Positions 1-64,000 of a stretch of 64,000 nucleotides of DNA are shown here, piece by piece. The notes beneath the pieces were generated by a model. That model saw only the letters and a program-made list of their open reading frames with translations, ran no database searches and was not told where the DNA came from. The translations under genes and the position numbers were made by a program. Origin of the DNA: Thermodesulfobacteriota bacterium (GTDB lineage Bacteria > Desulfobacterota > GWC2-55-46); NCBI GenBank assembly GCA_030583865.1, contig CP129479.1:1822819-1886818 (forward strand), in the 5' to 3' direction. The number at the start of each line of letters is the position of its first letter. The stretch's first letter is position 1.

Positions 1-183
1 GACTTCGCCAGGGCGCAAAAAAATCTATCCAGGCAGATTGCGCAGCGCGGAATCTGTGCTAAACTTTTTGAATCACGAAACCGTTACCCGGATTTTGCCG
101 CCGAATTCTCGACAAACCAACGCCGCAGGCCGTGTGGCCGCCTCAAACTACCGGCAACTATGAAGCGACCAAGGAGAATTCTC

Positions 184-978
184 ATGCTCAAGAGACTGGT
201 TATGGCGTTATTCGTCCTCGTTGGGACCACTTCAGTGGCTGTGGCGCAGGATGACGAAAAAAGCAAACAGGATGTAACGATAGAGCTGGAGGGGCGCTAT
301 TTGTTTCCAGATTTCGAGGCGGACGTGAGGGCTGGGTTGGGCAACATACAAGGCTCCGACATAGACCTCGAAAGAGACTTTGATGCAGATATCGACGACA
401 TACCAATCGGCAGGCTGAACTGGTACACCGGCCCCAAGAGCAGGATCTTCCTGGAATATCGCAGGAGTAAAATCGACGGGGAGGCGGCTCTCGCGAGGCC
501 TATAACCTTCAAGGACGTCACCTACGATGTGAATGCTTCGGCCAGCGCTGAACTCGAGATAGACTACTACAGGCTGGGCTGGATATGGCAGTTCATAACC
601 GCATCAGAGGGCAAATTCAAGTTCGGAACCCAGCTCGAGGCGAGATACTTGCACGCAGAAGCTACCCTTGAAGGACAGGTAGGCGGCACTTTCGCATCGA
701 GGTCCGAGAATTTTGACGCGGCATTGCCTGTTATCGGCCTAGCCCTCGATGTCAACCCCGTCGAGGAGATCAACCTGTTCGTCAGCGTTGTAGGCCTGCC
801 CGAGATCGAGGGAGTACGCTATTTCACCGCAAAAGGTGGACTGAAGTTCATACCCATAAGAAATTTCAGCATATCCGCTGGCTACAGGTATGACGAGGTG
901 AAGGCCGAAGGCGATAATGACGACTTCATCAAGGTATCCATCAATGGGCCGGTTGTCGCCGCTTCGTTGAGGTTCTGA
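184..978 (+). CDS. Outer-membrane beta-barrel protein, function unknown
   Basis: A 264-residue secreted protein. Residues 1-22 form a typical signal peptide (MLKRLVMALFVLVG, cleavage after AVA-Q). The mature part is built of alternating amphipathic strands and ends in SLRF; a terminal Phe after a strand is the usual C-terminal signature of outer-membrane barrels. The start at 184 is chosen because AAGGAG at 171-176 precedes it at good spacing; an in-frame ATG at 160 would put extra residues before the signal peptide. It stands alone, with a hairpin downstream. No enzymatic motif is visible. Barrel topology is well supported; the ligand or role is not. Confidence 0.8.
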   Translation: MLKRLVMALFVLVGTTSVAVAQDDEKSKQDVTIELEGRYLFPDFEADVRAGLGNIQGSDIDLERDFDADIDDIPIGRLNWYTGPKSRIFLEYRRSKIDGEAALARPITFKDVTYDVNASASAELEIDYYRLGWIWQFITASEGKFKFGTQLEARYLHAEATLEGQVGGTFASRSENFDAALPVIGLALDVNPVEEINLFVSVVGLPEIEGVRYFTAKGGLKFIPIRNFSISAGYRYDEVKAEGDNDDFIKVSINGPVVAASLRF

Positions 979-1007
979 GGTTCGGCAAGCATTATTCGAA
1001 ATAAAAC

Positions 1008-1049
1008 AAAGCCCTAAAACCAGATTTTCTCGGTTTTAGGGCTTTTTTT
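1008..1049 (+). terminator. Bidirectional intrinsic terminator
   Basis: A 14-bp perfect stem (1008-1021 with 1032-1045) is followed by a T run. It ends the barrel gene on the plus strand. Read on the minus strand it also has a T-rich tail and can end the tRNA-Val/tRNA-Asp transcript. Confidence 0.85.
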
Positions 1050-1052
1050 GTC

Positions 1053-1129
1053 TGGCGGGGCCGACGGGACTCGAACCCGCGCCCTCTGGCTTGACAGGCC
1101 AGCGTTATAACCGACTTAACTACGGCCCC
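1053..1129 (-). tRNA. tRNA-Asp (GTC)
   Basis: Reads GGGGCCG...CGGCCCC-G-CCA on the minus strand. The anticodon arm CTGGC-CTGTCAA-GCCAG gives anticodon GTC, and the T arm has GGTTCGAGTCC. The CCA end is encoded (1053-1055). It lies downstream of tRNA-Val on the same strand. Confidence 0.97.
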
Positions 1130-1187
1130 GTTTTTTACGCTTTAAAAGCCCACCCTCTTTATTATAGCAGGGTGCGGCTGCATTTCA

Positions 1188-1263
1188 TGGTAGGCGGAAC
1201 AGGGTTCGAACCTGTGACCCCAGCCTTGTAAGGGCTGTGCTCTACCGACTGAGCTATCCGCCC
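1188..1263 (-). tRNA. tRNA-Val (TAC)
   Basis: Acceptor GGGCGGA, D arm AGCTCAGTCGGTAGAGC, anticodon arm CAGCC-CTTACAA-GGCTG (anticodon TAC), T arm with GGTTCGAACC, encoded CCA. Likely cotranscribed with the tRNA-Asp 58 bp downstream. Confidence 0.97.
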
Positions 1264-1332
1264 TCTGAAACCGGCGCGGCATCCGGGCTTTTATAGCGCC
1301 CAATTGAATGGAACTGCCCGGCCTCTCAAGTT

Positions 1333-1360
1333 GAATCCCCCGCCTTTCGGTGGGGGATTT
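1333..1360. terminator. Hairpin downstream of lon
   Basis: Stem AATCCCCC/GGGGGATT sits in the 140 bp between lon and tRNA-Val. The tail is T-rich only on the plus side, so its use as the lon terminator is uncertain. Confidence 0.45.
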
Positions 1361-1406
1361 GATTTTATATCAATTCCAGCTCTCCCTGTCAAGGAGATTC
1401 GGAGCT

Positions 1407-3857
1407 TTAGTGCCTTACGAGGTCACCTGCAACCGGCGCGGGCGGCTCGGCAGGAGCTTCAGGGACGACAGCCGTCTCTACGGCCTTGACCTTGAAAATC
1501 TCCTCCCTGGTCTTCGCGTCCAGCGCCTTTATCAGCACCTCGTCCATGTGCTCGACGAGCTCGGTCTTGACCTTCTTCAATATCTGCTGCGGTATCTCCT
1601 TGAGGTCCTTCTCGTTCTCCGCCGGGATGAGCACCTTTGGTATGCCGGCCCTGTGCGCCGCGAGGAGCTTCTCCTTCAGGCCGCCTATGGGAAGTACCTT
1701 TCCGCGTAGCGTTATCTCTCCGGTCATCGCGACGTCCTTACGGACGGGTATCTTCGTAAGCGCGGACACGAGCGCCGTTGCCATTGTGATGCCCGCGGAC
1801 GGCCCGTCCTTCGGGATCGCGCCCTCGGGGACGTGGATGTGCGTATCGAGCTTCTGGTAGAAGTCCCTCTCGAGGCCGAGCTCGGTTGCGCGGCTCCGGA
1901 CGTAGGTCATGGCGGCCTGCGCGGACTCCTGCATCACCTCTCCGAGCTTCCCGGTTATCGTTAGCTTCCCTTTTCCGGGGACCAGCGCCACCTCTATTAC
2001 CAGGAGCTCGCCGCCGACCTCGGTCCAGGCAAGGCCCGTGGCCATGCCCACCTCGTTCGTCTTGTCCACGGTGCCGTAGCGGTAGGGCGGCACGCCGAGG
2101 TACTTGGCGAGCGACCTGGCCGTTACCGTCACCTTCGCGTTCAGGCCCTTCTTCAGTATCTCCTTGGCCGCCTTCCTGCATATGGCAGCGACCTGGCGCT
2201 CGAGGTTCCTTACGCCCGCCTCTTTCGTGTATCTCCTTATGAGCATGAGGATGGTGGACTTCCCCATGTCCAGGTTCGTCTTTGTAAGGCCGTGCATCTT
2301 GAGCTGCTTCGGGAGCAGGAACCGCTCCACGATATGGAGCTTCTCAAGCTCGGTGTACCCGGGTATCCTTATAAGCTCCATCCTGTCGAGGAGCGGATAA
2401 GGGATGCCCTGCACCGAATTGGCGGTCGTTATGAACATTATCTTCGAGAGGTCGTAGTCGCAGTCGAGGTAATGGTCGCTGAACGTATGGTTCTGCTCAG
2501 GGTCCAGCACCTCAAGGAGCGCGCTAGCCGGGTCGCCCCTGAAGTCGTGGCTCATCTTGTCCACCTCGTCAAGGAGGAAGACCGGGTTGTTGGAGCCGGC
2601 TTTTTTCAAGGACTGCACGATCTTACCGGGCATGGAGCCTATGTACGTCCTCCTGTGGCCCCGTATCTCGGCCTCGTCCTTCACTCCGCCCAGCGATAGC
2701 CTGACGAAGTTCCTGCCGGTCGCCCTTGCGATGGACTTCGCGAGCGAGGTCTTCCCGACGCCCGGAGGGCCGACGAGGCAGAGTATCGGGCCCTTCATCT
2801 CGTCCACGAGGCCCCTTACCGCCAGGTACTCGATTATCCGCTCTTTCACGGCCTTTAGCCCGTAATGGTCTTCGTCCAGGACCTTCTCGGCCTCGGTTAT
2901 GTCCTTCTTCTCGTCGGTGACGTTCTCCCAGGGGAGCGAGAGGAGCCAGTCTATGTAATTCCTGGAGACCGTGGCCTCCGCCGACATGGGCGACATCAGG
3001 CGGAGCTTCTTAAGCTCCTGCTTGGCCTTCCTGGTCGCCTCCTTGGACATCTTCTTGGTCTTGAGCTTTTCCTCGAACTCCTGTATCTCGCCCTTAAGGT
3101 CGTCCTTCTCGCCGAGCTCCTTCTGTATGGCCTTCATCTGCTCGGAGAGGTAGTACTCCTTCTGGGTCTTCTCCATCTGGCGCTTCACCCTCTGGCGGAT
3201 CTTCTGCTCCACCTCGAGTATCTCTATCTCGCTCTCCATGATGGAGTAGAGCCTCTCGAGCCTCTTCGTGGGGCTCGGGAGCGCGAGGAGCGCCTGCTTG
3301 TCCTCTATCTTGATCGTCAGGTGCGAACAGATGGTGTCCGCGAGCCTGCCCGGGTCCTCTATCGAGGATACGCTCATCAGCATCTCGGGCGGGACCCTCT
3401 TGTTGAACTTGACGTAGCTCTCGAAGGACTTTATGACCGACCTCGTGAGGGCCTCGGTCTCGACGGTCTCGTCTATTACCTCATCGACCTCCTCGACCGC
3501 GACCATGAAACAGTCGTCCTCGGAGACGTACTCCTTTATCTTCGCCCTCTTCTTGCCCTCGACCAGCACCTTGACTGTCCCGTCCGGGAGCCTCAAGAGC
3601 TGGAGGATGGTGCCGAGCGTGCCGACCTCGTAGATGTCGTCCTGGCCGGGCTCCTCCGTCTTGGCCTTCTTCTGGGCCGCGAGCAGTATGGATTTGTCCG
3701 AGCCCATCGCGAGCTCGAGGGCCTTTATGGACTTCTCCCTTCCCACGAAGAGGGGCACTACCATGTATGGAAATATTATTATGTCCCTTAACGGTATGAG
3801 CGGGACTATCATCCTGTCTCTCTTCAAATCCCTTCCTCCCTTTATGAAGGACAGCAT
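1407..3857 (-). CDS. lon: ATP-dependent protease Lon
   Basis: An 816-residue cytosolic AAA+ protease that degrades misfolded and regulatory proteins. Domains in order: N-terminal LON substrate-binding domain (about 16-210), coiled coil (about 215-320), AAA+ module with Walker [10 protein letters not shown] near 363, and S16 protease domain with catalytic Ser near 687 (DGPSAGIT) and Lys near 730 ([13 protein letters not shown]). Length is normal for LonA. The C-terminus is an Ala/Pro-rich tail beyond the protease fold. The ATG at 3857 has GGAGGG upstream; a second purine-rich SD lies inside the gene before a TTG at 3827, so a start ten residues later is possible. It is last in tig-clpP-clpX-lon, about 100 bp after clpX. 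Confidence 0.97.
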
Positions 3858-3960
3858 CTCTGAAACCCTCCGGGCCCGGGCTTACGGCCTGCCCTGGCGC
3901 CGCCCGCCTGCCCGGCGGCCAGTTGTCCGAAAACTTGAATACGCCGTCTCAGGCGGGGTC

Positions 3961-5217
3961 TCAGGCCGTCTCGGCCCTGTTGCCGTACACGATAATGGGC
4001 TTGGCCTTGTCGAAGATAACGTCCTCGTTGATTATGCACTCCTTGATGTTGGTCTGCGAGGGGAGCTCGTACATCGTATCGAGCATCACGTTCTCGAGGA
4101 TTGCGCGGAGGCCCCTTGCCCCTGCCTTCCTCCTCATCGACTCCTTCGCGACCGCGGAGAGCGCGCTGTCGGTGAACTTGAGCTTCACGTTCTCGAACTC
4201 GAAAAGCTTCTGGTACTGCTTTATGAGGGCGTTCCTGGGCTCCGTGAGTATCCTCACCAGGTCCTTTTCGCTCAGTTCGTCGAGGACGGCCGTCACCGGG
4301 AGCCTCCCCATGAACTCGGGTATAAGCCCGTATTTCAGGAAATCCCCGGGCTCGACCTGGTGCATGAGCTTCGTGTAGCTCGTGTCCACGTCCTTCTGCT
4401 TAGATTCGTCCGTACTGAACCCCACGGCCCTCTTCCCTACCCTCTGGGCCACGATGGAATCCAGGCCCGAGAAGGCGCCGCCGCAGATGAAAAGTATGTT
4501 GGTGGTGTCCACCTGCAGGAACTCCTGCTGAGGGTGCTTGCGGCCTCCCTTGGGCGGCACGTTTGCGACCGTGCCCTCGATAATCTTCAGGAGCGCCTGC
4601 TGTACGCCCTCTCCGGAGACGTCCCTTGTTATCGAGGGGCTGTCGCTCTTCCTCGATATCTTGTCGATCTCGTCTATGTAGACTATGCCCTTCTGGCACC
4701 TCTCGATGTCGTACTCCGAGTTCTGCAGAAGGGAGAGTATTATGTTCTCCACGTCCTCGCCGACGTACCCGGCCTCGGTCAGGGTGGTGGCGTCGGCTAT
4801 GGTGAAGGGCACGTTCAGTATCTTCGCGAGTGTCTGCGCAAGGAGGGTCTTCCCTGAGCCGGTCGGGCCGACGAGCAGTATGTTGGACTTCTGGAGCTCA
4901 ACGTTCCCGAGGGACACCTTGGACTCGATCCGCTTGTAGTGGTTGTGGACCGCGACCGAAAGGACCCTCTTCGCGTGCTCCTGCCCGATGACGTACTCGT
5001 CGAGGATGTTCTTTATCTCCGCGGGCTTGGGGATGGCATGCTCCCTCTTCTTGAACTCCTCTTTCTCGTACTCCTCGGCAATGATGTCATTGCAGAGCTC
5101 TATGCACTCGTCGCAGATGTACACCATCGGCCCGGCTACGAGCTTCCTCACCTCATCCTGCCCCTTGCTGCAAAACGAGCAGGTCAGGTAGCTGCCGCTT
5201 TTCTTGTTGATCGACAT
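3961..5217 (-). CDS. clpX: ATP-dependent unfoldase ClpX
   Basis: A 418-residue AAA+ unfoldase that feeds tagged substrates to ClpP. The N-terminal C4 zinc-binding domain has Cys13, Cys16, Cys35 and Cys38 (CSFC...CDEC). Walker A GPTGSGKT is at 117-124, followed by the Walker [10 protein letters not shown] segment and the GYVGED-type pore loop. Full length. GGAGGAGAAG directly precedes the ATG. It follows clpP by about 46 bp, so the two are probably cotranscribed. Confidence 0.98.
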
Positions 5218-5263
5218 CTTCTCCTCCGACCATTCCTTTGGCCGAAACCCGCGTTTTTAATCC

Positions 5264-5866
5264 CTATTTCGGCTTGGCTTCAGTTGTGACCCTCTTCTCT
5301 ATGACCTTGTCAATTATACCATACTCGACCGCCTGCTGCCCAGTCATAAAAAAGTCGCGCTCCGTGTCCCTGTGTATCCTGTCGAGAGGCTGGCCGGTAT
5401 GCCGGGCCAGTATGGTTGTCAGCTCTTCCCTTACACGCAGTATCTCCTTGGCCTGTATGTCTATGTCGGTAGCCTGCCCCTGCGCGCCTCCGAGCGGCTG
5501 GTGTATGAGTATCCTCGAATGCGGGAGAGCGTAGCGCTTGCCCGGCGCGCCGCCCGCGAGGAGGAGCGCCCCCATCGACGCCGCCTGCCCGATGCAGATG
5601 GTCGAGACGTCGGGCTTTACGTACTGCATGGTGTCGTAGATCGCGAGGCCGGCGGTAACGAGCCCTCCGGGGGAGTTCACGTAGATGTGGATGTCCTTAT
5701 CAGGGTCTTCGGATTCGAGGAAAAGGAGCTGGGCGACGATCAGGTTCGCGATGTTGTCGTCCACGCCGCTCCCCAGGAAGATTATCCTGTCCTTGAGGAG
5801 CCTTGAATAGATGTCGTACGACCGCTCTCCCCTGCCAGTCTGCTCGACTACTATAGGGACAAGCAT
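5264..5866 (-). CDS. clpP: ATP-dependent Clp protease proteolytic subunit
   Basis: A 200-residue serine peptidase of family S14 that forms the ClpXP barrel. The triad falls exactly at the canonical positions: Ser97 (QAASMGA), His122 (RILIHQP) and Asp171 (DTERDFF). There is little propeptide before the fold. GGAGGGG precedes the ATG. The 110-bp gap to tig holds a palindromic repeat, so clpP may have its own promoter or be expressed through the repeat. Confidence 0.98.
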
Positions 5867-5883
5867 TTACCCCTCCGTTTATC

Positions 5884-5956
5884 GGCAACCTCTAAAAACG
5901 ATCTTTTTTCCGGCCTTCCTTGATTGCGGAAAAAATCTCCAATTTTATAGGTTGCC
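5884..5956. repeat. Dispersed palindromic repeat, family R1
   Basis: Imperfect inverted repeat bounded by GGCAACCTCTAAAA and TTTTATAGGTTGCC, with inner ATCTTTTTTCCGG/GCGGAAAAA arms. It fills the tig-clpP gap. Related copies are at 10091, 25379, 28165, 35433 and 39929. Confidence 0.8.
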
Positions 5957-5977
5957 TGTTTTTATTGCCCGCCCCGA

Positions 5978-7264
5978 TTACGGGGCCGGCTTGCTCGCCT
6001 CTATGATGATGTCGAAAACCTTCTCGTGCCTGAGCCCGTCCCTTATGACCCCGAGGGCCCCTTCCCTCTCTATCCTGGCCATGAGGGACTCGTAGGAAAC
6101 GCCCCGCTGGGCCGCTATGTTCCTTACAGCTTCCTCCACCTCGAGGGAGCTCGCGTCCACCTGCTCCTTCGCTGATATGTAGTCGAGCACTATGTCTTCC
6201 TTGACAGAACGCACAGCCGCGGGCGCGTACTTCTCCTTTAGCTTCTCTATGTCGAGCCCCTTGTCCTCCGGGGCTATCACCCCGGCCTTCATGTTCTCAA
6301 TAACCCTGCCTAGTATTATGCCCAGGTACCTGTTGACGAGCGCCTGGGGCACATCGAACGGGTGTTTCTCTATGAGCCTCGTGAGTATTTCGGTCTTAAG
6401 GCGCTCCTTGGCATCGGCTTTCTTGTGCTTCTCTATTTCCTCCCTGACCTTTGCGCGAAGCGCCTCTACGCTCTCGAGGCCCAGCTCCTTGGCGAAGTCG
6501 TCGTTCACCTCGGGGGTCCCCTTCTCCTTCACGGATTTCACGACCACCTTGAAAAGGCCGGTCTTGCCGGCAAGGCCGGTTTCGCTGTAGTTCTCGGGGA
6601 ACTTGATTTCAAATTCCCTTTTCTCGCCTTTTTTTGCGCCCTTGAGCGCCTCGTCAAATCCGGGCAGGAGCGTCTTCTCACCTATTATACACCCGTAATC
6701 CGAGCTTTTTCCGTTCTTTATCGGCTCCCCGTCGAGGAACGCCTCGAAGTCCACTACGGCCATGTCGCCGTTCTCCGCGCTTCTATCCGCCTCGACCCAT
6801 TCGCCAGCGGCCTTGCAGAGGTTGTCAAGGCCCCTTTTGATGTCTTCCTCCGTGACCGTAACCTCCTCCTTTTTAAGCTCCATGCCCTTGTAGCCGTCGA
6901 TATCGACGCTAGGCTGGACCTCAACGGTCACCGAATATGAGAAGTCGTTGTCCTCGCTTATCTTCTCGGTCTTGAGCTCGAAGCTCGGGGCCTCTACAGG
7001 CATGAGCTTCTTCTCCTCCAGAGCATGGGGGTAGGTCGACTCTATCAGCTTCCTGGTCACGTCCTCCTGGACATGGCCTGCGAACCTGGCCTTCAAGATA
7101 TTCAGCGGGACCGAGCCCTTCCTGAACCCGGCGACGTTCGCCGTGGACTTCATAGAGCGGTACGCCGCGTCTATTTCCTTCCTTACCGTCTCGGCGGGCA
7201 CCGAGATATCGAGCTTCTTCTTTACCGGGGTCAAATCCTCGACTTCGACTCTGATGTTCTGCAT
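5978..7264 (-). CDS. tig: Trigger factor (ribosome-associated chaperone, PPIase)
   Basis: A 428-residue chaperone. The N-terminal ribosome-binding domain carries the signature GFRKGSVP (about 47-54). A FKBP-type prolyl isomerase domain follows (about 150-240), then a long helical C-terminal chaperone domain. Length is as usual for the family. GAAGGG precedes the ATG. It is first in the order tig-clpP-clpX-lon, a common bacterial arrangement. Confidence 0.97.
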   Translation of the reverse strand: MQNIRVEVEDLTPVKKKLDISVPAETVRKEIDAAYRSMKSTANVAGFRKGSVPLNILKARFAGHVQEDVTRKLIESTYPHALEEKKLMPVEAPSFELKTEKISEDNDFSYSVTVEVQPSVDIDGYKGMELKKEEVTVTEEDIKRGLDNLCKAAGEWVEADRSAENGDMAVVDFEAFLDGEPIKNGKSSDYGCIIGEKTLLPGFDEALKGAKKGEKREFEIKFPENYSETGLAGKTGLFKVVVKSVKEKGTPEVNDDFAKELGLESVEALRAKVREEIEKHKKADAKERLKTEILTRLIEKHPFDVPQALVNRYLGIILGRVIENMKAGVIAPEDKGLDIEKLKEKYAPAAVRSVKEDIVLDYISAKEQVDASSLEVEEAVRNIAAQRGVSYESLMARIEREGALGVIRDGLRHEKVFDIIIEASKPAP

Positions 7265-7357
7265 CGTACCCTTCCCTCTATTCTATATGAGATTTCTGTC
7301 AGGCTGCAGCCTGAACATGCTTTGAGTCTTTCAGTAACCTGCGAGACCCTAAGAAAC

Positions 7358-7440
7358 TGGTGCGAGAGGGGGGAGTTGAACCCCCACGGTTGCCCACCAG
7401 ATCCTAAGTCTGGCGCGTCTGCCGATTCCGCCACTCTCGC
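7358..7440 (-). tRNA. tRNA-Leu (TAG)
   Basis: Acceptor GCGAGAG pairs with CTCTCGC; anticodon arm CCAGA-CTTAGGA-TCTGG gives anticodon TAG. It has a class-II extended variable arm (TGGGCAACCG), T arm GGGGGTTCAACTCCCCC, and encoded CCA. It lies just upstream of tig on the same strand. Confidence 0.96.
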
Positions 7441-7683
7441 AAGGGACTTTTCCTTCCGGGCCGAAGAGCAGGCCCATTCCCATGTTCAGGAGCAATGCCG
7501 CCAGCTGAGAAGCTTCAAAATAAGGCAGGTTTGCTTAGGCCGGAGCCCTTTAAGAGGGCTTTGCAGCGCAAAAAGGCGACTTTTATAACAAACTTAGGGT
7601 ATTATAAGGTATCAAATCCCCCCATGCAAGCCCTTTTACTGCCGGAAGGCCCTGGTTTCAGGCCGTTTAACCCCGGTCCCCTC

Positions 7684-9870
7684 CTATTTGAGCTTGAACC
7701 TCTTTACCCGCTCGGTCATCTCGCGGTCGAGCCTGGCAAGCTCCTCGACCGCCCTGTCCGCGGCAACCGCCCTCTCGATGTTCTCGAATGAGACCTTCCG
7801 GACGGCGTCCAGCGCCTCGATGACCTTGGTGGTATTCCTGCTCTGCTCCTTTATTACGTCGTTTATGTATGTGACCATCCTGTTTACGTCGCCTATGGTG
7901 GATGTTATCTGGCGAGTCGACTCGGCCTGAGATTTGGTGGTGGCCTTGACCCTGTAGGTTATATCGGACATGCGCTCGGTCGCCTTGTTTATGAGCTCGC
8001 TGCCCCTGGCGTGCTCGTGGGTGGCGTTCACGATCCTCCTCGTCATCTCCGCGAGCTTTTCGGTGGTCTCGGCGACCATCCTGCTCTCTCTTGCCTGGAG
8101 CTCGGATGCGGCGGCTATCTGCCTTACGCTCGTCGTCGACCGCTGGGCGCTCCCCAGTATCTTCTCGAGCCCCTCCCCGGCCTTCATCGAGAGCCTTACG
8201 CCCTCCTCTACGCTCAGGTAGCCGCGCTCCATTGACTTCACCGCCCTGTCGGACTCTATCTCAACCGCGTGGATTATCTCCGAAACTTCTTTTGCGGAGG
8301 TGGAGGCCCTTTCGGCCAGGTCCTTTATCTCGTTGGCCACGACCGAGAAGCTCTTGCCGTGGTCGCCGGTCTGGGCCGCGATGATGGCGGCGTTAAGGGC
8401 CAGGAGGTTCGTCTCCTCCGCCACCTCCTGTATCACATCGAGAATTTTGCCGATTTCTTTAATCCTTTCAGAGAGGCTGTTTATAACGTGCGTCGACTCC
8501 CTGGTTATCTCCTTGGCCTTGAGTATCCCGTCTATGGTCGACTCGACAGTCTCCATGCCTGCCTTGGCGTCCTTTATGACCTCTTCCGCGAACATCGAGG
8601 CCTCCGCGGCGTTCGCCTCAACCTCCCTTATGCTCGCGCTTATGTGGGTTATCGACGACGAGACCTGGGTTACGGCCGAAGAGAGGCTCTCAATGCTCTC
8701 GGATACGTCCTTTATCGAGAAGGACATATCCCTCGTCGAGGACGAGGTCTCGTCAACGCTCATTGATAGCGCCTCCATGCTGTCAACGACCTCGTTTATG
8801 CTAGCCCCGAGCTCGAGCACCGAAATGGAGCCCTTTTCGAGCGACTTAGCAAGGACCTCGGTGTAGTTTGCTATGCCTGATATGGAGGCGTTTATACCGC
8901 CCATGTTGGCGCCTATTGAATCAAGTGCCGCGCCCTGGGCGTTCGAGCCCTCGAGGACGGAGCTGCTCATCTCGGCGACCCTCTTCGAGATTCCCGTGGC
9001 CTCGTCAGAGGTCCTCCTCATGTCCTCTATCATCCTGTGGAGGTTCCTTACGACCTCGTTCATCTGCACCCCGAGGTCGCCTATCTCGTCGTTCGAGTCA
9101 ACCTCGGCCTTGCCCGTGAGGTCGCCGGATGCGAGGTGCCTCGTCGTCTCGACGAGGGAGAGTATCGGCGATGTGACGACCTTCCTTATGAAGGCCAGCC
9201 CCACGAGGCCCATTGCAAGGACCACCACGAAACCGAAGCCTATTGAGCGCCATATGTCGTTCATGGCCGCCGCAAGCTCGTTCTCTATTGGTATTATGAC
9301 CTCGAGCCCGCCGGTGACGTCACCTATCCTGTAGTCCTTTTTCGGGCTTGCCGCATGATTGTTGTGGCAGTCGACGCAGGTCTGGGAAGTGGCCACGTCC
9401 GGCAGCATGTACCTTATGGACCTCTTCCCCTTATAGTCCTCAAACCTGTAGAACTCGGCTGAAGCGCCCTTGTCGAACCTGCCGAGGGCCTCCCTCTGGA
9501 AGTCGTCCTTCGGAAGGTTGGCGGGGTTTACGGGCCGGAGGCTCACGAGCTCCATGTGGAAGAAGCCCTCTGAGCCGAGGCCCTGGGAGGCCTCCTTAAG
9601 GAAAGTCAAATGTAGCGGTATGGACCGTTCCTCATCGAGATAGGAACTCGACACGGAAAGGCCGGAATCGAGGGCCTTTTTTACGACCGTCGAGGTATAG
9701 TACTGCCGCCCGGCGGCGAGCTCCCGAGTAAGATAGCTCGCTGTCATGTGGGCCATCCTCTGGGTCTGGGCGATCCTCTCGTTATATATGTATACGCTGT
9801 AGATGCCGAAGATAACGGCCCAGACAAGGGCGGCGAAGATGAGGAGCTTGACCCTGATACCTATTCTCAT
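7684..9870 (-). CDS. Methyl-accepting chemotaxis protein with periplasmic c-type haem sensor
   Basis: A 728-residue membrane receptor. TM1 is at about 7-28 and TM2 at about 205-225. The periplasmic part looks like a DUF3365/Tll0287-like sensor and contains CVDCH (Cys165, Cys168, His169), a covalent haem c attachment motif. HAMP (about 226-280) and a methyl-accepting coiled coil follow. The hairpin tip reads ETNLLALNAAIIAAQTGDHG, a divergent version of the usual QTNLLALNAAIEAARAGE. The start at 9870 follows AAGGGG; an upstream ATG would add an 18-residue charged leader. No che or flagellar genes are nearby. The signal may be redox, oxygen or NO through the haem; that is inference. Confidence 0.9.
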   Translation of the reverse strand: MRIGIRVKLLIFAALVWAVIFGIYSVYIYNERIAQTQRMAHMTASYLTRELAAGRQYYTSTVVKKALDSGLSVSSSYLDEERSIPLHLTFLKEASQGLGSEGFFHMELVSLRPVNPANLPKDDFQREALGRFDKGASAEFYRFEDYKGKRSIRYMLPDVATSQTCVDCHNNHAASPKKDYRIGDVTGGLEVIIPIENELAAAMNDIWRSIGFGFVVVLAMGLVGLAFIRKVVTSPILSLVETTRHLASGDLTGKAEVDSNDEIGDLGVQMNEVVRNLHRMIEDMRRTSDEATGISKRVAEMSSSVLEGSNAQGAALDSIGANMGGINASISGIANYTEVLAKSLEKGSISVLELGASINEVVDSMEALSMSVDETSSSTRDMSFSIKDVSESIESLSSAVTQVSSSITHISASIREVEANAAEASMFAEEVIKDAKAGMETVESTIDGILKAKEITRESTHVINSLSERIKEIGKILDVIQEVAEETNLLALNAAIIAAQTGDHGKSFSVVANEIKDLAERASTSAKEVSEIIHAVEIESDRAVKSMERGYLSVEEGVRLSMKAGEGLEKILGSAQRSTTSVRQIAAASELQARESRMVAETTEKLAEMTRRIVNATHEHARGSELINKATERMSDITYRVKATTKSQAESTRQITSTIGDVNRMVTYINDVIKEQSRNTTKVIEALDAVRKVSFENIERAVAADRAVEELARLDREMTERVKRFKLK

Positions 9871-10090
9871 TAAACCCCTTTTGAAAGGCTGGCATTCATG
9901 CGCAGGAAAGCACCGGATGCGCAACGTACTGTGGCGTAACCACCTCGTATTATAACCTAAAATGCCATTTTACAAAGGAATTTCTGCAAGGCGGGATGGA
10001 AAGGGGACGGGAGTGGCGAAACTGGAGAGACTACTGGGGGGAACTTTCTATAGAAAGCTCCCCCCGATTAGCTTTCGACTTTACTATTAA

Positions 10091-10233
10091 TGCAACCTCT
10101 TAAAATTTGAGATTTTTTCCCGCAATCAAGGAAGACCGGGAATAAAAAGCGGAGCATATATGAAAATATGTGAGCATTTTTATTCCCGGCCTGACGCAGA
10201 GTCCGGGGAAAAGATCAATTTTCAGAGGTTGCA
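10091..10233. repeat. Dispersed palindromic repeat, family R1 (long form)
   Basis: Bounded by TGCAACCTCT and AGAGGTTGCA. Inside are inverted arms around CCGGGAATAAAAA/TTTTTATTCCCGG and the family core GTCCGGGGAAAAGATCAATT. It occupies most of the 372-bp gap between the chemoreceptor and the next gene. Confidence 0.8.
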
Positions 10234-10242
10234 GGCCCCTGG

Positions 10243-10908
10243 CTAATCCAGGGCAAGGTTACCTGCCTTATCGCTGAACCAGATGACCTTCACGTCGCCG
10301 GGCGCGACGTCGATGGTTGTTTCGACAGCATAGGCGGGTTTTTCCTTTGTCCCGGCGTTATACATGAGCGCCTTTATCCTCCGCTCGCCGGGTTTGAGGC
10401 TTAATTCGCTATAGATATAGGAAGCCATGTCCCTTTTAAGGCCGGTGGGCGCGTAAGATTTATCGAGCGCCTTTTCACCGTCTATGTATACCTCGACCAT
10501 GACGGGGTGCCTCTCGCGCGAGCACTTGGCGAGCCTCGCGATGTCCATCTGCACCCTTCTCGCGTCCTTAAGCTCTCCCCTGTACCTCTCGCCCTCCTGC
10601 CTTATGAGCCCGCCTTCGTCGCAGTCCTCGACCCTTTGCCCGGACTGCTTGAAGGCGACCTTCAGGAGCGAATCATCCGGGCCGTAATGTGCGTACGGCG
10701 GGTCGGATATGAAATAGACCGGGGCGAGGAGTATGAGAAGCGCAAGGGTCGCCCTTACGACCCCCCATATCGGCACGGGCTCCTTTTTTTTCGGGACAAT
10801 GCCTTCCCTGGCATCCTTTTCCCTGCCCTTCCTCCATTCCCTCCACAGCACGAACGCTACCGGGATGAGGAAAGCGAAAAGGGTTACCAGGATTATGGCC
10901 ATCTTCAT
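10243..10908 (-). CDS. Membrane-anchored protein, unknown
   Basis: A 221-residue protein I do not recognise. Two hydrophobic segments (about 3-22 and 50-67) bracket a basic loop and suggest a two-pass anchor. The remainder, about 70-221, is predicted to be periplasmic, with two Cys (in VEDCDEG and AKCSRER) and a beta-rich end. Its ATG abuts the stop of the cytochrome b fusion gene (TAAATG), so the two are translationally coupled. Context suggests an accessory subunit or assembly factor of that complex. Confidence 0.75.
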   Translation of the reverse strand: MKMAIILVTLFAFLIPVAFVLWREWRKGREKDAREGIVPKKKEPVPIWGVVRATLALLILLAPVYFISDPPYAHYGPDDSLLKVAFKQSGQRVEDCDEGGLIRQEGERYRGELKDARRVQMDIARLAKCSRERHPVMVEVYIDGEKALDKSYAPTGLKRDMASYIYSELSLKPGERRIKALMYNAGTKEKPAYAVETTIDVAPGDVKVIWFSDKAGNLALD

Positions 10909-12501
10909 TTATTTACTCCTGTCAGCGAGCGAGGAGCGGAACTCGTCCAGGACCTTGAAGAATTCGCTCTCTTCGGCTGACGATAGATAAACGGTCCGTA
11001 TCCTGGACCTGTCGATTGATTTCCTGACGAGCGGCGGCCTGTACCCGTGGAGCCTTCCCGTGAACCACTCGTCCCCCTTTCTGTACTGGCAGTCGCCCTG
11101 GCGGCAGCTCGAGACGAAGACGCCGTCGAGGCCTACGGACTTCTCGAACGGTATGGATAGCATCGACGGCTGGAGCATGCCTATGCACGGGAGTGATACC
11201 ACCCTGGCCCATTCGCGGCCCTTGAGCCTTCCGTCGGGGCCCGTGAAGGCGTCGAGCCTTGCGCCCTTGGCGCACGCGAATACGAGCACACCGGGGCCTT
11301 CCACCCCGGATTCCTTAATCTCCTTTGAAAGGCCCCGTATCCTGGCCTTTACGTCCGCCTCGGTCATGTCCGGGAGGTCAAGGGCCTTGTAGTCGCAGGA
11401 GCCCATGCATATGCCGCAGCTTGCGCACCGCTTCGGCACTATCACCGCCTCAAGAGGGTAAGGCATGCCGTCGGTCCTCTTCCTCATGTATATTGCCTGG
11501 TACGGGCAGTCCTCCATGCATAGCTCGCACCCGGTGCAGTTTTCGAGCGTAAGCCGCACCGCCGGGCCGCGCCTTGAGCGCGTAAGCCACGGCACCGCCG
11601 CGGCGACAAGGGTCGCGGCGGCCAAAAAGCCCCAGAGCTGGTGGGCGCTCATGTAGGCGAGGAGCGGGTATATGAACATGTAAAACCAGTCGAACGGGAC
11701 CGCCTCGACGAGCCTGCCGAGCTCCGCGGGCGGCGCGCTCGTGGCGGGCCTTATGAACGAGACCGCGAACAGGGCGGCCATTACCGCGTAGGCAAGGACC
11801 CGCGGCGGGTTTATGACGGCCCTCGTTACCCTGACTATGTGGACGAGGAGCAGTATGAAAAGGAAGAATATGGACGAGAAGTGGATGAATAGTATTATGT
11901 AGAAGAACTGGTCGGTCAGGTGCTCGGCCCTCGCGAAATTGAGGCTCAAGGGTATGCCGAATATGGGTATGTTCTCGAGCATGTGCGCCGAGAGAGTGGC
12001 TATGAGCTGCGCCCTCTGGTCCCACACCATCCAGTACCCGAAAATGCCGGCCGCGACTATCACCCAGGCTATGCCTATGCCCGTGACCCACGCCACCCAC
12101 CTCCAGTGGGCGTACCTGTCGAGCATGTAGCACCTTAAGGCGTGGAGTACCATGACGAGCACGAGGGCGTCGGACGCGTACCTGTGTAGGCTCCTCATGA
12201 CCCCGCCGAGGTACCACTGGTTGACGGTCAGGTCCTGTACCGAGAGCCACGCGCCCTTTACGCTTATGCTGTAGAAGAGGAAGAGGTATATGCCTGAGAC
12301 GAGTATGACCCAGAGGAAGAATATCCCGAGCGCGCCGAGGTAGTAGAAGGGGTTGTAGGCAGGGGTCGTCAGGCGGTTCACCTGGGCCTCCATCAGTAGC
12401 CACAACCTCTGGAGCGCGCCGCCCGAGAACTCCCGTTTAGCTCCCGGAGCGCCTCCGCCGACCGGCGCTTCCGCGCTCCTCGTCATTTCCTTTTCATCCA
12501 T
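10909..12501 (-). CDS. Cytochrome b N-terminal domain / 2x[4Fe-4S] ferredoxin / MvhD-like fusion
   Basis: About 530 residues with three modules. (1) A cytochrome b N-terminal domain of four or more TM helices with His pairs in HRYASDALVLVMVLHA and HFSSIFFLFILLLVH. (2) Two ferredoxin motifs, CTGCELCMEDCP and CASCGICMGSC. (3) A MvhD/hydrogenase iron-sulfur-subunit-like domain with FACAKGA, SLPCIGML and SSCRQGDCQYRKG. Predicted role: electron transfer between the quinone pool and soluble iron-sulfur partners. The start at 12501 has AAGGA upstream; ATGs at 12522 and 12486 are alternatives. It overlaps the end of the SCO gene by about 19 bp. Confidence 0.85.
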   Translation of the reverse strand: MDEKEMTRSAEAPVGGGAPGAKREFSGGALQRLWLLMEAQVNRLTTPAYNPFYYLGALGIFFLWVILVSGIYLFLFYSISVKGAWLSVQDLTVNQWYLGGVMRSLHRYASDALVLVMVLHALRCYMLDRYAHWRWVAWVTGIGIAWVIVAAGIFGYWMVWDQRAQLIATLSAHMLENIPIFGIPLSLNFARAEHLTDQFFYIILFIHFSSIFFLFILLLVHIVRVTRAVINPPRVLAYAVMAALFAVSFIRPATSAPPAELGRLVEAVPFDWFYMFIYPLLAYMSAHQLWGFLAAATLVAAAVPWLTRSRRGPAVRLTLENCTGCELCMEDCPYQAIYMRKRTDGMPYPLEAVIVPKRCASCGICMGSCDYKALDLPDMTEADVKARIRGLSKEIKESGVEGPGVLVFACAKGARLDAFTGPDGRLKGREWARVVSLPCIGMLQPSMLSIPFEKSVGLDGVFVSSCRQGDCQYRKGDEWFTGRLHGYRPPLVRKSIDRSRIRTVYLSSAEESEFFKVLDEFRSSLADRSK

Positions 12502-13289
12502 CTGCCTATCCTTCTCCCCCATACCGCGTATACTATGGCACCGATTATGAGCGCCTGGAGCGCTATGCTCACGAAGACGGGGTAGTCGAGCACGTATTTA
12601 CCGGACTGCGGGTCGTACCTGTAGCAGAAGAACTTTATCCTGTCCACCAACGTGAGCGAGCCCGAGACCGCGGCCTTGCCAGCTATGAGCTCGTCAAGGC
12701 GCATGGCAAGGTTCTGCGGCTGGGAACGGATGCTGAAGACCTGCCTGTAAATCGTGCCGTCCGGCTTTACCGTGGTCACCATGTCCATGTGGTCGAAGCT
12801 CCCGTCGTCCTGCCTGAAGGAGAAAAACCCGGCGTCGGCGAGGAGCTTCTCTATTGTCTCATGGTCGCCGCCCGCGAACCTGAAGCCCTCGAAGCTCTTG
12901 GTGTAGCTCGACCCGTATCTATTAAGGCGCTCCGGGGTGTCGTTCGCCGCGTCAAAGCCTATGGTAAGGACCTCGAACCTGTCCCCGAACTTCGCCCTTG
13001 CGCCGTCGACCGCCCTCTTAAGCTCCATCGTTATCGTGGGGCATACCTCCGGGCAGCTCGTGTAGATATAGCTCAGCACCAGCGGCTTTCCCTTCCCGAA
13101 ATACTCGCTCAGCATGAAACGGTTCCCGTCCTGGTCGAAGAGGGCGTAGTCGCCGAGCTTGCGGCCCTCGGCCTTCAGCGAATTGTCTACGGCGGCCTTA
13201 AGGACCACGGGGTCGGGCTGCTGGAGAGCGAAAGAGGGCGCGGGAAAGACGTGCAGGAAGATGAGCAACAGTGCCAGGTATGCGGGCAT
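12483..13289 (-). CDS. SCO1/SenC family copper chaperone
   Basis: A 268-residue thioredoxin-fold protein with an N-terminal signal/anchor (1-20) and a C-terminal TM helix (about 240-260). Copper-binding residues are all present: Cys79 and Cys83 (TSCPEVCPT) and His167 (SFDHMDM). SCO proteins deliver copper to the CuA site of oxidase subunit II, and such a subunit (with intact CuA ligands) is encoded 2.5 kb upstream at 15.8-16.3 kb. AAGGACC precedes the ATG. It is first in the SCO-cytochrome b-unknown operon. Confidence 0.93.
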   Translation of the reverse strand: MPAYLALLLIFLHVFPAPSFALQQPDPVVLKAAVDNSLKAEGRKLGDYALFDQDGNRFMLSEYFGKGKPLVLSYIYTSCPEVCPTITMELKRAVDGARAKFGDRFEVLTIGFDAANDTPERLNRYGSSYTKSFEGFRFAGGDHETIEKLLADAGFFSFRQDDGSFDHMDMVTTVKPDGTIYRQVFSIRSQPQNLAMRLDELIAGKAAVSGSLTLVDRIKFFCYRYDPQSGKYVLDYPVFVSIALQALIIGAIVYAVWGRRIGRWMKRK

Positions 13290-13316
13290 TTCAGGTCCTT
13301 CCGGAACGTAATCTAA

Positions 13317-13538
13317 GGAAGCTCTGATTTATTCCGTTTCTGTCATTCTGAGGGAGCGTAAGCGACAGAAGAATCTCGTGACTTGCAGGTTTTTCAGAAT
13401 ACGAGATCCTGATCTCGCCCCGTCCTGGGGCACGCCCCTTCGGGCCTTGCACCTTTGGTGCAAGTTCAATTTTCGCTATCCTGCGAAAATTGTCGCTTCG
13501 CTCAGAATGACAACATTTGCGAATTAATCAGAACTTCC
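13317..13538. repeat. Dispersed palindromic repeat, family R2 (full length)
   Basis: Ends are inverted: GGAAGCTCTGATTTATTC and GAATTAATCAGAACTTCC. Inside is a second palindrome, TCATTCTGAGGGAGCGTAAG opposite CGCTTCGCTCAGAATGACA. A MITE-like, non-coding element. Other copies are at 19861 (partial), 21297, 35152 (fragment) and 39730. Confidence 0.85.
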
Positions 13539-13647
13539 CTAATACAATCGTAACAGCCGGGGATGGTTCTTTACATGACCTTTGTCAGGAAGCTAATGCC
13601 TTGAAAATTATATCATTTTACGGCAAGGAAATACAGGGGACTGCCCC

Positions 13648-13680
13648 ATAAAAAAAGCGGGGCCGCAAAACGGCCCCGCC
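13648..13680 (-). terminator. Intrinsic terminator of the heme-copper oxidase operon
   Basis: Perfect GCGGGGCCG/CGGCCCCGC stem with a T7 tail on the minus strand, 47 bp after the stop of subunit I. Confidence 0.9.
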
Positions 13681-13726
13681 TGCCTGTGCGTTCAAGTAAA
13701 GCGCAGTCCCTGCGCTCCCATCCTGG

Positions 13727-15235
13727 TCAGCCCTCTATCCTTTTCCCCCAGATGATTGAGCCGAACGAGAGCGCTATGTAGAGCGCGCCGCCGGTGACCG
13801 CGAGCACGCCCCCGACGCCCATCATTGAGAGGAAGAGGTCGATGGACGGGTCGAAGGAGAATGAGAAGGGCGCGCCCGAGAAGGTTATGTCGTAGTGCCT
13901 CCTGGGTACGCCAAACGAGCCCGCCGACATCATGCCGATTGAGAGGAGCGCGACCCCGACGCCGTAAATATAGGGCTGTATGCTCGCAAAGCCCTTCCAG
14001 ATGAGCTCCCTCCTGAAGACGTAAGGCACGAGGAGGTAGGTGAAGCCCATGAAGGCCACTGTCGTGCCCGCGACGACGGTGCCGTGGAAGTGGCCCGTTA
14101 TGGCGATCGTGTTGTGGCGGATGATGTTGAACTGCTCGGTGCCGAAGATGACGCCGGTGATGCCGCCGAGGAAACCGAAGAGGAGTATCGAGATGGCGAT
14201 GGACGAGAAGGCCGGGTTGCCCCAGGGCGCCTTCTTGAGCCACTCGAAGAGGCCCCTCGTGTGCCCCTGGTTCCTCAAGGCCACTTCCATCGAGGCCGGG
14301 ACCGCGAAGGCGTGTATCATGCTGGCGAGGACCGCGAGGTGCATCATGTAGCTCGTGTTCACGATCTTGTGCCAGTTCGAGAGCGCCGGGTCCACGAGAA
14401 GGTGGTGCTCGGAGGCGACGTTTATGAAGAGTATGTAGAGGACGAATGCCGTCCTCGAGAGCTTCTCGTTAAGTGGCTTGCCGCCGATGACGAAGTACGA
14501 GGTCATGTACCACACCGCGACCATCGCGCTGACGTTTATCTGCTGCGAGGGGTGGCCGAGGCCCCAGAACACCAGCCTGTACGCCGCCGGGTCGATGTAG
14601 CTCATTATGTCCATCGACCAGAGGAGAGTTGGTATCATGATGGCCGCGCCGTGGGCGAGCGTGAGGATGCCTATGATGCTCGCGGCCAGCATGCCGAAAG
14701 CGCCGAGCGGCAGGGTCCGCTTGTACCCGCCGTCCCTCTTCGAGAGCGCGACGTTTATGAAGAAGATGATGAAGCCGATGAGCGCGCCCACCGCGAAGAG
14801 GATGACCCCGAGGTAATAGAGCGGGTCGCCCTTCAAGGGCACGTACGAGGTGAACATAACGTCGGCACCGCCCATGAGGACGATTATGTTGATTATCGCC
14901 CCGCCTATGAGCATGAGCGCGAATGCCACCCAGCCGAGCCACGGCACGTATGAGCGCGTGCCCAGGAGCGCCGCGGAGGTGAAGTGCACGAGCGCGACCT
15001 CGAAGAAGATTATCCAGGCAAGGAGCGCGTCTATGCCGTGGAGCGTCAGGAACCTGTAATAGTAATCGAGCGGCAGGAGATGCACGCTCGGCCACCTGGT
15101 AAGGACGACGAGGAGCCCCAGAAGGCCGCCTACCGCGAATGTCGCGAGGGCGGCGATCACGTTCCACCTTACCAGGTGCTCGGTCTGCGAATCTATCTTG
15201 AGCCCTGAGAGCGGGTCCGTCCTGAAAATAGCCAT
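13727..15235 (-). CDS. Heme-copper oxidase subunit I with Tyr-to-Gln active site; candidate alternative NO reductase
   Basis: A 502-residue protein with about 12 TM helices. Metal ligands visible: low-spin haem His66 (TLHGID), CuB His228 and His277/278 (ASEHHLLVDP), and haem pair His382/His384 (ITGHFHG). The helix VI motif is GHPSQQINV, so Gln232 sits four residues after the CuB His where A- and B-type oxygen reductases have the cross-linked Tyr. The SEHHLLVDP loop resembles ba3-like B-type oxidases. Loss of this Tyr is known in NO reductases derived from this superfamily, so NO reduction is plausible. A Tyr in the region corresponding to helix VII (NTSYMMH, 296) might instead serve, as in cbb3. 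It is last in its operon. Confidence 0.85.
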   Translation of the reverse strand: MAIFRTDPLSGLKIDSQTEHLVRWNVIAALATFAVGGLLGLLVVLTRWPSVHLLPLDYYYRFLTLHGIDALLAWIIFFEVALVHFTSAALLGTRSYVPWLGWVAFALMLIGGAIINIIVLMGGADVMFTSYVPLKGDPLYYLGVILFAVGALIGFIIFFINVALSKRDGGYKRTLPLGAFGMLAASIIGILTLAHGAAIMIPTLLWSMDIMSYIDPAAYRLVFWGLGHPSQQINVSAMVAVWYMTSYFVIGGKPLNEKLSRTAFVLYILFINVASEHHLLVDPALSNWHKIVNTSYMMHLAVLASMIHAFAVPASMEVALRNQGHTRGLFEWLKKAPWGNPAFSSIAISILLFGFLGGITGVIFGTEQFNIIRHNTIAITGHFHGTVVAGTTVAFMGFTYLLVPYVFRRELIWKGFASIQPYIYGVGVALLSIGMMSAGSFGVPRRHYDITFSGAPFSFSFDPSIDLFLSMMGVGGVLAVTGGALYIALSFGSIIWGKRIEG

Positions 15236-15278
15236 ATTATGTCAAGCACCTCCCGTTCTGATTTTAGGCAGCCTTTAG

Positions 15279-15398
15279 CAGGCTGCTGAAAAAGCTCAAT
15301 CTGCTGAGCCTTCAAACTTGGCAACTCCGGCGTTCAAAAAAGTACGCCTCATTCCTCATTTTTCGACTTCTTGCATCTTGAGCTTTTTGAGCAGCCTG
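15279..15398. repeat. 120-bp inverted-repeat element within the oxidase operon
   Basis: Two 21-nt arms (15279-15299 and 15378-15398) that begin CAGGCTGCTGAAAAAGCTC and pair with one mismatch. It lies between a small TM protein gene and subunit I, inside one transcription unit. A half-related sequence ending TTTTTCAGCAGCCTG occurs at 21540-21555. Confidence 0.75.
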
Positions 15399-15450
15399 AA
15401 CGTGCTTTGGTTTCAACAAACAGAACCCTGCGTCCGGGCAGCGCCGGATG

Positions 15451-15585
15451 CTACTGCACGCCCCAGACGTCCGTAAGCCATTTGAGGTGCACGAACCATA
15501 TCACGATGAAAACGACTAGGAATATGAGGGCAAGGACGAAAACGCCCGGCGCCTCGATTATGTCCCTGTGGTCCTGCTTAGGCAT
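15451..15585 (-). CDS. Small one-helix protein of the heme-copper oxidase
   Basis: A 44-residue protein beginning MPKQDHRDIIEAPGVFVLAL and ending WLTDVWGVQ, with one TM helix (about 14-34). A strong AGGAGG lies 7 nt before the ATG. Placed between subunit II and subunit I, it is probably a small structural subunit like the short helices of B-type oxidases (subunit IIa). Assignment rests on position, SD and hydrophobicity. Confidence 0.7.
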   Translation of the reverse strand: MPKQDHRDIIEAPGVFVLALIFLVVFIVIWFVHLKWLTDVWGVQ

Positions 15586-15639
15586 TTCAGACCTCCTTTG
15601 GTTGAGCCTTGATAACTCCGCGCCTCCCCTTGTCTATTC

Positions 15640-15805
15640 AGCAGAGGTAGGGTGCGCTATGCGCACCATGCTCCGGCGGGCACAGCCCGCCCTACAATTG
15701 CCGAATTTCCCCCTTTTCCAAAGGGGGACTGAGAAGGATTTGTAATGGCGCGCAGGCGCACACTAGATAATCTCCCCTGCCCCTCTTTATGAAAGAGGGG
15801 GATAC
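15640..15805. repeat. Dispersed repeat, family R3
   Basis: Contains GGTGCGCTATGCGCACC, CCCCCTTTTCCAAAGGGGGA and CCCCTCTTTATGAAAGAGGGG palindromes. It is a rearranged single copy of the unit found in tandem at 17.0-17.9 kb, and it interrupts the oxidase operon. Confidence 0.7.
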
Positions 15806-15808
15806 CTG

Positions 15809-16345
15809 TCAAGCCTCCGGCTCACTCACGTACATCTTGCCCACCATCAGGTGGTGGCCCAGGCCGCAGTACTCGTTGCAGACTATGTGGAACTCGCCTG
15901 AAGTCGTCGGCGTGAGCGTAAGCACGTAATCATAGTCCGGGAGCACCATGAAGTTCATGTTTATGGGCAGTATGGAGAACCCGTGCTGTATGTCCACTGA
16001 CGAGAGGTGGAGCTTGTAGGTCCTACCCTTCTCAAGCTCGACTATGGGGTACCACTGCCACATGGACGCCCTTATGTAGACCGGCTCGTCCGGGTTGGGG
16101 CGGACGACAGGGAAGCCGGCCTCCTCGCCCACCTGGTATTTCTCCACCATGCCGTCTACGAGCCTGTCAAAGTCCTCGGCTGAGACCCTGTACGTCTCGG
16201 AAGGCGGGTTCTGCGCGCCCACGAGGTGGTATACCGGCATGAAGACGAACGAGACGAGCATCCAGATGAGGGCCAGCGCGACCCATATCCTCTCGTCCTT
16301 GCTTAGCGGGTTCCACCATACTCTTTCAGGTTCGTGTATCGCCAT
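15809..16345 (-). CDS. Heme-copper oxidase subunit II with CuA site
   Basis: A 178-residue protein with one N-terminal TM helix (about 19-40) and a periplasmic cupredoxin domain. All CuA ligands are present: His121 (DIQHGF), Cys156, Cys160, His164/165 and Met167 (CNEYCGLGHHLM). An aromatic MWQWYP segment, the electron entry region, precedes them. The single TM helix matches B-type (ba3-like) subunit II. AGGAGG precedes the ATG. The nearby SCO gene fits CuA maturation. A CuA site implies electrons come from a c-type or similar soluble donor. Confidence 0.9.
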   Translation of the reverse strand: MAIHEPERVWWNPLSKDERIWVALALIWMLVSFVFMPVYHLVGAQNPPSETYRVSAEDFDRLVDGMVEKYQVGEEAGFPVVRPNPDEPVYIRASMWQWYPIVELEKGRTYKLHLSSVDIQHGFSILPINMNFMVLPDYDYVLTLTPTTSGEFHIVCNEYCGLGHHLMVGKMYVSEPEA

Positions 16346-16356
16346 TTCCTACCTCC

Positions 16357-16515
16357 TTAAGGGGCCACGGGGAGCTGCGGCACCATTACTATCTCTATGA
16401 GCCCCCATACCGTGTAGACCACAGTCGGCAGAACGACGCCGAGTATCAGAAGAAGCCAGATGTTGTCGTAAAAGACCTGCCAGGCCGGAATCGGCCCATC
16501 CGCTTTTTCAGCCAT
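16357..16515 (-). CDS. Small one-helix protein, first gene of the oxidase operon
   Basis: 52 residues beginning MAEKADGPIPAWQVFYDNIW, with a TM helix at about 20-42. AGGAGGAG lies just before the ATG and the stop lies 11 bp upstream of subunit II. Position and hydrophobicity suggest an accessory subunit; no family was recognised. Confidence 0.7.
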   Translation of the reverse strand: MAEKADGPIPAWQVFYDNIWLLLILGVVLPTVVYTVWGLIEIVMVPQLPVAP

Positions 16516-16590
16516 TTACTCCTCCTTTTTTGGCGTCTGCCGCCGGCACGAAGGTGCACTTGTGCCGTTTTCAGGTAAGTTCCGGGACAC

Positions 16591-16633
16591 TATATAAGGA
16601 TGCCGCCGGGAGAGAATATGACATTTGTCATAT
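16591..16633 (-). promoter_or_regulatory. FNR/CRP-type palindrome and -10 of the oxidase operon
   Basis: Perfect palindrome ATATGACA-TT-TGTCATAT at 16616-16633, i.e. ATGAC-N4-GTCAT, the half-site spacing of FNR-family sites. A TATATA -10 box lies at 16591-16596 on the minus strand, so the palindrome centre falls near -41 (class-II activation). The first gene starts at 16515. The regulator's identity is inferred only from geometry. Confidence 0.6.
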
Positions 16634-16949
16634 TTCCTGAACTTCCAATAATTTTTGAGAAACTACGGAATTCCAACGGGCCGCAAGCGTATTTAACGCT
16701 TTTTCCGGCCCGGATGCCGGTTCGTACGGCCTTTGAAACATGGAAGAAAGGACCTGATGAGTCGACGGGCATGCCCGTCCGCGGACAACTACAGCTTACC
16801 TCGCAAGAATTTATATCAAATCCGGGTATTTGTCAATAATTGAACCTGACAGCCTCCCCTCCCCATTGTTTAATCAGGCGGGAGGGGATAAATGGGAAGG
16901 GTGATGCTTAAATCACTAATGACGCGCGGAGCTATTTCGCGGCACTGCC

Positions 16950-17893
16950 GCCATTGCGAGGGACTTTAGTCCCGAAACAATCTCATGCACTTACGGAAAT
17001 ATATGAGATTGCCGAGGCGCTTAAGCGCCTCGCAATAACCGCAATCGGTTAATCTCCCCTTTCCCCCTCTTTAAAAAAGAGGGGAACCCTTTTAACTTCC
17101 ACCTTAGAAAAGGCGCGGTATAAGGGATTTCCCCCTTTTCTAAAGGGGGAAGGAGGGGGATTATATTAGGGATGCGCGGAGCGCAACCAATGCTATTGGC
17201 AGGAATCAGTGTCCCAGTTCTGAGGTCCGGAATCGTATCGCAACTGGGAAGGGTCTCTTTAATCTCCCCTGTTCCCTCTTTAGAAAAGAGGGGGACCCTC
17301 ATAACCTACACCTTAGAAAAGGCGGGACCGGAAATTTTCTCCCTTTTCTAAAGGGGGACGGAGGGGGATTATATTAATGGTGCGCACACACACCCTACGC
17401 AAACTGAAGCGCCTCGCAATGACTGCAATCGGTTAATCTCCCCTTTCCCCCTCTTTAGAAAAGAGGGGAACCCTCATAATCAACACCTTAGAAAAGGCGG
17501 AACCGGGAATTTTCTCCCTTTCCTAAAGGGGGACGGAGGGGGATTATATTAATGGTGCGCACAGCGCACCGTACGCAACTGGGAAGGGTCTCTTTAATCT
17601 CCCCTGTCCCCTCTTTAGAAAAGAGGGGGACCCTCATAACCTACACCTTAGAAAAGGCGGGCTCAGGAATCTCCCACTTTTCTAAAGGGGGACGGAGGGG
17701 GATTATATTAATGGTGCGCACAGCGCACCGTACGCAACTGGGAAGGGTCTCTTTAATCTCCCCTGTTCCCTCTTTAGAAAAGAGGGGGACCCTCATAACC
17801 TACACCTTAGAAAAGGCGGGACCGGAAATTTTCTCCCTTTTCTAAAGGGGGACGGAGGGGGATTATATTAATGGTGCGCACACACACCCTACG
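16950..17893. repeat. Tandem array of R3 repeats with an R4 leader
   Basis: Five imperfect units begin with AATCTCCCCT at about 17051, 17261, 17435, 17596 and 17755, with periods of about 210, 174, 161 and 159 bp. Each has a CCCTCTTT...AAAGAGGG hairpin, a TTTTCTAAAGGGGGA segment and GGGGGATTATATTAATGGTG. The array is preceded (16950-17040) by a GAGATTGCCGAGGCGCTTAAGC-type element that recurs at 17405 and 19680. Short open frames inside are artefacts of the repeat. Confidence 0.85.
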
Positions 17894-17929
17894 CCACTGC
17901 CGCTCTTTAGGAAAAAGGGAGTAGGAAAC

Positions 17930-17964
17930 AAAAAAAACGGGGCAGGCTAAAAAGCCTGCCCCGT
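17930..17964 (-). terminator. Intrinsic terminator of the porin gene
   Basis: 11-bp stem CGGGGCAGGCT/AGCCTGCCCCG with a T8-type tail on the minus strand, about 30 bp after the porin stop. Confidence 0.9.
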
Positions 17965-17992
17965 TCGGTTGTGCTTGATTCAGACTGCCAGA

Positions 17993-19246
17993 TTAGAACT
18001 TGCCGGTGAACTGGAGGTATGCCCAGTCCTGGTCGTCGTCCGGGCTCCCGGCAGGGGCCTGAATGTCGCCGGGCATAAGGCGGGAAGCGCCGGCTTCGAT
18101 GGTCAGGTTGTTGTTGTACTTGTAGGTGGCCACGAGGTCGATGGAGCTGCCGAGGTCGTCAGAAGCGCCGGGTGCCACTTCGTTACGGGTGTAATCCCAG
18201 TACGCCGCATAGACCCTGAGCTTTTCGGTGACATTGGCCGAGACATTGAGGCTCCAGGCCTGGATGTTCGACCAGGTGTTCACGCTCGGGTCGTCGATGT
18301 TGCCGAAGTGGGCGTGGTTGGTCGGGAAGAGGTTCCTGAACGTCTCGTCGTCAGTATCAGTCGGATCGTCATCGCCGGTGGCGTAATCAAACTCCGCACC
18401 CACCCTGAGGTTCATGGGAGCGCCGGGGATGGTGTAGCCGGCCTTGGCGGCAAGGGCCCACGCCTTTATGTCGTTGCCGGTCGCGTTGTCGCCGAACTGA
18501 TAGGGGAACTCGACGGTGTAGTCGAGGCCTGCGGCAGAGCCCGCGAGCCTGGCGCCTACGGTGTAGACGTCATCGCCGATCGCCGCGCCCCATGTGCCGC
18601 CGCCGTTGTGGACGTTAAGGAGGTACACATCAAGGGTGTTGTTCGGGATTATCTGGCCGAGGGTGGCATAGATGCCGTTCAGTGTGGTGTCGTCGTTGGT
18701 GCCGGTCAGGGTCACGCCGCCGGTGTTGGCGCTAGTGGCAACGACTACGGTCTCGGTCAGGGTCATCCTGAAGATGTCTACATTGAGCCCTTCCTGAGCG
18801 TAGCTGAGCTTGATGCCGTCAAAGGCCCTGCCGTTGTTCGACCATGCGAAGTTGCCGATGAGCCTCTGGTCGCCATAGGCGAGCTCCATGCGGCCTATCC
18901 TGAAGTTCACAGGGGTGTCGAAGATGTTGCTGACGTTCAGGTATGCCTCGTGGAAGTCCGGGCTCTCGGTGGTGTCGGTGATGAGGGCGTCCGAGCCGCC
19001 GAGTATCCTTGTGTCCTGGAGTGTGAACTTCATGGAAACGTCGTCGGTCGCCTGGGCGTTGGCGGTGATCCTGATCCTCTGGCCTATGTAGGCCCTGCTG
19101 TCATCGACATTGTCATCGAAGAGCTGGTTATTCCTGTACTCGCCCCTTGCCCTATACTCCCCGCCAAATGTCACGTCAGCACTCGCGGGAACCGTCCATG
19201 CCACGGTCACCGCAGCCGCAAATACAGACAACAAGATTCTCTTCAT
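17993..19246 (-). CDS. Outer-membrane porin of the alginate-export/OprD-like type
   Basis: 417 residues. The signal peptide is MKRILLSVFAAAVTVAWTVPASA. The mature part is a run of amphipathic beta strands ending in LQFTGKF with a terminal Phe. It opens with VTFGGEYRARGEYR and has acidic extracellular-type loops (DDDPTDTDDE), typical of alginate_exp-type barrels. The start at 19246 follows AAGGAGG; the frame stays open for 29 more upstream codons, but these look non-coding. It is transcribed alone, with its own terminator. Substrate unknown. Confidence 0.85.
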   Translation of the reverse strand: MKRILLSVFAAAVTVAWTVPASADVTFGGEYRARGEYRNNQLFDDNVDDSRAYIGQRIRITANAQATDDVSMKFTLQDTRILGGSDALITDTTESPDFHEAYLNVSNIFDTPVNFRIGRMELAYGDQRLIGNFAWSNNGRAFDGIKLSYAQEGLNVDIFRMTLTETVVVATSANTGGVTLTGTNDDTTLNGIYATLGQIIPNNTLDVYLLNVHNGGGTWGAAIGDDVYTVGARLAGSAAGLDYTVEFPYQFGDNATGNDIKAWALAAKAGYTIPGAPMNLRVGAEFDYATGDDDPTDTDDETFRNLFPTNHAHFGNIDDPSVNTWSNIQAWSLNVSANVTEKLRVYAAYWDYTRNEVAPGASDDLGSSIDLVATYKYNNNLTIEAGASRLMPGDIQAPAGSPDDDQDWAYLQFTGKF

Positions 19247-19679
19247 CCGTCTCTTCCTCCTTCTTCTGTGTGAGTTAGTACTGCACTCTGCGTTATAAAC
19301 GCATGCTTGCATGCGCTTTGGGCTCAGCTTCAACGGTGCGCGAAGAACTTAAGAGACTCTTGCCTTGCTATCCATCGGTGCGCGCGGCGCACCGGCTTAT
19401 CTTTTTTTGCGTTTTCTTTTTTTTCGGGAGCCGCTTGCAGTTTCGTCATTCGTGTTGACACCAACTTCAGCTTCGCTACGGTACGGCTTTGTCAGACTTG
19501 ACTGAGACTGGACTTCGGGAACTCCCCGCCTAAATCGGCGAGGCCTGGTCGGAATTTGGCTTATTTTTGACGACGTTATACAACACCAGGAATATGCTGT
19601 CAAGCGTTTTAGTTAAAAAATCTTGAAAAAATGATTAAAACGTAAAAATAAGAACCTGCCGGTATCTTAAGTCACTGCG

Positions 19680-19856
19680 ATGGGCGCATGTCCCGAAGCG
19701 ATCTCAGGCGCTTATTTGCATGAGATTGCCACGGCGCTTAAGCGCCTCGCAATGACTCATCGGATAATCTCCCCTGTCCCCTCTTTAAAAAAGAGGGGGA
19801 GTTTCCCCCTTTTCCAAATGGGGATCATATTAATGGTGCGCACAGCGCCCCCTACG
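19680..19856. repeat. R4 + R3 dispersed repeat copy
   Basis: CATGAGATTGCCACGGCGCT with AAGCGCCTCGCAATGA, then AATCTCCCCTGTCCCCTCTT and TTAATGGTGCGCACAGCGC. Same composite as at 16950-17200. Confidence 0.7.
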
Positions 19857-19860
19857 CCTG

Positions 19861-20030
19861 CTGAGGGAGTGAAACGACCGAAGAATCCCGGCGCGTTCAA
19901 ATCAAAAAGCAGATTCTTATCTCGCCCCGTCCTGGGGCTCGACCCTTCGGGCTGCCTCGCCAAGAGGCTCGGCATTCAATTTTTGCTGTCCTGCAAAAAT
20001 TGTCGTCGCCTCCGGCTCCTCAGAATGACA
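19861..20030. repeat. Dispersed repeat, family R2 (internal part)
   Basis: CTGAGGGAGTGAAACGACCG to CTCCTCAGAATGACA, without the outer terminal inverted repeats. Together with 19680-19856 it fills most of the gap between the porin and kdsD. Confidence 0.7.
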
Positions 20031-20103
20031 GCCGCTAATGGTGCTACAATGCTCCGCTCAGCCTGGTTTAGCTCCGTAGCGGGGAAGAGGCGGGCCGCCC
20101 GCC

Positions 20104-21069
20104 TCACACCACCCCCGCCTTCAAAAGGTCGTGCATGTGGACGACGCCGACGGTTGCGCCGTCCTCGCCGGTGACGAAGAGCGAGGTTATGGAGTGCTCT
20201 TCCATCATGCGGAGCGCGGCCTCGGCAAGAGAGTCGCCCGGTATGGTCTTGGGGTTTCTGTGCATCACCTCTCGGGCTGAAAGGCCCATTATGTCCGAGC
20301 CCTTCTCAAGCGCCCTCCTTAAATCGCCGTCGGTTATGACGCCCGCGAGCCTCTCGCCCTCGAAGACGCCCGTAAGGCCCATGCGCTTCGCGGTCATCTC
20401 GAATATCGCGTCCTTCATCGACGCGCCGGGGCCGACTTTAGGCATGGCGCTGCCGCTGTGCATGAGCTCGGAGACCTTCTGGAGCTTCCTCCCGAGGCTT
20501 CCCGCAGGGTGGAGCCCGGCGAAGTCCTCGACCCTGAACCCCTTCTTCTCTATGAGGGCAACGGCGAGCGCGTCGCCCATCGCGAGCGTGGCGGTCGTGG
20601 AGGCCGTGGGCGCAAGCCCGAGAGGGCAGGCCTCCTCGGCCACGCCCACGTCGAGGACAGCGTCGCCGTGGCGGGCAAGCGTAGAGTCCTTCCGCCCGGT
20701 CATGGCTATCATCTTGAGGCCCATCCTCTTAACGATGGGTATTATCTTTATAAGCTCTTCGGTTTCGCCGGAATTCGAGATGGCTATGAGTACGTCGGTC
20801 TTCATGAGCATCCCGAGGTCTCCGTGGACGCCCTCCGCGGGGTGGAGGAAAAAGGACGGCGTGCCTGTTGAGGCGAGCGTCGAGGCTATCTTCTGCCCGA
20901 TGATGCCGGACTTGCCCATACCGCAGACCACGACCTTGCCCGGTGCGGCGCAGATGATGTCAACGGCCCTTGCGAAATCCGCATCGAGCCTGTCGATAAG
21001 CGCCCTCACGGCCTCGGCCTCTATTGCGAGCACCCTTTTCGCGGTCTCTATGGCGTCTTTGGTCAGCAT
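20104..21069 (-). CDS. kdsD: Arabinose-5-phosphate isomerase (KpsF/GutQ family)
   Basis: 321 residues. It converts ribulose-5-P to arabinose-5-P, the first step of Kdo synthesis for lipopolysaccharide. An N-terminal SIS sugar-isomerase domain (about 40-175, with GMGKSGIIGQKIA and SNSGETEE) is followed by two CBS domains (about 205-320). Length is typical. kdsA and kdsB lie upstream on the same strand, but a 480-bp repeat-filled gap separates it from kdsA, so it may be transcribed separately. Confidence 0.93.
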   Translation of the reverse strand: MLTKDAIETAKRVLAIEAEAVRALIDRLDADFARAVDIICAAPGKVVVCGMGKSGIIGQKIASTLASTGTPSFFLHPAEGVHGDLGMLMKTDVLIAISNSGETEELIKIIPIVKRMGLKMIAMTGRKDSTLARHGDAVLDVGVAEEACPLGLAPTASTTATLAMGDALAVALIEKKGFRVEDFAGLHPAGSLGRKLQKVSELMHSGSAMPKVGPGASMKDAIFEMTAKRMGLTGVFEGERLAGVITDGDLRRALEKGSDIMGLSAREVMHRNPKTIPGDSLAEAALRMMEEHSITSLFVTGEDGATVGVVHMHDLLKAGVV

Positions 21070-21103
21070 CCGGATTTGCTACGTTTTCCAAAACTGGAAT
21101 TCA

Positions 21104-21213
21104 ACTTAATCTCCCCTGCCCTATTTTATAAAGAGGGGCACACTCGTAATCTCCCCATTTTCTAAAGGGGACGGAGGGGGATTATATGAATGGTGCGCAC
21201 AGCGCACCCTACG
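21104..21213. repeat. Dispersed repeat, family R3
   Basis: AATCTCCCCTGCCC, TTTTCTAAAGGGGACGGAGG and GGTGCGCACAGCGCACC; a single unit like those of the 17-kb array. Confidence 0.75.
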
Positions 21214-21296
21214 ACCACGACACTCATTGTAATGGAGCGAGCGTATTTTAAAATGACAAAAAGCAGGTTTTCAGCCGATTACATGGACCGCTTTAA

Positions 21297-21434
21297 GGAA
21301 GGGCTGATTAATTCCGTTTTCTGTCATTCTGAGGGAGCGTAAGCGACCGAAGAACCTTTTAACTTGCTGTTTTTCTAAATACGAGATCCTTCGCTGCGCT
21401 CAGAATGACAACATTCTATTAATCAGGCCTTACT
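21297..21434. repeat. Dispersed repeat, family R2
   Basis: Bounded by GGAAGGGCTGATTAATTCCG and ATTAATCAGGCCTTA. Inside is TCATTCTGAGGGAGCGTAAG opposite CTGCGCTCAGAATGACA. Shorter than the 13.3-kb copy. A further R3 fragment and half of the 15.3-kb inverted repeat follow at 21437-21555. Confidence 0.8.
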
Positions 21435-21554
21435 TAAGATAATCTCCCCTGTCCCCTCTTTAGAAAAGAGGGGAACCCTTTGGCGTACTTTTCGTGTACG
21501 CCTTCGTAGCCAGCGACGTAGCCTTCGACGCAGATGGACTTTTTCAGCAGCCTG

Positions 21555-24120
<2,566 letters not shown>

Positions 24121-24318
24121 CTATAACCTGAAACCGCTCCTGATTTGAACTACTTTTTACGGCTTACCGTCATTTATTTTGTCATATACCCCCGGCAAAA
24201 CCGGGTTGCTTGAAAATACGCACCTCAAAGGAGCTAAATACTAACTGCAAGACTTCCCCTCCCTTTCCCTTGACGGGGGAGGGGTCAAAACCAAAACGCG
24301 CCGCAAGCGGCGGGGAAT

Positions 24319-25053
24319 TCAACCCGTAGAGATTAACGCCCGCACCCTCTCCAGGTCTTCGGGGGTATCTACCGATATAGGGTTATAATCCACCTCCACC
24401 ACCTTTATCCTGAGCCCGTTCTCAAGAGCGCGGAGCTGCTCAAGCATCTCGGTATTCTCAAGGGGCGCGGGCTTAAGCCGCGTGAACTCGAAGAGCGCGT
24501 CCCGCCTGTAAACGTAAAGCCCTATGTGCTTAAAGGGCGGGGAATGAAGCTCATTGAATAGGGTGCGGCCAGCGGGGATGGGGCTCCGGGAAAAATATAG
24601 GGCGTACCCGTCCCTGTCCGTCACCACCTTGACCGCGTTCGGGTTCCGGTACTCTTCTTCCGTGGTTATCCTTGTCTTGAGCGTGGAGATGCGGACCTGG
24701 GGGTCGTCGAGCATGGGGCGGATGGCGGCGTCTATGCAGCGGGGGTCGATAAGCGGCTCGTCGCCCTGGAGGTTTACGATTATTTCGGCGTCGGTTGACA
24801 GCGCGGCCTCTGCAACCCTGTCCGTGCCGGATGCGTGCGAGGCCGAGGTCATTACAGCCCTGCCGCCCAGGTTCGTGACCGCATCGAATATTCTCTCGTC
24901 GTCGGTAGCGACCAAGACTTCATCAGGGAGGCCCGCCGCCATTGCCCTCTCGTATACCCGCCAGACCATCGGCTTTCCGTTCAGGTCGGCAAGGGGCTTT
25001 CCTTCCAGGCGGGTGGATGCGTGCCTGGCCGGGATTATGACGGCGATTTTCAT
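24319..25053 (-). CDS. kdsB: 3-deoxy-manno-octulosonate cytidylyltransferase
   Basis: 244 residues. It transfers CMP from CTP to Kdo. The nucleotidyltransferase fold has [16 protein letters not shown] at the N-terminus, and [17 protein letters not shown] and [12 protein letters not shown] typical of KdsB. Normal length. It is separated from pyrG by about 230 bp, so it may have its own promoter. Confidence 0.96.
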
Positions 25054-25109
25054 TCACGCCAATATATCAAAACGGGTTTTGAAGTCAATAGGTGAGGACT
25101 GGGGTTTTG

Positions 25110-25280
25110 GGGGGATTTGCCCCTCCCCCTTATGGGGGAGGCCGGGCGGGGGTGAAGGAAAGTTCCCCACCTTTCAAAGGGCGCGGTATTATAAATCCGA
25201 TACGCCCTCCACTCTGACGGGGTCAAGGGGGAGGGCAATATCCCTCCTTTTCTAAAGGGGGGGGTTGGGGGGATTACTTC
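25110..25280. repeat. Dispersed repeat, family R3 (rearranged)
   Basis: CCCCTCCCCCTTATGGGGGA, CCTTTCAAAGGGCGCGGTAT and CTTTTCTAAAGGGGGGG blocks, degenerate relative to the 17-kb array. Confidence 0.6.
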
Positions 25281-25378
25281 ATCATTAAAGAATAGGGGCG
25301 CACAGGGGTTGTCCGGGGGCTGGAACAGCCCCGGACATTCGCGTTGACAGTAAACAGGCGCTGTGATATTTTTTTGCA

Positions 25379-25454
25379 GGAAACTTCCTAAAAATTAGAG
25401 ATTTTTCCCGCAATCGAGGAAGGCCGGGAAAAAGATCAATTTTTAGAGGTTGCC
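25379..25454. repeat. Dispersed palindromic repeat, family R1
   Basis: GATTTTTCCCGCAATCGAGG, GCCGGGAAAAAGATCAAT and TTTTAGAGGTTGCC, ending 33 bp before tRNA-Leu. Confidence 0.75.
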
Positions 25455-25486
25455 TGAAGTGCATTTCCTTTCAATCCGACCTCTTA

Positions 25487-25574
25487 GCCGGAGTGGTGAA
25501 ACTGGCAGACGCGCGGGACTCAAAATCCCGTGGGGTATCCCCCCGTGCGGGTTCGACCCCCGCCTCCGGCACCA
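25487..25574 (+). tRNA. tRNA-Leu (CAA)
   Basis: Acceptor GCCGGAG/CTCCGGC, anticodon arm CGGGA-CTCAAAA-TCCCG (anticodon CAA), class-II variable arm, T arm GCGGGTTCGACCCCCGC, encoded CCA. Complete and apparently functional. Its last 56 bp recur exactly at 51437-51492. Confidence 0.95.
25519..25574 (+). other. Candidate attL: 3' end of tRNA-Leu(CAA)
   Basis: The 56 bp from the anticodon loop to CCA are repeated perfectly and in the same orientation at 51437-51492. This is what tRNA-targeting integrases leave behind: an intact tRNA at one end and a 3' fragment at the other. Confidence 0.6.
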
Positions 25575-25703
25575 ATATTTGATAAGTATAGGCGCGTCAA
25601 CCCCTTCATATAATTTCAATATTTTTCTCAGGAAAGTGTATGTAATTATTCTGAGATAGAATTAATAACCGAAAGCGATAACCCGACCCCTTAAATTCTT
25701 CGC

Positions 25704-25745
25704 AAAAAAAACGGGGGCAGCCAATTGGCTGCCCCCGTTTTAATT
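25704..25745. terminator. Bidirectional hairpin with A and T runs
   Basis: Stem ACGGGGGCAGCC/GGCTGCCCCCGT flanked by A8 and GTTTTA. It lies downstream of the BON-like remnant on the minus strand and resembles the hairpin at 26526. Confidence 0.75.
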
Positions 25746-25790
25746 CTATCTACCTTTAAAGAAACCTGAGCGCCTTCCCGTTCTTTGCCC

Positions 25791-25844
25791 CTATCCCCTC
25801 GGCGCCGGCGGCGTTTGCAGGTTATTCTGCACCGAGGCGACGCC
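25791..25844 (-). pseudogene. Remnant of a BON-domain gene (last 17 codons)
   Basis: Reads GVASVQNNLQTPPAPRG-stop on the minus strand, nearly identical to the C-terminus of the BON lipoprotein at 26673-26999, and is followed by a similar terminator hairpin. The upstream part of the gene is missing. It looks like a partial duplication or the scar of a deletion. The rest of the 25.6-26.1 kb gap shows no gene. Confidence 0.7.
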
Positions 25845-26099
25845 CATTAATTTTCAAGGCGCCATAGTCTTGTAGGTCGGGGCAGCGGAGCGAATAACCC
25901 GACAATCGATTTTCGTAGTGCCCCCCTCCCCCCGTGTGGATTGAGCCATCCGCGGGGTCCCTGGGCGCGCCCTTACCGGCCCCTGCAGGCCTGGTCAGCA
26001 TCGCGCAACCCGGCATTCCTTCTGGCACCCGTCCGATTGACCATGCCAAGTAGTGGGGATATACTTAATATGAATTTGCTCTAAACAGAGGAGGGCGAC

Positions 26100-26450
26100 A
26101 TGAAAGCAGACGTTAGAAAAGAGCTGCCCGAGTTCCTTCAAAATGTAATAAAAAGGTACCCGGGGGTGTGGGACAGCTTTGACGCGCTCGGGAACTCCAT
26201 CAGAGACCTGCCCGGCGGCATCGACAGGAAAACCCAGCACCTTGTGAAGCTGGGGATAGCCATAGGCGCAGGCAGCGAAGGGGCCGTCCACTCACATGTG
26301 CGGAGGGCCAAAAAGGCCGGTTTCACGAACGAAGAGATATACCATGCCGCGCTGCTCTCGATAACAACCATAGGCTGGCCCGGCGCGGTGGCAAGGCTCT
26401 CCTGGATAGACGATGAGCTGAAGGAGATCAAGGCCAAAAAGGTCGCCTGA
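26100..26450 (+). CDS. Carboxymuconolactone decarboxylase/AhpD-like protein lacking the Cys pair
   Basis: 116 residues, all helical, matching the CMD family core (IDRKTQHLVKLGIAIGAGSEGAVHSHVRRAKKAG, then NEEIYHAALLSITTIG). The place where AhpD-like members carry CxxC before the His (usually CxYCxxxH) reads GSEGAVHSH. The redox Cys are therefore absent and peroxidase-coupled activity is unlikely; a decarboxylase-like or unknown role remains. GAGGAGG precedes the ATG. Monocistronic. Confidence 0.85.
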   Translation: MKADVRKELPEFLQNVIKRYPGVWDSFDALGNSIRDLPGGIDRKTQHLVKLGIAIGAGSEGAVHSHVRRAKKAGFTNEEIYHAALLSITTIGWPGAVARLSWIDDELKEIKAKKVA

Positions 26451-26525
26451 CTCTGAGCGGCGCCCACCAGAGGTAGCCTCGCAGGTCGTGCGGCGAAGCA
26501 TAACCTGACATCATAAACCTCGCAC

Positions 26526-26561
26526 AAAAAAACGGGGGCAACCGGCTGGTTGCCCCCGTTC
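26526..26561. terminator. Bidirectional terminator between CMD and BON genes
   Basis: Stem AACGGGGGCAACC/GGTTGCCCCCGTT, with A7 on the left giving a T7 tail on the minus strand. The genes on both sides converge on it. Confidence 0.8.
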
Positions 26562-26672
26562 ATTATTTTCGTCCGCAAAAAGTAACTACGGGTGCTCTGT
26601 GCGCGCGCCAATTCATGTAGCGACGTATCCAATCACGACCGCCAACCCGACTTATACCCCATTCCTTTAACC

Positions 26673-26999
26673 CTATCCCCTCGGCGGTGGCGGCGTTTGC
26701 AGGTTGTTCTGCACCGAGGCCACGCCCGGGGTTTCCCTTGCTATCTCGGCCGCCCTCCTGGCGTCTTCATCAGTGTTCACAAACCCGTTCAGCTGGACAA
26801 CGCCCCTGTATGTGTCCACGTCTATCTGGAGCGCCCGCAAAGCCTCGTCCTGCAGGAGGTTGGCTTTTACTCGCGACGTTACCGTAGCGTCGTCCACCGT
26901 CTCGCCCGCGGTCCTTGTCGTCTCTGTCGCGGCGCAGGCGCTCAGCACGGCTGCGAGAATGAAGACTGCAAGGAACCTCGATACTTTATATCTCACCAT
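26673..26999 (-). CDS. BON-domain lipoprotein
   Basis: 108 residues. A lipoprotein signal with lipobox LSAC is at about 17-20, so it is an outer- or inner-membrane-anchored periplasmic protein. One BON domain (about 37-97; DDATVTSRVKANLLQDEAL...VQLNGFVNT) follows, the fold found in OsmY-type envelope-stress proteins. It ends in a Pro-rich tail. AAGGAG sits 7 nt before the ATG at 26999. A fragment of a second copy lies at 25791-25844. Confidence 0.9.
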   Translation of the reverse strand: MVRYKVSRFLAVFILAAVLSACAATETTRTAGETVDDATVTSRVKANLLQDEALRALQIDVDTYRGVVQLNGFVNTDEDARRAAEIARETPGVASVQNNLQTPPPPRG

Positions 27000-27099
27000 G
27001 GTTTCGCTCCTTTTCTGTTTGAAAATCCCCCTACAGAAAAGGATAAGCCAGAATGAACGCCTGTCAAATCCAGCTCTGGCTTTCAAGCCGCGAGCAAGC

Positions 27100-27738
27100 T
27101 CAGCCGATGGACTCCATCGCCTTTTGCACCTTCCCGATGTAAGCGTCCCCGCTCACCGGAAGTGTCCCGCGGTAATACCTTGCTATCCCCTCCTCGAACC
27201 CATAGCGGTTGATATAATGAGCAAGTATATGAGCGCCGGCCCCTATGTTCGTGTCGATATCGAAAAGCGTGCCCTCGATGCCCAGCTCTTTTTTCCAGAA
27301 CGGCATCACCTGCATCAGACCCTTCGCCCCCTTCGGGCTCACGGCAGAAACCCTGCCGCTCGATTCGACCATGATTACGGCCACGATGAGCCTTGGCGAA
27401 AGCCCGTACTGGCCGCTGTATTTGACGACGGCGCTGCCGATCTCGTCCGCCTCGGAGCTTGTAAGCGATGGGTTCATCGACGCGACCAGGCCGCCCCAGT
27501 AGCGCATCTCCTCAATGCTCTTGGCAATCTCACGACGGTTCTCTGCCTCAATGTCTTCGCCTGACGCGTGCTTTGCCAATGTGTCCTTTATCGAGGGCAT
27601 GGCCGCCGACCCTGACAGCGCATACGCGAATACTGAAACGGTCAGGACACTGAGCAGAACGGCTGTCCGCCGTCCGCGGGAAATGTGCCGTGGGCGCCAA
27701 AGCGCGGCAGCTTTGAAAAGGATTTTTTTCATCGTCAT
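27100..27738 (-). CDS. Lytic transglycosylase, SLT domain
   Basis: 212 residues with an N-terminal TM/signal segment (about 25-46) after a basic stretch. The SLT catalytic domain runs from about 105 to 205. Catalytic Glu is in VESSGRVSAVSPKGAKGLMQ, followed by NIGAGAHILAHYINRYG and ARYYRG, the usual motifs of family-1 transglycosylases, which cleave peptidoglycan glycan strands in the periplasm. GGAGGTG precedes the ATG. About 100 bp upstream of the BON lipoprotein gene, probably a separate unit. Confidence 0.92.
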   Translation of the reverse strand: MTMKKILFKAAALWRPRHISRGRRTAVLLSVLTVSVFAYALSGSAAMPSIKDTLAKHASGEDIEAENRREIAKSIEEMRYWGGLVASMNPSLTSSEADEIGSAVVKYSGQYGLSPRLIVAVIMVESSGRVSAVSPKGAKGLMQVMPFWKKELGIEGTLFDIDTNIGAGAHILAHYINRYGFEEGIARYYRGTLPVSGDAYIGKVQKAMESIG

Positions 27739-27982
27739 ATTTCACCTCCGCACATTCTCGGCCCACTGCCTTCGCAAACACCTTGCCAAACCCTTCCTGT
27801 CCGTTCCTAAGTGTCTGTTTTAATGAAAATCCGGATAATCACGCGTGAGCCGGCATGCAAAATTGTAAAGAATCTGGACACCTTGAATCGACTTTCAAGA
27901 GGGATATTAGCGAGTGAATACTTTTATAAATCGGAAAGTTACTGAGCAAATCCCCCTGCCCAGCCATGCTTTGGGACGAAAT

Positions 27983-28011
27983 AAAAAAAGGCCTGGGCGC
28001 GTCCCAAGCCT
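27983..28011 (-). terminator. Intrinsic terminator-like hairpin
   Basis: GGCTTGGG-ACGCG-CCCAGGCC with T7 on the minus strand. It lies in the 500-bp gap between the transglycosylase and TPR genes, which shows no coding region. Confidence 0.7.
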
Positions 28012-28112
28012 AATTCCTCCTTTTTATGTACGAATTTATTCATCGCAGCGCTTCAGAGGCCCGCGCTACTGTCGGATTACTTTACACTCGCCCCCGCCGG
28101 TTTTGGCAAAAG

Positions 28113-28144
28113 AAAAAAACGGGGCAGCCATTTGGCTGCCCCGT
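28113..28144 (-). terminator. Intrinsic terminator after the TPR gene
   Basis: CGGGGCAGCCA/TGGCTGCCCCG stem with T7 on the minus strand, about 100 bp beyond the TPR stop. Confidence 0.85.
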
Positions 28145-28164
28145 TCCGCTTTTAAATACATTCA

Positions 28165-28227
28165 GGCAATCTCAAAAAAAACATATTTTCCCGCATCCGG
28201 GGAAAAGATCAATTTTGAAGGTTGCCT
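28165..28227. repeat. Dispersed palindromic repeat, family R1
   Basis: GGCAATCTCAAAA, then CCGGGGAAAAGATCAATTTT, then GGTTGCC; between the TPR gene and its terminator. Confidence 0.75.
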
Positions 28228-28240
28228 CAGCTCCCTGCCC

Positions 28241-28885
28241 CTAACCCGACCACGCGGCTTTAACCCACCTCCAAGCCGCTGGAAACCCCGGCCCTGCAAC
28301 GAACATGGCCGAGCGCACCTTCCTCAGCTCCCTGCCCTTGACGCGCGAAGACAGCCCTTCCAGAAGGCCTGTCGACTCGACCGGGTCTATCTTCCTCAAG
28401 AGCTTCGAAAGCTCCATCGTGACCTCGAAATTCCAGGGGTCGAGTTCAAAGGCCTTTCTCAGCATGCTTACGGCCTTTCCCCTTTCAGGCCCGTTCCTGA
28501 AAAAGCGGTGCCCGTTGAAAAGGGTATGCATGGCCTCGGCCCTTCTCCCCTGCATCATATAGACGTTGGCCATCGTCTCCCATACCTCGGGGTTCCTCGG
28601 CATGAACTTGGCCGCCTGCGCATACATGCTTATCGCCTTCTGGCTGAAACCGGCTGCGAGGTATCTTGAACCGGCTATCTTGAAGCTCATCCAGGCCTCC
28701 TCGAAATTCCTGATGCGCGCAAGGAGCGGCGCCATCTTTGCGTGCACGAGGTAATCGTCGGGGTCCGCTTCGAGGACCCTCCTGTAATGGCCGACGGCCT
28801 TTTTAAGCCTTCCCCCGGCCTGCGCCTTTGCGGCGTCCGCAAGGCACCTTTCCCTGTCATAGGACTTTTCGCGCCAAAAAAACAT
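28241..28885 (-). CDS. Tetratricopeptide-repeat protein
   Basis: 214 residues made of about four TPR-like helical hairpins (GRLKKAVGHYRRVLEADPDD, FSQKAISMYAQAAKFMPRNP, GKAVSMLRKAFELDPWN). No signal peptide, so probably cytosolic or peripheral; it begins MFFWREKSYDRER. A protein-protein interaction scaffold of unknown partner. It stands alone. Confidence 0.85.
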   Translation of the reverse strand: MFFWREKSYDRERCLADAAKAQAGGRLKKAVGHYRRVLEADPDDYLVHAKMAPLLARIRNFEEAWMSFKIAGSRYLAAGFSQKAISMYAQAAKFMPRNPEVWETMANVYMMQGRRAEAMHTLFNGHRFFRNGPERGKAVSMLRKAFELDPWNFEVTMELSKLLRKIDPVESTGLLEGLSSRVKGRELRKVRSAMFVAGPGFPAAWRWVKAAWSG

Positions 28886-29064
28886 GTGTCTCCCCTGCCC
28901 TGCGGGTCATTTCCTGACCAGCCCCCATCACATTCTTCTACAAGCGTTTTTCTTTTTATGTGACTTTTGGCACCTCGCGCCGCTTGCGGCCCTCCCCGGT
29001 TTGACAAAATGAGTCTTCGAATTATATTCAATACATAGGGTTCATTACAAAAAAGGAGGGGCAC

Positions 29065-29370
29065 ATGGCAAAGCCGATACAATCATGCACCGATATGCCG
29101 AAGGTAAAGGCCTGCGAGGTTACCGATTGCGCATACAACATCGACAGGAACTGCCATGCCATAGCCATAACCGTCGGCAATTCGGAGGCGGCAAGGTGCG
29201 ATACCTTCTACAGGCATAAAAAAGGCGGCATAAGGAGCCTGACCGGCGGCGTCGGCGCCTGCAAGATGGACGATTGCAAGTTCAACACCGACCTTGAGTG
29301 CTACGCTGAGGGCATAAATGTCGCGACCAACGGGGGCGAGGCGATCTGCAAGACCTTCGCGAGGAGATAG
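29065..29370 (+). CDS. DUF1540 protein with two Cys-rich repeats
   Basis: 101 residues with two copies of the DUF1540 motif: CEVTDCAYNIDRNCHA...ARCDTF and CKMDDCKFNTDLECYA...AICKTF. Each has four Cys in the pattern C-x4-C-x7-C-x(n)-C, likely metal-binding (inference). A strong GGAGGGG precedes the ATG. Between divergent/convergent neighbours, monocistronic. Function unknown for the family. Confidence 0.9.
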   Translation: MAKPIQSCTDMPKVKACEVTDCAYNIDRNCHAIAITVGNSEAARCDTFYRHKKGGIRSLTGGVGACKMDDCKFNTDLECYAEGINVATNGGEAICKTFARR

Positions 29371-29382
29371 GATTTGAAAATG

Positions 29383-29430
29383 AAGACGGCACGGGTGTCT
29401 TTCGCTAAGGACACCCGGGCGCGGTCTTTT
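29383..29430. terminator. Bidirectional terminator between DUF1540 and norD
   Basis: Long imperfect stem (AAGAC.GGCACGGGTGTC with GACACCCGGGCGCGGTCTT) ending in T4, between two converging genes. Confidence 0.75.
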
Positions 29431-29445
29431 GTCAGCAGGTTCCGG

Positions 29446-31497
29446 TCAGAGCTTATGGATTATCCTTGCGTACAGCTCCGGGAGCTTCTTTGCGAGCATG
29501 TCAACACCGGGGAGGACCGCATAGTTCCCGCGCCCGAAGACCCCCGGCAGGTAGTCGGAAGCGCCCGTGTCCACGGTAAGGCAGAAGGGGGTTATCCCCT
29601 CTCTCTCAGCCTCCTTTATCGCCATCCTCGTATCCTCTAGGCCGTACCTCCCTTCGTATACGTCCACGTCGTTCGGCTTGCCGTCGGAGAGGATAAAAAG
29701 GAGCTTTGTCCGGGCCCTCTCGGTTGCGAGTATCGCGGTCGCGTGCCTTACGGCCGCCCCCATCCGTGTATATGAATAGGGTATGAGCCCGCCTATCCTC
29801 TTTTTCACAGTCTCTCCATAGCTTTCCTTGAAGCCCTTTACGCGGAAGAAACGGCAGCCCTTCCTGGATTTACCCGAAAAGCCGTAAATCGCGTACCTGT
29901 CGCGCAGCTTCTTCATCGCCTCGCAGAGTATGACGAGCGATTCCTTTTCATGGTCTATTATCTTTGAGCCTCCGGCCCATCCGTCTGTCGACATGCTCAA
30001 ATCCACGAGAAAGAGAGCCGATATATCGCGCTCGGTCTTTACGTACGCGGAATAAAGCCTCTCGTCGGGCGTGTGCCCCGCCTCGAGGTCTGCCATCGCG
30101 TCCACGGCCGCGTTGAGGTCGATTGACGTCCCCTCGGCCTGGCGTCCCAGGAGCCTTGCGGAAGGTGACACCATCTCGAAGCTCCTCGTCACCTGCCTTA
30201 TAAGCCCGCGCTTTTCGCAAAGCACCCTTTCCGAGAAGCCCGCGTCCTCTCCTTCGGCAGGGGCTTCCACGAGGCGGGAGTAATCGGGCCTGTAGGCGCG
30301 CCTCTTGTAGTCCCATTCAGGGTAGAAAAAAGACTCTTCCACGGGGTCGGCTTCCTGCTCCTCGGCCCCGGCGTATGCGCCGGCTTTTTCAAGCTCGGCG
30401 TTAAAGGTGTTTGCCGTAGTCCTTTCAAGGGAAGCGGTTGAGAGCTCCTCGCACTCGTCGGCCTTTTTACCGGGGTCGTCCTCAGGGTCGTCGTCAAAGG
30501 GCCTTTTGACGTTCACGAACTCGGCCCAGGTGATTATCTTGTCGTAGATATTGAGCGTAAGGCCGTTCTCGTTCTCCTTCTCGTCGACCTTTTCGGTCCG
30601 GGCCGCGTACCTTGAGCCCTTCCGCGGCCCTTCCTTTTCAGGGGCCTTCTCGTCGCCTGCCGGGGCCGGGGCGGCGCTCGCAATATTACCAGCCTGAAAA
30701 GAAGCCGCGCCGCCGTGTTTAATCCTCTCGGTAATGAGCTTCCCCCAGGGGAAAAAAGGGACTATAGCCCTGTATTGCGACGTCTTTATCCCTTCGGCAT
30801 TCCATTTTCCTTTTATCCCGGCCGCGAGCCGGAGGCTCTCCCCGGCGCTCCTGGAATTGAAAAGGCCGCCTGCGCCCCGGAAGGTCGATTCGAGCGCCTC
30901 TTTAAGGAACTCCTCAACCTTTTCCTCGGCCTTGTTAAGGTGCCTGGCCGGAGGCCTTCTTTCAAGGAGATGGCCCGCCAGCGCGTTCCATTCCCTCAAT
31001 ACTCCAGGATACTCGGCGAATATCTCACGGCAAAGCCTCGCGTTCTCGACAATCCAGAAAAGGTCGGCAGTGAGGCGGTCGGACGCGAGCATGGAGCGGT
31101 TTTCGAATGCGACGGCGAGCGTGCCACGGCTCGCCTGAAAGGAAAGGAAGAAGAGTAGCGCCCTTGCCACCCCTTCCCTCGCAGCCTCGTCCGGCATCTC
31201 GACTATCGAGACCGGAAAAAAATGCGTCTCGCCATCGCTCCAGCCGAACCCGTGCTCTGGGAGAAGGGCCGGGTGCGCCATTTTATAGAGGACCGGCCAA
31301 TAGGGCCGAGGGGGCGTGTCTCCCCTTATGTGCGAGACCTCGATTTCGCGCCCGGCTATAATCGACGCGACAGCCGAAAACCTCCGGCAATTGCCCTCCA
31401 TTCCAAAAGGCGCGCCCTCGCCCTTCCAGGCCTCCATGCGCTTACGGTGGATTAGCTGGATGGCCTTGTCCACGCCTTTTCCGATCAGATGTTCCAT
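29446..31497 (-). CDS. norD: NO-reductase activation protein NorD (VWA domain)
   Basis: 683 residues. A variable N-terminal half is followed by an acidic/charged linker and a C-terminal von Willebrand A domain (about 490-680) with the MIDAS motif DLSMSTDG and a conserved SDGKPND. NorD works with the AAA+ protein NorQ to insert the non-haem iron (FeB) into NorB. It is last of norC-norB-norQ-norD, 21 bp after norQ. Confidence 0.93.
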   Translation of the reverse strand: MEHLIGKGVDKAIQLIHRKRMEAWKGEGAPFGMEGNCRRFSAVASIIAGREIEVSHIRGDTPPRPYWPVLYKMAHPALLPEHGFGWSDGETHFFPVSIVEMPDEAAREGVARALLFFLSFQASRGTLAVAFENRSMLASDRLTADLFWIVENARLCREIFAEYPGVLREWNALAGHLLERRPPARHLNKAEEKVEEFLKEALESTFRGAGGLFNSRSAGESLRLAAGIKGKWNAEGIKTSQYRAIVPFFPWGKLITERIKHGGAASFQAGNIASAAPAPAGDEKAPEKEGPRKGSRYAARTEKVDEKENENGLTLNIYDKIITWAEFVNVKRPFDDDPEDDPGKKADECEELSTASLERTTANTFNAELEKAGAYAGAEEQEADPVEESFFYPEWDYKRRAYRPDYSRLVEAPAEGEDAGFSERVLCEKRGLIRQVTRSFEMVSPSARLLGRQAEGTSIDLNAAVDAMADLEAGHTPDERLYSAYVKTERDISALFLVDLSMSTDGWAGGSKIIDHEKESLVILCEAMKKLRDRYAIYGFSGKSRKGCRFFRVKGFKESYGETVKKRIGGLIPYSYTRMGAAVRHATAILATERARTKLLFILSDGKPNDVDVYEGRYGLEDTRMAIKEAEREGITPFCLTVDTGASDYLPGVFGRGNYAVLPGVDMLAKKLPELYARIIHKL

Positions 31498-31518
31498 AAA
31501 AGCCCTGTTTCCAGCGCG

Positions 31519-32343
31519 TTAGAATGAGGCGTTGAGTATGTCCATCATGGCCTTGTGCAGCTCAGGGTCGTCGGTTACAGGCCTTACGACCGCCGCCTCA
31601 AAGGCCTCCCCAGGCGAAAGCCCCTTGTTTATGAGGGCCGCCGCGTGAACCAGAAGCCTGGTGCCGGGAGGCGATTCGAGACCCGAGTCCACGAGCTTCC
31701 TCATCCTCCGCCCGGCGCGGACGAGCCTGCCTGCAAGGTCCGCGTCGAGCCCGCCCTCCCTTGCGACTATCTCCGATTCGACGTCCTCGGGCGGGTAATC
31801 GAATTCGAGTGAGATGAACCTCTGGCGCGTGGACGGCTTCAGGTCCTTCAGTATGTGCTGGTATCCGGGGTTGTAGGATATGACCAGCATGAAACTGTCC
31901 GGCGCATGGAGCTCCTCGCCGGTCTTTTCGACCGAAAGGATGCGCCTGTCGTCCGAAAGGGGATGGAGTATTACGGTAGTGTCCTTCCGGGCCTCCACCA
32001 CCTCGTCAAGGTAGCATATGCCGCCGCCCCGGACGGCGGTGGTAAGCGGGCCGTCCATCCATATTGTCTCGCGCCCCTTTATGAGGTAGCGCCCGACGAG
32101 GTCCGAGCTCGTGAGGTCGTCATGGCAGGCTACGGTATGGACCGGAAGCCCGAGCCTCCATGCCATGTGCGAGACGAAACGGGTCTTCCCGCACCCGGTC
32201 GGCCCTTTGAGAAGCACGGCCATCCTCGATTTGTATGCGGCCTCGAATATCTCTATTTCACGGCCCAGTGGCCTGTAGTAAGGCTCTTTGGTAGAGGAGG
32301 CGCAGGCCTCGGCCTGCGCCTCCTTCGCGTCTGAATTGCCCAT
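31519..32343 (-). CDS. norQ: MoxR-type AAA+ ATPase NorQ
   Basis: 274 residues, CbbQ/NorQ/GpvN family. Walker A is GPTGCGKT (about 47-54), Walker [11 protein letters not shown], and the C-terminal CbbQ extension ([19 protein letters not shown]) is present. It is the partner of NorD in maturing NO reductase. Only 13 bp separate it from norB. Confidence 0.94.
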
Positions 32344-32356
32344 TTCCTGCTCCCGC

Positions 32357-33697
32357 TTATGCCACGTTAAGGGACTTGGACCTTCCCGGGAAGAAGAAGT
32401 CGTAGAGGTAAACCACGAGCCCTATGGCGAAGGTCACCCCGAAGAAGAGCCTGATGCCGTAGAAGAGGCCCATGTACGCCTGCGTCTCCATATAGGAGAT
32501 GCCGAGCACCCTCTGGAGGTACACCTGGACAATCCCCGCCCCGGTAAGCGCAAGCGCTATGAAGACCATCGAGACGGCCATGGTCCAGAAGGCGAATACT
32601 TCCTGCTTCTGGTGGGTGATTATGCCGCTGGACTTCCTCAGGTTCGGGACCGCGTAGCTCGCCATCGCGAGGACTATTACGGCGTATGCGCCGTAGAAGG
32701 CGAGGTGGCCGTGGCTCGCGGTTATCTGGGTGCCGTGCGTGTAGAAGTTGACCGACGGGAGCGTGTGCATAAAGCCCCATACCCCGGCGCCGAGAAAGCT
32801 CAGCACCGCGGCGCCGACTGTCCAGAGGACGGCCGCGCGGTTCGGGTGCTGGCGTGCGCGCTTGCTGACCATCTTGAAGCTGAAGGCCACCATAGCGGCG
32901 AAGGGCAGCACCTCTATTGCTGAAAACCACGCGCCCCAGGTCTGCCAGAAAGCCGGGGTGCCTATCCAGTAATAATGGTGGCCGGTGCCTATGATGCCGG
33001 TAAGGAAGGTGAGCCCGACAATGACATATAGCCACTTCTCGGCGACCTCGCGGTCTATGCCCGTGAGCTTTATCAAGAGGAACGAGAGGAAAGCGGCCAT
33101 GATAAGCTCCCACACTCCCTCGACCCAGAGATGGACCACCCACCACCAGTAGTACTTGTCCACGGTCATGTTAGCGGGCTTGTAGAACGCGAATAGATAG
33201 AAGACCGCGAGCCCGAGGAAGCCTATGAGAAGCACTATCGAGATGCTGGTCCTGCGCCTCCCCTTTATCATGGTCATTATCATGTTGTAGATGAACATCA
33301 GGACCACTATGACTATGCCTATCTTTATGATGGTAGGCTGCTCAAGGAACTCCCTGCCGTCGTGCCACCTGAAGAGATAGCCGACTATTGCGGCAGCGCC
33401 GCCCGCGAGAAAAAGCCAGAACTGTACCATCGCCAGTTTAGGGCTATATATCTCGCCCTCGACCTCCTCGGGCAAGAGGTAATAGGCCGCGCCCATGAAG
33501 CCGAATATGAGCCAAACTATAAGCAGGTTAATGTGTATCATCCTGCCGATGTTGAAAGGGATGGCCGGGAAGAGAAGGTCCGGCCAGAGGTACTGCGCGC
33601 CGATAAGGAGCCCGAAGATAATCTGGGCGCCGAAGAGCAGCATGGCGGCTACGAAGTAAGGGTAGCTGAGCCGTTGCGATTCGTACTGGTATTTCAT
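32357..33697 (-). CDS. norB: Nitric oxide reductase large subunit, cNOR type
   Basis: 446 residues, about 12 TM helices. It reduces 2 NO to N2O at a haem b3-FeB centre. Ligands and cNOR marks: His189 with Glu193 and Glu197 (HLWVEGVWE), His240/His241 ([10 protein letters not shown]) and the SHGHLAFYG haem pair. The start at 33697 has AGGAGA at good spacing; the frame remains open for 31 charged, non-membrane codons upstream. Follows norC by 55 bp. No N-terminal quinol-oxidising extension, so electrons come through NorC. Confidence 0.96.
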
Positions 33698-33752
33698 CAA
33701 CTCGTCTCCTGTTTGTCGTTTTTCCTGCCCGGCTTTCCGAATCCGCCCGGTG

Positions 33753-34169
33753 TCAGCCTTCCTTGTTCGGGGGCCAGTTGTGCGTGTCAACCCGGTTCAT
33801 CCATTTGAAGAACTCGACAAGCGCGTCAATGTCCGACTCTGAAAGGTCGAAGCGCGGCATCCTCCTCGTCCCGCCCCAGCCCTCGACTGCAGTGGTCTCA
33901 AGGACCGTGCGGAGGAACGCCTCGCCGCGCCTATCGATCACGTTTCCGAGCTCGGGCGCGTAATAGGCCCCCTCCCCGAGTAGCGTGTGGCAGTTTATGC
34001 ACGCGTGCTTTTCCCAGACCTCCTTGCCGTGCGCCACCTGGGGGGTGATGTCCTCGGGGTTCGTCATGGCGGTGAAGGCCACGTGGGACAGGTAGGTGAG
34101 GTATAGGAATACAGCCGTCACTACGACAGTCGCCACGATGAACATGTTTCTTGCCGACATCTTGGTCAT
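33753..34169 (-). CDS. norC: Nitric oxide reductase cytochrome c subunit
   Basis: 138 residues: one N-terminal TM anchor (about 9-29) and a periplasmic monohaem cytochrome c domain with CINCH (Cys57, Cys60, His61) and distal Met104 (RRMPRF). It passes electrons from periplasmic cytochromes to NorB. The start at 34169 is chosen for the purine-rich GAAGGGA upstream. First gene of the operon. Confidence 0.95.
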   Translation of the reverse strand: MTKMSARNMFIVATVVVTAVFLYLTYLSHVAFTAMTNPEDITPQVAHGKEVWEKHACINCHTLLGEGAYYAPELGNVIDRRGEAFLRTVLETTAVEGWGGTRRMPRFDLSESDIDALVEFFKWMNRVDTHNWPPNKEG

Positions 34170-34451
34170 TATCGTTCCCTTCTCCTTATCTTGATGGCCG
34201 CTCAAGGGATTGCGCGGGGGCATGGCGTCCCATGTGCCCCGTAAACCCTCTGCGTGCCCCTTTTCAGGCGCAACTATAGCCTGGCAGGCGCGAAACTCAG
34301 TTTCGCGCGCCCATTACGGAACACCTCCGTGACTTTTTCTGTTTTTTTCCTACACCGGATGGCAGGGTGGCCTGTCCCTGGGGACCGGCTCTGGCGCGTC
34401 TTCTACTAAAGTCCTTCTCTCCCAAAAGGACAGAGCCAGAAGACAGCTCCG

Positions 34452-34492
34452 ATTTTAACAGGGCGCGCTGAAAACAAAATGATTTATATCAA
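34452..34492 (-). promoter_or_regulatory. FNR/DNR-type box and -10 of norCBQD
   Basis: TTGAT-ATAA-ATCAT on the minus strand (34479-34492) differs from the FNR/DNR consensus TTGAT-N4-ATCAA by one base. TAAAAT at 34452-34457 serves as -10, placing the box centre near -41. The implied 5' UTR is about 275 nt. NO/anaerobic control of nor genes by FNR-family regulators (DNR, NnrR) is well known. Confidence 0.65.
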
Positions 34493-34671
34493 CACATGAA
34501 AAACAAAATGCCTCCTTTTCCCTGCAGGGCTTGTTCCTCTTTAATACAGGCCAGGATGCGGCGGAAGCTTCCCTCTTCTTGACCATCGACAGCGGCCCTG
34601 TGATACTTAAAAGAGGACCACAATAATCGTTTTGGCCGCGGCCTTCACGCATGCGGCCGGGGAGGTGCGAT

Positions 34672-35130
34672 ATGGAAGCAAGGAAGTTCAATATCGAAGA
34701 GATAGAAGAAGAGAACCTTTCGAAGTTCGACGACCTGGATTACAACGTCTTTTCGGGCCAGAAATGGGACCAGTTCAAGAGGAGCCACGATAACGACATA
34801 GTCGTGCACTGGCCCGACGGACGCGAGACCAGGGGCCTCGGCGTGCACATAAAGGACCTCAAGGAGATGTTCGTATACGCGCCGGACACACACATAAAGG
34901 AGCACCCCATAAGGATAGCCCAGGGCGAATGGACGGCGGTGATGGGCATCATGGAGGGGACCTTCTCGAAGCCCATGCCCGCCGGGAACGGCCAGACGAT
35001 CCAGCCGACCGGCAAATCCTTCAGGCTGACGATGGCCACGATCGGGCGCTGGAAGGACGGCGTGATGGTGGAGGAGTGGCTATTCTGGGACAACAAGGCC
35101 TTCATGAAACAGATAGGCCTTCTGGAGTAG
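34672..35130 (+). CDS. SnoaL-like ester-cyclase family protein
   Basis: 152 residues with an NTF2-like cone fold: YAPDTHIKEHPIRIAQGEWTAVMG, TGKSFRLTMATIGRWKDGVMVEEWLFWDN is characteristic of SnoaL-like polyketide-cyclase relatives. No signal peptide. GGGAGG lies 6 nt before the ATG. It is divergent from norC across an intergenic region with the FNR-type box, so coregulation is possible. Small-molecule ligand unknown. Confidence 0.8.
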   Translation: MEARKFNIEEIEEENLSKFDDLDYNVFSGQKWDQFKRSHDNDIVVHWPDGRETRGLGVHIKDLKEMFVYAPDTHIKEHPIRIAQGEWTAVMGIMEGTFSKPMPAGNGQTIQPTGKSFRLTMATIGRWKDGVMVEEWLFWDNKAFMKQIGLLE

Positions 35131-35151
35131 CCGCAGGGCCGGCTTTTAAGC

Positions 35152-35490
35152 GTTGTCATTCTGATCGGGCGGAGAATCTCGCACAGAATGACAGAAAACT
35201 GAACTGAACCGCTACCGCCCGGGAAGCGGCAGGTTCAAGGCTGAAAAGGCCGACCGGGAGTCAAACCATTAGCTTCGGCTGTTGCCCCCTCTTGTCCCCT
35301 CTCCCGCGAAGGGAGAGGAAATTATAAATTTCCCCTCCCTTGATGGGAGGGGATGGAGGGGAGGGTGAAACTCTTTCTCACCCCCACCCCTGCCCTCCCC
35401 CGTCAAGGTGGAGGGAGAAAAAAACGATGTGCGGTTTTTTATTCCCGTAACTACCCAAAGTCCGGGGAAAAAAGTTCAAATGTTGCCCTG
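35152..35490. repeat. Cluster of partial R2, R3-like and R1 repeats
   Basis: TCATTCTGATCGGGCGGAG...AGAATGACAG (short R2 fragment), CTCTCCCGCGAAGGGAGAGG and CTCCCTTGATGGGAGGGGAT blocks (R3-like), and TCCGGGGAAAAAAGTTC...TGTTGCC (R1 half). No gene is visible between 35131 and 35546. Confidence 0.6.
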
Positions 35491-35546
35491 AAGCCGCCCT
35501 TCCTATTCTCTTCAAAACGCCTTCATTCCGTGTTACATTACGCCCC

Positions 35547-38390
35547 ATGCCGTTATCCCTGAACGAGATTAAAGACCGGGCTCTCGCATTTTCGCGCGAG
35601 TGGACGGGCGAGCGCTCGGAAAAGGCCGAGGCGCAGACCTTCTGGAACGAGTTTTTCAACGTCTTCGGCGTAACGCGAAGGCGGCTCGCGAGCTTCGAGG
35701 AGCCGGTGCGCATGGCGCGCACTAGGTTCGAGGCAAAAGGCGGCAAGGGCGGCTTCATAGACCTATTCTGGCGCGGCATGCTCATAGCCGAGCACAAGTC
35801 CCTGGGCCGCGACCTCGACTCGGCCTACGAGCAGGCCCTTGAGTATTTCGAGGGGCTTGCCGAGCGCGACCTCCCCCGCTATGTCATCGTCTCGGACTTC
35901 GCGCGCATCCGACTCTACGACCTCGACGCCGGAAGCGAAGACGAGTTCCCCCTTAAAGACCTCTACCGGAACATCAGGCTTTTCGGGTTTATCGCCGGGT
36001 ATACCACGCAGCGGATAACCGCGCAGGACCCGGTCAATATAAAGGCCGCCGAGCGCATGGGCAGGCTCCACGATCGCCTCCGCTCAGCCGGTTACAGGGG
36101 GCACGCCCTCGAGGTGCTCCTTGTCCGCCTCCTCTTCTGCCTTTTCGCCGAGGACACCTCGCTTTTCGAGCGCGGCTCGTTCCGCGATTTCCTAGAGAAC
36201 AGCACGCGCGAGGACGGCTCCGACCTCGGCCCCAGGCTCATGCATCTTTTCCAGGTGCTGAACACCCCTGAAAGCAGCCGCCAGACGAACCTCGACGAGG
36301 GGCTTGCCGCCTTCCCGTATGTGAACGGCAAGCTCTTCGAGGAGGCCCTGCCCATCCCGGCCTGCGACGCCGCGATGCGCGGCCTCCTGCTCGACTGCTG
36401 CGCGCTCGACTGGGGCAAGATTTCCCCGGCCATCTTCGGCGCGCTCTTCCAGTGCGTGATGGACGAGGAGGGCTCTTCCCGCCGCCGCAACCTCGGCGCG
36501 CACTACACGAGCGAGGAGAACATCCTGAAGCTCATAAACCCGCTCTTCCTCGACGGCCTTCGGGCCGAGTTCGAGTCCGCGAAGCGGAGCACCAGCAGGC
36601 TTTTCGAGCTGCTGAAGAAGATAGAAAGGCTCAAGTTCCTCGACCCGGCCTGCGGGTGCGGCAACTTCCTCGTCATCGCCTACAGGGAGCTGAGGGAGCT
36701 TGAGCTTGAGATACTCCGCGCCGCGCGCGCGACCGGCCAGAGGCACCTCGACATCTTCCAGCTCGTTCAGGCGAGCGTAAGCCAGTTCCACGGAATAGAG
36801 ATAGAGGAGTTCCCGGCCCAGATAGCCCAGGTCGCGCTATGGCTCACCGACCACCAGATGAACATGAAGGTTTCAGAGGAGTTCGGGCAGTACTTCCGCC
36901 GCCTTCCGCTCATCGACTCCGCGAAAATCGTTTGCGGCAACGCCCTCCGCATGGACTGGAACGAGGTAATATCCGCGGAGCAGGTGGACTACATACTCGG
37001 CAACCCGCCGTTTGTGGGCTCTAAATTTCAGAACGCTTCACAGCGGGCGGACATGGAACATGTTTTCAACGGCATAAAAGGAGCTGGCGTCCTCGATTAT
37101 GTCTCCGCATGGTATCTGAAGGCGGCGAAATATATCAGGGGAGACGAAAAGATCGACAAAGCCTTGGAAGCGATGCCAGGAGCCCAGAAGCCGCCAAGGG
37201 AGAGGGTGATGGCCGCCTTTGTCTCGACGAACTCCATCACACAGGGCGAGCAGGTCGGCGTGCTGTGGACCGAGCTCCTGAGGCGCGGGGTAAAGATACA
37301 CTTCGCCCACCGCACCTTTCAATGGAGCAACGAGGCGCGAGGCAAGGCCGCGGTGCATTGCGTGATAATCGGATTTGCCCTGCACGACACCGCACGAAAG
37401 GTCATTTACGATTATGAAGACATCAGGGGCGATGCGCATGCAGTGGTGGCGGACAACATTAATCCATATATAGCAAACGCGCCAGACGTAGTATTGCAAC
37501 GCCGAAACTTGCCTCTCTGCGATGTTCCAATCATGCGCAGCGGCAACAAACCAATCGACGATGGCAATTTTTTATTCACGCCCGAGGAAAAAGCCGACTT
37601 CATCAAAAGAGAGCCAATGTCTGCGCAATGGTTTAAACTCTGGCTGGGCGGCGAGGAATTTATTAATAATATTGAACGTTGGTATCTCTGGTTGGGTGAT
37701 TGCCCTCCTCAGGACTTGAAAAAAATGCCTGAGGTAATGAAGCGTGTTGAGGCAGTCGCTTCGTTCCGGCGCAATAGCGTAAGCGCACCAACTCGAATGA
37801 TTGCCGATATGCCTACTCGATTCCACACGGAATGTATTCCAAACGGACGTTATCTTGCGTTACCGGAAGTTTCATCAGAACGCCGCCCTTATATACCAAT
37901 TGCGTTTCTAGATAAATCCGTTCTTTGTGGAAACAAGCTGAGGATAGTTGAACCTGCAACAATGTATCATTTCGGCGTATTACATTCTTTAATGCACATG
38001 GCATGGGTACGATATACAAGCGGCAGGTTGAAAAGTGATTACCAGTATTCAATCATCATCGTCTACAACAACTTCCCCTGGCCTGACGCGCCCACCGAAA
38101 AACAGAAGGCGGCAATAGAGGCCGCCGCGCAAGCGGTGCTCGACGCGCGCTCCGCGCACCCCGAGGCCTCGCTCGCGGACCTCTACGACCCCATAGCCAT
38201 GCCGCCTGATTTGAGGCGCGCGCACCAGGCCCTTGACAGGGCCGTTGACGCGGCCTACGGGAAGAAGGCCTTCTCATCCGACGCGGAACGGGTCGCGTTC
38301 CTCTTCGAGCTCTACCACAGGTACACGAGCCTCTTCCCCGCCCCGGCCAAGCCTAGAAAACGAAAGAAGCCTGCCCCGTCCTTCGCCTGA
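35547..38390 (+). CDS. MmeI-type (Type IIL/IIG) restriction-modification enzyme
   Basis: 947 residues, one polypeptide that cuts and methylates DNA. The N-terminal PD-(D/E)xK nuclease has D72-x9-E82-x-K84 (IDLFWRGMLIAEHKS), the spacing seen in MmeI. The methyltransferase has motif I LDPACGCGNFL near 366 and motif IV NPPF near 486, i.e. an N6-adenine enzyme. The target-recognition domain should lie at about 640-840. DNA for that part (37.46-38.06 kb) is markedly AT-richer than both flanks, suggesting the domain was exchanged. No separate specificity or methylase gene is needed or present. No clear SD. Full length for the family. Confidence 0.9.
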   Translation: MPLSLNEIKDRALAFSREWTGERSEKAEAQTFWNEFFNVFGVTRRRLASFEEPVRMARTRFEAKGGKGGFIDLFWRGMLIAEHKSLGRDLDSAYEQALEYFEGLAERDLPRYVIVSDFARIRLYDLDAGSEDEFPLKDLYRNIRLFGFIAGYTTQRITAQDPVNIKAAERMGRLHDRLRSAGYRGHALEVLLVRLLFCLFAEDTSLFERGSFRDFLENSTREDGSDLGPRLMHLFQVLNTPESSRQTNLDEGLAAFPYVNGKLFEEALPIPACDAAMRGLLLDCCALDWGKISPAIFGALFQCVMDEEGSSRRRNLGAHYTSEENILKLINPLFLDGLRAEFESAKRSTSRLFELLKKIERLKFLDPACGCGNFLVIAYRELRELELEILRAARATGQRHLDIFQLVQASVSQFHGIEIEEFPAQIAQVALWLTDHQMNMKVSEEFGQYFRRLPLIDSAKIVCGNALRMDWNEVISAEQVDYILGNPPFVGSKFQNASQRADMEHVFNGIKGAGVLDYVSAWYLKAAKYIRGDEKIDKALEAMPGAQKPPRERVMAAFVSTNSITQGEQVGVLWTELLRRGVKIHFAHRTFQWSNEARGKAAVHCVIIGFALHDTARKVIYDYEDIRGDAHAVVADNINPYIANAPDVVLQRRNLPLCDVPIMRSGNKPIDDGNFLFTPEEKADFIKREPMSAQWFKLWLGGEEFINNIERWYLWLGDCPPQDLKKMPEVMKRVEAVASFRRNSVSAPTRMIADMPTRFHTECIPNGRYLALPEVSSERRPYIPIAFLDKSVLCGNKLRIVEPATMYHFGVLHSLMHMAWVRYTSGRLKSDYQYSIIIVYNNFPWPDAPTEKQKAAIEAAAQAVLDARSAHPEASLADLYDPIAMPPDLRRAHQALDRAVDAAYGKKAFSSDAERVAFLFELYHRYTSLFPAPAKPRKRKKPAPSFA

Positions 38391-38647
38391 GCGCGCCGCA
38401 TTGATGCCTCACAATGGTATCTAAACCCCTCGCCTTCAGGCGAAAACTTCCGGTGCGTGTTGAGTGGCTAAAAACATCCCCTTCCATAATTCAATCAGGC
38501 TAGAGGGATAATTATAGAGCCCCCTCTCCCCTTGCGGGAGAGGGCAGGGTGAGGGGGCAACAAGCCGAAGCTCAATGATTGGACCCTCAGTCGGGCTTTC
38601 ATCCGGCCAGGACTTTAAGCCTGCCCTTCAGAGGGTAGTGGTTCAGT

Positions 38648-38692
38648 AAAAAAAGAGGGATTACGGTTTGAAAAACCGTAATCCCTCTTTTC
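38648..38692. terminator. Terminator downstream of the Sel1 gene
   Basis: 17-bp stem AAGAGGGATTACGGTTT/AAACCGTAATCCCTCTT with T7 on the minus strand and T4 on the plus strand. The rest of the 38391-38786 gap has an R3-like block (38515-38560) and no gene. Confidence 0.85.
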
Positions 38693-38786
38693 AATCTGGC
38701 GGGTGCGAATGGGTCCCGGACCCCGGCGCCTGCCAGGAACAAAGGCCCGGAAAGTGGACGCCAGCGGAAAACCGGGGCGCGCGGCA

Positions 38787-39581
38787 TTACCTGGGCGGCC
38801 TGGGCTTGAATTCCCTTGAGAGCTTTTGCCCTCTTGCAATCTGGGCAGGCGTCATTATTATTTCAAGCTCCTTGAGGTTCTTTCTTGCTATCTCATATCC
38901 CTGTGCCGCCGAAAGATGATACCACTTGTAAGCCGCAACGTAATCCTTTGGCACGCCGCGCCCGTTGTGATACATGGCCCCGAGGTTATTCTGAGCGGAC
39001 GCGTTCCCCTGCTCCGCCGCCCGCGTGTACCATTTTAGCGCCTCGGAATAGTCCCTCGGCATTCCCTTGCCCTCGAAATACATGAGGCCCAGGTTATACT
39101 GGGCGGCATCAGAGCCCTGCCTTGCCGCCTTCGTGCTCCATTTCAGCGATTCGGAATAGTTCCGCGGCACTCCCTTGCCGGCCCCGTAAATATACCCGAG
39201 CTGGGCCTGGGCGTCCACATTTCCCTGCTCCGCCGCCCTTGTGTACCACTTTATCGCTTCGGCGTAGTCCCCCGGCCCCTTGCCGCGGCTGTACAACATG
39301 TGCCCCAGGCTGTTTTGAGCGAAGGAGTTACCCTGCTCCGCGGCTTTTGTGTACCACCTTATCGCCTTCGCGTAATCCCTTTCCACTCCCTCGCCGTGCT
39401 CGTACAAAGACCCGAGAATGGCCTGGGCCTGGGCATGCCCCTGCTCTGCCGGAATTTTGCACTCCTTGAAAGCAATGTCGAAATCATCTTCCGAATACGC
39501 TTCAAAGCAGCTTTTAAAATCGGCGAAAGAATGCGATGCGGTAAATAAAAGCAATGCTGAAATCGCAAATAGTCGCGTCAT
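38787..39581 (-). CDS. Sel1-repeat (SLR) secreted protein
   Basis: 264 residues. Signal peptide MTRLFAISALLLFTASHSFA, then an acidic stretch and six Sel1-like repeats of 36 residues (pattern AxxWYxxAAEQGNxxAQxxLGxxYxxGxGVPxDYxxA). Predicted periplasmic solenoid for protein interaction. Start at 39581 because the signal peptide begins there; no strong SD. Alone on the minus strand, with its own terminator. Confidence 0.9.
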   Translation of the reverse strand: MTRLFAISALLLFTASHSFADFKSCFEAYSEDDFDIAFKECKIPAEQGHAQAQAILGSLYEHGEGVERDYAKAIRWYTKAAEQGNSFAQNSLGHMLYSRGKGPGDYAEAIKWYTRAAEQGNVDAQAQLGYIYGAGKGVPRNYSESLKWSTKAARQGSDAAQYNLGLMYFEGKGMPRDYSEALKWYTRAAEQGNASAQNNLGAMYHNGRGVPKDYVAAYKWYHLSAAQGYEIARKNLKELEIIMTPAQIARGQKLSREFKPRPPR

Positions 39582-39729
39582 GGCGCTAAATCTCCCCGTT
39601 GGCGGATACACAAGAGCCGATTAAATAATATCTCATGGTTGCCCGCGGCGTCAAATAGCGAAGGCCAAAGCCGTTTGCCGGGATGAGATGTCTTTTTCGG
39701 CTTTATAAGCTGGGGGAAAAGTCGGCAGC

Positions 39730-39926
39730 TGTCATTCTGAGGGAGCGTAAGCGGCATTCAATTTTTGCAGGACAGCAAAAATTGAATGCCGAGCCTTTTG
39801 GCGAGGCAGCCCGAAAGGTCGAGCCCCAGGCGAGATAAGAACCTATAGTAACTTGCTGATTTTTCAATTACGAGATCCTTCGCTACGCTCAGAATGACAT
39901 GCGGTTGCGAATTAATCAGAGCTTCC
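39730..39926. repeat. Dispersed repeat, family R2 (near full length)
   Basis: TCATTCTGAGGGAGCGTAAG ... CTACGCTCAGAATGACA, then the right end GAATTAATCAGAGCTTCC. The internal part CATTCAATTTTTGCAGGACA pairs with GCAAAAATTGAATGCC. It directly abuts an R1 copy. Confidence 0.8.
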
Positions 39927-39928
39927 AT

Positions 39929-40010
39929 TGAAATTGATCTTTTCCCCGACCCCGGGTAGTTACGGGAAAAAATGCCCAGATTGTCATATATGCTCCGCTT
40001 TTTACTCCCC
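39929..40010. repeat. Dispersed repeat, family R1
   Basis: GAAATTGATCTTTTCCCCGA in reverse orientation, then GGTAGTTACGGGAAAAAATG and TGTCATATATGCTCCGC. It shares its second half with the long copy at 10.1 kb. Confidence 0.7.
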
Positions 40011-40118
40011 CCTTTCTCGATTTCGGAAAAGGGCTTGGAAAACTCCGCAAATCCTTGTTCAATCTGGTCGGGGCAAGAGAAGGGGCTGTTGCCAGTTGTC
40101 GCATCCTTGAATCTGTCC

Positions 40119-40762
40119 TTATCCCTTTTCAAGCCTCACAGACACAAACCCGGCCTTCTCGTCATAAAAGGAAACTGGCTCTTCTAAGCGGGCAGGGCCG
40201 GATGGGGCCTGAAAAAGCGTGCTCGAAATCGAAGCGACACGAAAACCCGCGGCGTTCGCTGACCTTTCGATATCCGGCAGGGACAGGAATCTCGCGCCAC
40301 TGTAAAAGGGACTCCCTTCGCGCTTCTTTTTTTCGTAAAGCTCGCCCCACGGCGAGCCGCGCGGAATGAACCCCGCTACGGCGCTCCCGCCGGATGCCAG
40401 GACGCGGGCGGCCTCATCAAAAACGGCCTGCGGCTCCCGGACAAAGCAGAGAGTTACGACCATGAGGACCGCATTGAAGATACCATCCCTGAACGGAAGG
40501 GATTCCCCTGCCCCGCACACGCACCTGATCCCCCTCGTCATGGCGAATTTCAGCGCCCCAGGCGCCGGGTCGAGCCCGAAAGCGCCGGAAAAGCGCATGG
40601 CGACGAACCTCCCAGTGCCTACGCCTATTTCAAGCAGGGGATTAAGCCTTGCCGGGAGAACGGCCTCAACGCACCGGAACTCGCTCTCATAAATGGGCCT
40701 GCCCCGGCCTGAATCATACCAGGAGTCGTATCAGCCGTCATCCTGTCGAATGGGCTTTCCAT
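40119..40762 (-). pseudogene. Frameshifted class I SAM methyltransferase
   Basis: Two frames together give a complete small methyltransferase of 214 residues. Frame one supplies MESPFDRMTAD; after a one-base deletion near 40727-40733 (expected GATTAC, seen GATAC) frame two continues YDSWYDSGRGRP..., the SAM-binding motif LLEIGVGTGRF, then LPFRDGIFNAVLMVVTLCFV. Total length is one base short of a full frame. An alternative is expression of only the second frame from an internal ATG at 40598, but that would lack motif I. Could also be a sequencing error. Substrate unknown. Confidence 0.75.
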
Positions 40763-40796
40763 GACACGATTATCCCCGACTCTCAAAGCGGAAGCA

Positions 40797-40833
40797 AAGA
40801 AAAAAGGGGTTACGGAAACTCCGTAACCCTTTG
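40797..40833 (-). terminator. Strong intrinsic terminator
   Basis: AAGGGTTACGG/CCGTAACCCCTT stem with T6 on the minus strand, directly after a tRNA-like CCA end at 40840-40860. Confidence 0.8.
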
Positions 40834-40839
40834 ATTCAA

Positions 40840-40976
40840 TTGGTCGGGGCGAGAGGATTCGGCTTCCACTCGTTCGCCTTCCTGGCTCCTCGTTCCCAGC
40901 CGCGCCGCTTCGCTTTCGGCCCCGTCCCTGGGGCCTCATCCTCGCTGTCGCTCGGCGCTCAGCGTCTTTCGAATCC
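40840..40976 (-). other. Structured element ending in a tRNA-Pro-like 3' end
   Basis: On the minus strand a 117-bp GC-rich block bounded by GGATTCG and CGAATCC runs into CTCTCGCCCCGACCA, the acceptor and CCA of a Pro-type tRNA, and then into a strong terminator. The block can fold into several stems, e.g. GGCCCC-AGGGAC-GGGGCC inside GCGCCG/CGGCGC. The same 21 bp recur at 41030-41050. Not a normal tRNA; function unknown. Confidence 0.5.
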
Positions 40977-40985
40977 TGCCACCAT

Positions 40986-41027
40986 AGAATAAGAAGGGCC
41001 AATCCATTCGGATTGGCCCTTCTTTAT
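40986..41027. terminator. Hairpin after the tRNA-like fragment
   Basis: AAGAAGGGCCAATCC/GGATTGGCCCTTCTT stem with moderately T-rich tails on both sides. Confidence 0.7.
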
Positions 41028-41029
41028 TC

Positions 41030-41078
<49 letters not shown>

Positions 41079-41292
41079 ATGCAGACCATTTTCAGGCCCT
41101 TTCGACTCCCTTCACCTTACGCCAGAAAAACCTTGACATAATCGCTATTTTGGCCTAATCTGCCGTTCAAGCTGTTCACCTTGGCAAGCTGTTTTTCATG
41201 TCAAAATGGATAACAGTTGGATAACAGTTTCCGACCACTTTTTACCCCGGAAATATAAGTGGTCGGTATAATGCGTCATAAGGAGGGGCAAA

Positions 41293-42501
41293 ATGCTCAC
41301 CGATTTGAAGCTCAAAAGGTACAAATGCACGCCAGGGAAGCGAGAGATTTTATGGGATAGGAACGGGCTTGGCTTACTCACCGGCGCAAGGAAAAAAACA
41401 TGGGTCTTCAGATACACCTTTGATGCAGAACGCAAGCTCATTACGCTGGGCGAGTATCCGGTAATGGGGCTCGAGGAGGCCAGGAAGGAAGCAGCGGAAG
41501 CCAAGCTGAAGGTCAAGAAAGGGATTGACCCTGGGACGATTAAAAAAATCGAAAAGGCCGAAAGACAGGCCTCACCTACCTTCGAGGAACTAGTCAGCGA
41601 GTTTTGGGACCGGGAGCTGAGCAAGCAGAAATCCGGCGCAGACAGGCGGCGGCTCCTCCTGAAAGACGTTGTGCCGGTATGGGGGCGGCTCAAGGTAAAG
41701 GATATCAAGCGCCGTCATATCGTCGTCCTCCTGGACGAAATAGAAAAGCGATCCAAATCTACCAGAAACCACGTCCACGGCGTATTGGGGCGGCTCTTTA
41801 ATTTCGCAGCCGAGCGCGGCGTTATCGAGGATAGCCCTTGCACCCGCATAAAGAAGCCCAAAGAGGAATCCAGAAGCCGCGTCCTATCGGATAAAGAAAT
41901 CAAGCTGGTATGGGCGGCCCTGGACCCTTCAAACAAAAAGATAGACATGTACGTTATTACAAAACTGGCCTTGAGGATGATTCTACTCACTGGCCAGAGG
42001 CCCGGAGAGGTTGCGGGAATGTCATTGGAGGAGCTCACCCCGGAGGGATTCTGGACCATACCGGCTGAAAGGATGAAAGGCTCCGAGGCTCACACGGTTC
42101 CGCTCTGTCCTCTGGCGCTTGAGACGATAGAACGGGCCCGGAGCTTCTCGGGAGATTGCCCTTTCGTATTCAGAAGCTCCTACAAAGAGAATGCACCCGT
42201 AACCAGGGCGGCCCTATCCCGCGCCGTCGTCCGGCATTGGAAGGCTATGGGGCTTAAAGAAGCCTTCACACCTCACGATCTCAGGCGAACCCTCCGCACA
42301 AGGCTTGCCGAATTGGGTATAGATGATATCGTCGCAGAAAAGGTAATCGGGCACCGGCTCCAAGGGATGCTGGCCGTCTACAACAGGCATAGCTACGACA
42401 TGGAAAAACGACATACCCTCGAATTATGGGAGCGGAAACTCCGGTCGATATTGGAGATCGATGCGCCGGTAGTGGCGAAAATCATACCGATGGGGAGGTA
42501 G
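41293..42501 (+). CDS. Tyrosine-recombinase integrase, P4 type
   Basis: 402 residues. N-terminal arm-binding domain (DUF4102-like, about 1-90; ILWDRNGLGLLTGARKKTWV), SAM-like core-binding domain (about 95-195), and a C-terminal catalytic domain with Arg236 (TGQRPGEV), His328-x2-Arg331 (HDLRRT), His354 (VIGHRL) and nucleophile Tyr363 (AVYNRHSY). All catalytic residues are present, so it may be active. AAGGAGGGG precedes the ATG. This family integrates islands at tRNA 3' ends; tRNA-like 3' fragments lie on both sides of the gene. Confidence 0.95.
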   Translation: MLTDLKLKRYKCTPGKREILWDRNGLGLLTGARKKTWVFRYTFDAERKLITLGEYPVMGLEEARKEAAEAKLKVKKGIDPGTIKKIEKAERQASPTFEELVSEFWDRELSKQKSGADRRRLLLKDVVPVWGRLKVKDIKRRHIVVLLDEIEKRSKSTRNHVHGVLGRLFNFAAERGVIEDSPCTRIKKPKEESRSRVLSDKEIKLVWAALDPSNKKIDMYVITKLALRMILLTGQRPGEVAGMSLEELTPEGFWTIPAERMKGSEAHTVPLCPLALETIERARSFSGDCPFVFRSSYKENAPVTRAALSRAVVRHWKAMGLKEAFTPHDLRRTLRTRLAELGIDDIVAEKVIGHRLQGMLAVYNRHSYDMEKRHTLELWERKLRSILEIDAPVVAKIIPMGR

Positions 42502-42513
42502 GGTCACTAAGCA

Positions 42514-42548
42514 GTGGGCCGGGGGTTCGAATCCCTCCAGGCGAGCCA
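42514..42548 (+). other. Second tRNA 3' fragment, abutting the integrase stop
   Basis: GGGGG-TTCGAAT-CCCTC T arm, then CAGGCGA-G-CCA. It begins 12 bp after the integrase stop, in plus orientation. No matching 5' half is present. Differs in sequence from the fragment at 41030, so it derives from another tRNA. Confidence 0.6.
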
Positions 42549-42932
42549 ATCAAATCATGGGGCTACGGGATTTTTCTTAACCCTTTTTTCTTAAAAAGCA
42601 CATTGTTATACAATTTACCAGCCACCAGCCTACATCTATGCGATGTTTTTCAATTAAGTCCAGGACCTCCGCAAAAGACCGAGCCTACTTAGTAGGAGAT
42701 TAACTTTACCCGTGAATAGGCCCTGGCTTCCGGGCCTCCGTTCTGACTCTGCTCGCCAATAGATCAAATTATTGTTATCTCCTTAAATTATATTTCCTTT
42801 GGGCTTAAGGGTCACAAAACCAGAATAAATTTCTTTAAAATATTCTTTAAAAACCAGCCTTTCCGAAATCAGGGGTAGAAAAAATACCGCATATATATAG
42901 AAGTCAAATTCAGTGCGGGAGGTGCACATCAT
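42549..42932. other. AT-rich gap, no feature seen
   Basis: Composition drops sharply after the integrase. No frame with an SD, tRNA or hairpin terminator was recognised. Confidence 0.5.
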
Positions 42933-43070
42933 ATGGACGAGAGGGAGAGACTGGTTTTTGGCTTTGAACGACTCTGCGAAGAAAGGAAAGCTGCCTTGCT
43001 GGAGGTTCTTGATGCGTTCCTTTCAGCGGAGGTTCTGCTCGCTATAAATGCTCTAAAAGTTCCGGGGTGA
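42933..43070 (+). CDS. Small protein, unknown
   Basis: 45 residues, beginning MDERERLVFGFERLCEERKA and ending NALKVPG; predicted amphipathic helices, no Cys. GGGAGGTG lies about 10 nt before the ATG. It lies in the AT-rich stretch behind the integrase, where small accessory or regulatory genes are common. No homologue recognised; it may be a chance frame. Confidence 0.45.
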   Translation: MDERERLVFGFERLCEERKAALLEVLDAFLSAEVLLAINALKVPG

Positions 43071-43499
43071 CGGTTTATACTTTTGATGTTGAATCTCTCT
43101 ACAATGGTTTCAAGGCGTGATAGCGCTCGTCGTTATCCCATTTCGAGTATCAGAACGATGCCGGGCTTTCGGTCAGTCTTGATTCCTGTCAAGGGGCACT
43201 GACTGACCGATTAGCCTCGGCTCCCACTGTTCGTGAAGTCTAACTCGATTGCGTACTCATAAGTAAGACCATGTGCGTTTTGTCTTCGAATTAGAACTCA
43301 CCTCCCCTCCAGGCGGCCTGGGGCTCCTAGTCCTTCTCCCGAATAGCAATTTTCCCAATTCCCAGATATACTTATTGATACAACTCGTTTTTTCCTGCCA
43401 GAGCATCCAGCTGACTTCCGCAAAATTTCGTAAAGAAGCGTGTTTCTCAAAAATTCATTTGGGATTGAAGCGAACTTTTCATTTTAATCCTGAAAGAAC
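43071..43499. other. AT-rich gap, no convincing gene
   Basis: Contains a frame over 43273-43548 without an SD or protein-like composition. Looks like decayed DNA. Confidence 0.45.
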
Positions 43500-43779
43500 A
43501 TGTCATTATTTCAAATTATATTCTCATTATCCCTACTTATTACTTTGAATATCCCCCTTACAGCTGAAGCTTGCTCTTGTTTTGATGATGATTTTGAGAT
43601 TTATAAACCGACTTACGGAATTCTTCAATTTGGCACGATAGATCGGAATAATAATAGTGATTCGACTACCGTGAAATTTCAAGTGAACTTCACAAAAAAT
43701 GTAACCAAGGGGGAGCTGCTCGCAATACCGATGGAGCTAGAGTTCGCTTACACTCTCAAAGCATTATGGAATATAGAGG
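43500..43779 (+). pseudogene. Truncated outer-membrane phospholipase A-like gene
   Basis: A signal peptide (MSLFQIIFSLSLLITLNIPL) is followed by about 70 residues resembling the start of the PldA barrel: FEIYKPTYGILQFG, a VKFQVNF strand and LEFAYTLKALWNI (PldA-like YKPNYI...KFQxSF...AYTQxSWW). The frame then runs into the IS end at 43780, and the barrel with its His-Ser-Asn residues is missing. The family match is by eye and tentative; truncation by the IS is clear. Confidence 0.5.
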
Positions 43780-43835
43780 TGGCCCCGGTTGTTTGGACAG
43801 GTTGGCGGCATAAATAAGGTGGAAAGCCATGGGGG

Positions 43836-44714
43836 TTAAGCCGCCTGTACGGAGGGACGGCTGGAGTAGCCGGCCCTGGGTTTTTGCCAGTATGCCTCAA
43901 AAGGGGTCTTGTCGTCCAGACTTGAGTGCGGACGGCGCTCGTTGTAGAAGCTGATCCAGCGAGAGAGTCCATCCCGGAGCTCGCTTCCGGTTTCATAGGC
44001 GTTCAGATACACGCATTCATACTTGAGAGACCGCCAGAGCCTCTCGATCATCACATTATCCATCCAGCGCCCCTTGCCGTCCATCGAGATCCGGATACCG
44101 GCATCTTTGAGCGCGTTGGTAAAAGCAAAGCTTGTGAACTGGCTTCCCTGGTCGGTGTTGAAGATCTCAGGGCGCCCGTAACGCTCCAGGGCATCCTCCA
44201 GGGCCGCCACGCAGAAGTCGGCGTCCAGGGTGTTAGAGAGCCGCCAGGACAGGACCTTGCGGCTGGCCCAGTCCATGATGGCTACCAGGTGTAGAAAGCC
44301 TCGACGCATCGGGATATAGCTGACGCCGGCGCACCAGACCTGGTTCGGAGTGTCAATTGCCATGCCGCGTAGCAGATACGGATAGATCTTGTGTTCCGGG
44401 TGCGGCTTTGAAGTGTTGGGCCGCTGATAGATCGGCGAGAGCCCCATGACCCTCATAAGCCGGCCAATACGCTTGCGGCTTACACAGTACCCAAGGCGAC
44501 GCAGGTGACGTGCCATCTGCCTGGCGCCGTAACACGGGGTTTCCAGAAACTGCTCGTCAACCAGGCGCATCAGTTCCAGGTTCAGCGGTGTCTCGCCGAG
44601 GGACTGATAATACCAGGATGACCGCTTAATCGAGAGCAGTCTGCATTGCCGGGCAATGCTCAAGCCTTGGGCATGCCCGGGTTCGACCAGGCTTTTCCTC
44701 CGGACGTGGCTCAA
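43836..44714 (-). CDS. IS3-family transposase OrfB, catalytic Asp replaced
   Basis: 292 residues with HTH_21 and rve integrase-core domains. Of the DDE triad, the second Asp (FNTDQGSQF) and the Glu (NVMIERLWRSLKYE) are present, but the first motif reads WCAGVSYIP where active members have W-x-A/T-D-I/V-T/S-Y. A single GAC-to-GGC change explains it, and the enzyme should be dead. It overlaps orfA by 4 bp (ATGA); a T6 run at the end of orfA fits -1 frameshifting to an OrfAB fusion. Confidence 0.9.
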   Translation of the reverse strand: MSHVRRKSLVEPGHAQGLSIARQCRLLSIKRSSWYYQSLGETPLNLELMRLVDEQFLETPCYGARQMARHLRRLGYCVSRKRIGRLMRVMGLSPIYQRPNTSKPHPEHKIYPYLLRGMAIDTPNQVWCAGVSYIPMRRGFLHLVAIMDWASRKVLSWRLSNTLDADFCVAALEDALERYGRPEIFNTDQGSQFTSFAFTNALKDAGIRISMDGKGRWMDNVMIERLWRSLKYECVYLNAYETGSELRDGLSRWISFYNERRPHSSLDDKTPFEAYWQKPRAGYSSRPSVQAA

Positions 44715-44998
44715 CGACCGAAGGCTTTGGCTAAAAAATCCCGCTCCACCGTCAACTGCCCGATCTTGGCGTGCAGATCCTTGATCTGGGCCTCGTTGGC
44801 GGCGCCGGCACGCTCAGCCCTGCCGGAAAAGGTCTCGGCCATGTTCTCGATGGCCTGGCGCTTCCAGGTGGCAATCATATTCGGGTGTACGTCGTATCTG
44901 GTGGCCAGTTCGGACAGGGTCTTTTCGCCCCTGATGGCATCCAGGGCGACCTTGGCCTTGAACTCTGCTGAATAACGGGTTCGTTTCGTCTTGCTCAT
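44711..44998 (-). CDS. IS3-family transposase OrfA
   Basis: 95 residues: a helix-turn-helix of the HTH_8/transposase_8 type (RYSAEFKAKVALDAIRGEKT, then YDVHPNMIATWKRQ) and a leucine-rich coiled coil (AQIKDLHAKIGQLTVERDFL). It binds the IS ends. SD AAGGAGGACC is upstream of the ATG. Confidence 0.93.
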   Translation of the reverse strand: MSKTKRTRYSAEFKAKVALDAIRGEKTLSELATRYDVHPNMIATWKRQAIENMAETFSGRAERAGAANEAQIKDLHAKIGQLTVERDFLAKAFGR

Positions 44999-45065
44999 CG
45001 GTGGTCCTCCTTCAGTGTGCGGCTTTACACCTTATCACACTGTCCAAATTTTGGGGACCACCTCT

Positions 45066-45548
45066 GGTTTTGGCGATATAATAATTCCTTCACCTCTTTC
45101 TCTAGATTATCCTACGATACTCGAATTCCCAGCACCACACCTTCGTGGTTACACCATGGAAAGCACTATTGCAGAAAAATTTGAAGCGATGGTAAAGCTG
45201 GATATTTTGAACAGCCGCATGAAAGATTTCTTCGATATTTGGTTACTATCAAGACAGTTTGATTTTGATGGAGAAACATTAGCAAAGGCAATCACGATGA
45301 CCTTCTCTGCGCGTGGCACGGGAATCCCGTCAGAGCCGCCTCCTTTGACAGATACCTTTGCTTCCGATGCCACAAAAGTTAAACAATGGCAAGGTTTTAT
45401 CCGCAAAAACAGATTAACCGATGTCCCGGAGGATTTCGGAAAAATAATTAAGAATCTCGCTACCTTCCTTGGACCTATTGCCGTAAGTTTGGCCGCGGGT
45501 CATGATTTCAAAGGTATCTGGAAAGCACCAGGCCCTTGGTCAAGCTAA
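45066..45548 (+). pseudogene. 5'-truncated AbiEii/AbiGii-type nucleotidyltransferase toxin
   Basis: In frame from the IS right border: GFGDIIIPSPLSLDYPTILE, then GYTMESTIAEKFEAMVKLDILNSRMKDFFDIWLLS, the C-terminal half of the AbiEii (DUF1814) nucleotidyltransferase toxins. The N-terminal catalytic part with the GSxxxRxTxDID-type residues is missing, cut at the IS. The sequence left of the IS is a different gene, so the missing half was lost. No AbiEi antitoxin is seen. Confidence 0.75.
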
Positions 45549-45818
45549 ATCTCATTGGCTACACTACTGCAAAATTGTTGCAGACAGGGCGTTGGGGGAA
45601 GGAAGAGAACATATAACTCTTTGATTTTCAAGTCAAAACCGGAATGCCAGACTGGAGTATATTCCCACAACGCGATAAGGGGATTACAGCTTTCGCTGTA
45701 ACCACTTAATTTTAATTGCTGGGACAGGAGGTTTCAGTAGTTGTATTTTAAAAAACAATTGCGCCTGCCACTAGCGGTTTAACCGAAAAACCTCGGAAAA
45801 ACCATCATCTATTTGTCA

Positions 45819-46820
45819 TCAAAAATCGGCTTCACCGCTCTTCTGGACAAGCACCTCCCAGTCGGTGGAGTTCAGTCGTTTGACCTCAAGCACCCTGTGC
45901 CCCTCGAACTCTATCGCCCTTGGCATCTCGGTTACGGCCTGCTCATGGTCGACTATTATCTTCAATACCTGGCCTTCGTTAAGCTTTTCAAGCGATAGCT
46001 TTGCGTGGACGAAGTTTCCCGGGCAGGTGGTGCCCTTCAGGTCAATTTCTTTGTCCGGTCTGTGTTCTACAATCGATTGCCCGTTTATGTAAGCTCTCGT
46101 CTTTGCGAACCTCGGGTTGTTGAAGAACTCTTCAGCAGGGCCGTGCTCGATAAGGTTCCCAAGGTACATGAAAAGGACATAGTCGGCGAGCTTTCTTGCC
46201 TGCCTCAGGCTGTGGGTCACAAGGACGATGGTATATCTGCCCTTCAGCTCCTGAAACTTGTTTTCAATATGCTCCGCGGAGATAGGGTCGAGCGCGGAGG
46301 TGGGCTCGTCGCCGAGTATCACTTCAGGCTCTACCGCAAGGCTCCGGGCAAGGCATAGCCTCTGTTGCTGTCCTATGGAAAGGGCCGACGCTGGAAACGC
46401 AAGACGGCCCCTCACCTCTTCCCAAAGGCCAGCTATCCTGAGCTTCTCTTCAATAATAGCGTCAAGTGTCTTCCTGTCTTTTATGCCGTGTATCCTCGGG
46501 CCGTAAGCTATATTGTCGTATATGGACATTGGCAGCGTCTGCGGCCTCTGGGCAAGAAGCCCCACCTTCTTCCTTAAATGAGTAACTTCGGTCTTGGGGC
46601 TGTAGATATCCTCCCCGTCTATCAACACCTGCCCGTCTACCTTTACACCGTCATTAAGCTCAAGTAGCCTGTTAAAGGATTTAAGGAGCGTGGTCTTGCC
46701 GCAGCCCGAAGGGCCGATGATGGCTGTGACCTTTTTATCGGGTATATCGACTGAAATATTGTTGAGGGCCTTGTGGCCTCCGTACGAAACAGTAAGGTCT
46801 TTTATCTGGATGTGTTTCAT
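45819..46820 (-). CDS. PstB-like ABC ATPase fused to a TusA-type sulfurtransferase domain
   Basis: 333 residues. Residues 1-250 are a PstB-type importer ATPase: Walker A GPSGCGKTT at 36-44, signature LSIGQQQR (usually LSGGQ), Walker B VILGDEPTSALD. Residues about 257-330 are an added TusA/SirA domain (EIDLKGTTCPGNFVHAKLSL...LKIIVDHEQAVTEMP) with Cys266. The canonical CPxP reads CPGN. PstB normally ends near 255. It is the last gene of the operon. The fusion suggests a link to sulfur chemistry or sulfur-oxyanion import; that is inference. Confidence 0.88.
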   Translation of the reverse strand: MKHIQIKDLTVSYGGHKALNNISVDIPDKKVTAIIGPSGCGKTTLLKSFNRLLELNDGVKVDGQVLIDGEDIYSPKTEVTHLRKKVGLLAQRPQTLPMSIYDNIAYGPRIHGIKDRKTLDAIIEEKLRIAGLWEEVRGRLAFPASALSIGQQQRLCLARSLAVEPEVILGDEPTSALDPISAEHIENKFQELKGRYTIVLVTHSLRQARKLADYVLFMYLGNLIEHGPAEEFFNNPRFAKTRAYINGQSIVEHRPDKEIDLKGTTCPGNFVHAKLSLEKLNEGQVLKIIVDHEQAVTEMPRAIEFEGHRVLEVKRLNSTDWEVLVQKSGEADF

Positions 46821-46829
46821 CTTCTTCTC

Positions 46830-47681
46830 CTACTTGACAGTGTTTTTTGTAAACCTTCTGCTTATGATCCTCGCGGCGATGCTTATCGCCAGTATTATCA
46901 CAGTAAGGACGAGGGCTGACGCATAGCCTCGTTCCTGTACTTCCGGAAATGGAGTGCCCAGTTGGAAGAAGATTGCAAGAGGCAATGTGGCAACCGGCTG
47001 GAAGAGCGAATAAGGGAGCGAATCCGTAAAGCCAGCCGTAAAAAGCACTGAAGCGGCGTCACTTATGGCCCTCCCGAAGGAAATGAGAACGGCGGTAAGT
47101 AGACCCGGCAAGGCCTGCCGCAGCATTACTTTCAGCCCGGTTTCAAGCCTGTTCGCGCCTAAAGCCAGCGAGACTTCCTTGAGGTCAAAGGGCACGGTCT
47201 TCAAGACCTCGTCCATGGCCCTTGTCATGACAGGGACTACGAGCAGCGCGACGGTTATTACCCCTGCAAGGAGCGATGCCCTGAGCCCGAAGAAGACCAT
47301 TATGATGAAGCCGAAAGCGCCGTATACGATCGACGGCACCCCGAATAGTATGTCCAAAAGAAAGCGTGCCGAAAAAGCGAACCTCGATGACTTCCGGAGG
47401 TAAAGGTTCAAGTAGAGTGCCAAAGGCAGGCTCAAGATAAAGGCCAGCGCCGTGGCCCCCAGGCTCAATACCAGAGAGCCCGTGATGGCATTGAGTATGC
47501 CGCCCTCCTTGCCCATGTAGAAGCCGCCCTGCGGCGTCTTAATCAGCATATCGATAGAGAGAGCGCTGAAGCCTTTTATGAAAACGGTAGCGAGGATGAG
47601 CGCGAGAGAGCCGACGACGATAAAGGTGGCGGCGAGCATGAGCGCCTTGAATATCTTTTCTTCCAAAAGCGGCCTTTTCAC
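46830..47681 (-). CDS. Pst-like ABC permease, PstA type
   Basis: 283 residues, six TM helices, binding-protein-dependent transport domain with the EAA-type loop ...DLKEVSLALGANRLETGLKVMLRQALPG. PstA-type short N-terminus. It overlaps the PstC-like gene by one base and is 9 bp before the ATPase gene. It forms the membrane channel with the PstC-like subunit. Confidence 0.92.
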   Translation of the reverse strand: MKRPLLEEKIFKALMLAATFIVVGSLALILATVFIKGFSALSIDMLIKTPQGGFYMGKEGGILNAITGSLVLSLGATALAFILSLPLALYLNLYLRKSSRFAFSARFLLDILFGVPSIVYGAFGFIIMVFFGLRASLLAGVITVALLVVPVMTRAMDEVLKTVPFDLKEVSLALGANRLETGLKVMLRQALPGLLTAVLISFGRAISDAASVLFTAGFTDSLPYSLFQPVATLPLAIFFQLGTPFPEVQERGYASALVLTVIILAISIAARIISRRFTKNTVK

Positions 47682-48604
47682 TACGCGCCTCCTTTTTCCA
47701 ATTTGAGGAGTATCCCCCAGCCGAGCATGTTGAACGCGGCAGTGACCGCCAGAAGAACGAAGGCAGCGAGAAATACGGCTGAATCGTAAAGCGGTATGGA
47801 CATGAGCTCGCCGTATGTATTTGCGATAAAGGCCGGGAGCGGATAGGCCGTGTCGAATATGGATGCCGGAAGGACATTAAGAGCAGAGCCAGCCACCATC
47901 AGCACAGCCATCGTCTCGCCTAAGGCCCTTGAGAGCCCCAGTATCACGGCAGCTATAATTCCAGGCCATGCCTTTCTTACAACCGCGTGCTTGACCGTCT
48001 GCCACTTTGTCGCTCCCAACGAAAGAGAAACTTCCCGCAATCCTTCAGGCACGGTCCTCATGACCTCTTCGGCAACAGAGATGATTATCGGGAAGACCAT
48101 CACCGAAAGAACAATACCCGCGCTCAGGGCTGAAAAGCCCGTGTAGTTGTCAGAGGCGAACGGGAAGAACGGGAATGTTTCGCTTACGAACGGCATGATG
48201 TAGTCCCGCACCAGCGGCACGACCACTATTACGCCCCATACGCCGTATATGATGGGAGATATCCCTGCGAGCAAGTCTATTACCGGCTTGATGATACCTC
48301 TTACCCGTCTATCGGCATACTCGGACAAATAAATGGCCGTCAACATGCCGAGGGGGACGGCTATTACAATCGCGACTCCAGTGACAAGGAATGTGCCGAT
48401 TATGAAGTTGGCTAGCCCGAACCTGCCTTCATCGGGGTGCCAATAGCCGGAGAGCAATATGTCTCCTATACCCGCCGATGAAAAGACGGGGGTAGCCCTC
48501 GCGAAAAGAACAAGGGCAATAAAAAACGCGAGGCTTATAACCGAGGCGCAGATGAAAAACATCACGCGCCTGGCGAGCCTGTCTTTAAGTTTTCTGATAT
48601 CCAT
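47681..48604 (-). CDS. Pst-like ABC permease, PstC type
   Basis: 307 residues, six TM helices, with a large periplasmic loop after the first helix (GIGDILLSGYWHPDEGRFG) as in PstC, and the cytoplasmic loop GLREVSLSLGATKWQTVKHAVVRKAWPG. Partner of the PstA-type permease. 57 bp downstream of the binding-protein gene. Confidence 0.92.
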   Translation of the reverse strand: MDIRKLKDRLARRVMFFICASVISLAFFIALVLFARATPVFSSAGIGDILLSGYWHPDEGRFGLANFIIGTFLVTGVAIVIAVPLGMLTAIYLSEYADRRVRGIIKPVIDLLAGISPIIYGVWGVIVVVPLVRDYIMPFVSETFPFFPFASDNYTGFSALSAGIVLSVMVFPIIISVAEEVMRTVPEGLREVSLSLGATKWQTVKHAVVRKAWPGIIAAVILGLSRALGETMAVLMVAGSALNVLPASIFDTAYPLPAFIANTYGELMSIPLYDSAVFLAAFVLLAVTAAFNMLGWGILLKLEKGGA

Positions 48605-48661
48605 CCATTATTCTCCCTATGTGGCGCCCCTTCCGTTCGGGCCGGAAGGGGCTTTTATTTC

Positions 48662-49597
48662 TTACTGCAGGCTCTTCAATACCTTTTCGCGCTCTGCCTT
48701 TGGGATGGGCAGGCTTGTGCCTACCTCATCGACTATCCTTGCGCCTTCGTCCGACAAGGCGAACCTGATGAATTCCAACACGTGCCCCTGCGGCTTTTCC
48801 TTCACGAAGAAGTAGTTCTTCCTCGTCGCGGGATAACGCCCGGCTTCGATAGCCTTTATCGCAGAGTCACGGTCCTTAAAGACCTCGTCAGGGTCTGCCT
48901 TGCCGTTGCCGTTCGCGTCGATGGGAACGAGCTTAATTCCCTTCGCGACTGCTCCTTCACGGGTGAAGACAAAGCTGAAGTTACTGTAACCGATGCCCAG
49001 GGGGTCTCTCCTTACTGCCTCTACGAGGCCCGGGTCGCCGTAGACTCCCACGCCTTTAAGATCTTCCTGCTTTTTATTGCCTATGTATTTGGCCCAGCTT
49101 GCGGCAGCGCCGCAGGAATCAGAGCGTGTGTAGACATGGACCTTTTTGCCTGTCTTTGTCCCGGCGACTTCGTCCCATGTGGAGAGGAGGCCAGTGATGT
49201 AGAGGCCTGACCACTTGTCTTTCGCGATCCCCTTTTTCAAAAGGCCATCCAGCGAAGGGTTTCTCTCGCTCACAATCGGGAAGACCGCGTCATGCAGGAT
49301 GTATACCGGCGTTACGCCTTTCTTTAGCTCGGCCGGGTCAGGCTCCCTTGAGACCATCCCTATATCCGCGAGCCCTGCGATGGCATCGGCCGCGCCTTTC
49401 CCAGCCCCTCCGGCTGATATATCTATCCTCACTTCAGGGTGCTTTGCCCGGAAGGCATCGGCCCAGGCGACCGCTGTCGGATATATGGCCCACGCACCCG
49501 AGATCGTTATGGACCCCTTCAGCTCGGCAGCATGGGCGGCTCGCCCCCCGGACAACAACAGTAAAAATGCAAAAAACAGTAACGCTATCTTTTTCAT
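48662..49597 (-). CDS. PstS-like oxyanion-binding protein, phosphate ligands not conserved
   Basis: 311 residues with signal peptide (MKKIALLFFAFLLLLSGG...AHA), periplasmic, PBP-like-2 fold. Compared with E. coli PstS as I recall it: GAGATFP reads SGAWAIYP; VDFGASD, whose Asp56 accepts the phosphate proton, reads ADIGMVSRE with no Asp at that place; and RADGSGT reads RSDSCGA. Loss of the Asp argues for a fully ionised anion such as sulfate. Also contains DANGNGKADPDEV, an EF-hand-like calcium loop. 10 bp after the porin gene. Confidence 0.8.
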   Translation of the reverse strand: MKKIALLFFAFLLLLSGGRAAHAAELKGSITISGAWAIYPTAVAWADAFRAKHPEVRIDISAGGAGKGAADAIAGLADIGMVSREPDPAELKKGVTPVYILHDAVFPIVSERNPSLDGLLKKGIAKDKWSGLYITGLLSTWDEVAGTKTGKKVHVYTRSDSCGAAASWAKYIGNKKQEDLKGVGVYGDPGLVEAVRRDPLGIGYSNFSFVFTREGAVAKGIKLVPIDANGNGKADPDEVFKDRDSAIKAIEAGRYPATRKNYFFVKEKPQGHVLEFIRFALSDEGARIVDEVGTSLPIPKAEREKVLKSLQ

Positions 49598-49607
49598 TCC
49601 GGCCTCC

Positions 49608-50711
49608 TTAGAATTGAACAGTCAACTGCCCAGTGAGGGCGTTATTGTCGACCTTGGTCCCCTTTTCCCTTTTGTCCTCATAGTTCACCTGCAGGAAGGA
49701 CCATTTATTGAAGTAGATGTTCGCGCCAGCCGTATAGACGTCTGTTTCGTTTTTACTCACGCCCTTGTCAGGGTCGAACGTGTCGAACTTGACTACCCCC
49801 TGAAGCAGCTTCGGGATGATGAAATACCCCGCCTGCAGGTACCAGCCTTCCTTGTCCTTCGAGCCGTCCTCCCCGCGGATATACTCGCCTTTTATGGAGA
49901 AGGGGTCGCCAGTGTAGGCGAACTCCACTCCGACCCTGTCCCTGTTCGCTCCGGTATAGCTGCCTTCATAAACGGACGTGCCTATGGAAAGGTCATTGAG
50001 GACGCGAAAGGCCACTCGGCCGATGATGTCCTTTTGCTCATCCTGGTCGGCCCTGTTTATGCCTGAGCCGTTGAATACGCCCACAGAGTATTCGACGAGC
50101 TTGCGGCCGCCGTAGTCGATGAGACTGCCGCTTGCCTGCACGCCGGTATCGCGCCCGTTGTGGTTGCCGATCACATCGCTGCCGCGCGCGACAAGGGCTT
50201 CGACCACCTGCGAACGATTTATGGTCTCGAGCTTTGTATTGGAGGTGACGTTCTCGAGACTGAAGGGGACTAGGAACTGCCCTGCAGTTATCCTGAGACC
50301 AGGGGACCATGCGTAGGCTGCCGTGGCATCGAGTATTTTGGCCGATGAACCCGCAAGCTCGGTCTGAAGCCTCAACTCAAGCCTTTCGGTAGGCGCGGCC
50401 CTCAGGTCAAGCCTTGCCCGCCTTACATCGAAGGTATCTTTTATGCTCTCATCATTTCTGTATCTGACCTGCGCGTAGCCGCCGAGCTTTACCGGCCTCC
50501 CGGCGATTACAAAGAACTCTTTCTGGTTTTCCTTTTCTTCCTGTTCCCTTACCGCCTCCTCGGCCCTTAAACTCGCGGCATCTTCCTTGCTCACCGAGCC
50601 CTTCTCCACAAGCAGGTCAAGGAGCCTGTCGTACCCTTGTCCTGCCCAGGAAAGAGGGGTTAAAACAAAAAGGCTGACAAACAGCCCAATGGAAAGCGCA
50701 AAACTCTTCAT
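49608..50711 (-). CDS. OprO/OprP-family anion porin
   Basis: 367 residues. Signal peptide MKSFALSIGLFVSLFVLTPLSWA, a short N-terminal coiled coil (LLDLLVEKGSVSKEDAASLRAEEAV), then a 16-stranded Porin_O_P barrel: KLGGYAQVRYRND, FDVRRARLDLRA, ITAGQFLVPFSLEN, ending GQLTVQF. The family includes phosphate- and polyphosphate-selective porins. GGAGG lies upstream of the ATG at 50711. Coexpressed with the binding protein, giving an outer-to-inner membrane import path. Confidence 0.9.
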   Translation of the reverse strand: MKSFALSIGLFVSLFVLTPLSWAGQGYDRLLDLLVEKGSVSKEDAASLRAEEAVREQEEKENQKEFFVIAGRPVKLGGYAQVRYRNDESIKDTFDVRRARLDLRAAPTERLELRLQTELAGSSAKILDATAAYAWSPGLRITAGQFLVPFSLENVTSNTKLETINRSQVVEALVARGSDVIGNHNGRDTGVQASGSLIDYGGRKLVEYSVGVFNGSGINRADQDEQKDIIGRVAFRVLNDLSIGTSVYEGSYTGANRDRVGVEFAYTGDPFSIKGEYIRGEDGSKDKEGWYLQAGYFIIPKLLQGVVKFDTFDPDKGVSKNETDVYTAGANIYFNKWSFLQVNYEDKREKGTKVDNNALTGQLTVQF

Positions 50712-50804
50712 ACATACCTCCAAAGTTTTTGCGGCCTCCAGTTGACTGGTCAGCCTATTATTATTTTTTTATGCCTGAGAACCTTACATCTGGAAAAAAC
50801 TTTC

Positions 50805-50960
50805 TTAAGCTTCACCTCCTTTTTTGCAATTCTGGCCGAGCCTTATCTTTTCCGTCTTGTCGATCTGCACGACTTTTGAGTCCTGGATGATTATCTGCAC
50901 GTTCCCGAACTTTACGCTCTTTACGGCCTTCAATATTTCCTCGCTTATCCCCTTTTCCAT
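50805..50960 (-). CDS. YezD-like small protein (DUF2292)
   Basis: 51 residues: MEKGISEEILKAVKSVKF, then GNVQIIIQDSKVVQIDKTEK, matching the DUF2292/YezD pattern ending in QIDxTEKxR. GGAG lies 6 nt before ATG 50960; an in-frame ATG at 50972 would add four residues. First gene of the porin-transporter operon and directly behind the leader hairpin. From memory YezD-type genes often accompany sulfur assimilation genes, which fits the TusA domain. Confidence 0.75.
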   Translation of the reverse strand: MEKGISEEILKAVKSVKFGNVQIIIQDSKVVQIDKTEKIRLGQNCKKGGEA

Positions 50961-50981
50961 TTCCCTCTCCATTTGGTCGCT

Positions 50982-51140
50982 AAAAAAACAAAAAACCCAC
51001 TACCGTACTCGGGTAATGGGTTTTGGGGAGCCGTTCTGTAGTTGTTTTTCTTACACGGATAGACCCCTGCCCATTACCATATGCGTACAACAACACATAC
51101 ACGTGGTAGTGGACAAATTTAAGATGTTAGAAAGGTCTAT
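50982..51140 (-). promoter_or_regulatory. Attenuator/riboswitch-like leader with competing hairpins
   Basis: In transcription order: arm P1 (51140-51134, ATAGACC), A (51112-51104, CCACTACCA), B (51079-51070, TGGTAATGGG), P1' (51065-51059, GGTCTAT), C (51021-51012, ACCCATTACC), D (51004-50995, GGTAGTGGGT), then a TTTTTGTTTTTTT run. C-D is an intrinsic terminator, A-B closes the upstream domain inside P1, and B-C is a perfect 9-bp antiterminator. It ends about 20 nt before yezD. No known riboswitch consensus was recognised. Confidence 0.7.
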
Positions 51141-51182
51141 TTTCATGGTCTAAATACTTGAGTAACGCAGTAAGATATTAAG

Positions 51183-51211
51183 AAGATACTCTGAGCTTAG
51201 TTCATTGTCAA
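51183..51211 (-). promoter_or_regulatory. Sigma-70-type promoter of the yezD-porin-transporter operon
   Basis: TTGACA (51211-51206), 17-bp spacer, TATCTT (51188-51183). Start of transcription expected near 51176, giving a leader of about 200 nt. Confidence 0.75.
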
Positions 51212-51436
51212 GAAAAAAGATTTTGTGAGCTGAAAAGAAGGAAATGGAAACCATTTCAGTTCGTAACAAAGGAGCTATTCAGGTAACTGTATTAATTTTG
51301 TAGTAGAATTCGCGGCTGTCTTTAGACTCAGTAGCCTCTTTAGCCTTCCTGGAAAACCTTCCAACCCCCTATTTCATAAGGCAAAACGGGAAATCAAGCC
51401 TAAGATCAGGGAGTTATGTTTTTGGGCTTTATTGCC
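51212..51436. other. AT-rich gap at the right end of the candidate island
   Basis: GGAAATGGAAACCATTTCAG is a small palindrome at about 51240. No gene or RNA was recognised. Confidence 0.4.
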
Positions 51437-51492
51437 CTCAAAATCCCGTGGGGTATCCCCCCGTGCGGGTTCGACCCCCGCCTCCGGCACCA
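51437..51492 (+). other. Candidate attR: 3' fragment of tRNA-Leu(CAA)
   Basis: 56 bp identical to 25519-25574, from the anticodon loop to CCA, in the same orientation. The 5' part of the tRNA is absent. It marks the far end of the candidate island. Confidence 0.65.
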
Positions 51493-51754
51493 TCTAATCC
51501 CCTGAAAACATTATGTTTTCAGGCCGTTGCGACTTCCGAAGCTTCCACGACCTTCAGGTGGTTTTTACCCGACTGTACTAATTTTGTATTAATTTTTTTC
51601 TGGAGGCGGTCGAAACTCGCCTCTGAACACAAAATTTTCCTCTTCGAAATTAATGACTTACATTTTTCATTCTCAATTAGCTTCTTCCCGCGCGGGACTT
51701 TTTGTGCAGTGCGTTTCTTTGCTGTAAAATAATAACAATTTCAAACGGTTTAAG

Positions 51755-52015
51755 ATGAACTCAATAAACATAAAAGAGCTTAGGGCTGAATTACGACGTT
51801 ATCTCGACAGGGTATTGCATGGCGAGTAGTTCGTCATAACAGACCGCGGGAAGGAAGTGGCCTTATTAGCACCTGTTCCAAGCGATGGTCATGTCATCCG
51901 TTTACTCATCGATGCCAAAAAAGCGAAATTGAACGGAGGGAAGCCAGCAGGCATAAAAGGTATCCGCATAAAAGGTGAACTCCTTTCGGAGACCACCCTT
52001 AAGAAGAGGCGGTGA
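51755..52015 (+). pseudogene. Phd/YefM-type antitoxin gene with an in-frame stop
   Basis: Reads MNSINIKELRAELRRYLDRV, LHGE, stop (TAG at 51827-51829), FVITDRGKEVALLAPVP and so on to 86 codons. The pattern is that of Phd/YefM antitoxins (DNA-binding N-terminus, then VITxRGxxVAxL). A single Gln/Glu/Lys/Tyr/Trp-to-stop change breaks it; expected residue there is often a hydrophobic or Lys before the F/V strand. Just outside the island boundary. Confidence 0.75.
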
Positions 52016-52020
52016 GGTGA

Positions 52021-52089
52021 ATTGATCTTTATGTCGATAACGGCAGCATGTGTATAAGTGGCGAGTTCGGGTCTTCCCCTGCCATTTGA
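52021..52089 (+). pseudogene. Possible remnant of a PIN-domain (VapC) toxin
   Basis: Immediately after the antitoxin frame: IDLYVDNGSMCISGEFGSSP, AI, stop, recalling the PIN start xLYVDTSALV...E.GS. Too short and degraded for certainty; the position next to an antitoxin is the main support. Confidence 0.35.
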
Positions 52090-52226
52090 ATGTATTAGCA
52101 AAGGGAATTTACTTCAGACATCGACTGAAGTCAGCAAAACAGCTAAGGGCAACACGTGAAGGTGGTTGTGATTGTCATTGTTTGCCCCTCTTTATGATGA
52201 GCCCAGCATCTGCGATTGATAACTGC

Positions 52227-52263
52227 AAAAAAAGATGGAGGACAATTATTATTGCCCCCCATC
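52227..52263 (-). terminator. Intrinsic terminator of katA
   Basis: 13-bp stem with some GU pairs (GATGGGGGGCAAT/ATTGTCCTCCATC) and T7 on the minus strand, about 60 bp after the catalase stop. Confidence 0.85.
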
Positions 52264-52325
52264 CTCTAACAGGCACCACACTTCATTTCAAATAACGGGT
52301 AGAAATGACAATCTATGGCCAGCCG

Positions 52326-53792
52326 CTACGCTTTAGACGACAATTCATCGAGTTCGATTCCGAGCGCGTCAGCCACTCCCTTTCCGTAAGCCGCATCGCA
52401 TTTCAGGCAGTTGTTGATGTGTCGGGTTTTGATCTCCCTGGGCGCGTCGCCCATAGCAGCGGCCGTATTCGAAAAGAGCGTCTTCTGCTGTTCGGCGCTC
52501 ATAAGTCTGAAGAGTAGCCGGGGCTGGGAGTAGTAATCGTCGTCATCGCGATGGTTCCAGTGATCAGCGGCCCCTTCAAGGCTGAGTGGCGGTTCGCTGA
52601 AATCCGGCTGCTGTTGCCACTCGCCGTAGCTGTTAGGCTCATAACCAAGCGTGCTGCCGTGATTGCCATCCACCCTCATGGCCCCATCCCTATGGTAACT
52701 GTGTGCGGGGCATCGAGAGGCATTGACCGGGATCAAGTGGTGGTTTACGCCAAGGCGGTACCGCTGGGCATCGGCATAGGAGAAGAGCCGACCCTGGAGC
52801 ATCTTGTCCGGCGAGAAACCGATGCCAGGCACCACGCTGGCCGGATTGAAGGCCGCCTGTTCAACTTCGGCGAAATAGTTCTCGGGATTCCTGTTAAGCT
52901 CAAGGACGCCGACTTCCATAAGAGGGTAGTCCTTGTGCAGCCAGACCTTTGTGAGATCAAAGGGGTTGTACGGACATTTGGAAGCGTCTTTCTCCGGCAT
53001 TACCTGAATATACATGGTCCAACGGGGGAACTCTTTCCGCTCGATGCTCTCGTATAGGTCGCGCTGATGGCTTTCCCGGTCTTTGGCTATGATAGCTTCC
53101 GCCTCGGCATTTGTGAGGTTCCGGATCCCCTGCTGCGTCTTGAAATGGAACTTCACCCAATGCCGCTCTTTTTTGGCATTTATCATGCTGAAAGTGTGGC
53201 TGCCGAAGCCGTGCATGTGGCGGTATGAATAGGGAATGCCCCTGTCGCTCATCACTATTGTAACCTGATGCAGCGCCTCGGGCAGCGATGTCCAGAAGTC
53301 CCAGTTGTTGCGTGCGCTCCTCATATTGGTGCGCGGGTCGCGCTTGACCGCGTGGTTGAGATCAGGGAACTTGAGCGGGTCGCGCAGGAAAAAGACGGGT
53401 GTATTATTGCCGACCAGGTCCCAGTTGCCCTCTTCCGTATAGAACTTCAAGGCAAAGCCCCTGATGTCGCGCTCGGCATCGGCTGCCCCGCGCTCTCCCG
53501 CCACGGTGGAAAAACGGACGAAGAGGTCCGTTTTTTTGCCGATTCCAGCGAATATTTTCGCCTTCGTGTATCTCGTCATGTCGTGCGTGACGGTAAACGT
53601 ACCGTAGGCGGCTGAGCCTTTTGCGTGCATGCGGCGTTCCGGTATCACCTCTCTGTCGAAATGAGCGAGCTTCTCCAGAAACCAGACGTCCTGCAGGAGC
53701 ATCGGCCCGCGCCTGCCGGCAGTTAAAACGTTCTGGTTGTCCACAACCGGGGAGCCGGCGTTGTTTGTGAGCTTCTTCTTATCGTCTTTCAT
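52326..53792 (-). CDS. katA: Monofunctional haem catalase, small-subunit clade
   Basis: 488 residues; disproportionates hydrogen peroxide in the cytosol. Catalytic His56 ([13 protein letters not shown]), the conserved [25 protein letters not shown] and the proximal haem Tyr in [15 protein letters not shown] are all present. Length and the [28 protein letters not shown] stretch fit clade 3. No C-terminal flavodoxin-like domain. Monocistronic, with its own terminator. It consumes haem, as do the oxidase and NorBC encoded here. Confidence 0.97.
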
Positions 53793-54157
53793 AGACTCTT
53801 CTCTCCATTAATCAGGATTCGTGCTTCGGATTCTTACTTGCACGTGACCTTTCAATCCGCGCCATTGGATTTTGCATCCAGGCCCTTTCGGAGCTTCCAA
53901 TGCGAGGTTTGCTAAAGCTTATCCAACAGGTCGGCTGCTGTCAACCTATGCCGTTCCGGGCTCTTCTCCGCGCGTTCGGTCACTGGAGCCACGGTCTATT
54001 CCCCGCCGTGTAAAGCAATATATATTATCCTTGCCTGAAACCCTCATGGCATTTCACGCCCTTCATAACGCCGGAAAACCGCCGGGTACGCTCGTAGTCT
54101 TTCCTCTCGCGTCCTCGGCCAACCTTATGGCCTTTATCAAGGCCTGTCTGCTCCGCC
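53793..54157. other. katA upstream region, no gene seen
   Basis: Holds the katA promoter region and the end of the haem operon. No clear PerR/OxyR site was identified by eye; frames crossing it have no SD. Confidence 0.45.
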
Positions 54158-54508
54158 CTAAGGCTTGTTCTCCCCCTCAGGCACGTAGATCATGGTGCCG
54201 TCAGCCAGCCTGTAGGCAACGCCTGCACGCATGCCCTCCCCCTCCCCGATCTCGCCGGTAGACTTGTAGTGCTTCAATTCCTGCCCCTCCTTCATGAGTA
54301 TCTCCATGTTCTCCTTGCCGGGGTTCTTGATTACCGTGACATCCTCATTCGAAAACGGGTTCAGCGGGTTCTGCGATATTATGATCACCAGCACCGCTAT
54401 GACTACAAGAAAGACGTCGACGATATTGATTGCAGAGAGCACCGGGTCCTCTGTCTCATCTCCCTGAAGGTACCGCCTTCTCGGCTGGTGGACGGTTTTT
54501 TCAGACAT
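54158..54508 (-). CDS. DUF2149 protein, HmuV-like
   Basis: 116 residues: Arg-rich start, one TM helix (about 28-46; VDVFLVVIAVLVIII), then a periplasmic part ending in RLADGTMIYVPEG. The layout resembles ExbD (one N-terminal helix with an Asp, here IVDVFLV), and DUF2149 proteins accompany CobN/HmuS-like genes. It probably forms a proton-driven complex with the adjacent ExbB/TolQ-like protein, whose gene overlaps it by 8 bp. Confidence 0.85.
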   Translation of the reverse strand: MSEKTVHQPRRRYLQGDETEDPVLSAINIVDVFLVVIAVLVIIISQNPLNPFSNEDVTVIKNPGKENMEILMKEGQELKHYKSTGEIGEGEGMRAGVAYRLADGTMIYVPEGENKP

Positions 54509-54971
54509 GGCCCCGCTCCTCCAGCCTTCTTAAATCGTCCATCAGCCACCGCCTGCGCACGGTAAGGAGCCAGAAGGATATGGAGGCCGCTATGAGCGCG
54601 ATTATGACAGCGGCGAACGCGATTACCAGGTTTTCACTCACTCCCTGCGTGTTGCCGTCCGTAAGCGACATAAGCGCAGGCCCCATCGGTATCATGGTTG
54701 CCACCAGACCCAGCATGGGGGCTGTGCGCGAGGCCAGGCGCAGGGGCTCGAGCCTCCGAAGCATCCAGAGCTCAAGGTCCTCGGCGGCGCAGCCGGTGCG
54801 TTCCCAATGAATATGTAAGTCGGGTTTATTGCCCTTCCGCCTCTGCCATGCCTCGACCGCGAAACGCCCGCTGGAATAGAACGCGAATACGAAGAGCCCC
54901 AGTATTATGAGTAGCACCGGGGCAAGAAAGAGCTGCCCCAGCTGGTACATCAGCACTTCAAGAGCGTACAT
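54501..54971 (-). CDS. MotA/TolQ/ExbB-like proton channel protein, HmuU-like
   Basis: 156 residues with three TM helices (about 13-33, 80-100, 115-137). MotA_ExbB pattern: SRTAPMLGLVATMIPMGPALMSL...NLVIAFAAVIIALIAASISFWL. Start at 54971 has AAGGAG upstream. Lies between the CobN-like gene (47 bp upstream) and DUF2149. Distinct from the full ExbB at 62.3-63.1 kb, so the operon encodes two proton-driven complexes. Confidence 0.88.
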   Translation of the reverse strand: MYALEVLMYQLGQLFLAPVLLIILGLFVFAFYSSGRFAVEAWQRRKGNKPDLHIHWERTGCAAEDLELWMLRRLEPLRLASRTAPMLGLVATMIPMGPALMSLTDGNTQGVSENLVIAFAAVIIALIAASISFWLLTVRRRWLMDDLRRLEERGHV

Positions 54972-55018
54972 CGAAATTCTCCTTTCAACCTTTTCATCTT
55001 TTGTATTGTCCGGCCAGT

Positions 55019-58000
55019 CTACTCTGCCTGGCGCCTCTGCCTGCCCTTGTTCCATTGCGCCAGCGCCCCTGAGAGGAAGACCACAGCCAGGAGCCCCGCC
55101 ATAAGGAAGACCATCCGGAGGTCGTGCGTGTTGATTGATTCAGCTGCTTTCATGACCTGGCCTGCGACCTTGGCGGCCGCGTTCGCGGCCCCGCCGCTGC
55201 CACTCGCCTTGAAGCCGTCCATCCCGAAACCCGCGGCCGCCTGGCGCGCGTACTCGTCAAGGAGCTTGTTATCCGTCTTGTAGTCGTGCCGCTCGACCGC
55301 GTCCAGGTATGTTTCGACCAGGGCGCGTACAGTGGCTTCGTCCGCGTCCCAGTAGTCCTTCCTTACGGCTTCGAGCATGCGCTCGGCGACCTGGGCCAGG
55401 GCAACTGGGTTGGTCTCCTCGAACCACTCCCGGATGCCGAGGTCGAGCGAGTCCTTGACGTATACGTCGAAGAAGCTTTGCCACTGGTCGTCACGGACTA
55501 TCTCGGGCGCGGTTACCTGCCAGCCCCAGAAATTATTGACCGTATCCACGATATTAAGGGTGCCGGCGTGGCCTTCGGACTTCATGGCCTCCACCCACTG
55601 GGGATGGTGATAGCGGGTGCGGAGCTCTGAAGCCAGGAATTTCGCGGCAGACTCCGTCCGGCCGTTGGCTGAGTCCCTCAGGTTGCTGATGTACAGTCCG
55701 GGGCTTTTCCCGTCGATGTTCCGAACTGCCAGCGAAATGCCGCCCAGATACTGGAACGGGTCGTCGGTGCTGAGCATGCCGTAGAGGTTTGAGGAACGGG
55801 AGAGCACTGCGGCCTCGACTCCCTTGAGCTGCTCCTTGTACAGGTTCAATCCCTCGGGCTTCATCCCCCAGCGCTCCGGATCAGGGCCGTACGCGTACTG
55901 CATCTTGCTGAGGTAGAGATCCGCCATGCGGCTGTCGTTCTCCCAGGTGTCGGAAGCAAGGGCAGCGTCCTCAAGTCCGGTGCCGTACGCGCCGCTCTCG
56001 CTGGAAAAGACCCTTGTCAGGGCCATGTCCCTCGCCTCCGCGGCGGCGATGCCCTTTTCGAGCAGCGCCTTCTCAAGCGCGATGGCGTTCGTGCGCACGG
56101 CGTTGTCAGGCTCGTCCAGTTCCGCCACCTTCACCACGGCCTTTGCAATCTGGTCAATGATGATGGGGAAGTGGTCGCGGTACAGGCCGGTGGCCGAGAC
56201 CACGACGTCTATGCGGGGCCTTCCGAGCTCGTCGCGGGGGATGACCTCTATTTCGGTTACCCGGCCTGCCTTGTCCCAGACCGGACGGACGCCGAGGGCG
56301 TAAAAGACCTGAGCCTCCAGAACCCCGAGGTGGCGCATCGTCTCGACAGACCAAAGGGAAAAGGCAAGCTTCTCCGGATAGCCGCCGTTCTCGGCCTTGT
56401 GAGCCTCCAGAAGGGAGTTCAGGGCCTCGCGGCCAGCCTTAGACGCCTGGACGGTAGGCACCTTCGAAGGGTCGAAACCGTACAGGTTCCGGCCGGTCGG
56501 CAGCGTGTCCGTATTCCGGATCGGGTCGCCTCCATAGCTCGTCTCCACGTGGCGCCCGCCGAGCGCTGCCAGCACCCCCGAAAACTCCTTGCCCGCGCCG
56601 AAGGAATCGTAATACTCGCGCGCTTTCTCAATGAACGGGCGGAGCGACTTGTCCGCAACAGGGACTCTTTTTGCCACATGGCGCTCCAGGAAACGATACG
56701 GCGCGGACTGGGTAAGCTTCGAGTAGTCCTCTACGAAAAGCTCCTCGCTGTCTTCGAGCGCGAGCTTCTCATAGAAGTCGGGGCCCAGCATCTGCATGAC
56801 GGTCATGAGCCTGTGGACCGGTTCAGGGGCTTCGCCGAGGGTATGAAGGCCCAGCGGCTGCGCGGCCTGGGCCAGTTCATGAAGATAATCATGAAGCTGG
56901 CGATGGAACCCCGGGAAATCACCGCGCGCGGACTCGGCGGTCCAGCCCAGGTCCTCAAGCATCTTCCGCTCGGCTGCCGCCTCGACTATGGCCTCGCCGG
57001 TCCGGACCTTCACCGCGCCCTCGTCAAGCAGCTCGTACTCGTGGATAAGGTCGTGTAGCGGCATAAGCTCCTTATGCAGGCCTGCCGGGGCGAACGGGGG
57101 CGTCTGGTGGCTAATGATAACGGCCCTGCCGCGGCGCTTGGCCTGGGTCGCCTCGCCTATGTTGTCCACTATATACGGATAGACCACCGGCAGGTCACCG
57201 AGAACCAGCAGCGGGTCGTCGTATATCGAAAGACCCCGCTCCTTGCCCGGCGTCCACTCCTGGCTGCCGTGCGTGCCCAGATGGATGAGCGCGTCGGCGC
57301 TGAAGGCCTTCCGCACATACAGGTATGCGGCCGCATAGAAATGGTTTATCGGGACCTTGCTGTCGTGATAGATGGCCTTTTCCGCCGGTTCGCCGGCCTG
57401 CCCCCTGGGCGGCTGCGGCATTATAAGGAGGTTGCCGCGCACCATGCGCGGGACGGCGAAGTACTTTGCCCCGTCGCGCTCAATGACCATCGGGTCGGTT
57501 TCAGGGCCTCCCCAGCGCGCCTCAATCCTGTCCTGCACCTTTTTCGGGAGGGCCCTGTACCAGCCCAGATAATCCTCCATGGGCAAAAGACCTGCCAGGT
57601 CGCGCTCCAGAAGCGCCGTAAGCTGGTCGTCCCTATAAAAAGGCCTAAGCATGGCCGTGCATTCGTCAACGGCCGTTTTCTCCTCAAGGGGGCCGGTAGC
57701 ATACCCCTCCCCTTTCAATGCGCCGTTCAGGGTCACAAGGCTCCTCGGGACGTTCAAAAACGAGGCCGAGAGATTCTTTTCGCCCCGAGGGTAGTTGTAG
57801 AACATCACAGCCACCCTCTTCTGGGCGTTGGGCATTGCGCGAAGCCGGGCGAGCCGCATGGCCTTGGCCACCATCGCGTCCATCTGCTCCGGTATGGCCG
57901 CAAGTCGGCCGCCCTCAACGGCGGAGACCACCATTGGGTCTATGACACCGGTATACTCCGGTATTGCGAGATAGAACGGGATGCCGCTCATGGGGATGCC

Positions 58001-58948
58001 TATCTTGCTCTCGGACCAATCGGCAATGTCACCGTTCCGCCAGCTTATGGCGTGGAGGACCGGCACGCCGAGCGCCGCGTAGGAATCGCGCCGCACGTCA
58101 AGGTACATGACCTGGTAGTTGATGAGCACGTCGACCGCAGGCCTCCCGTCCTCTCTCGTAATCAATGCAAGAGGCTGCCCGCCGCTCCGCTGAGGCTCGA
58201 GCGGCTCGTAGAAGACAACCGGGAGCGCCCCCTGCTTTTCCAGCCTGGATATAAGCGCGTCTATATGGTCCGTCAGCGCGTCGCTTATCGAAGCCTTGTG
58301 GATGGATACCCCTATGACAGGGGTGCGGCTGGAAGCCTCCTTGCCGAGCCAATCCAGATACTCATCCAGGCTTTCGACCACGCGCTCGGGATGGCCGGGG
58401 TGGTATATGCCCGTTGCCGGCAGTACTACGGGCGGCGGGACTTCGCCTCCGCCGCCCAGCACCGCGCTCTCAAGATAGCGGAAAAAGTTCCCGAAGTTTA
58501 TAAGCCCGCCGTTCCTGTAATAGGCATACAGGGTTTCCGCCTGCTCTTTTTCAAGACCGGCGTACTCAGGCCCGGCTCCCGTCACAAGCAGCCAAGGAGC
58601 GCCAGCTTCCTGCAGAGCCTGGCCGGCCTTTTCACGGGCCTTGGACGCATCGGACGCCCTTGGGGCATCCAAGAGAACGAGTTCGGCCCTGCGCATGGCG
58701 GGAATCAAATCAGCCGGGTCCGTCTCGTCGAGGTTGTATTTCACGGCACTCACGCCCGCAGCACGCGCGGCATCCGTGACCGTATCGAATTTCCCGGCCA
58801 GGACGAAGCTGTTACTGAGGATTACCACCTGCGGACCGGCGGAAGCCTTCCTGTTTTTAACGACCCCAAAGAGGACGGCGGCCACCGCTATGAATACGGC
58901 GAGGCCCGCTGCCAGCCAGGGAGTGCGTAAGTAAGCCTTTTTTTTCAT
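55019..58948 (-). CDS. CobN/HmuS-like chelatase homologue, membrane-anchored
   Basis: 1309 residues, CobN/magnesium-chelatase H superfamily over almost the whole length. Key motif HLGTHGSQEWTPGKE begins at His556 (His560, Glu564), followed by GDLPVVYPYIVDNIGEATQAKRR as in CobN. Unlike cytosolic CobN it has an N-terminal signal/TM helix (about 11-31) and a C-terminal TM helix (about 1283-1303), so the body faces the periplasm. No CobS/CobT partners are present. With a TonB receptor next to it the order matches Bacteroidetes hmuR-hmuS, whose HmuS has been reported to take iron out of haem. Cobalt/B12 handling is the alternative. Confidence 0.88.
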   Translation of the reverse strand: MKKKAYLRTPWLAAGLAVFIAVAAVLFGVVKNRKASAGPQVVILSNSFVLAGKFDTVTDAARAAGVSAVKYNLDETDPADLIPAMRRAELVLLDAPRASDASKAREKAGQALQEAGAPWLLVTGAGPEYAGLEKEQAETLYAYYRNGGLINFGNFFRYLESAVLGGGGEVPPPVVLPATGIYHPGHPERVVESLDEYLDWLGKEASSRTPVIGVSIHKASISDALTDHIDALISRLEKQGALPVVFYEPLEPQRSGGQPLALITREDGRPAVDVLINYQVMYLDVRRDSYAALGVPVLHAISWRNGDIADWSESKIGIPMSGIPFYLAIPEYTGVIDPMVVSAVEGGRLAAIPEQMDAMVAKAMRLARLRAMPNAQKRVAVMFYNYPRGEKNLSASFLNVPRSLVTLNGALKGEGYATGPLEEKTAVDECTAMLRPFYRDDQLTALLERDLAGLLPMEDYLGWYRALPKKVQDRIEARWGGPETDPMVIERDGAKYFAVPRMVRGNLLIMPQPPRGQAGEPAEKAIYHDSKVPINHFYAAAYLYVRKAFSADALIHLGTHGSQEWTPGKERGLSIYDDPLLVLGDLPVVYPYIVDNIGEATQAKRRGRAVIISHQTPPFAPAGLHKELMPLHDLIHEYELLDEGAVKVRTGEAIVEAAAERKMLEDLGWTAESARGDFPGFHRQLHDYLHELAQAAQPLGLHTLGEAPEPVHRLMTVMQMLGPDFYEKLALEDSEELFVEDYSKLTQSAPYRFLERHVAKRVPVADKSLRPFIEKAREYYDSFGAGKEFSGVLAALGGRHVETSYGGDPIRNTDTLPTGRNLYGFDPSKVPTVQASKAGREALNSLLEAHKAENGGYPEKLAFSLWSVETMRHLGVLEAQVFYALGVRPVWDKAGRVTEIEVIPRDELGRPRIDVVVSATGLYRDHFPIIIDQIAKAVVKVAELDEPDNAVRTNAIALEKALLEKGIAAAEARDMALTRVFSSESGAYGTGLEDAALASDTWENDSRMADLYLSKMQYAYGPDPERWGMKPEGLNLYKEQLKGVEAAVLSRSSNLYGMLSTDDPFQYLGGISLAVRNIDGKSPGLYISNLRDSANGRTESAAKFLASELRTRYHHPQWVEAMKSEGHAGTLNIVDTVNNFWGWQVTAPEIVRDDQWQSFFDVYVKDSLDLGIREWFEETNPVALAQVAERMLEAVRKDYWDADEATVRALVETYLDAVERHDYKTDNKLLDEYARQAAAGFGMDGFKASGSGGAANAAAKVAGQVMKAAESINTHDLRMVFLMAGLLAVVFLSGALAQWNKGRQRRQAE

Positions 58949-58966
58949 TAACCTCTGCCCCCCAAC

Positions 58967-60925
58967 CTAAAACTGCGCCCGCAGGCTCGCGTAGTAAAAG
59001 CGGCCGCGCTCGACAGTCGTGAAATTCCGGGATTTATCGCTCAGGCGCTCGTCCGTAAGGTTCTCTATGCCAACACCGAGCTCGACTCCGGGGGCAATCT
59101 CCTTCCTGACGTTCATGTGCCACAGGGTATATGCCGGCAGGTCCACCGGCGTATTTACGTTGTAAACCACCTGCTCGCCCGTGTAGACCCCGCGGACCTG
59201 GGGCTTTAACCCCCACGGGGCTTCGCTCCAGTCTACCCGTAGAGAGGCCGCATGCCTGGGCCGCTCCGCCAACGCGCGGTTGTTAGTCAGGTCGTCCGCC
59301 TCAAGCCACGAGTGGTTGAAGGAGACGTCAATACCGTACTGGAAGGCGTAGCCCAATACGAGCTCGGTGCCCTGCGTGCGCGCCTTTTCCACATTGAGAT
59401 GCTCGTATACGCGCCCGAGCGGAGCAAGGCAGTTCGAGACGCAGACGTTCATTATCAGGTCGTCGATCTCGTTCCTGAAGACCGTGAGCTGCGCGCTCAG
59501 GGCACCGGCGCGGTACTCGGCACCTGCCTCATAGCTCTGCGAGCGCTCGGGCTTGAGGTCCGGGTTGCCCGTGAACGTGTACGGCCCCACAAAGATGTAT
59601 TCCGGCGATATCTGCTTCAAGGTCGGCGCCCTGAATCCTTCGCCGTAGCCCGCCTTGAAGGTCCACTGCGGGTTGGCATGATAGACTATATATCCCTTGG
59701 GGCTGAGCTCTGAGCCGAAAAAGGCGTGGCTGTCGTTACGCGCCCCAATGGTTACTGATAGGGCGTCCGTGAGGAATATCTCGTCCTGGAGAAATATGGC
59801 CCGGTTTATCGCCTTTCCCTCGCCGCCGGCGAGGGCGGCGTGCTCGAGTATCTCCTCGCGGAACTCGCCGCCGAAGGTTACCAGCTGTTTTTTACCGAGC
59901 GGTATCGTCAGCTGCGCGTCCGCGACCCTGTCTATGAGCTTCTGGGACTCTGTTGGAGCCACAAGCGCGTTATCGGTCCGATTTTCCGCCTTCAGGCTGT
60001 TCTGGTACGCGTTTGCCGAGACCCTTGCCGCTCCGAACTCGCCGTGATAACTCAGGGAATTCTGCTCCCTGGTCAGGTCATAGCTGCTTACATGCAGTAT
60101 GGTGTTGTTGCGGTTGAAGGTATTCCGCCAGCGCTCCTCGTCGCCACGGGTAAAGGTCAGCTCGAAACGATGCCCGTCGACGGGGGACAGGGTTATCCCG
60201 GCGGTGCCGGTAAGTAGGTCCTTGCCCTCAAGCTCGGAAATCCTCGAATCGATCGCGCTCGGCGTGGCCCCGACCCAGGCGTTCTGCACCGACAGCTTCA
60301 GTCCGAGCCGGTCCTGCACGATCGGACCCGTGAGGGACAATCCGAGCTGGTATTCGTCGCCGCCCCGCCCGTCCTCTCGCTTGCCGCCCATTGCGCTTAT
60401 AGAGCCGCGCCATTCCTTGCCGACCGGCCTGGTGATTATGTTGACGACGCCCCCCATCGCGTCTGAGCCGTATAATGACGACGCGGGGCCGCGCACCACC
60501 TCTATCCGCTCGATGTCTTCGAGCGGGATCCAGGTAAATCCGTAGTCGGAATGCCCGATGTACTCATCAGAGGCCGTAATCCGGCGCCCGTCGACCATGA
60601 GCAGCACGTGCTTGCTGTCGAAGCCGCGGAGCCTTATCGTTTCCCGCCCGCTCAGGCCCTTTCCGGACAGGGTTATTCCAGGCACGTCGCGTATGGCGTC
60701 GACTATGTCGCGCGCCGGGCGCGACTCGATGTCCTCGCGAGTGATGACGGTCACTGAAGCCGGCACGTCTTCCAGCGAAACCTCCGTCTTTGTGGCGGTG
60801 ACGAAAACGCCCTTCGATTCGACCGACTCGCTCTCGGCGGCGCCCGCGACCGCCGCGCCTGAAACCACGAAAGCCGTTAACAGACCGCATACTCCTGTAA
60901 TGACCTTTCTTTTTTGCACTTCCAT
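58967..60925 (-). CDS. TonB-dependent receptor, probably for haem or another metallated tetrapyrrole
   Basis: 652 residues. Signal peptide (MEVQKRKVITGVCGLLTAFV...AGA), plug domain (about 40-150; VFVTATKTEVSLEDVPASVT, then RPARDIVDAIRDVPGI, GSDAMGGVVNIIT) and a 22-strand barrel ending FYYASLRAQF. BtuB/HmuR-like in arrangement. Start at 60925 has GGAGAAG upstream. A Fur-type box lies about 60 bp upstream of the start, and the CobN-like gene follows after 18 bp. Confidence 0.93.
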   Translation of the reverse strand: MEVQKRKVITGVCGLLTAFVVSGAAVAGAAESESVESKGVFVTATKTEVSLEDVPASVTVITREDIESRPARDIVDAIRDVPGITLSGKGLSGRETIRLRGFDSKHVLLMVDGRRITASDEYIGHSDYGFTWIPLEDIERIEVVRGPASSLYGSDAMGGVVNIITRPVGKEWRGSISAMGGKREDGRGGDEYQLGLSLTGPIVQDRLGLKLSVQNAWVGATPSAIDSRISELEGKDLLTGTAGITLSPVDGHRFELTFTRGDEERWRNTFNRNNTILHVSSYDLTREQNSLSYHGEFGAARVSANAYQNSLKAENRTDNALVAPTESQKLIDRVADAQLTIPLGKKQLVTFGGEFREEILEHAALAGGEGKAINRAIFLQDEIFLTDALSVTIGARNDSHAFFGSELSPKGYIVYHANPQWTFKAGYGEGFRAPTLKQISPEYIFVGPYTFTGNPDLKPERSQSYEAGAEYRAGALSAQLTVFRNEIDDLIMNVCVSNCLAPLGRVYEHLNVEKARTQGTELVLGYAFQYGIDVSFNHSWLEADDLTNNRALAERPRHAASLRVDWSEAPWGLKPQVRGVYTGEQVVYNVNTPVDLPAYTLWHMNVRKEIAPGVELGVGIENLTDERLSDKSRNFTTVERGRFYYASLRAQF

Positions 60926-60985
60926 CTTTCTTCTCCCGTCTTTTTTATTGATTGCGGCTCGCGCCTGCCTATATAATTTAATATT

Positions 60986-61004
60986 GAAATTGAATGTCAT
61001 TTTC
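60986..61004 (-). promoter_or_regulatory. Fur box upstream of the TonB-dependent receptor
   Basis: GAAATTGAATGTCATTTTC matches 13 of 19 positions of the Fur consensus GATAATGATAATCATTATC, in an AT-rich stretch between tonB and the receptor gene. It points to iron-repressed expression and an internal promoter. Confidence 0.65.
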
Positions 61005-61069
61005 ATATGCTGAACAGGGTTTCGCACGGCGGGCCGCGCAAGCTGGCCGGCGTGGCTTTGCGAAGCCGC

Positions 61070-61858
61070 TCATCTCAGCGAGAAAAAAATCGGCACCACC
61101 AGTTCAAGCTGCTCTGACGCGATTTCCATCGGCAGGGCCGGGAGCGGCTCGGAACGCCTGAGTAGCGCCATCGATTCATGGTCCAGGGAGCTTATGCCCG
61201 AGCTTCTTTCTATATCCAGCGAGACAACATCCCCGCGCCTGTTCATCACAAACCTGAGGTAGACCACCCCTTCCTGGCGGCGGAGCCTCGCGTCCCTCGG
61301 ATATCGCTTGTTCCTTTCCAGATGGGCCAGGAGCCTTGTTTCAAACCTCTCAATGCCCAGCCTGGTGGCCGCGGCCTGAGGCGGAGGCCCGGGTTCATGC
61401 TCATCCTCCCGGCCCCCCTCCCGGGTTTCAACCGAAGCCTCGGAGGCAGAGGCGGCAGCCTTTGGCTGTGCTTCAAACGCCTCTGGAGTCGGTTCCGCCT
61501 CTCTTGCGCTTAAGCTTGCCGCCTCCTGGAGAGGCTTCTCAACAGGCTCCTCAGCCGCGTCCGGCTCAGTCCTGGCCGGCTCCGCCAATACCGGCCGTTC
61601 GATCGCTTGATCCTTTTTCACGGCCTGTTTTTCGGCTGAAGCAACGGCCTTTTCGATTTTCGGCCTGCTCGGGGTCTCATGCGACGCCTCGGCAGGCGCA
61701 TTAGCAAACCCGATCCCTATCTCGAATTCAAGCGGCAGCCCTGCAGGCTCCACGTCAACTGCATGCCCGGCCAGGTATAGAGTGATCGCCAGGTGCGCGA
61801 AGGCCGCAGCCATGAAGCTTGCGAGCCAACGGCGGCGCTCCCCGGAGAATATTTTCAT
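61070..61858 (-). CDS. tonB: Energy transducer TonB
   Basis: 262 residues: a short cytoplasmic start, TM helix (about 13-32), a long Pro/Glu/Ala-rich linker (about 45-165) and the C-terminal TonB domain (RYPRDARLRRQEGVVYLRFVMNRRGDVVSLDIERSSG). Spans the periplasm to energise the receptor encoded next door. It overlaps exbD by 4 bp. Confidence 0.94.
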   Translation of the reverse strand: MKIFSGERRRWLASFMAAAFAHLAITLYLAGHAVDVEPAGLPLEFEIGIGFANAPAEASHETPSRPKIEKAVASAEKQAVKKDQAIERPVLAEPARTEPDAAEEPVEKPLQEAASLSAREAEPTPEAFEAQPKAAASASEASVETREGGREDEHEPGPPPQAAATRLGIERFETRLLAHLERNKRYPRDARLRRQEGVVYLRFVMNRRGDVVSLDIERSSGISSLDHESMALLRRSEPLPALPMEIASEQLELVVPIFFSLR

Positions 61859-62277
61859 CTCCGGACTTCCTCGCGTCCAACCAGCGCGACCTTCAGGTAG
61901 CCTGACGAACGCAGGGAATTGAGCACTTCCATGAGCGCCTCATAGGACACCGTCCTGTCGGCCCTGAAGAAAATCCGCCTGTCCCTGTCATTCCCCGTGG
62001 CCCTGTCAAGGGCCGGCGTGAGTTCATTCAGCGCTACTGCCGAGTTTCCGAGCACGAGGCTCAGGTCTGACTTCAGAGTCAGGTAAAGCGGCTCCTCGGG
62101 CCGCTCCTGCGGCGCGGCGTTTGAAGCCGGTAAGTCGACCGGCACGTCGACCGTTGCGAGAGGGGCGGCGACCATGAAGATTATGAGGAGGACGAGCATA
62201 ACGTCTATGAATGGAGTGACGTTTATCTCATGGTTCTCGCTTAGGCCGTCGTCGCTGCGGTCGAGCATTACGCCCAT
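61855..62277 (-). CDS. exbD: Biopolymer transport protein ExbD
   Basis: 140 residues, one TM helix (about 23-43) with the essential Asp in INVTPFIDVMLVLLIIFMV, and a periplasmic domain (RIFFRADRTVSYEALMEVLNSLRSSGY). Overlaps exbB by 10 bp and tonB by 4 bp: a tightly coupled trio. Confidence 0.95.
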   Translation of the reverse strand: MGVMLDRSDDGLSENHEINVTPFIDVMLVLLIIFMVAAPLATVDVPVDLPASNAAPQERPEEPLYLTLKSDLSLVLGNSAVALNELTPALDRATGNDRDRRIFFRADRTVSYEALMEVLNSLRSSGYLKVALVGREEVRR

Positions 62278-63098
62278 GAGCCCTCCTCGGCCCCGGACGG
62301 CCCCGCGCCCCTATCCATGTCGCGGGAGACGAGCTTTTGTATCTCAGAAGACACATCGGCCAGTTCCGCCTTCGTTTCCGATATCGAGCGCGCGAAATGG
62401 TTGTAGATGACTACCGCCGGGATTGCGGCGATAAGCCCGGCGGCGGTCGCAAGAAGCGCCTCGGCAATGCCGGGCGCGACGACCGCCAGATTGGTCGTCT
62501 GGGTTTTCGATATACCGATAAAGCTGTTCATTATCCCCCAAACCGTGCCGAACAGGCCGACAAACGGCGCGGTCGAACCGATGGTGGCCAGAACGCCCGT
62601 GCCGGTCTTGAGACGCCTCCCAGCGGACGCCTCAACCCGTTCGAGACTCAGCGCGACGCGTTCCTTTACGCTTGTGTTTGAACGGGAGCCCCCGGACAGG
62701 CGCAGCTCGGATTTGGCGGCGTGGAGGAGCTCACCGGCCTCGCCACCCTTCACGCGTGCGGCAGCTTCTTCAAGCGAGGCGGCATTCCGCAGGTCCTCGA
62801 CGGAGCGGCAAATCCTCTTTTTAGCCGAAGACAGCTCTCTCGTCTTCGCGATCCAGACTGTCCATGTGAGCACGGACGCAAGGACCAACCCGGCCATCAC
62901 GGCCTTAACGACGGCGTCAGCCGCCATGAACATTCCGGAGATCGAAAGGTCATGCGGGATAGATGTCTCTGCCGACGCATCAACAGCACCGAAAAGCATG
63001 GCAGGCAATACATAAAATATGAGCCTGCTTAAGCCCGGGGGCTTGATTACGGGACGGAAAGCCTTCTTTAATTTGAATAATAATGTTCCATATCTCAT
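62268..63098 (-). CDS. exbB: Biopolymer transport protein ExbB
   Basis: 276 residues with an N-terminal signal-like segment and short periplasmic extension (SAETSIPHDLSISGMF) as in E.-coli-type longer ExbB, then three TM helices. MotA_ExbB motif: GTGVLATIGSTAPFVGLFGTVWGIMNSFIGI...GIAEALLATAAGLIAAIPAVVIYN. GGAAGGG precedes the ATG. First gene of the operon. Confidence 0.95.
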   Translation of the reverse strand: MRYGTLLFKLKKAFRPVIKPPGLSRLIFYVLPAMLFGAVDASAETSIPHDLSISGMFMAADAVVKAVMAGLVLASVLTWTVWIAKTRELSSAKKRICRSVEDLRNAASLEEAAARVKGGEAGELLHAAKSELRLSGGSRSNTSVKERVALSLERVEASAGRRLKTGTGVLATIGSTAPFVGLFGTVWGIMNSFIGISKTQTTNLAVVAPGIAEALLATAAGLIAAIPAVVIYNHFARSISETKAELADVSSEIQKLVSRDMDRGAGPSGAEEGSWA

Positions 63099-63409
63099 AT
63101 GCGATCCCTTCCATGGCTGAAAAAACCGATGTCGCCTTCATGTTCCGGGTCCTTTTACCGTGCGGGCGGAAGCGCGGCGGCGGACAAAGGAGGAGGAAAA
63201 TCCGCCGCCGCGCTTCACACCCTGCCCCTTCTCTCCACTCCAGGAGTCCCCGGTCCTGTAGCGGAGCTGGTTCGAGGGGAGGCCGCGCCTGCAACTCACA
63301 TGCAGGCAGGGCCAACGGCTTAAGCCCTTGATACCCTCATTTATTACGCCCGAGAAGGAACTGCCCCCATTGCCTTGCGCCCGACTTAAGTCTCAATCGG
63401 ACCAATTCT
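63099..63409. other. Leader of the exbB operon
   Basis: GC-rich stretch of about 310 bp between exbB and the Fur box; frames here have no SD and odd composition, so I see no gene. Confidence 0.4.
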
Positions 63410-63428
63410 GAAATTGAATATCATTTTC
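63410..63428 (-). promoter_or_regulatory. Fur box upstream of exbB
   Basis: GAAATTGAATATCATTTTC matches 14 of 19 positions of the Fur consensus and differs by one base from the box at 60986. It lies about 310 bp before the exbB start. Confidence 0.65.
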
Positions 63429-63885
63429 ATTTTGTGGCGTCAAGCTGTTTTTTTTAGTGAGCTGCCAATCCTTAGTCGGTTTTTATTTTCCAAGCGAGAG
63501 TTTGTTCTGGTTTACTGGGGGTTTTCCTGCCGGGGGCGCTTAATGCCCCTGGCTTCTGACTCGAAGCCGAGGAGCATGGACATGAATGAATTTCCGTGGA
63601 GACCAGCTGAGTTCACGACTCTGTCGAAGACGATCGCGGCCATAGCCATGTACTTGCTTTTAGATGTAGCTTTTAATATCATCGCGAATATCTCGCCACG
63701 AACACGAGCGCGAACCCTACCCCGGTGAGTGTGCCTTTGGTAACAAGCGGGACCGTCCAGTCGGGGCGTATGCGGCCGCCATGACCGCTGCCCGCCCGCC
63801 TGCCGAACGGTCCCGCTGTTACGCCGTCTGGCCAGCCCACAAAAGGCTTACGCCGTCAAATGCGAGTTTGAATATGACCCACATG
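63429..63885. other. Gap without a recognised gene
   Basis: Contains a widely spaced inverted repeat: AACAAGCGGGACCGT (about 63741) and ACGGTCCCGCTGTTA (about 63808). Frames on either strand lack an SD. Nothing further recognised. Confidence 0.4.
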
Positions 63886-64000
63886 TCAGCTAAAATGAGC
63901 GGGGCCAAGCACCCTGTTCAATACTATCGAGTCCGTCTTTTCCGCCAGTTCCACTTTCGCGCTAAGGTAACCATCTAAAGACACTTGCTGCAACAACCTT
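63886..64000 (-). CDS. Possible C-terminal end of an unknown gene (partial)
   Basis: An open frame enters from the right window edge and ends at 63886: ...RLLQQVSLDGYLSAKVELAE, then KTDSIVLNRVLGPAHFS. Protein-like composition, but only 37 residues are in the window, so neither family nor reality can be settled. Confidence 0.3.
   Translation of the reverse strand, partial: RLLQQVSLDGYLSAKVELAEKTDSIVLNRVLGPAHFS

Follow-up and report, generated by a model that had tools for sequence, protein, structure and literature searches.

The leader upstream of yezD was identified as a candidate ribosome-mediated transcription attenuator of the trp/his type that would read charged tRNA-Cys and control a sulfur-uptake operon; the probability of this reading was put at about 0.9. 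In the window (the whole 64-kb stretch of DNA analysed), the leader holds a short open reading frame (ORF) that is conserved in a second genome, a set of competing helices, and a cluster of Cys codons that matches the edge of the zone within which a paused ribosome permits antitermination. The small Cys-rich ORF, which the initial annotation of this DNA did not mention, changed the reading of the leader, and the earlier claim of an unknown riboswitch class is replaced by a concrete, testable mechanism.

Leader RNA and its reading frame

Promoter, arms A–D, P1 helix and terminator, as named in the initial annotation, were all found on the minus strand between 51211 and the start of yezD at 50972. 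The sigma-70-like promoter TTGACA-17-TATCTT (51211–51183, minus strand) agreed with the consensus at 10 of 12 positions; shuffled versions of the same 1-kb region gave a mean of 1.6 sites of equal quality, and its action as a promoter is plausible, not proven. From its position we infer a transcription start at ~51176.

The arms, all on the minus strand, were assigned as follows: A (GTCCACTACC, 51114–51105) is the 5′ arm of the protector hairpin; B (GGTAATGGGC, 51078–51069), which lies within the leader ORF, is the 3′ arm of the protector or the 5′ arm of the antiterminator; C (CCCATTACC, 51020–51012) is the 3′ arm of the antiterminator or the 5′ arm of the terminator; D (GGTAGTGGG, 51004–50996) is the 3′ arm of the terminator. 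The P1 arms are ATAGACC (51140–51134) and GGTCTAT (51065–51059). Both P1 and the A–B helix (−17.9 kcal/mol) are present in the window as they had been drawn. The 9-bp B–C antiterminator was recovered with 9/9 positions paired and proved to be lengthened by GGGG/CCCC (51067–51064 with 51028–51025); with these extra pairs included, the fold from B to C amounted to −23.1 kcal/mol and was stabler than the C–D hairpin by itself. The proposed C–D terminator was located at 51024–50982 (minus strand; 13 pairs, −17.0 kcal/mol), its T-rich tail reaching 50982. The leader folded more stably than its dinucleotide shuffles (z = −2.47; 2 of 200 shuffles were equally stable).

The leader-peptide ORF comprises 31 codons (51146–51051, minus strand; ATG at 51146, TAA at 51053–51051) and encodes MKIDLSNILNLSTTTCMCCCTHMVMGRGLSV followed by the stop. 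It begins 6 nt 5′ of the P1 5′ arm and reaches 5 nt beyond the P1 3′ arm; A, the loop, B and that 3′ arm all fall within it. The regulatory codons TGT ATG TGT TGT TGT (Cys-Met-Cys-Cys-Cys; 51101–51087, minus strand) are codons 16–20 of the ORF and are placed between arms A and B. At least four Cys in five codons of a closed short ORF occurred in 2 of 20,000 dinucleotide shuffles of the leader, and when both strands of the 64-kb window were scanned a cluster of such density was found nowhere else. The leader therefore has a short ORF with clustered codons for the amino acid supposedly sensed, upstream of the structural genes. No clear Shine-Dalgarno sequence was seen ahead of its ATG.

Homologous leader in a second genome

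A homologous leader was found in G022 (JACRCM010000163.1, L053; Deltaproteobacteria bacterium isolate NC_groundwater_1646), which belongs to the same family as the source genome and to a different genus. Its ORF (MFKHGIANLNMFPDATAQMCLCCCASQAMGGGLST and stop) is preceded by GGAG ~13 nt upstream and, as in the window, is followed by yezD and then a porin gene; the two yezD products are 64–67% identical. The two ORFs were aligned indel-free over the 17 codons that begin with the Cys cluster and run up to the stop, the common core of the peptides being CMCCC / CLCCC ... MGxGLSx stop. The shared Cys codons differ only synonymously, and the indels fall in the terminator loop and in the stretch that separates the stop from C, so that regulatory codons and frame are conserved in this one homologue.

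Arm B of G022 is GGCAATGGGC, arm C is identical to that of the window, and arm D is GGTAATGGG; the terminator hairpin was calculated at −15.7 kcal/mol (window, −17.0 kcal/mol). An intrinsic terminator thus stands between the leader ORF and the first gene in both genomes. The B–C and C–D helices recur in G022; the form of A–B and P1 is not preserved there. According to the partition function, the best partner of B in G022 is the Cys-codon stretch itself, and a window-like A–B pairing costs ~5 kcal/mol; a protector function in both leaders despite the differing pairing is plausible. The homologous leaders found are two (window and G022), and the covariation is therefore thin. A–B had also been considered as a covarying helix in G022 (8/10 pairs) and was dropped, the partition function giving no support.

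The recurrence bears on two other explanations of the leader. A constitutive terminator accompanied by a fortuitous ORF, the hairpins merely ending or dampening transcription and the operon being regulated otherwise, would suit the frequency of terminator-like sites (1.4 per kb expected in shuffles, i.e. common) and the want of a strong ribosome-binding site in the window. The Cys cluster, the frame and arms B, C and D are nevertheless repeated in the second genome before the same gene pair, and of all readings weighed this one was given the least credence.

The logic of the leader had been described in the initial annotation as that of a riboswitch or an attenuator. The attenuator part, with its terminator and antiterminator, was supported by their recurrence in G022; the riboswitch part was not. 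An undescribed metabolite-binding, transcription-terminating riboswitch with A–B and P1 as the aptamer would account for the mutually exclusive helices and the terminator, which are real, and for the lack of any fitting Rfam class. What the two leaders conserve, however, is a Cys-codon reading frame without indels between cluster and stop, and the density of its Cys cluster is the one matched by 2 of 20,000 shuffles; it is the frame that is kept in G022, and a conserved aptamer sequence or structure independent of that frame was not found. That A–B and P1 as originally drawn are not conserved counts against the aptamer as well, and such a riboswitch is considered very unlikely. Instead of an RNA-bound ligand, the attenuator is predicted to read charged tRNA-Cys.

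Folding of the nascent RNA and proposed mechanism

The nascent RNA, ending 3 nt past C and before D, was folded while the ribosomal A site was shifted codon by codon; no pairing was allowed for RNA beneath or 5′ of the ribosome (footprint edge +11). The probability of B–C pairing, P(B–C), was for the window: 0.89–1.00 on the Cys codons, 0.53 and 0.05 at the next two, then 0; for G022: 0.67–0.80 on the Cys codons, then 0.52, 0.05 and 0. At codons upstream of the cluster in G022 the value was mostly ≤0.1, with 0.3–0.4 at two codons and 0.67–0.70 at the last two before the cluster; in the window it was high too for ribosomes upstream of the Cys codons, and 0.56 without a ribosome. In both leaders a paused ribosome ceases to permit antitermination directly past the Cys codons and, by computation on nascent RNA, one paused on these codons allows the antiterminator that excludes the terminator to form.

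With full-length RNA at equilibrium and pairing across the ribosome barred, the terminator was always favoured, even when the ribosome was stalled; the switch must therefore be kinetic, B–C forming before D exists. The nascent-RNA scan was the third model setting. A first stall simulation showed a switch and was not relied on because it allowed doubtful pairing between RNA on the 5′ side and RNA on the 3′ side of the ribosome.

The proposed mechanism is as follows. Transcription would begin near 51176 and the 31-codon peptide would be translated. Under a shortage of charged tRNA-Cys, the ribosome would stall in Cys-Met-Cys-Cys-Cys and mask the 5′ arm of the protector, B being left free; B would then pair with the emerging C, D would be unable to pair, and RNA polymerase would continue into the yezD, porin and Pst-like transporter genes. 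With ample cysteine, the ribosome would pass B up to the stop codon, C–D would pair and transcription would terminate. Cysteine-tRNA would thereby exert end-product control over sulfur uptake.

Arrest of the ribosome by the nascent peptide itself, e.g. through a small molecule or redox state sensed by the cysteines and not through the supply of Cys-tRNA, would explain that the C-terminal MGxGLSx is also conserved in the two leaders, which sensing of starvation alone does not need. These codons coincide in part with arm B and with the extra pairs of the antiterminator, and RNA pairing explains their conservation; moreover, the antitermination zone ends at the Cys codons, as stalling there predicts. 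Peptide arrest was accordingly held to be very improbable.

Operon genes and probable substrate

All genes of the operon lie on the minus strand: yezD, encoding an OscA-like small DUF2292 protein (50805–50972; PF10055, E = 4.3e-17; NCBIfam sulfur_OscA, 39 bits, below the cut-off of 85); an outer-membrane porin of the Porin_O_P family (49608–50723; PF07396); a PstS-like substrate-binding protein (48662–49597; PF12849, TIGR02136 below cut-off); PstC-like (47681–48604) and PstA-like (46830–47681) permeases, for which the TIGR02138 / TIGR00974 pair scored over cut-off; and a PstB-like ATPase (45819–46820; PF00005) with a fused C-terminal TusA sulfur-transfer domain (PF01206, E = 1.3e-17). OscA is, by its NCBIfam naming, a sulfur-starvation response protein, to which the similarity of YezD is sub-threshold.

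In G395 (L113), CysD and CysNC are encoded directly downstream of a relative of the transporter. A second relative (L108) has an Rrf2-type regulator upstream. A TusA match was absent in all four relatives checked (L107, L108, L110 and L113). Because of the OscA-like YezD, the PstB–TusA fusion and the relative beside CysD/CysNC, sulfate or another sulfur oxyanion is the probable substrate as judged from gene content, and cysteine fits the presumed pathway of the operon through the same three features. The attenuator would then be independent evidence that the Pst-like transporter found here, with its PstB–TusA fusion and the accompanying OprP-like porin, serves sulfur, not phosphate, and that the uncharacterised YezD/DUF2292 works in cysteine supply.

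Searches for further leaders

An Rfam scan of the leader returned no family at its gathering score and none with E below 0.9; up to E = 10, weak, chance-like matches were obtained (best, RF00111, 19.2 bits against a cut-off of 38 bits). The initial annotation had likewise recognised no known class; the absence of an Rfam match is expected for a lineage-specific leader-peptide attenuator. No match to the leader was found by blastn against plasmids. The motif GGYAATGGGCRGRGGTCTATC was searched in 63 genomes of the class with 3 mismatches allowed: it was exact solely in the source genome and G022, and the remaining matches did not exceed the level of the reversed-pattern control.

Few genomes of the class carry a DUF2292 gene (2/63, the source genome included), and none was found in the five same-genus genomes searched. 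Among 395 genomes of the phylum, the upstream regions of DUF2292 genes that were read lacked the leader, other genes abutting yezD. No comparable Cys leader was present in the upstream DNA examined for relatives of the Pst-like transporter in 11 other genomes, nor among the cysS leaders of the class (n = 30). The closest transporter relative (G006; PstS 72% identical) lies in a locus that stops at a contig edge.

Relation to known attenuators

The trpL, hisL and ilv/leu attenuators of proteobacteria consist of a short ORF with clustered codons for the pathway product and of segments forming a protector (1:2), an antiterminator (2:3) and a terminator (3:4). The present leader resembles them in having an ORF with regulatory codons, a protector, an antiterminator and a terminator upstream of a pathway operon. 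It differs in sensing Cys ahead of an operon for uptake of a sulfur source, in the position of arm B, which the ORF includes and passes to a stop codon 15 nt further on, and in lacking a clear Shine-Dalgarno sequence in the window, as noted above.

Cysteine attenuators as such are already known; what is new is the instance on a sulfur-uptake operon, for which no earlier description was found. In Mycobacterium and other Actinobacteria, poly-Cys leader peptides precede cys operons; a study of them detected no conserved terminator hairpins and suggested Rho (PMC1262725). Cysteine-responsive attenuation by poly-Cys leaders with leaderless ORFs is ascribed to Canestrari et al. 2020 in PMC13236596, which cites that work. 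These leaders, for which attenuation has been proposed or shown, share with ours a run of Cys codons in a short ORF before sulfur genes; unlike them, the present leader has a full intrinsic terminator plus antiterminator, in another organism and before other genes.

Before cysS of Rhodobacterales, uORFC-8-2 carries tandem Cys codons in a first stem followed by an intrinsic terminator, and ribosome-mediated attenuation was predicted (PMC8632094). The window leader is similar in its uORF with Cys codons and downstream intrinsic terminator, whereas uORFC-8-2 is alphaproteobacterial and has two tandem Cys codons near positions 14–15, in place of CMCCC at codons 16–20. No sequence relation between the two was found, and with yezD as the downstream gene and Cys at codons 16 and 18–20 the window leader falls outside uORFC-8-2. 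In the literature searched, no earlier description of cysteine leader-peptide attenuation in Deltaproteobacteria was found, which is no proof of absence; the leader would extend the known cases to a deltaproteobacterial lineage, with a cysteine attenuator whose terminator and antiterminator are both complete.

Cysteine elements around yezD in Clostridia

Cys-rich uORFs followed by a hairpin were observed upstream of yezD in three Lachnospiraceae or Clostridiales contigs: L087 (about 5795–5884), L089 (about 4065–4205) and L063 (about 5780–5863). The hairpins of L087 and L089 end in a T-rich tail, that of L063 in a weaker one; the peptide from the inner start of the L089 ORF, MKELNVANQKAIVMCCCQTVCIKTAYFSYALCT, is an example. 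Judged by sequence, the three are likely to be further cysteine attenuators. A tRNA-Cys gene was located within ~250 nt downstream of yezD at 10 of 16 scanned loci; the ten, from Lachnospiraceae and related Clostridia, are L059, L060, L063, L071, L075, L077, L080, L082, L087 and L089. Together, the uORFs and the tRNA genes suggest, but do not prove, a recurrent link between yezD and charged tRNA-Cys. A wider idea, offered tentatively and somewhat against the odds, is that YezD/DUF2292 belongs to a Cys-tRNA-responsive circuit found across phyla, in which Cys-leader attenuators would have arisen or spread repeatedly before yezD, both here and in Lachnospiraceae, where a tRNA-Cys gene often follows it, and YezD would match sulfur supply to cysteine charging.

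Genomic setting

An exact 56-bp copy of the 3′ end (25519–25574) of the tRNA-Leu(CAA) gene (25487–25574, plus strand) was found at 51437–51492 (plus strand), ~260 nt upstream of the presumed transcription start. This copy marks a probable integrated island of ~26 kb, and the attenuated operon sits near its right end. A phage-type integrase (41293–42501, plus strand) and an IS3-like transposase (43836–44714, minus strand) are also encoded. The next cluster, outside the island (54158–61027, minus strand), encodes a CobN-like chelatase (1309 aa), small membrane proteins and a TonB-dependent receptor, which suggests metal or cobalamin uptake.
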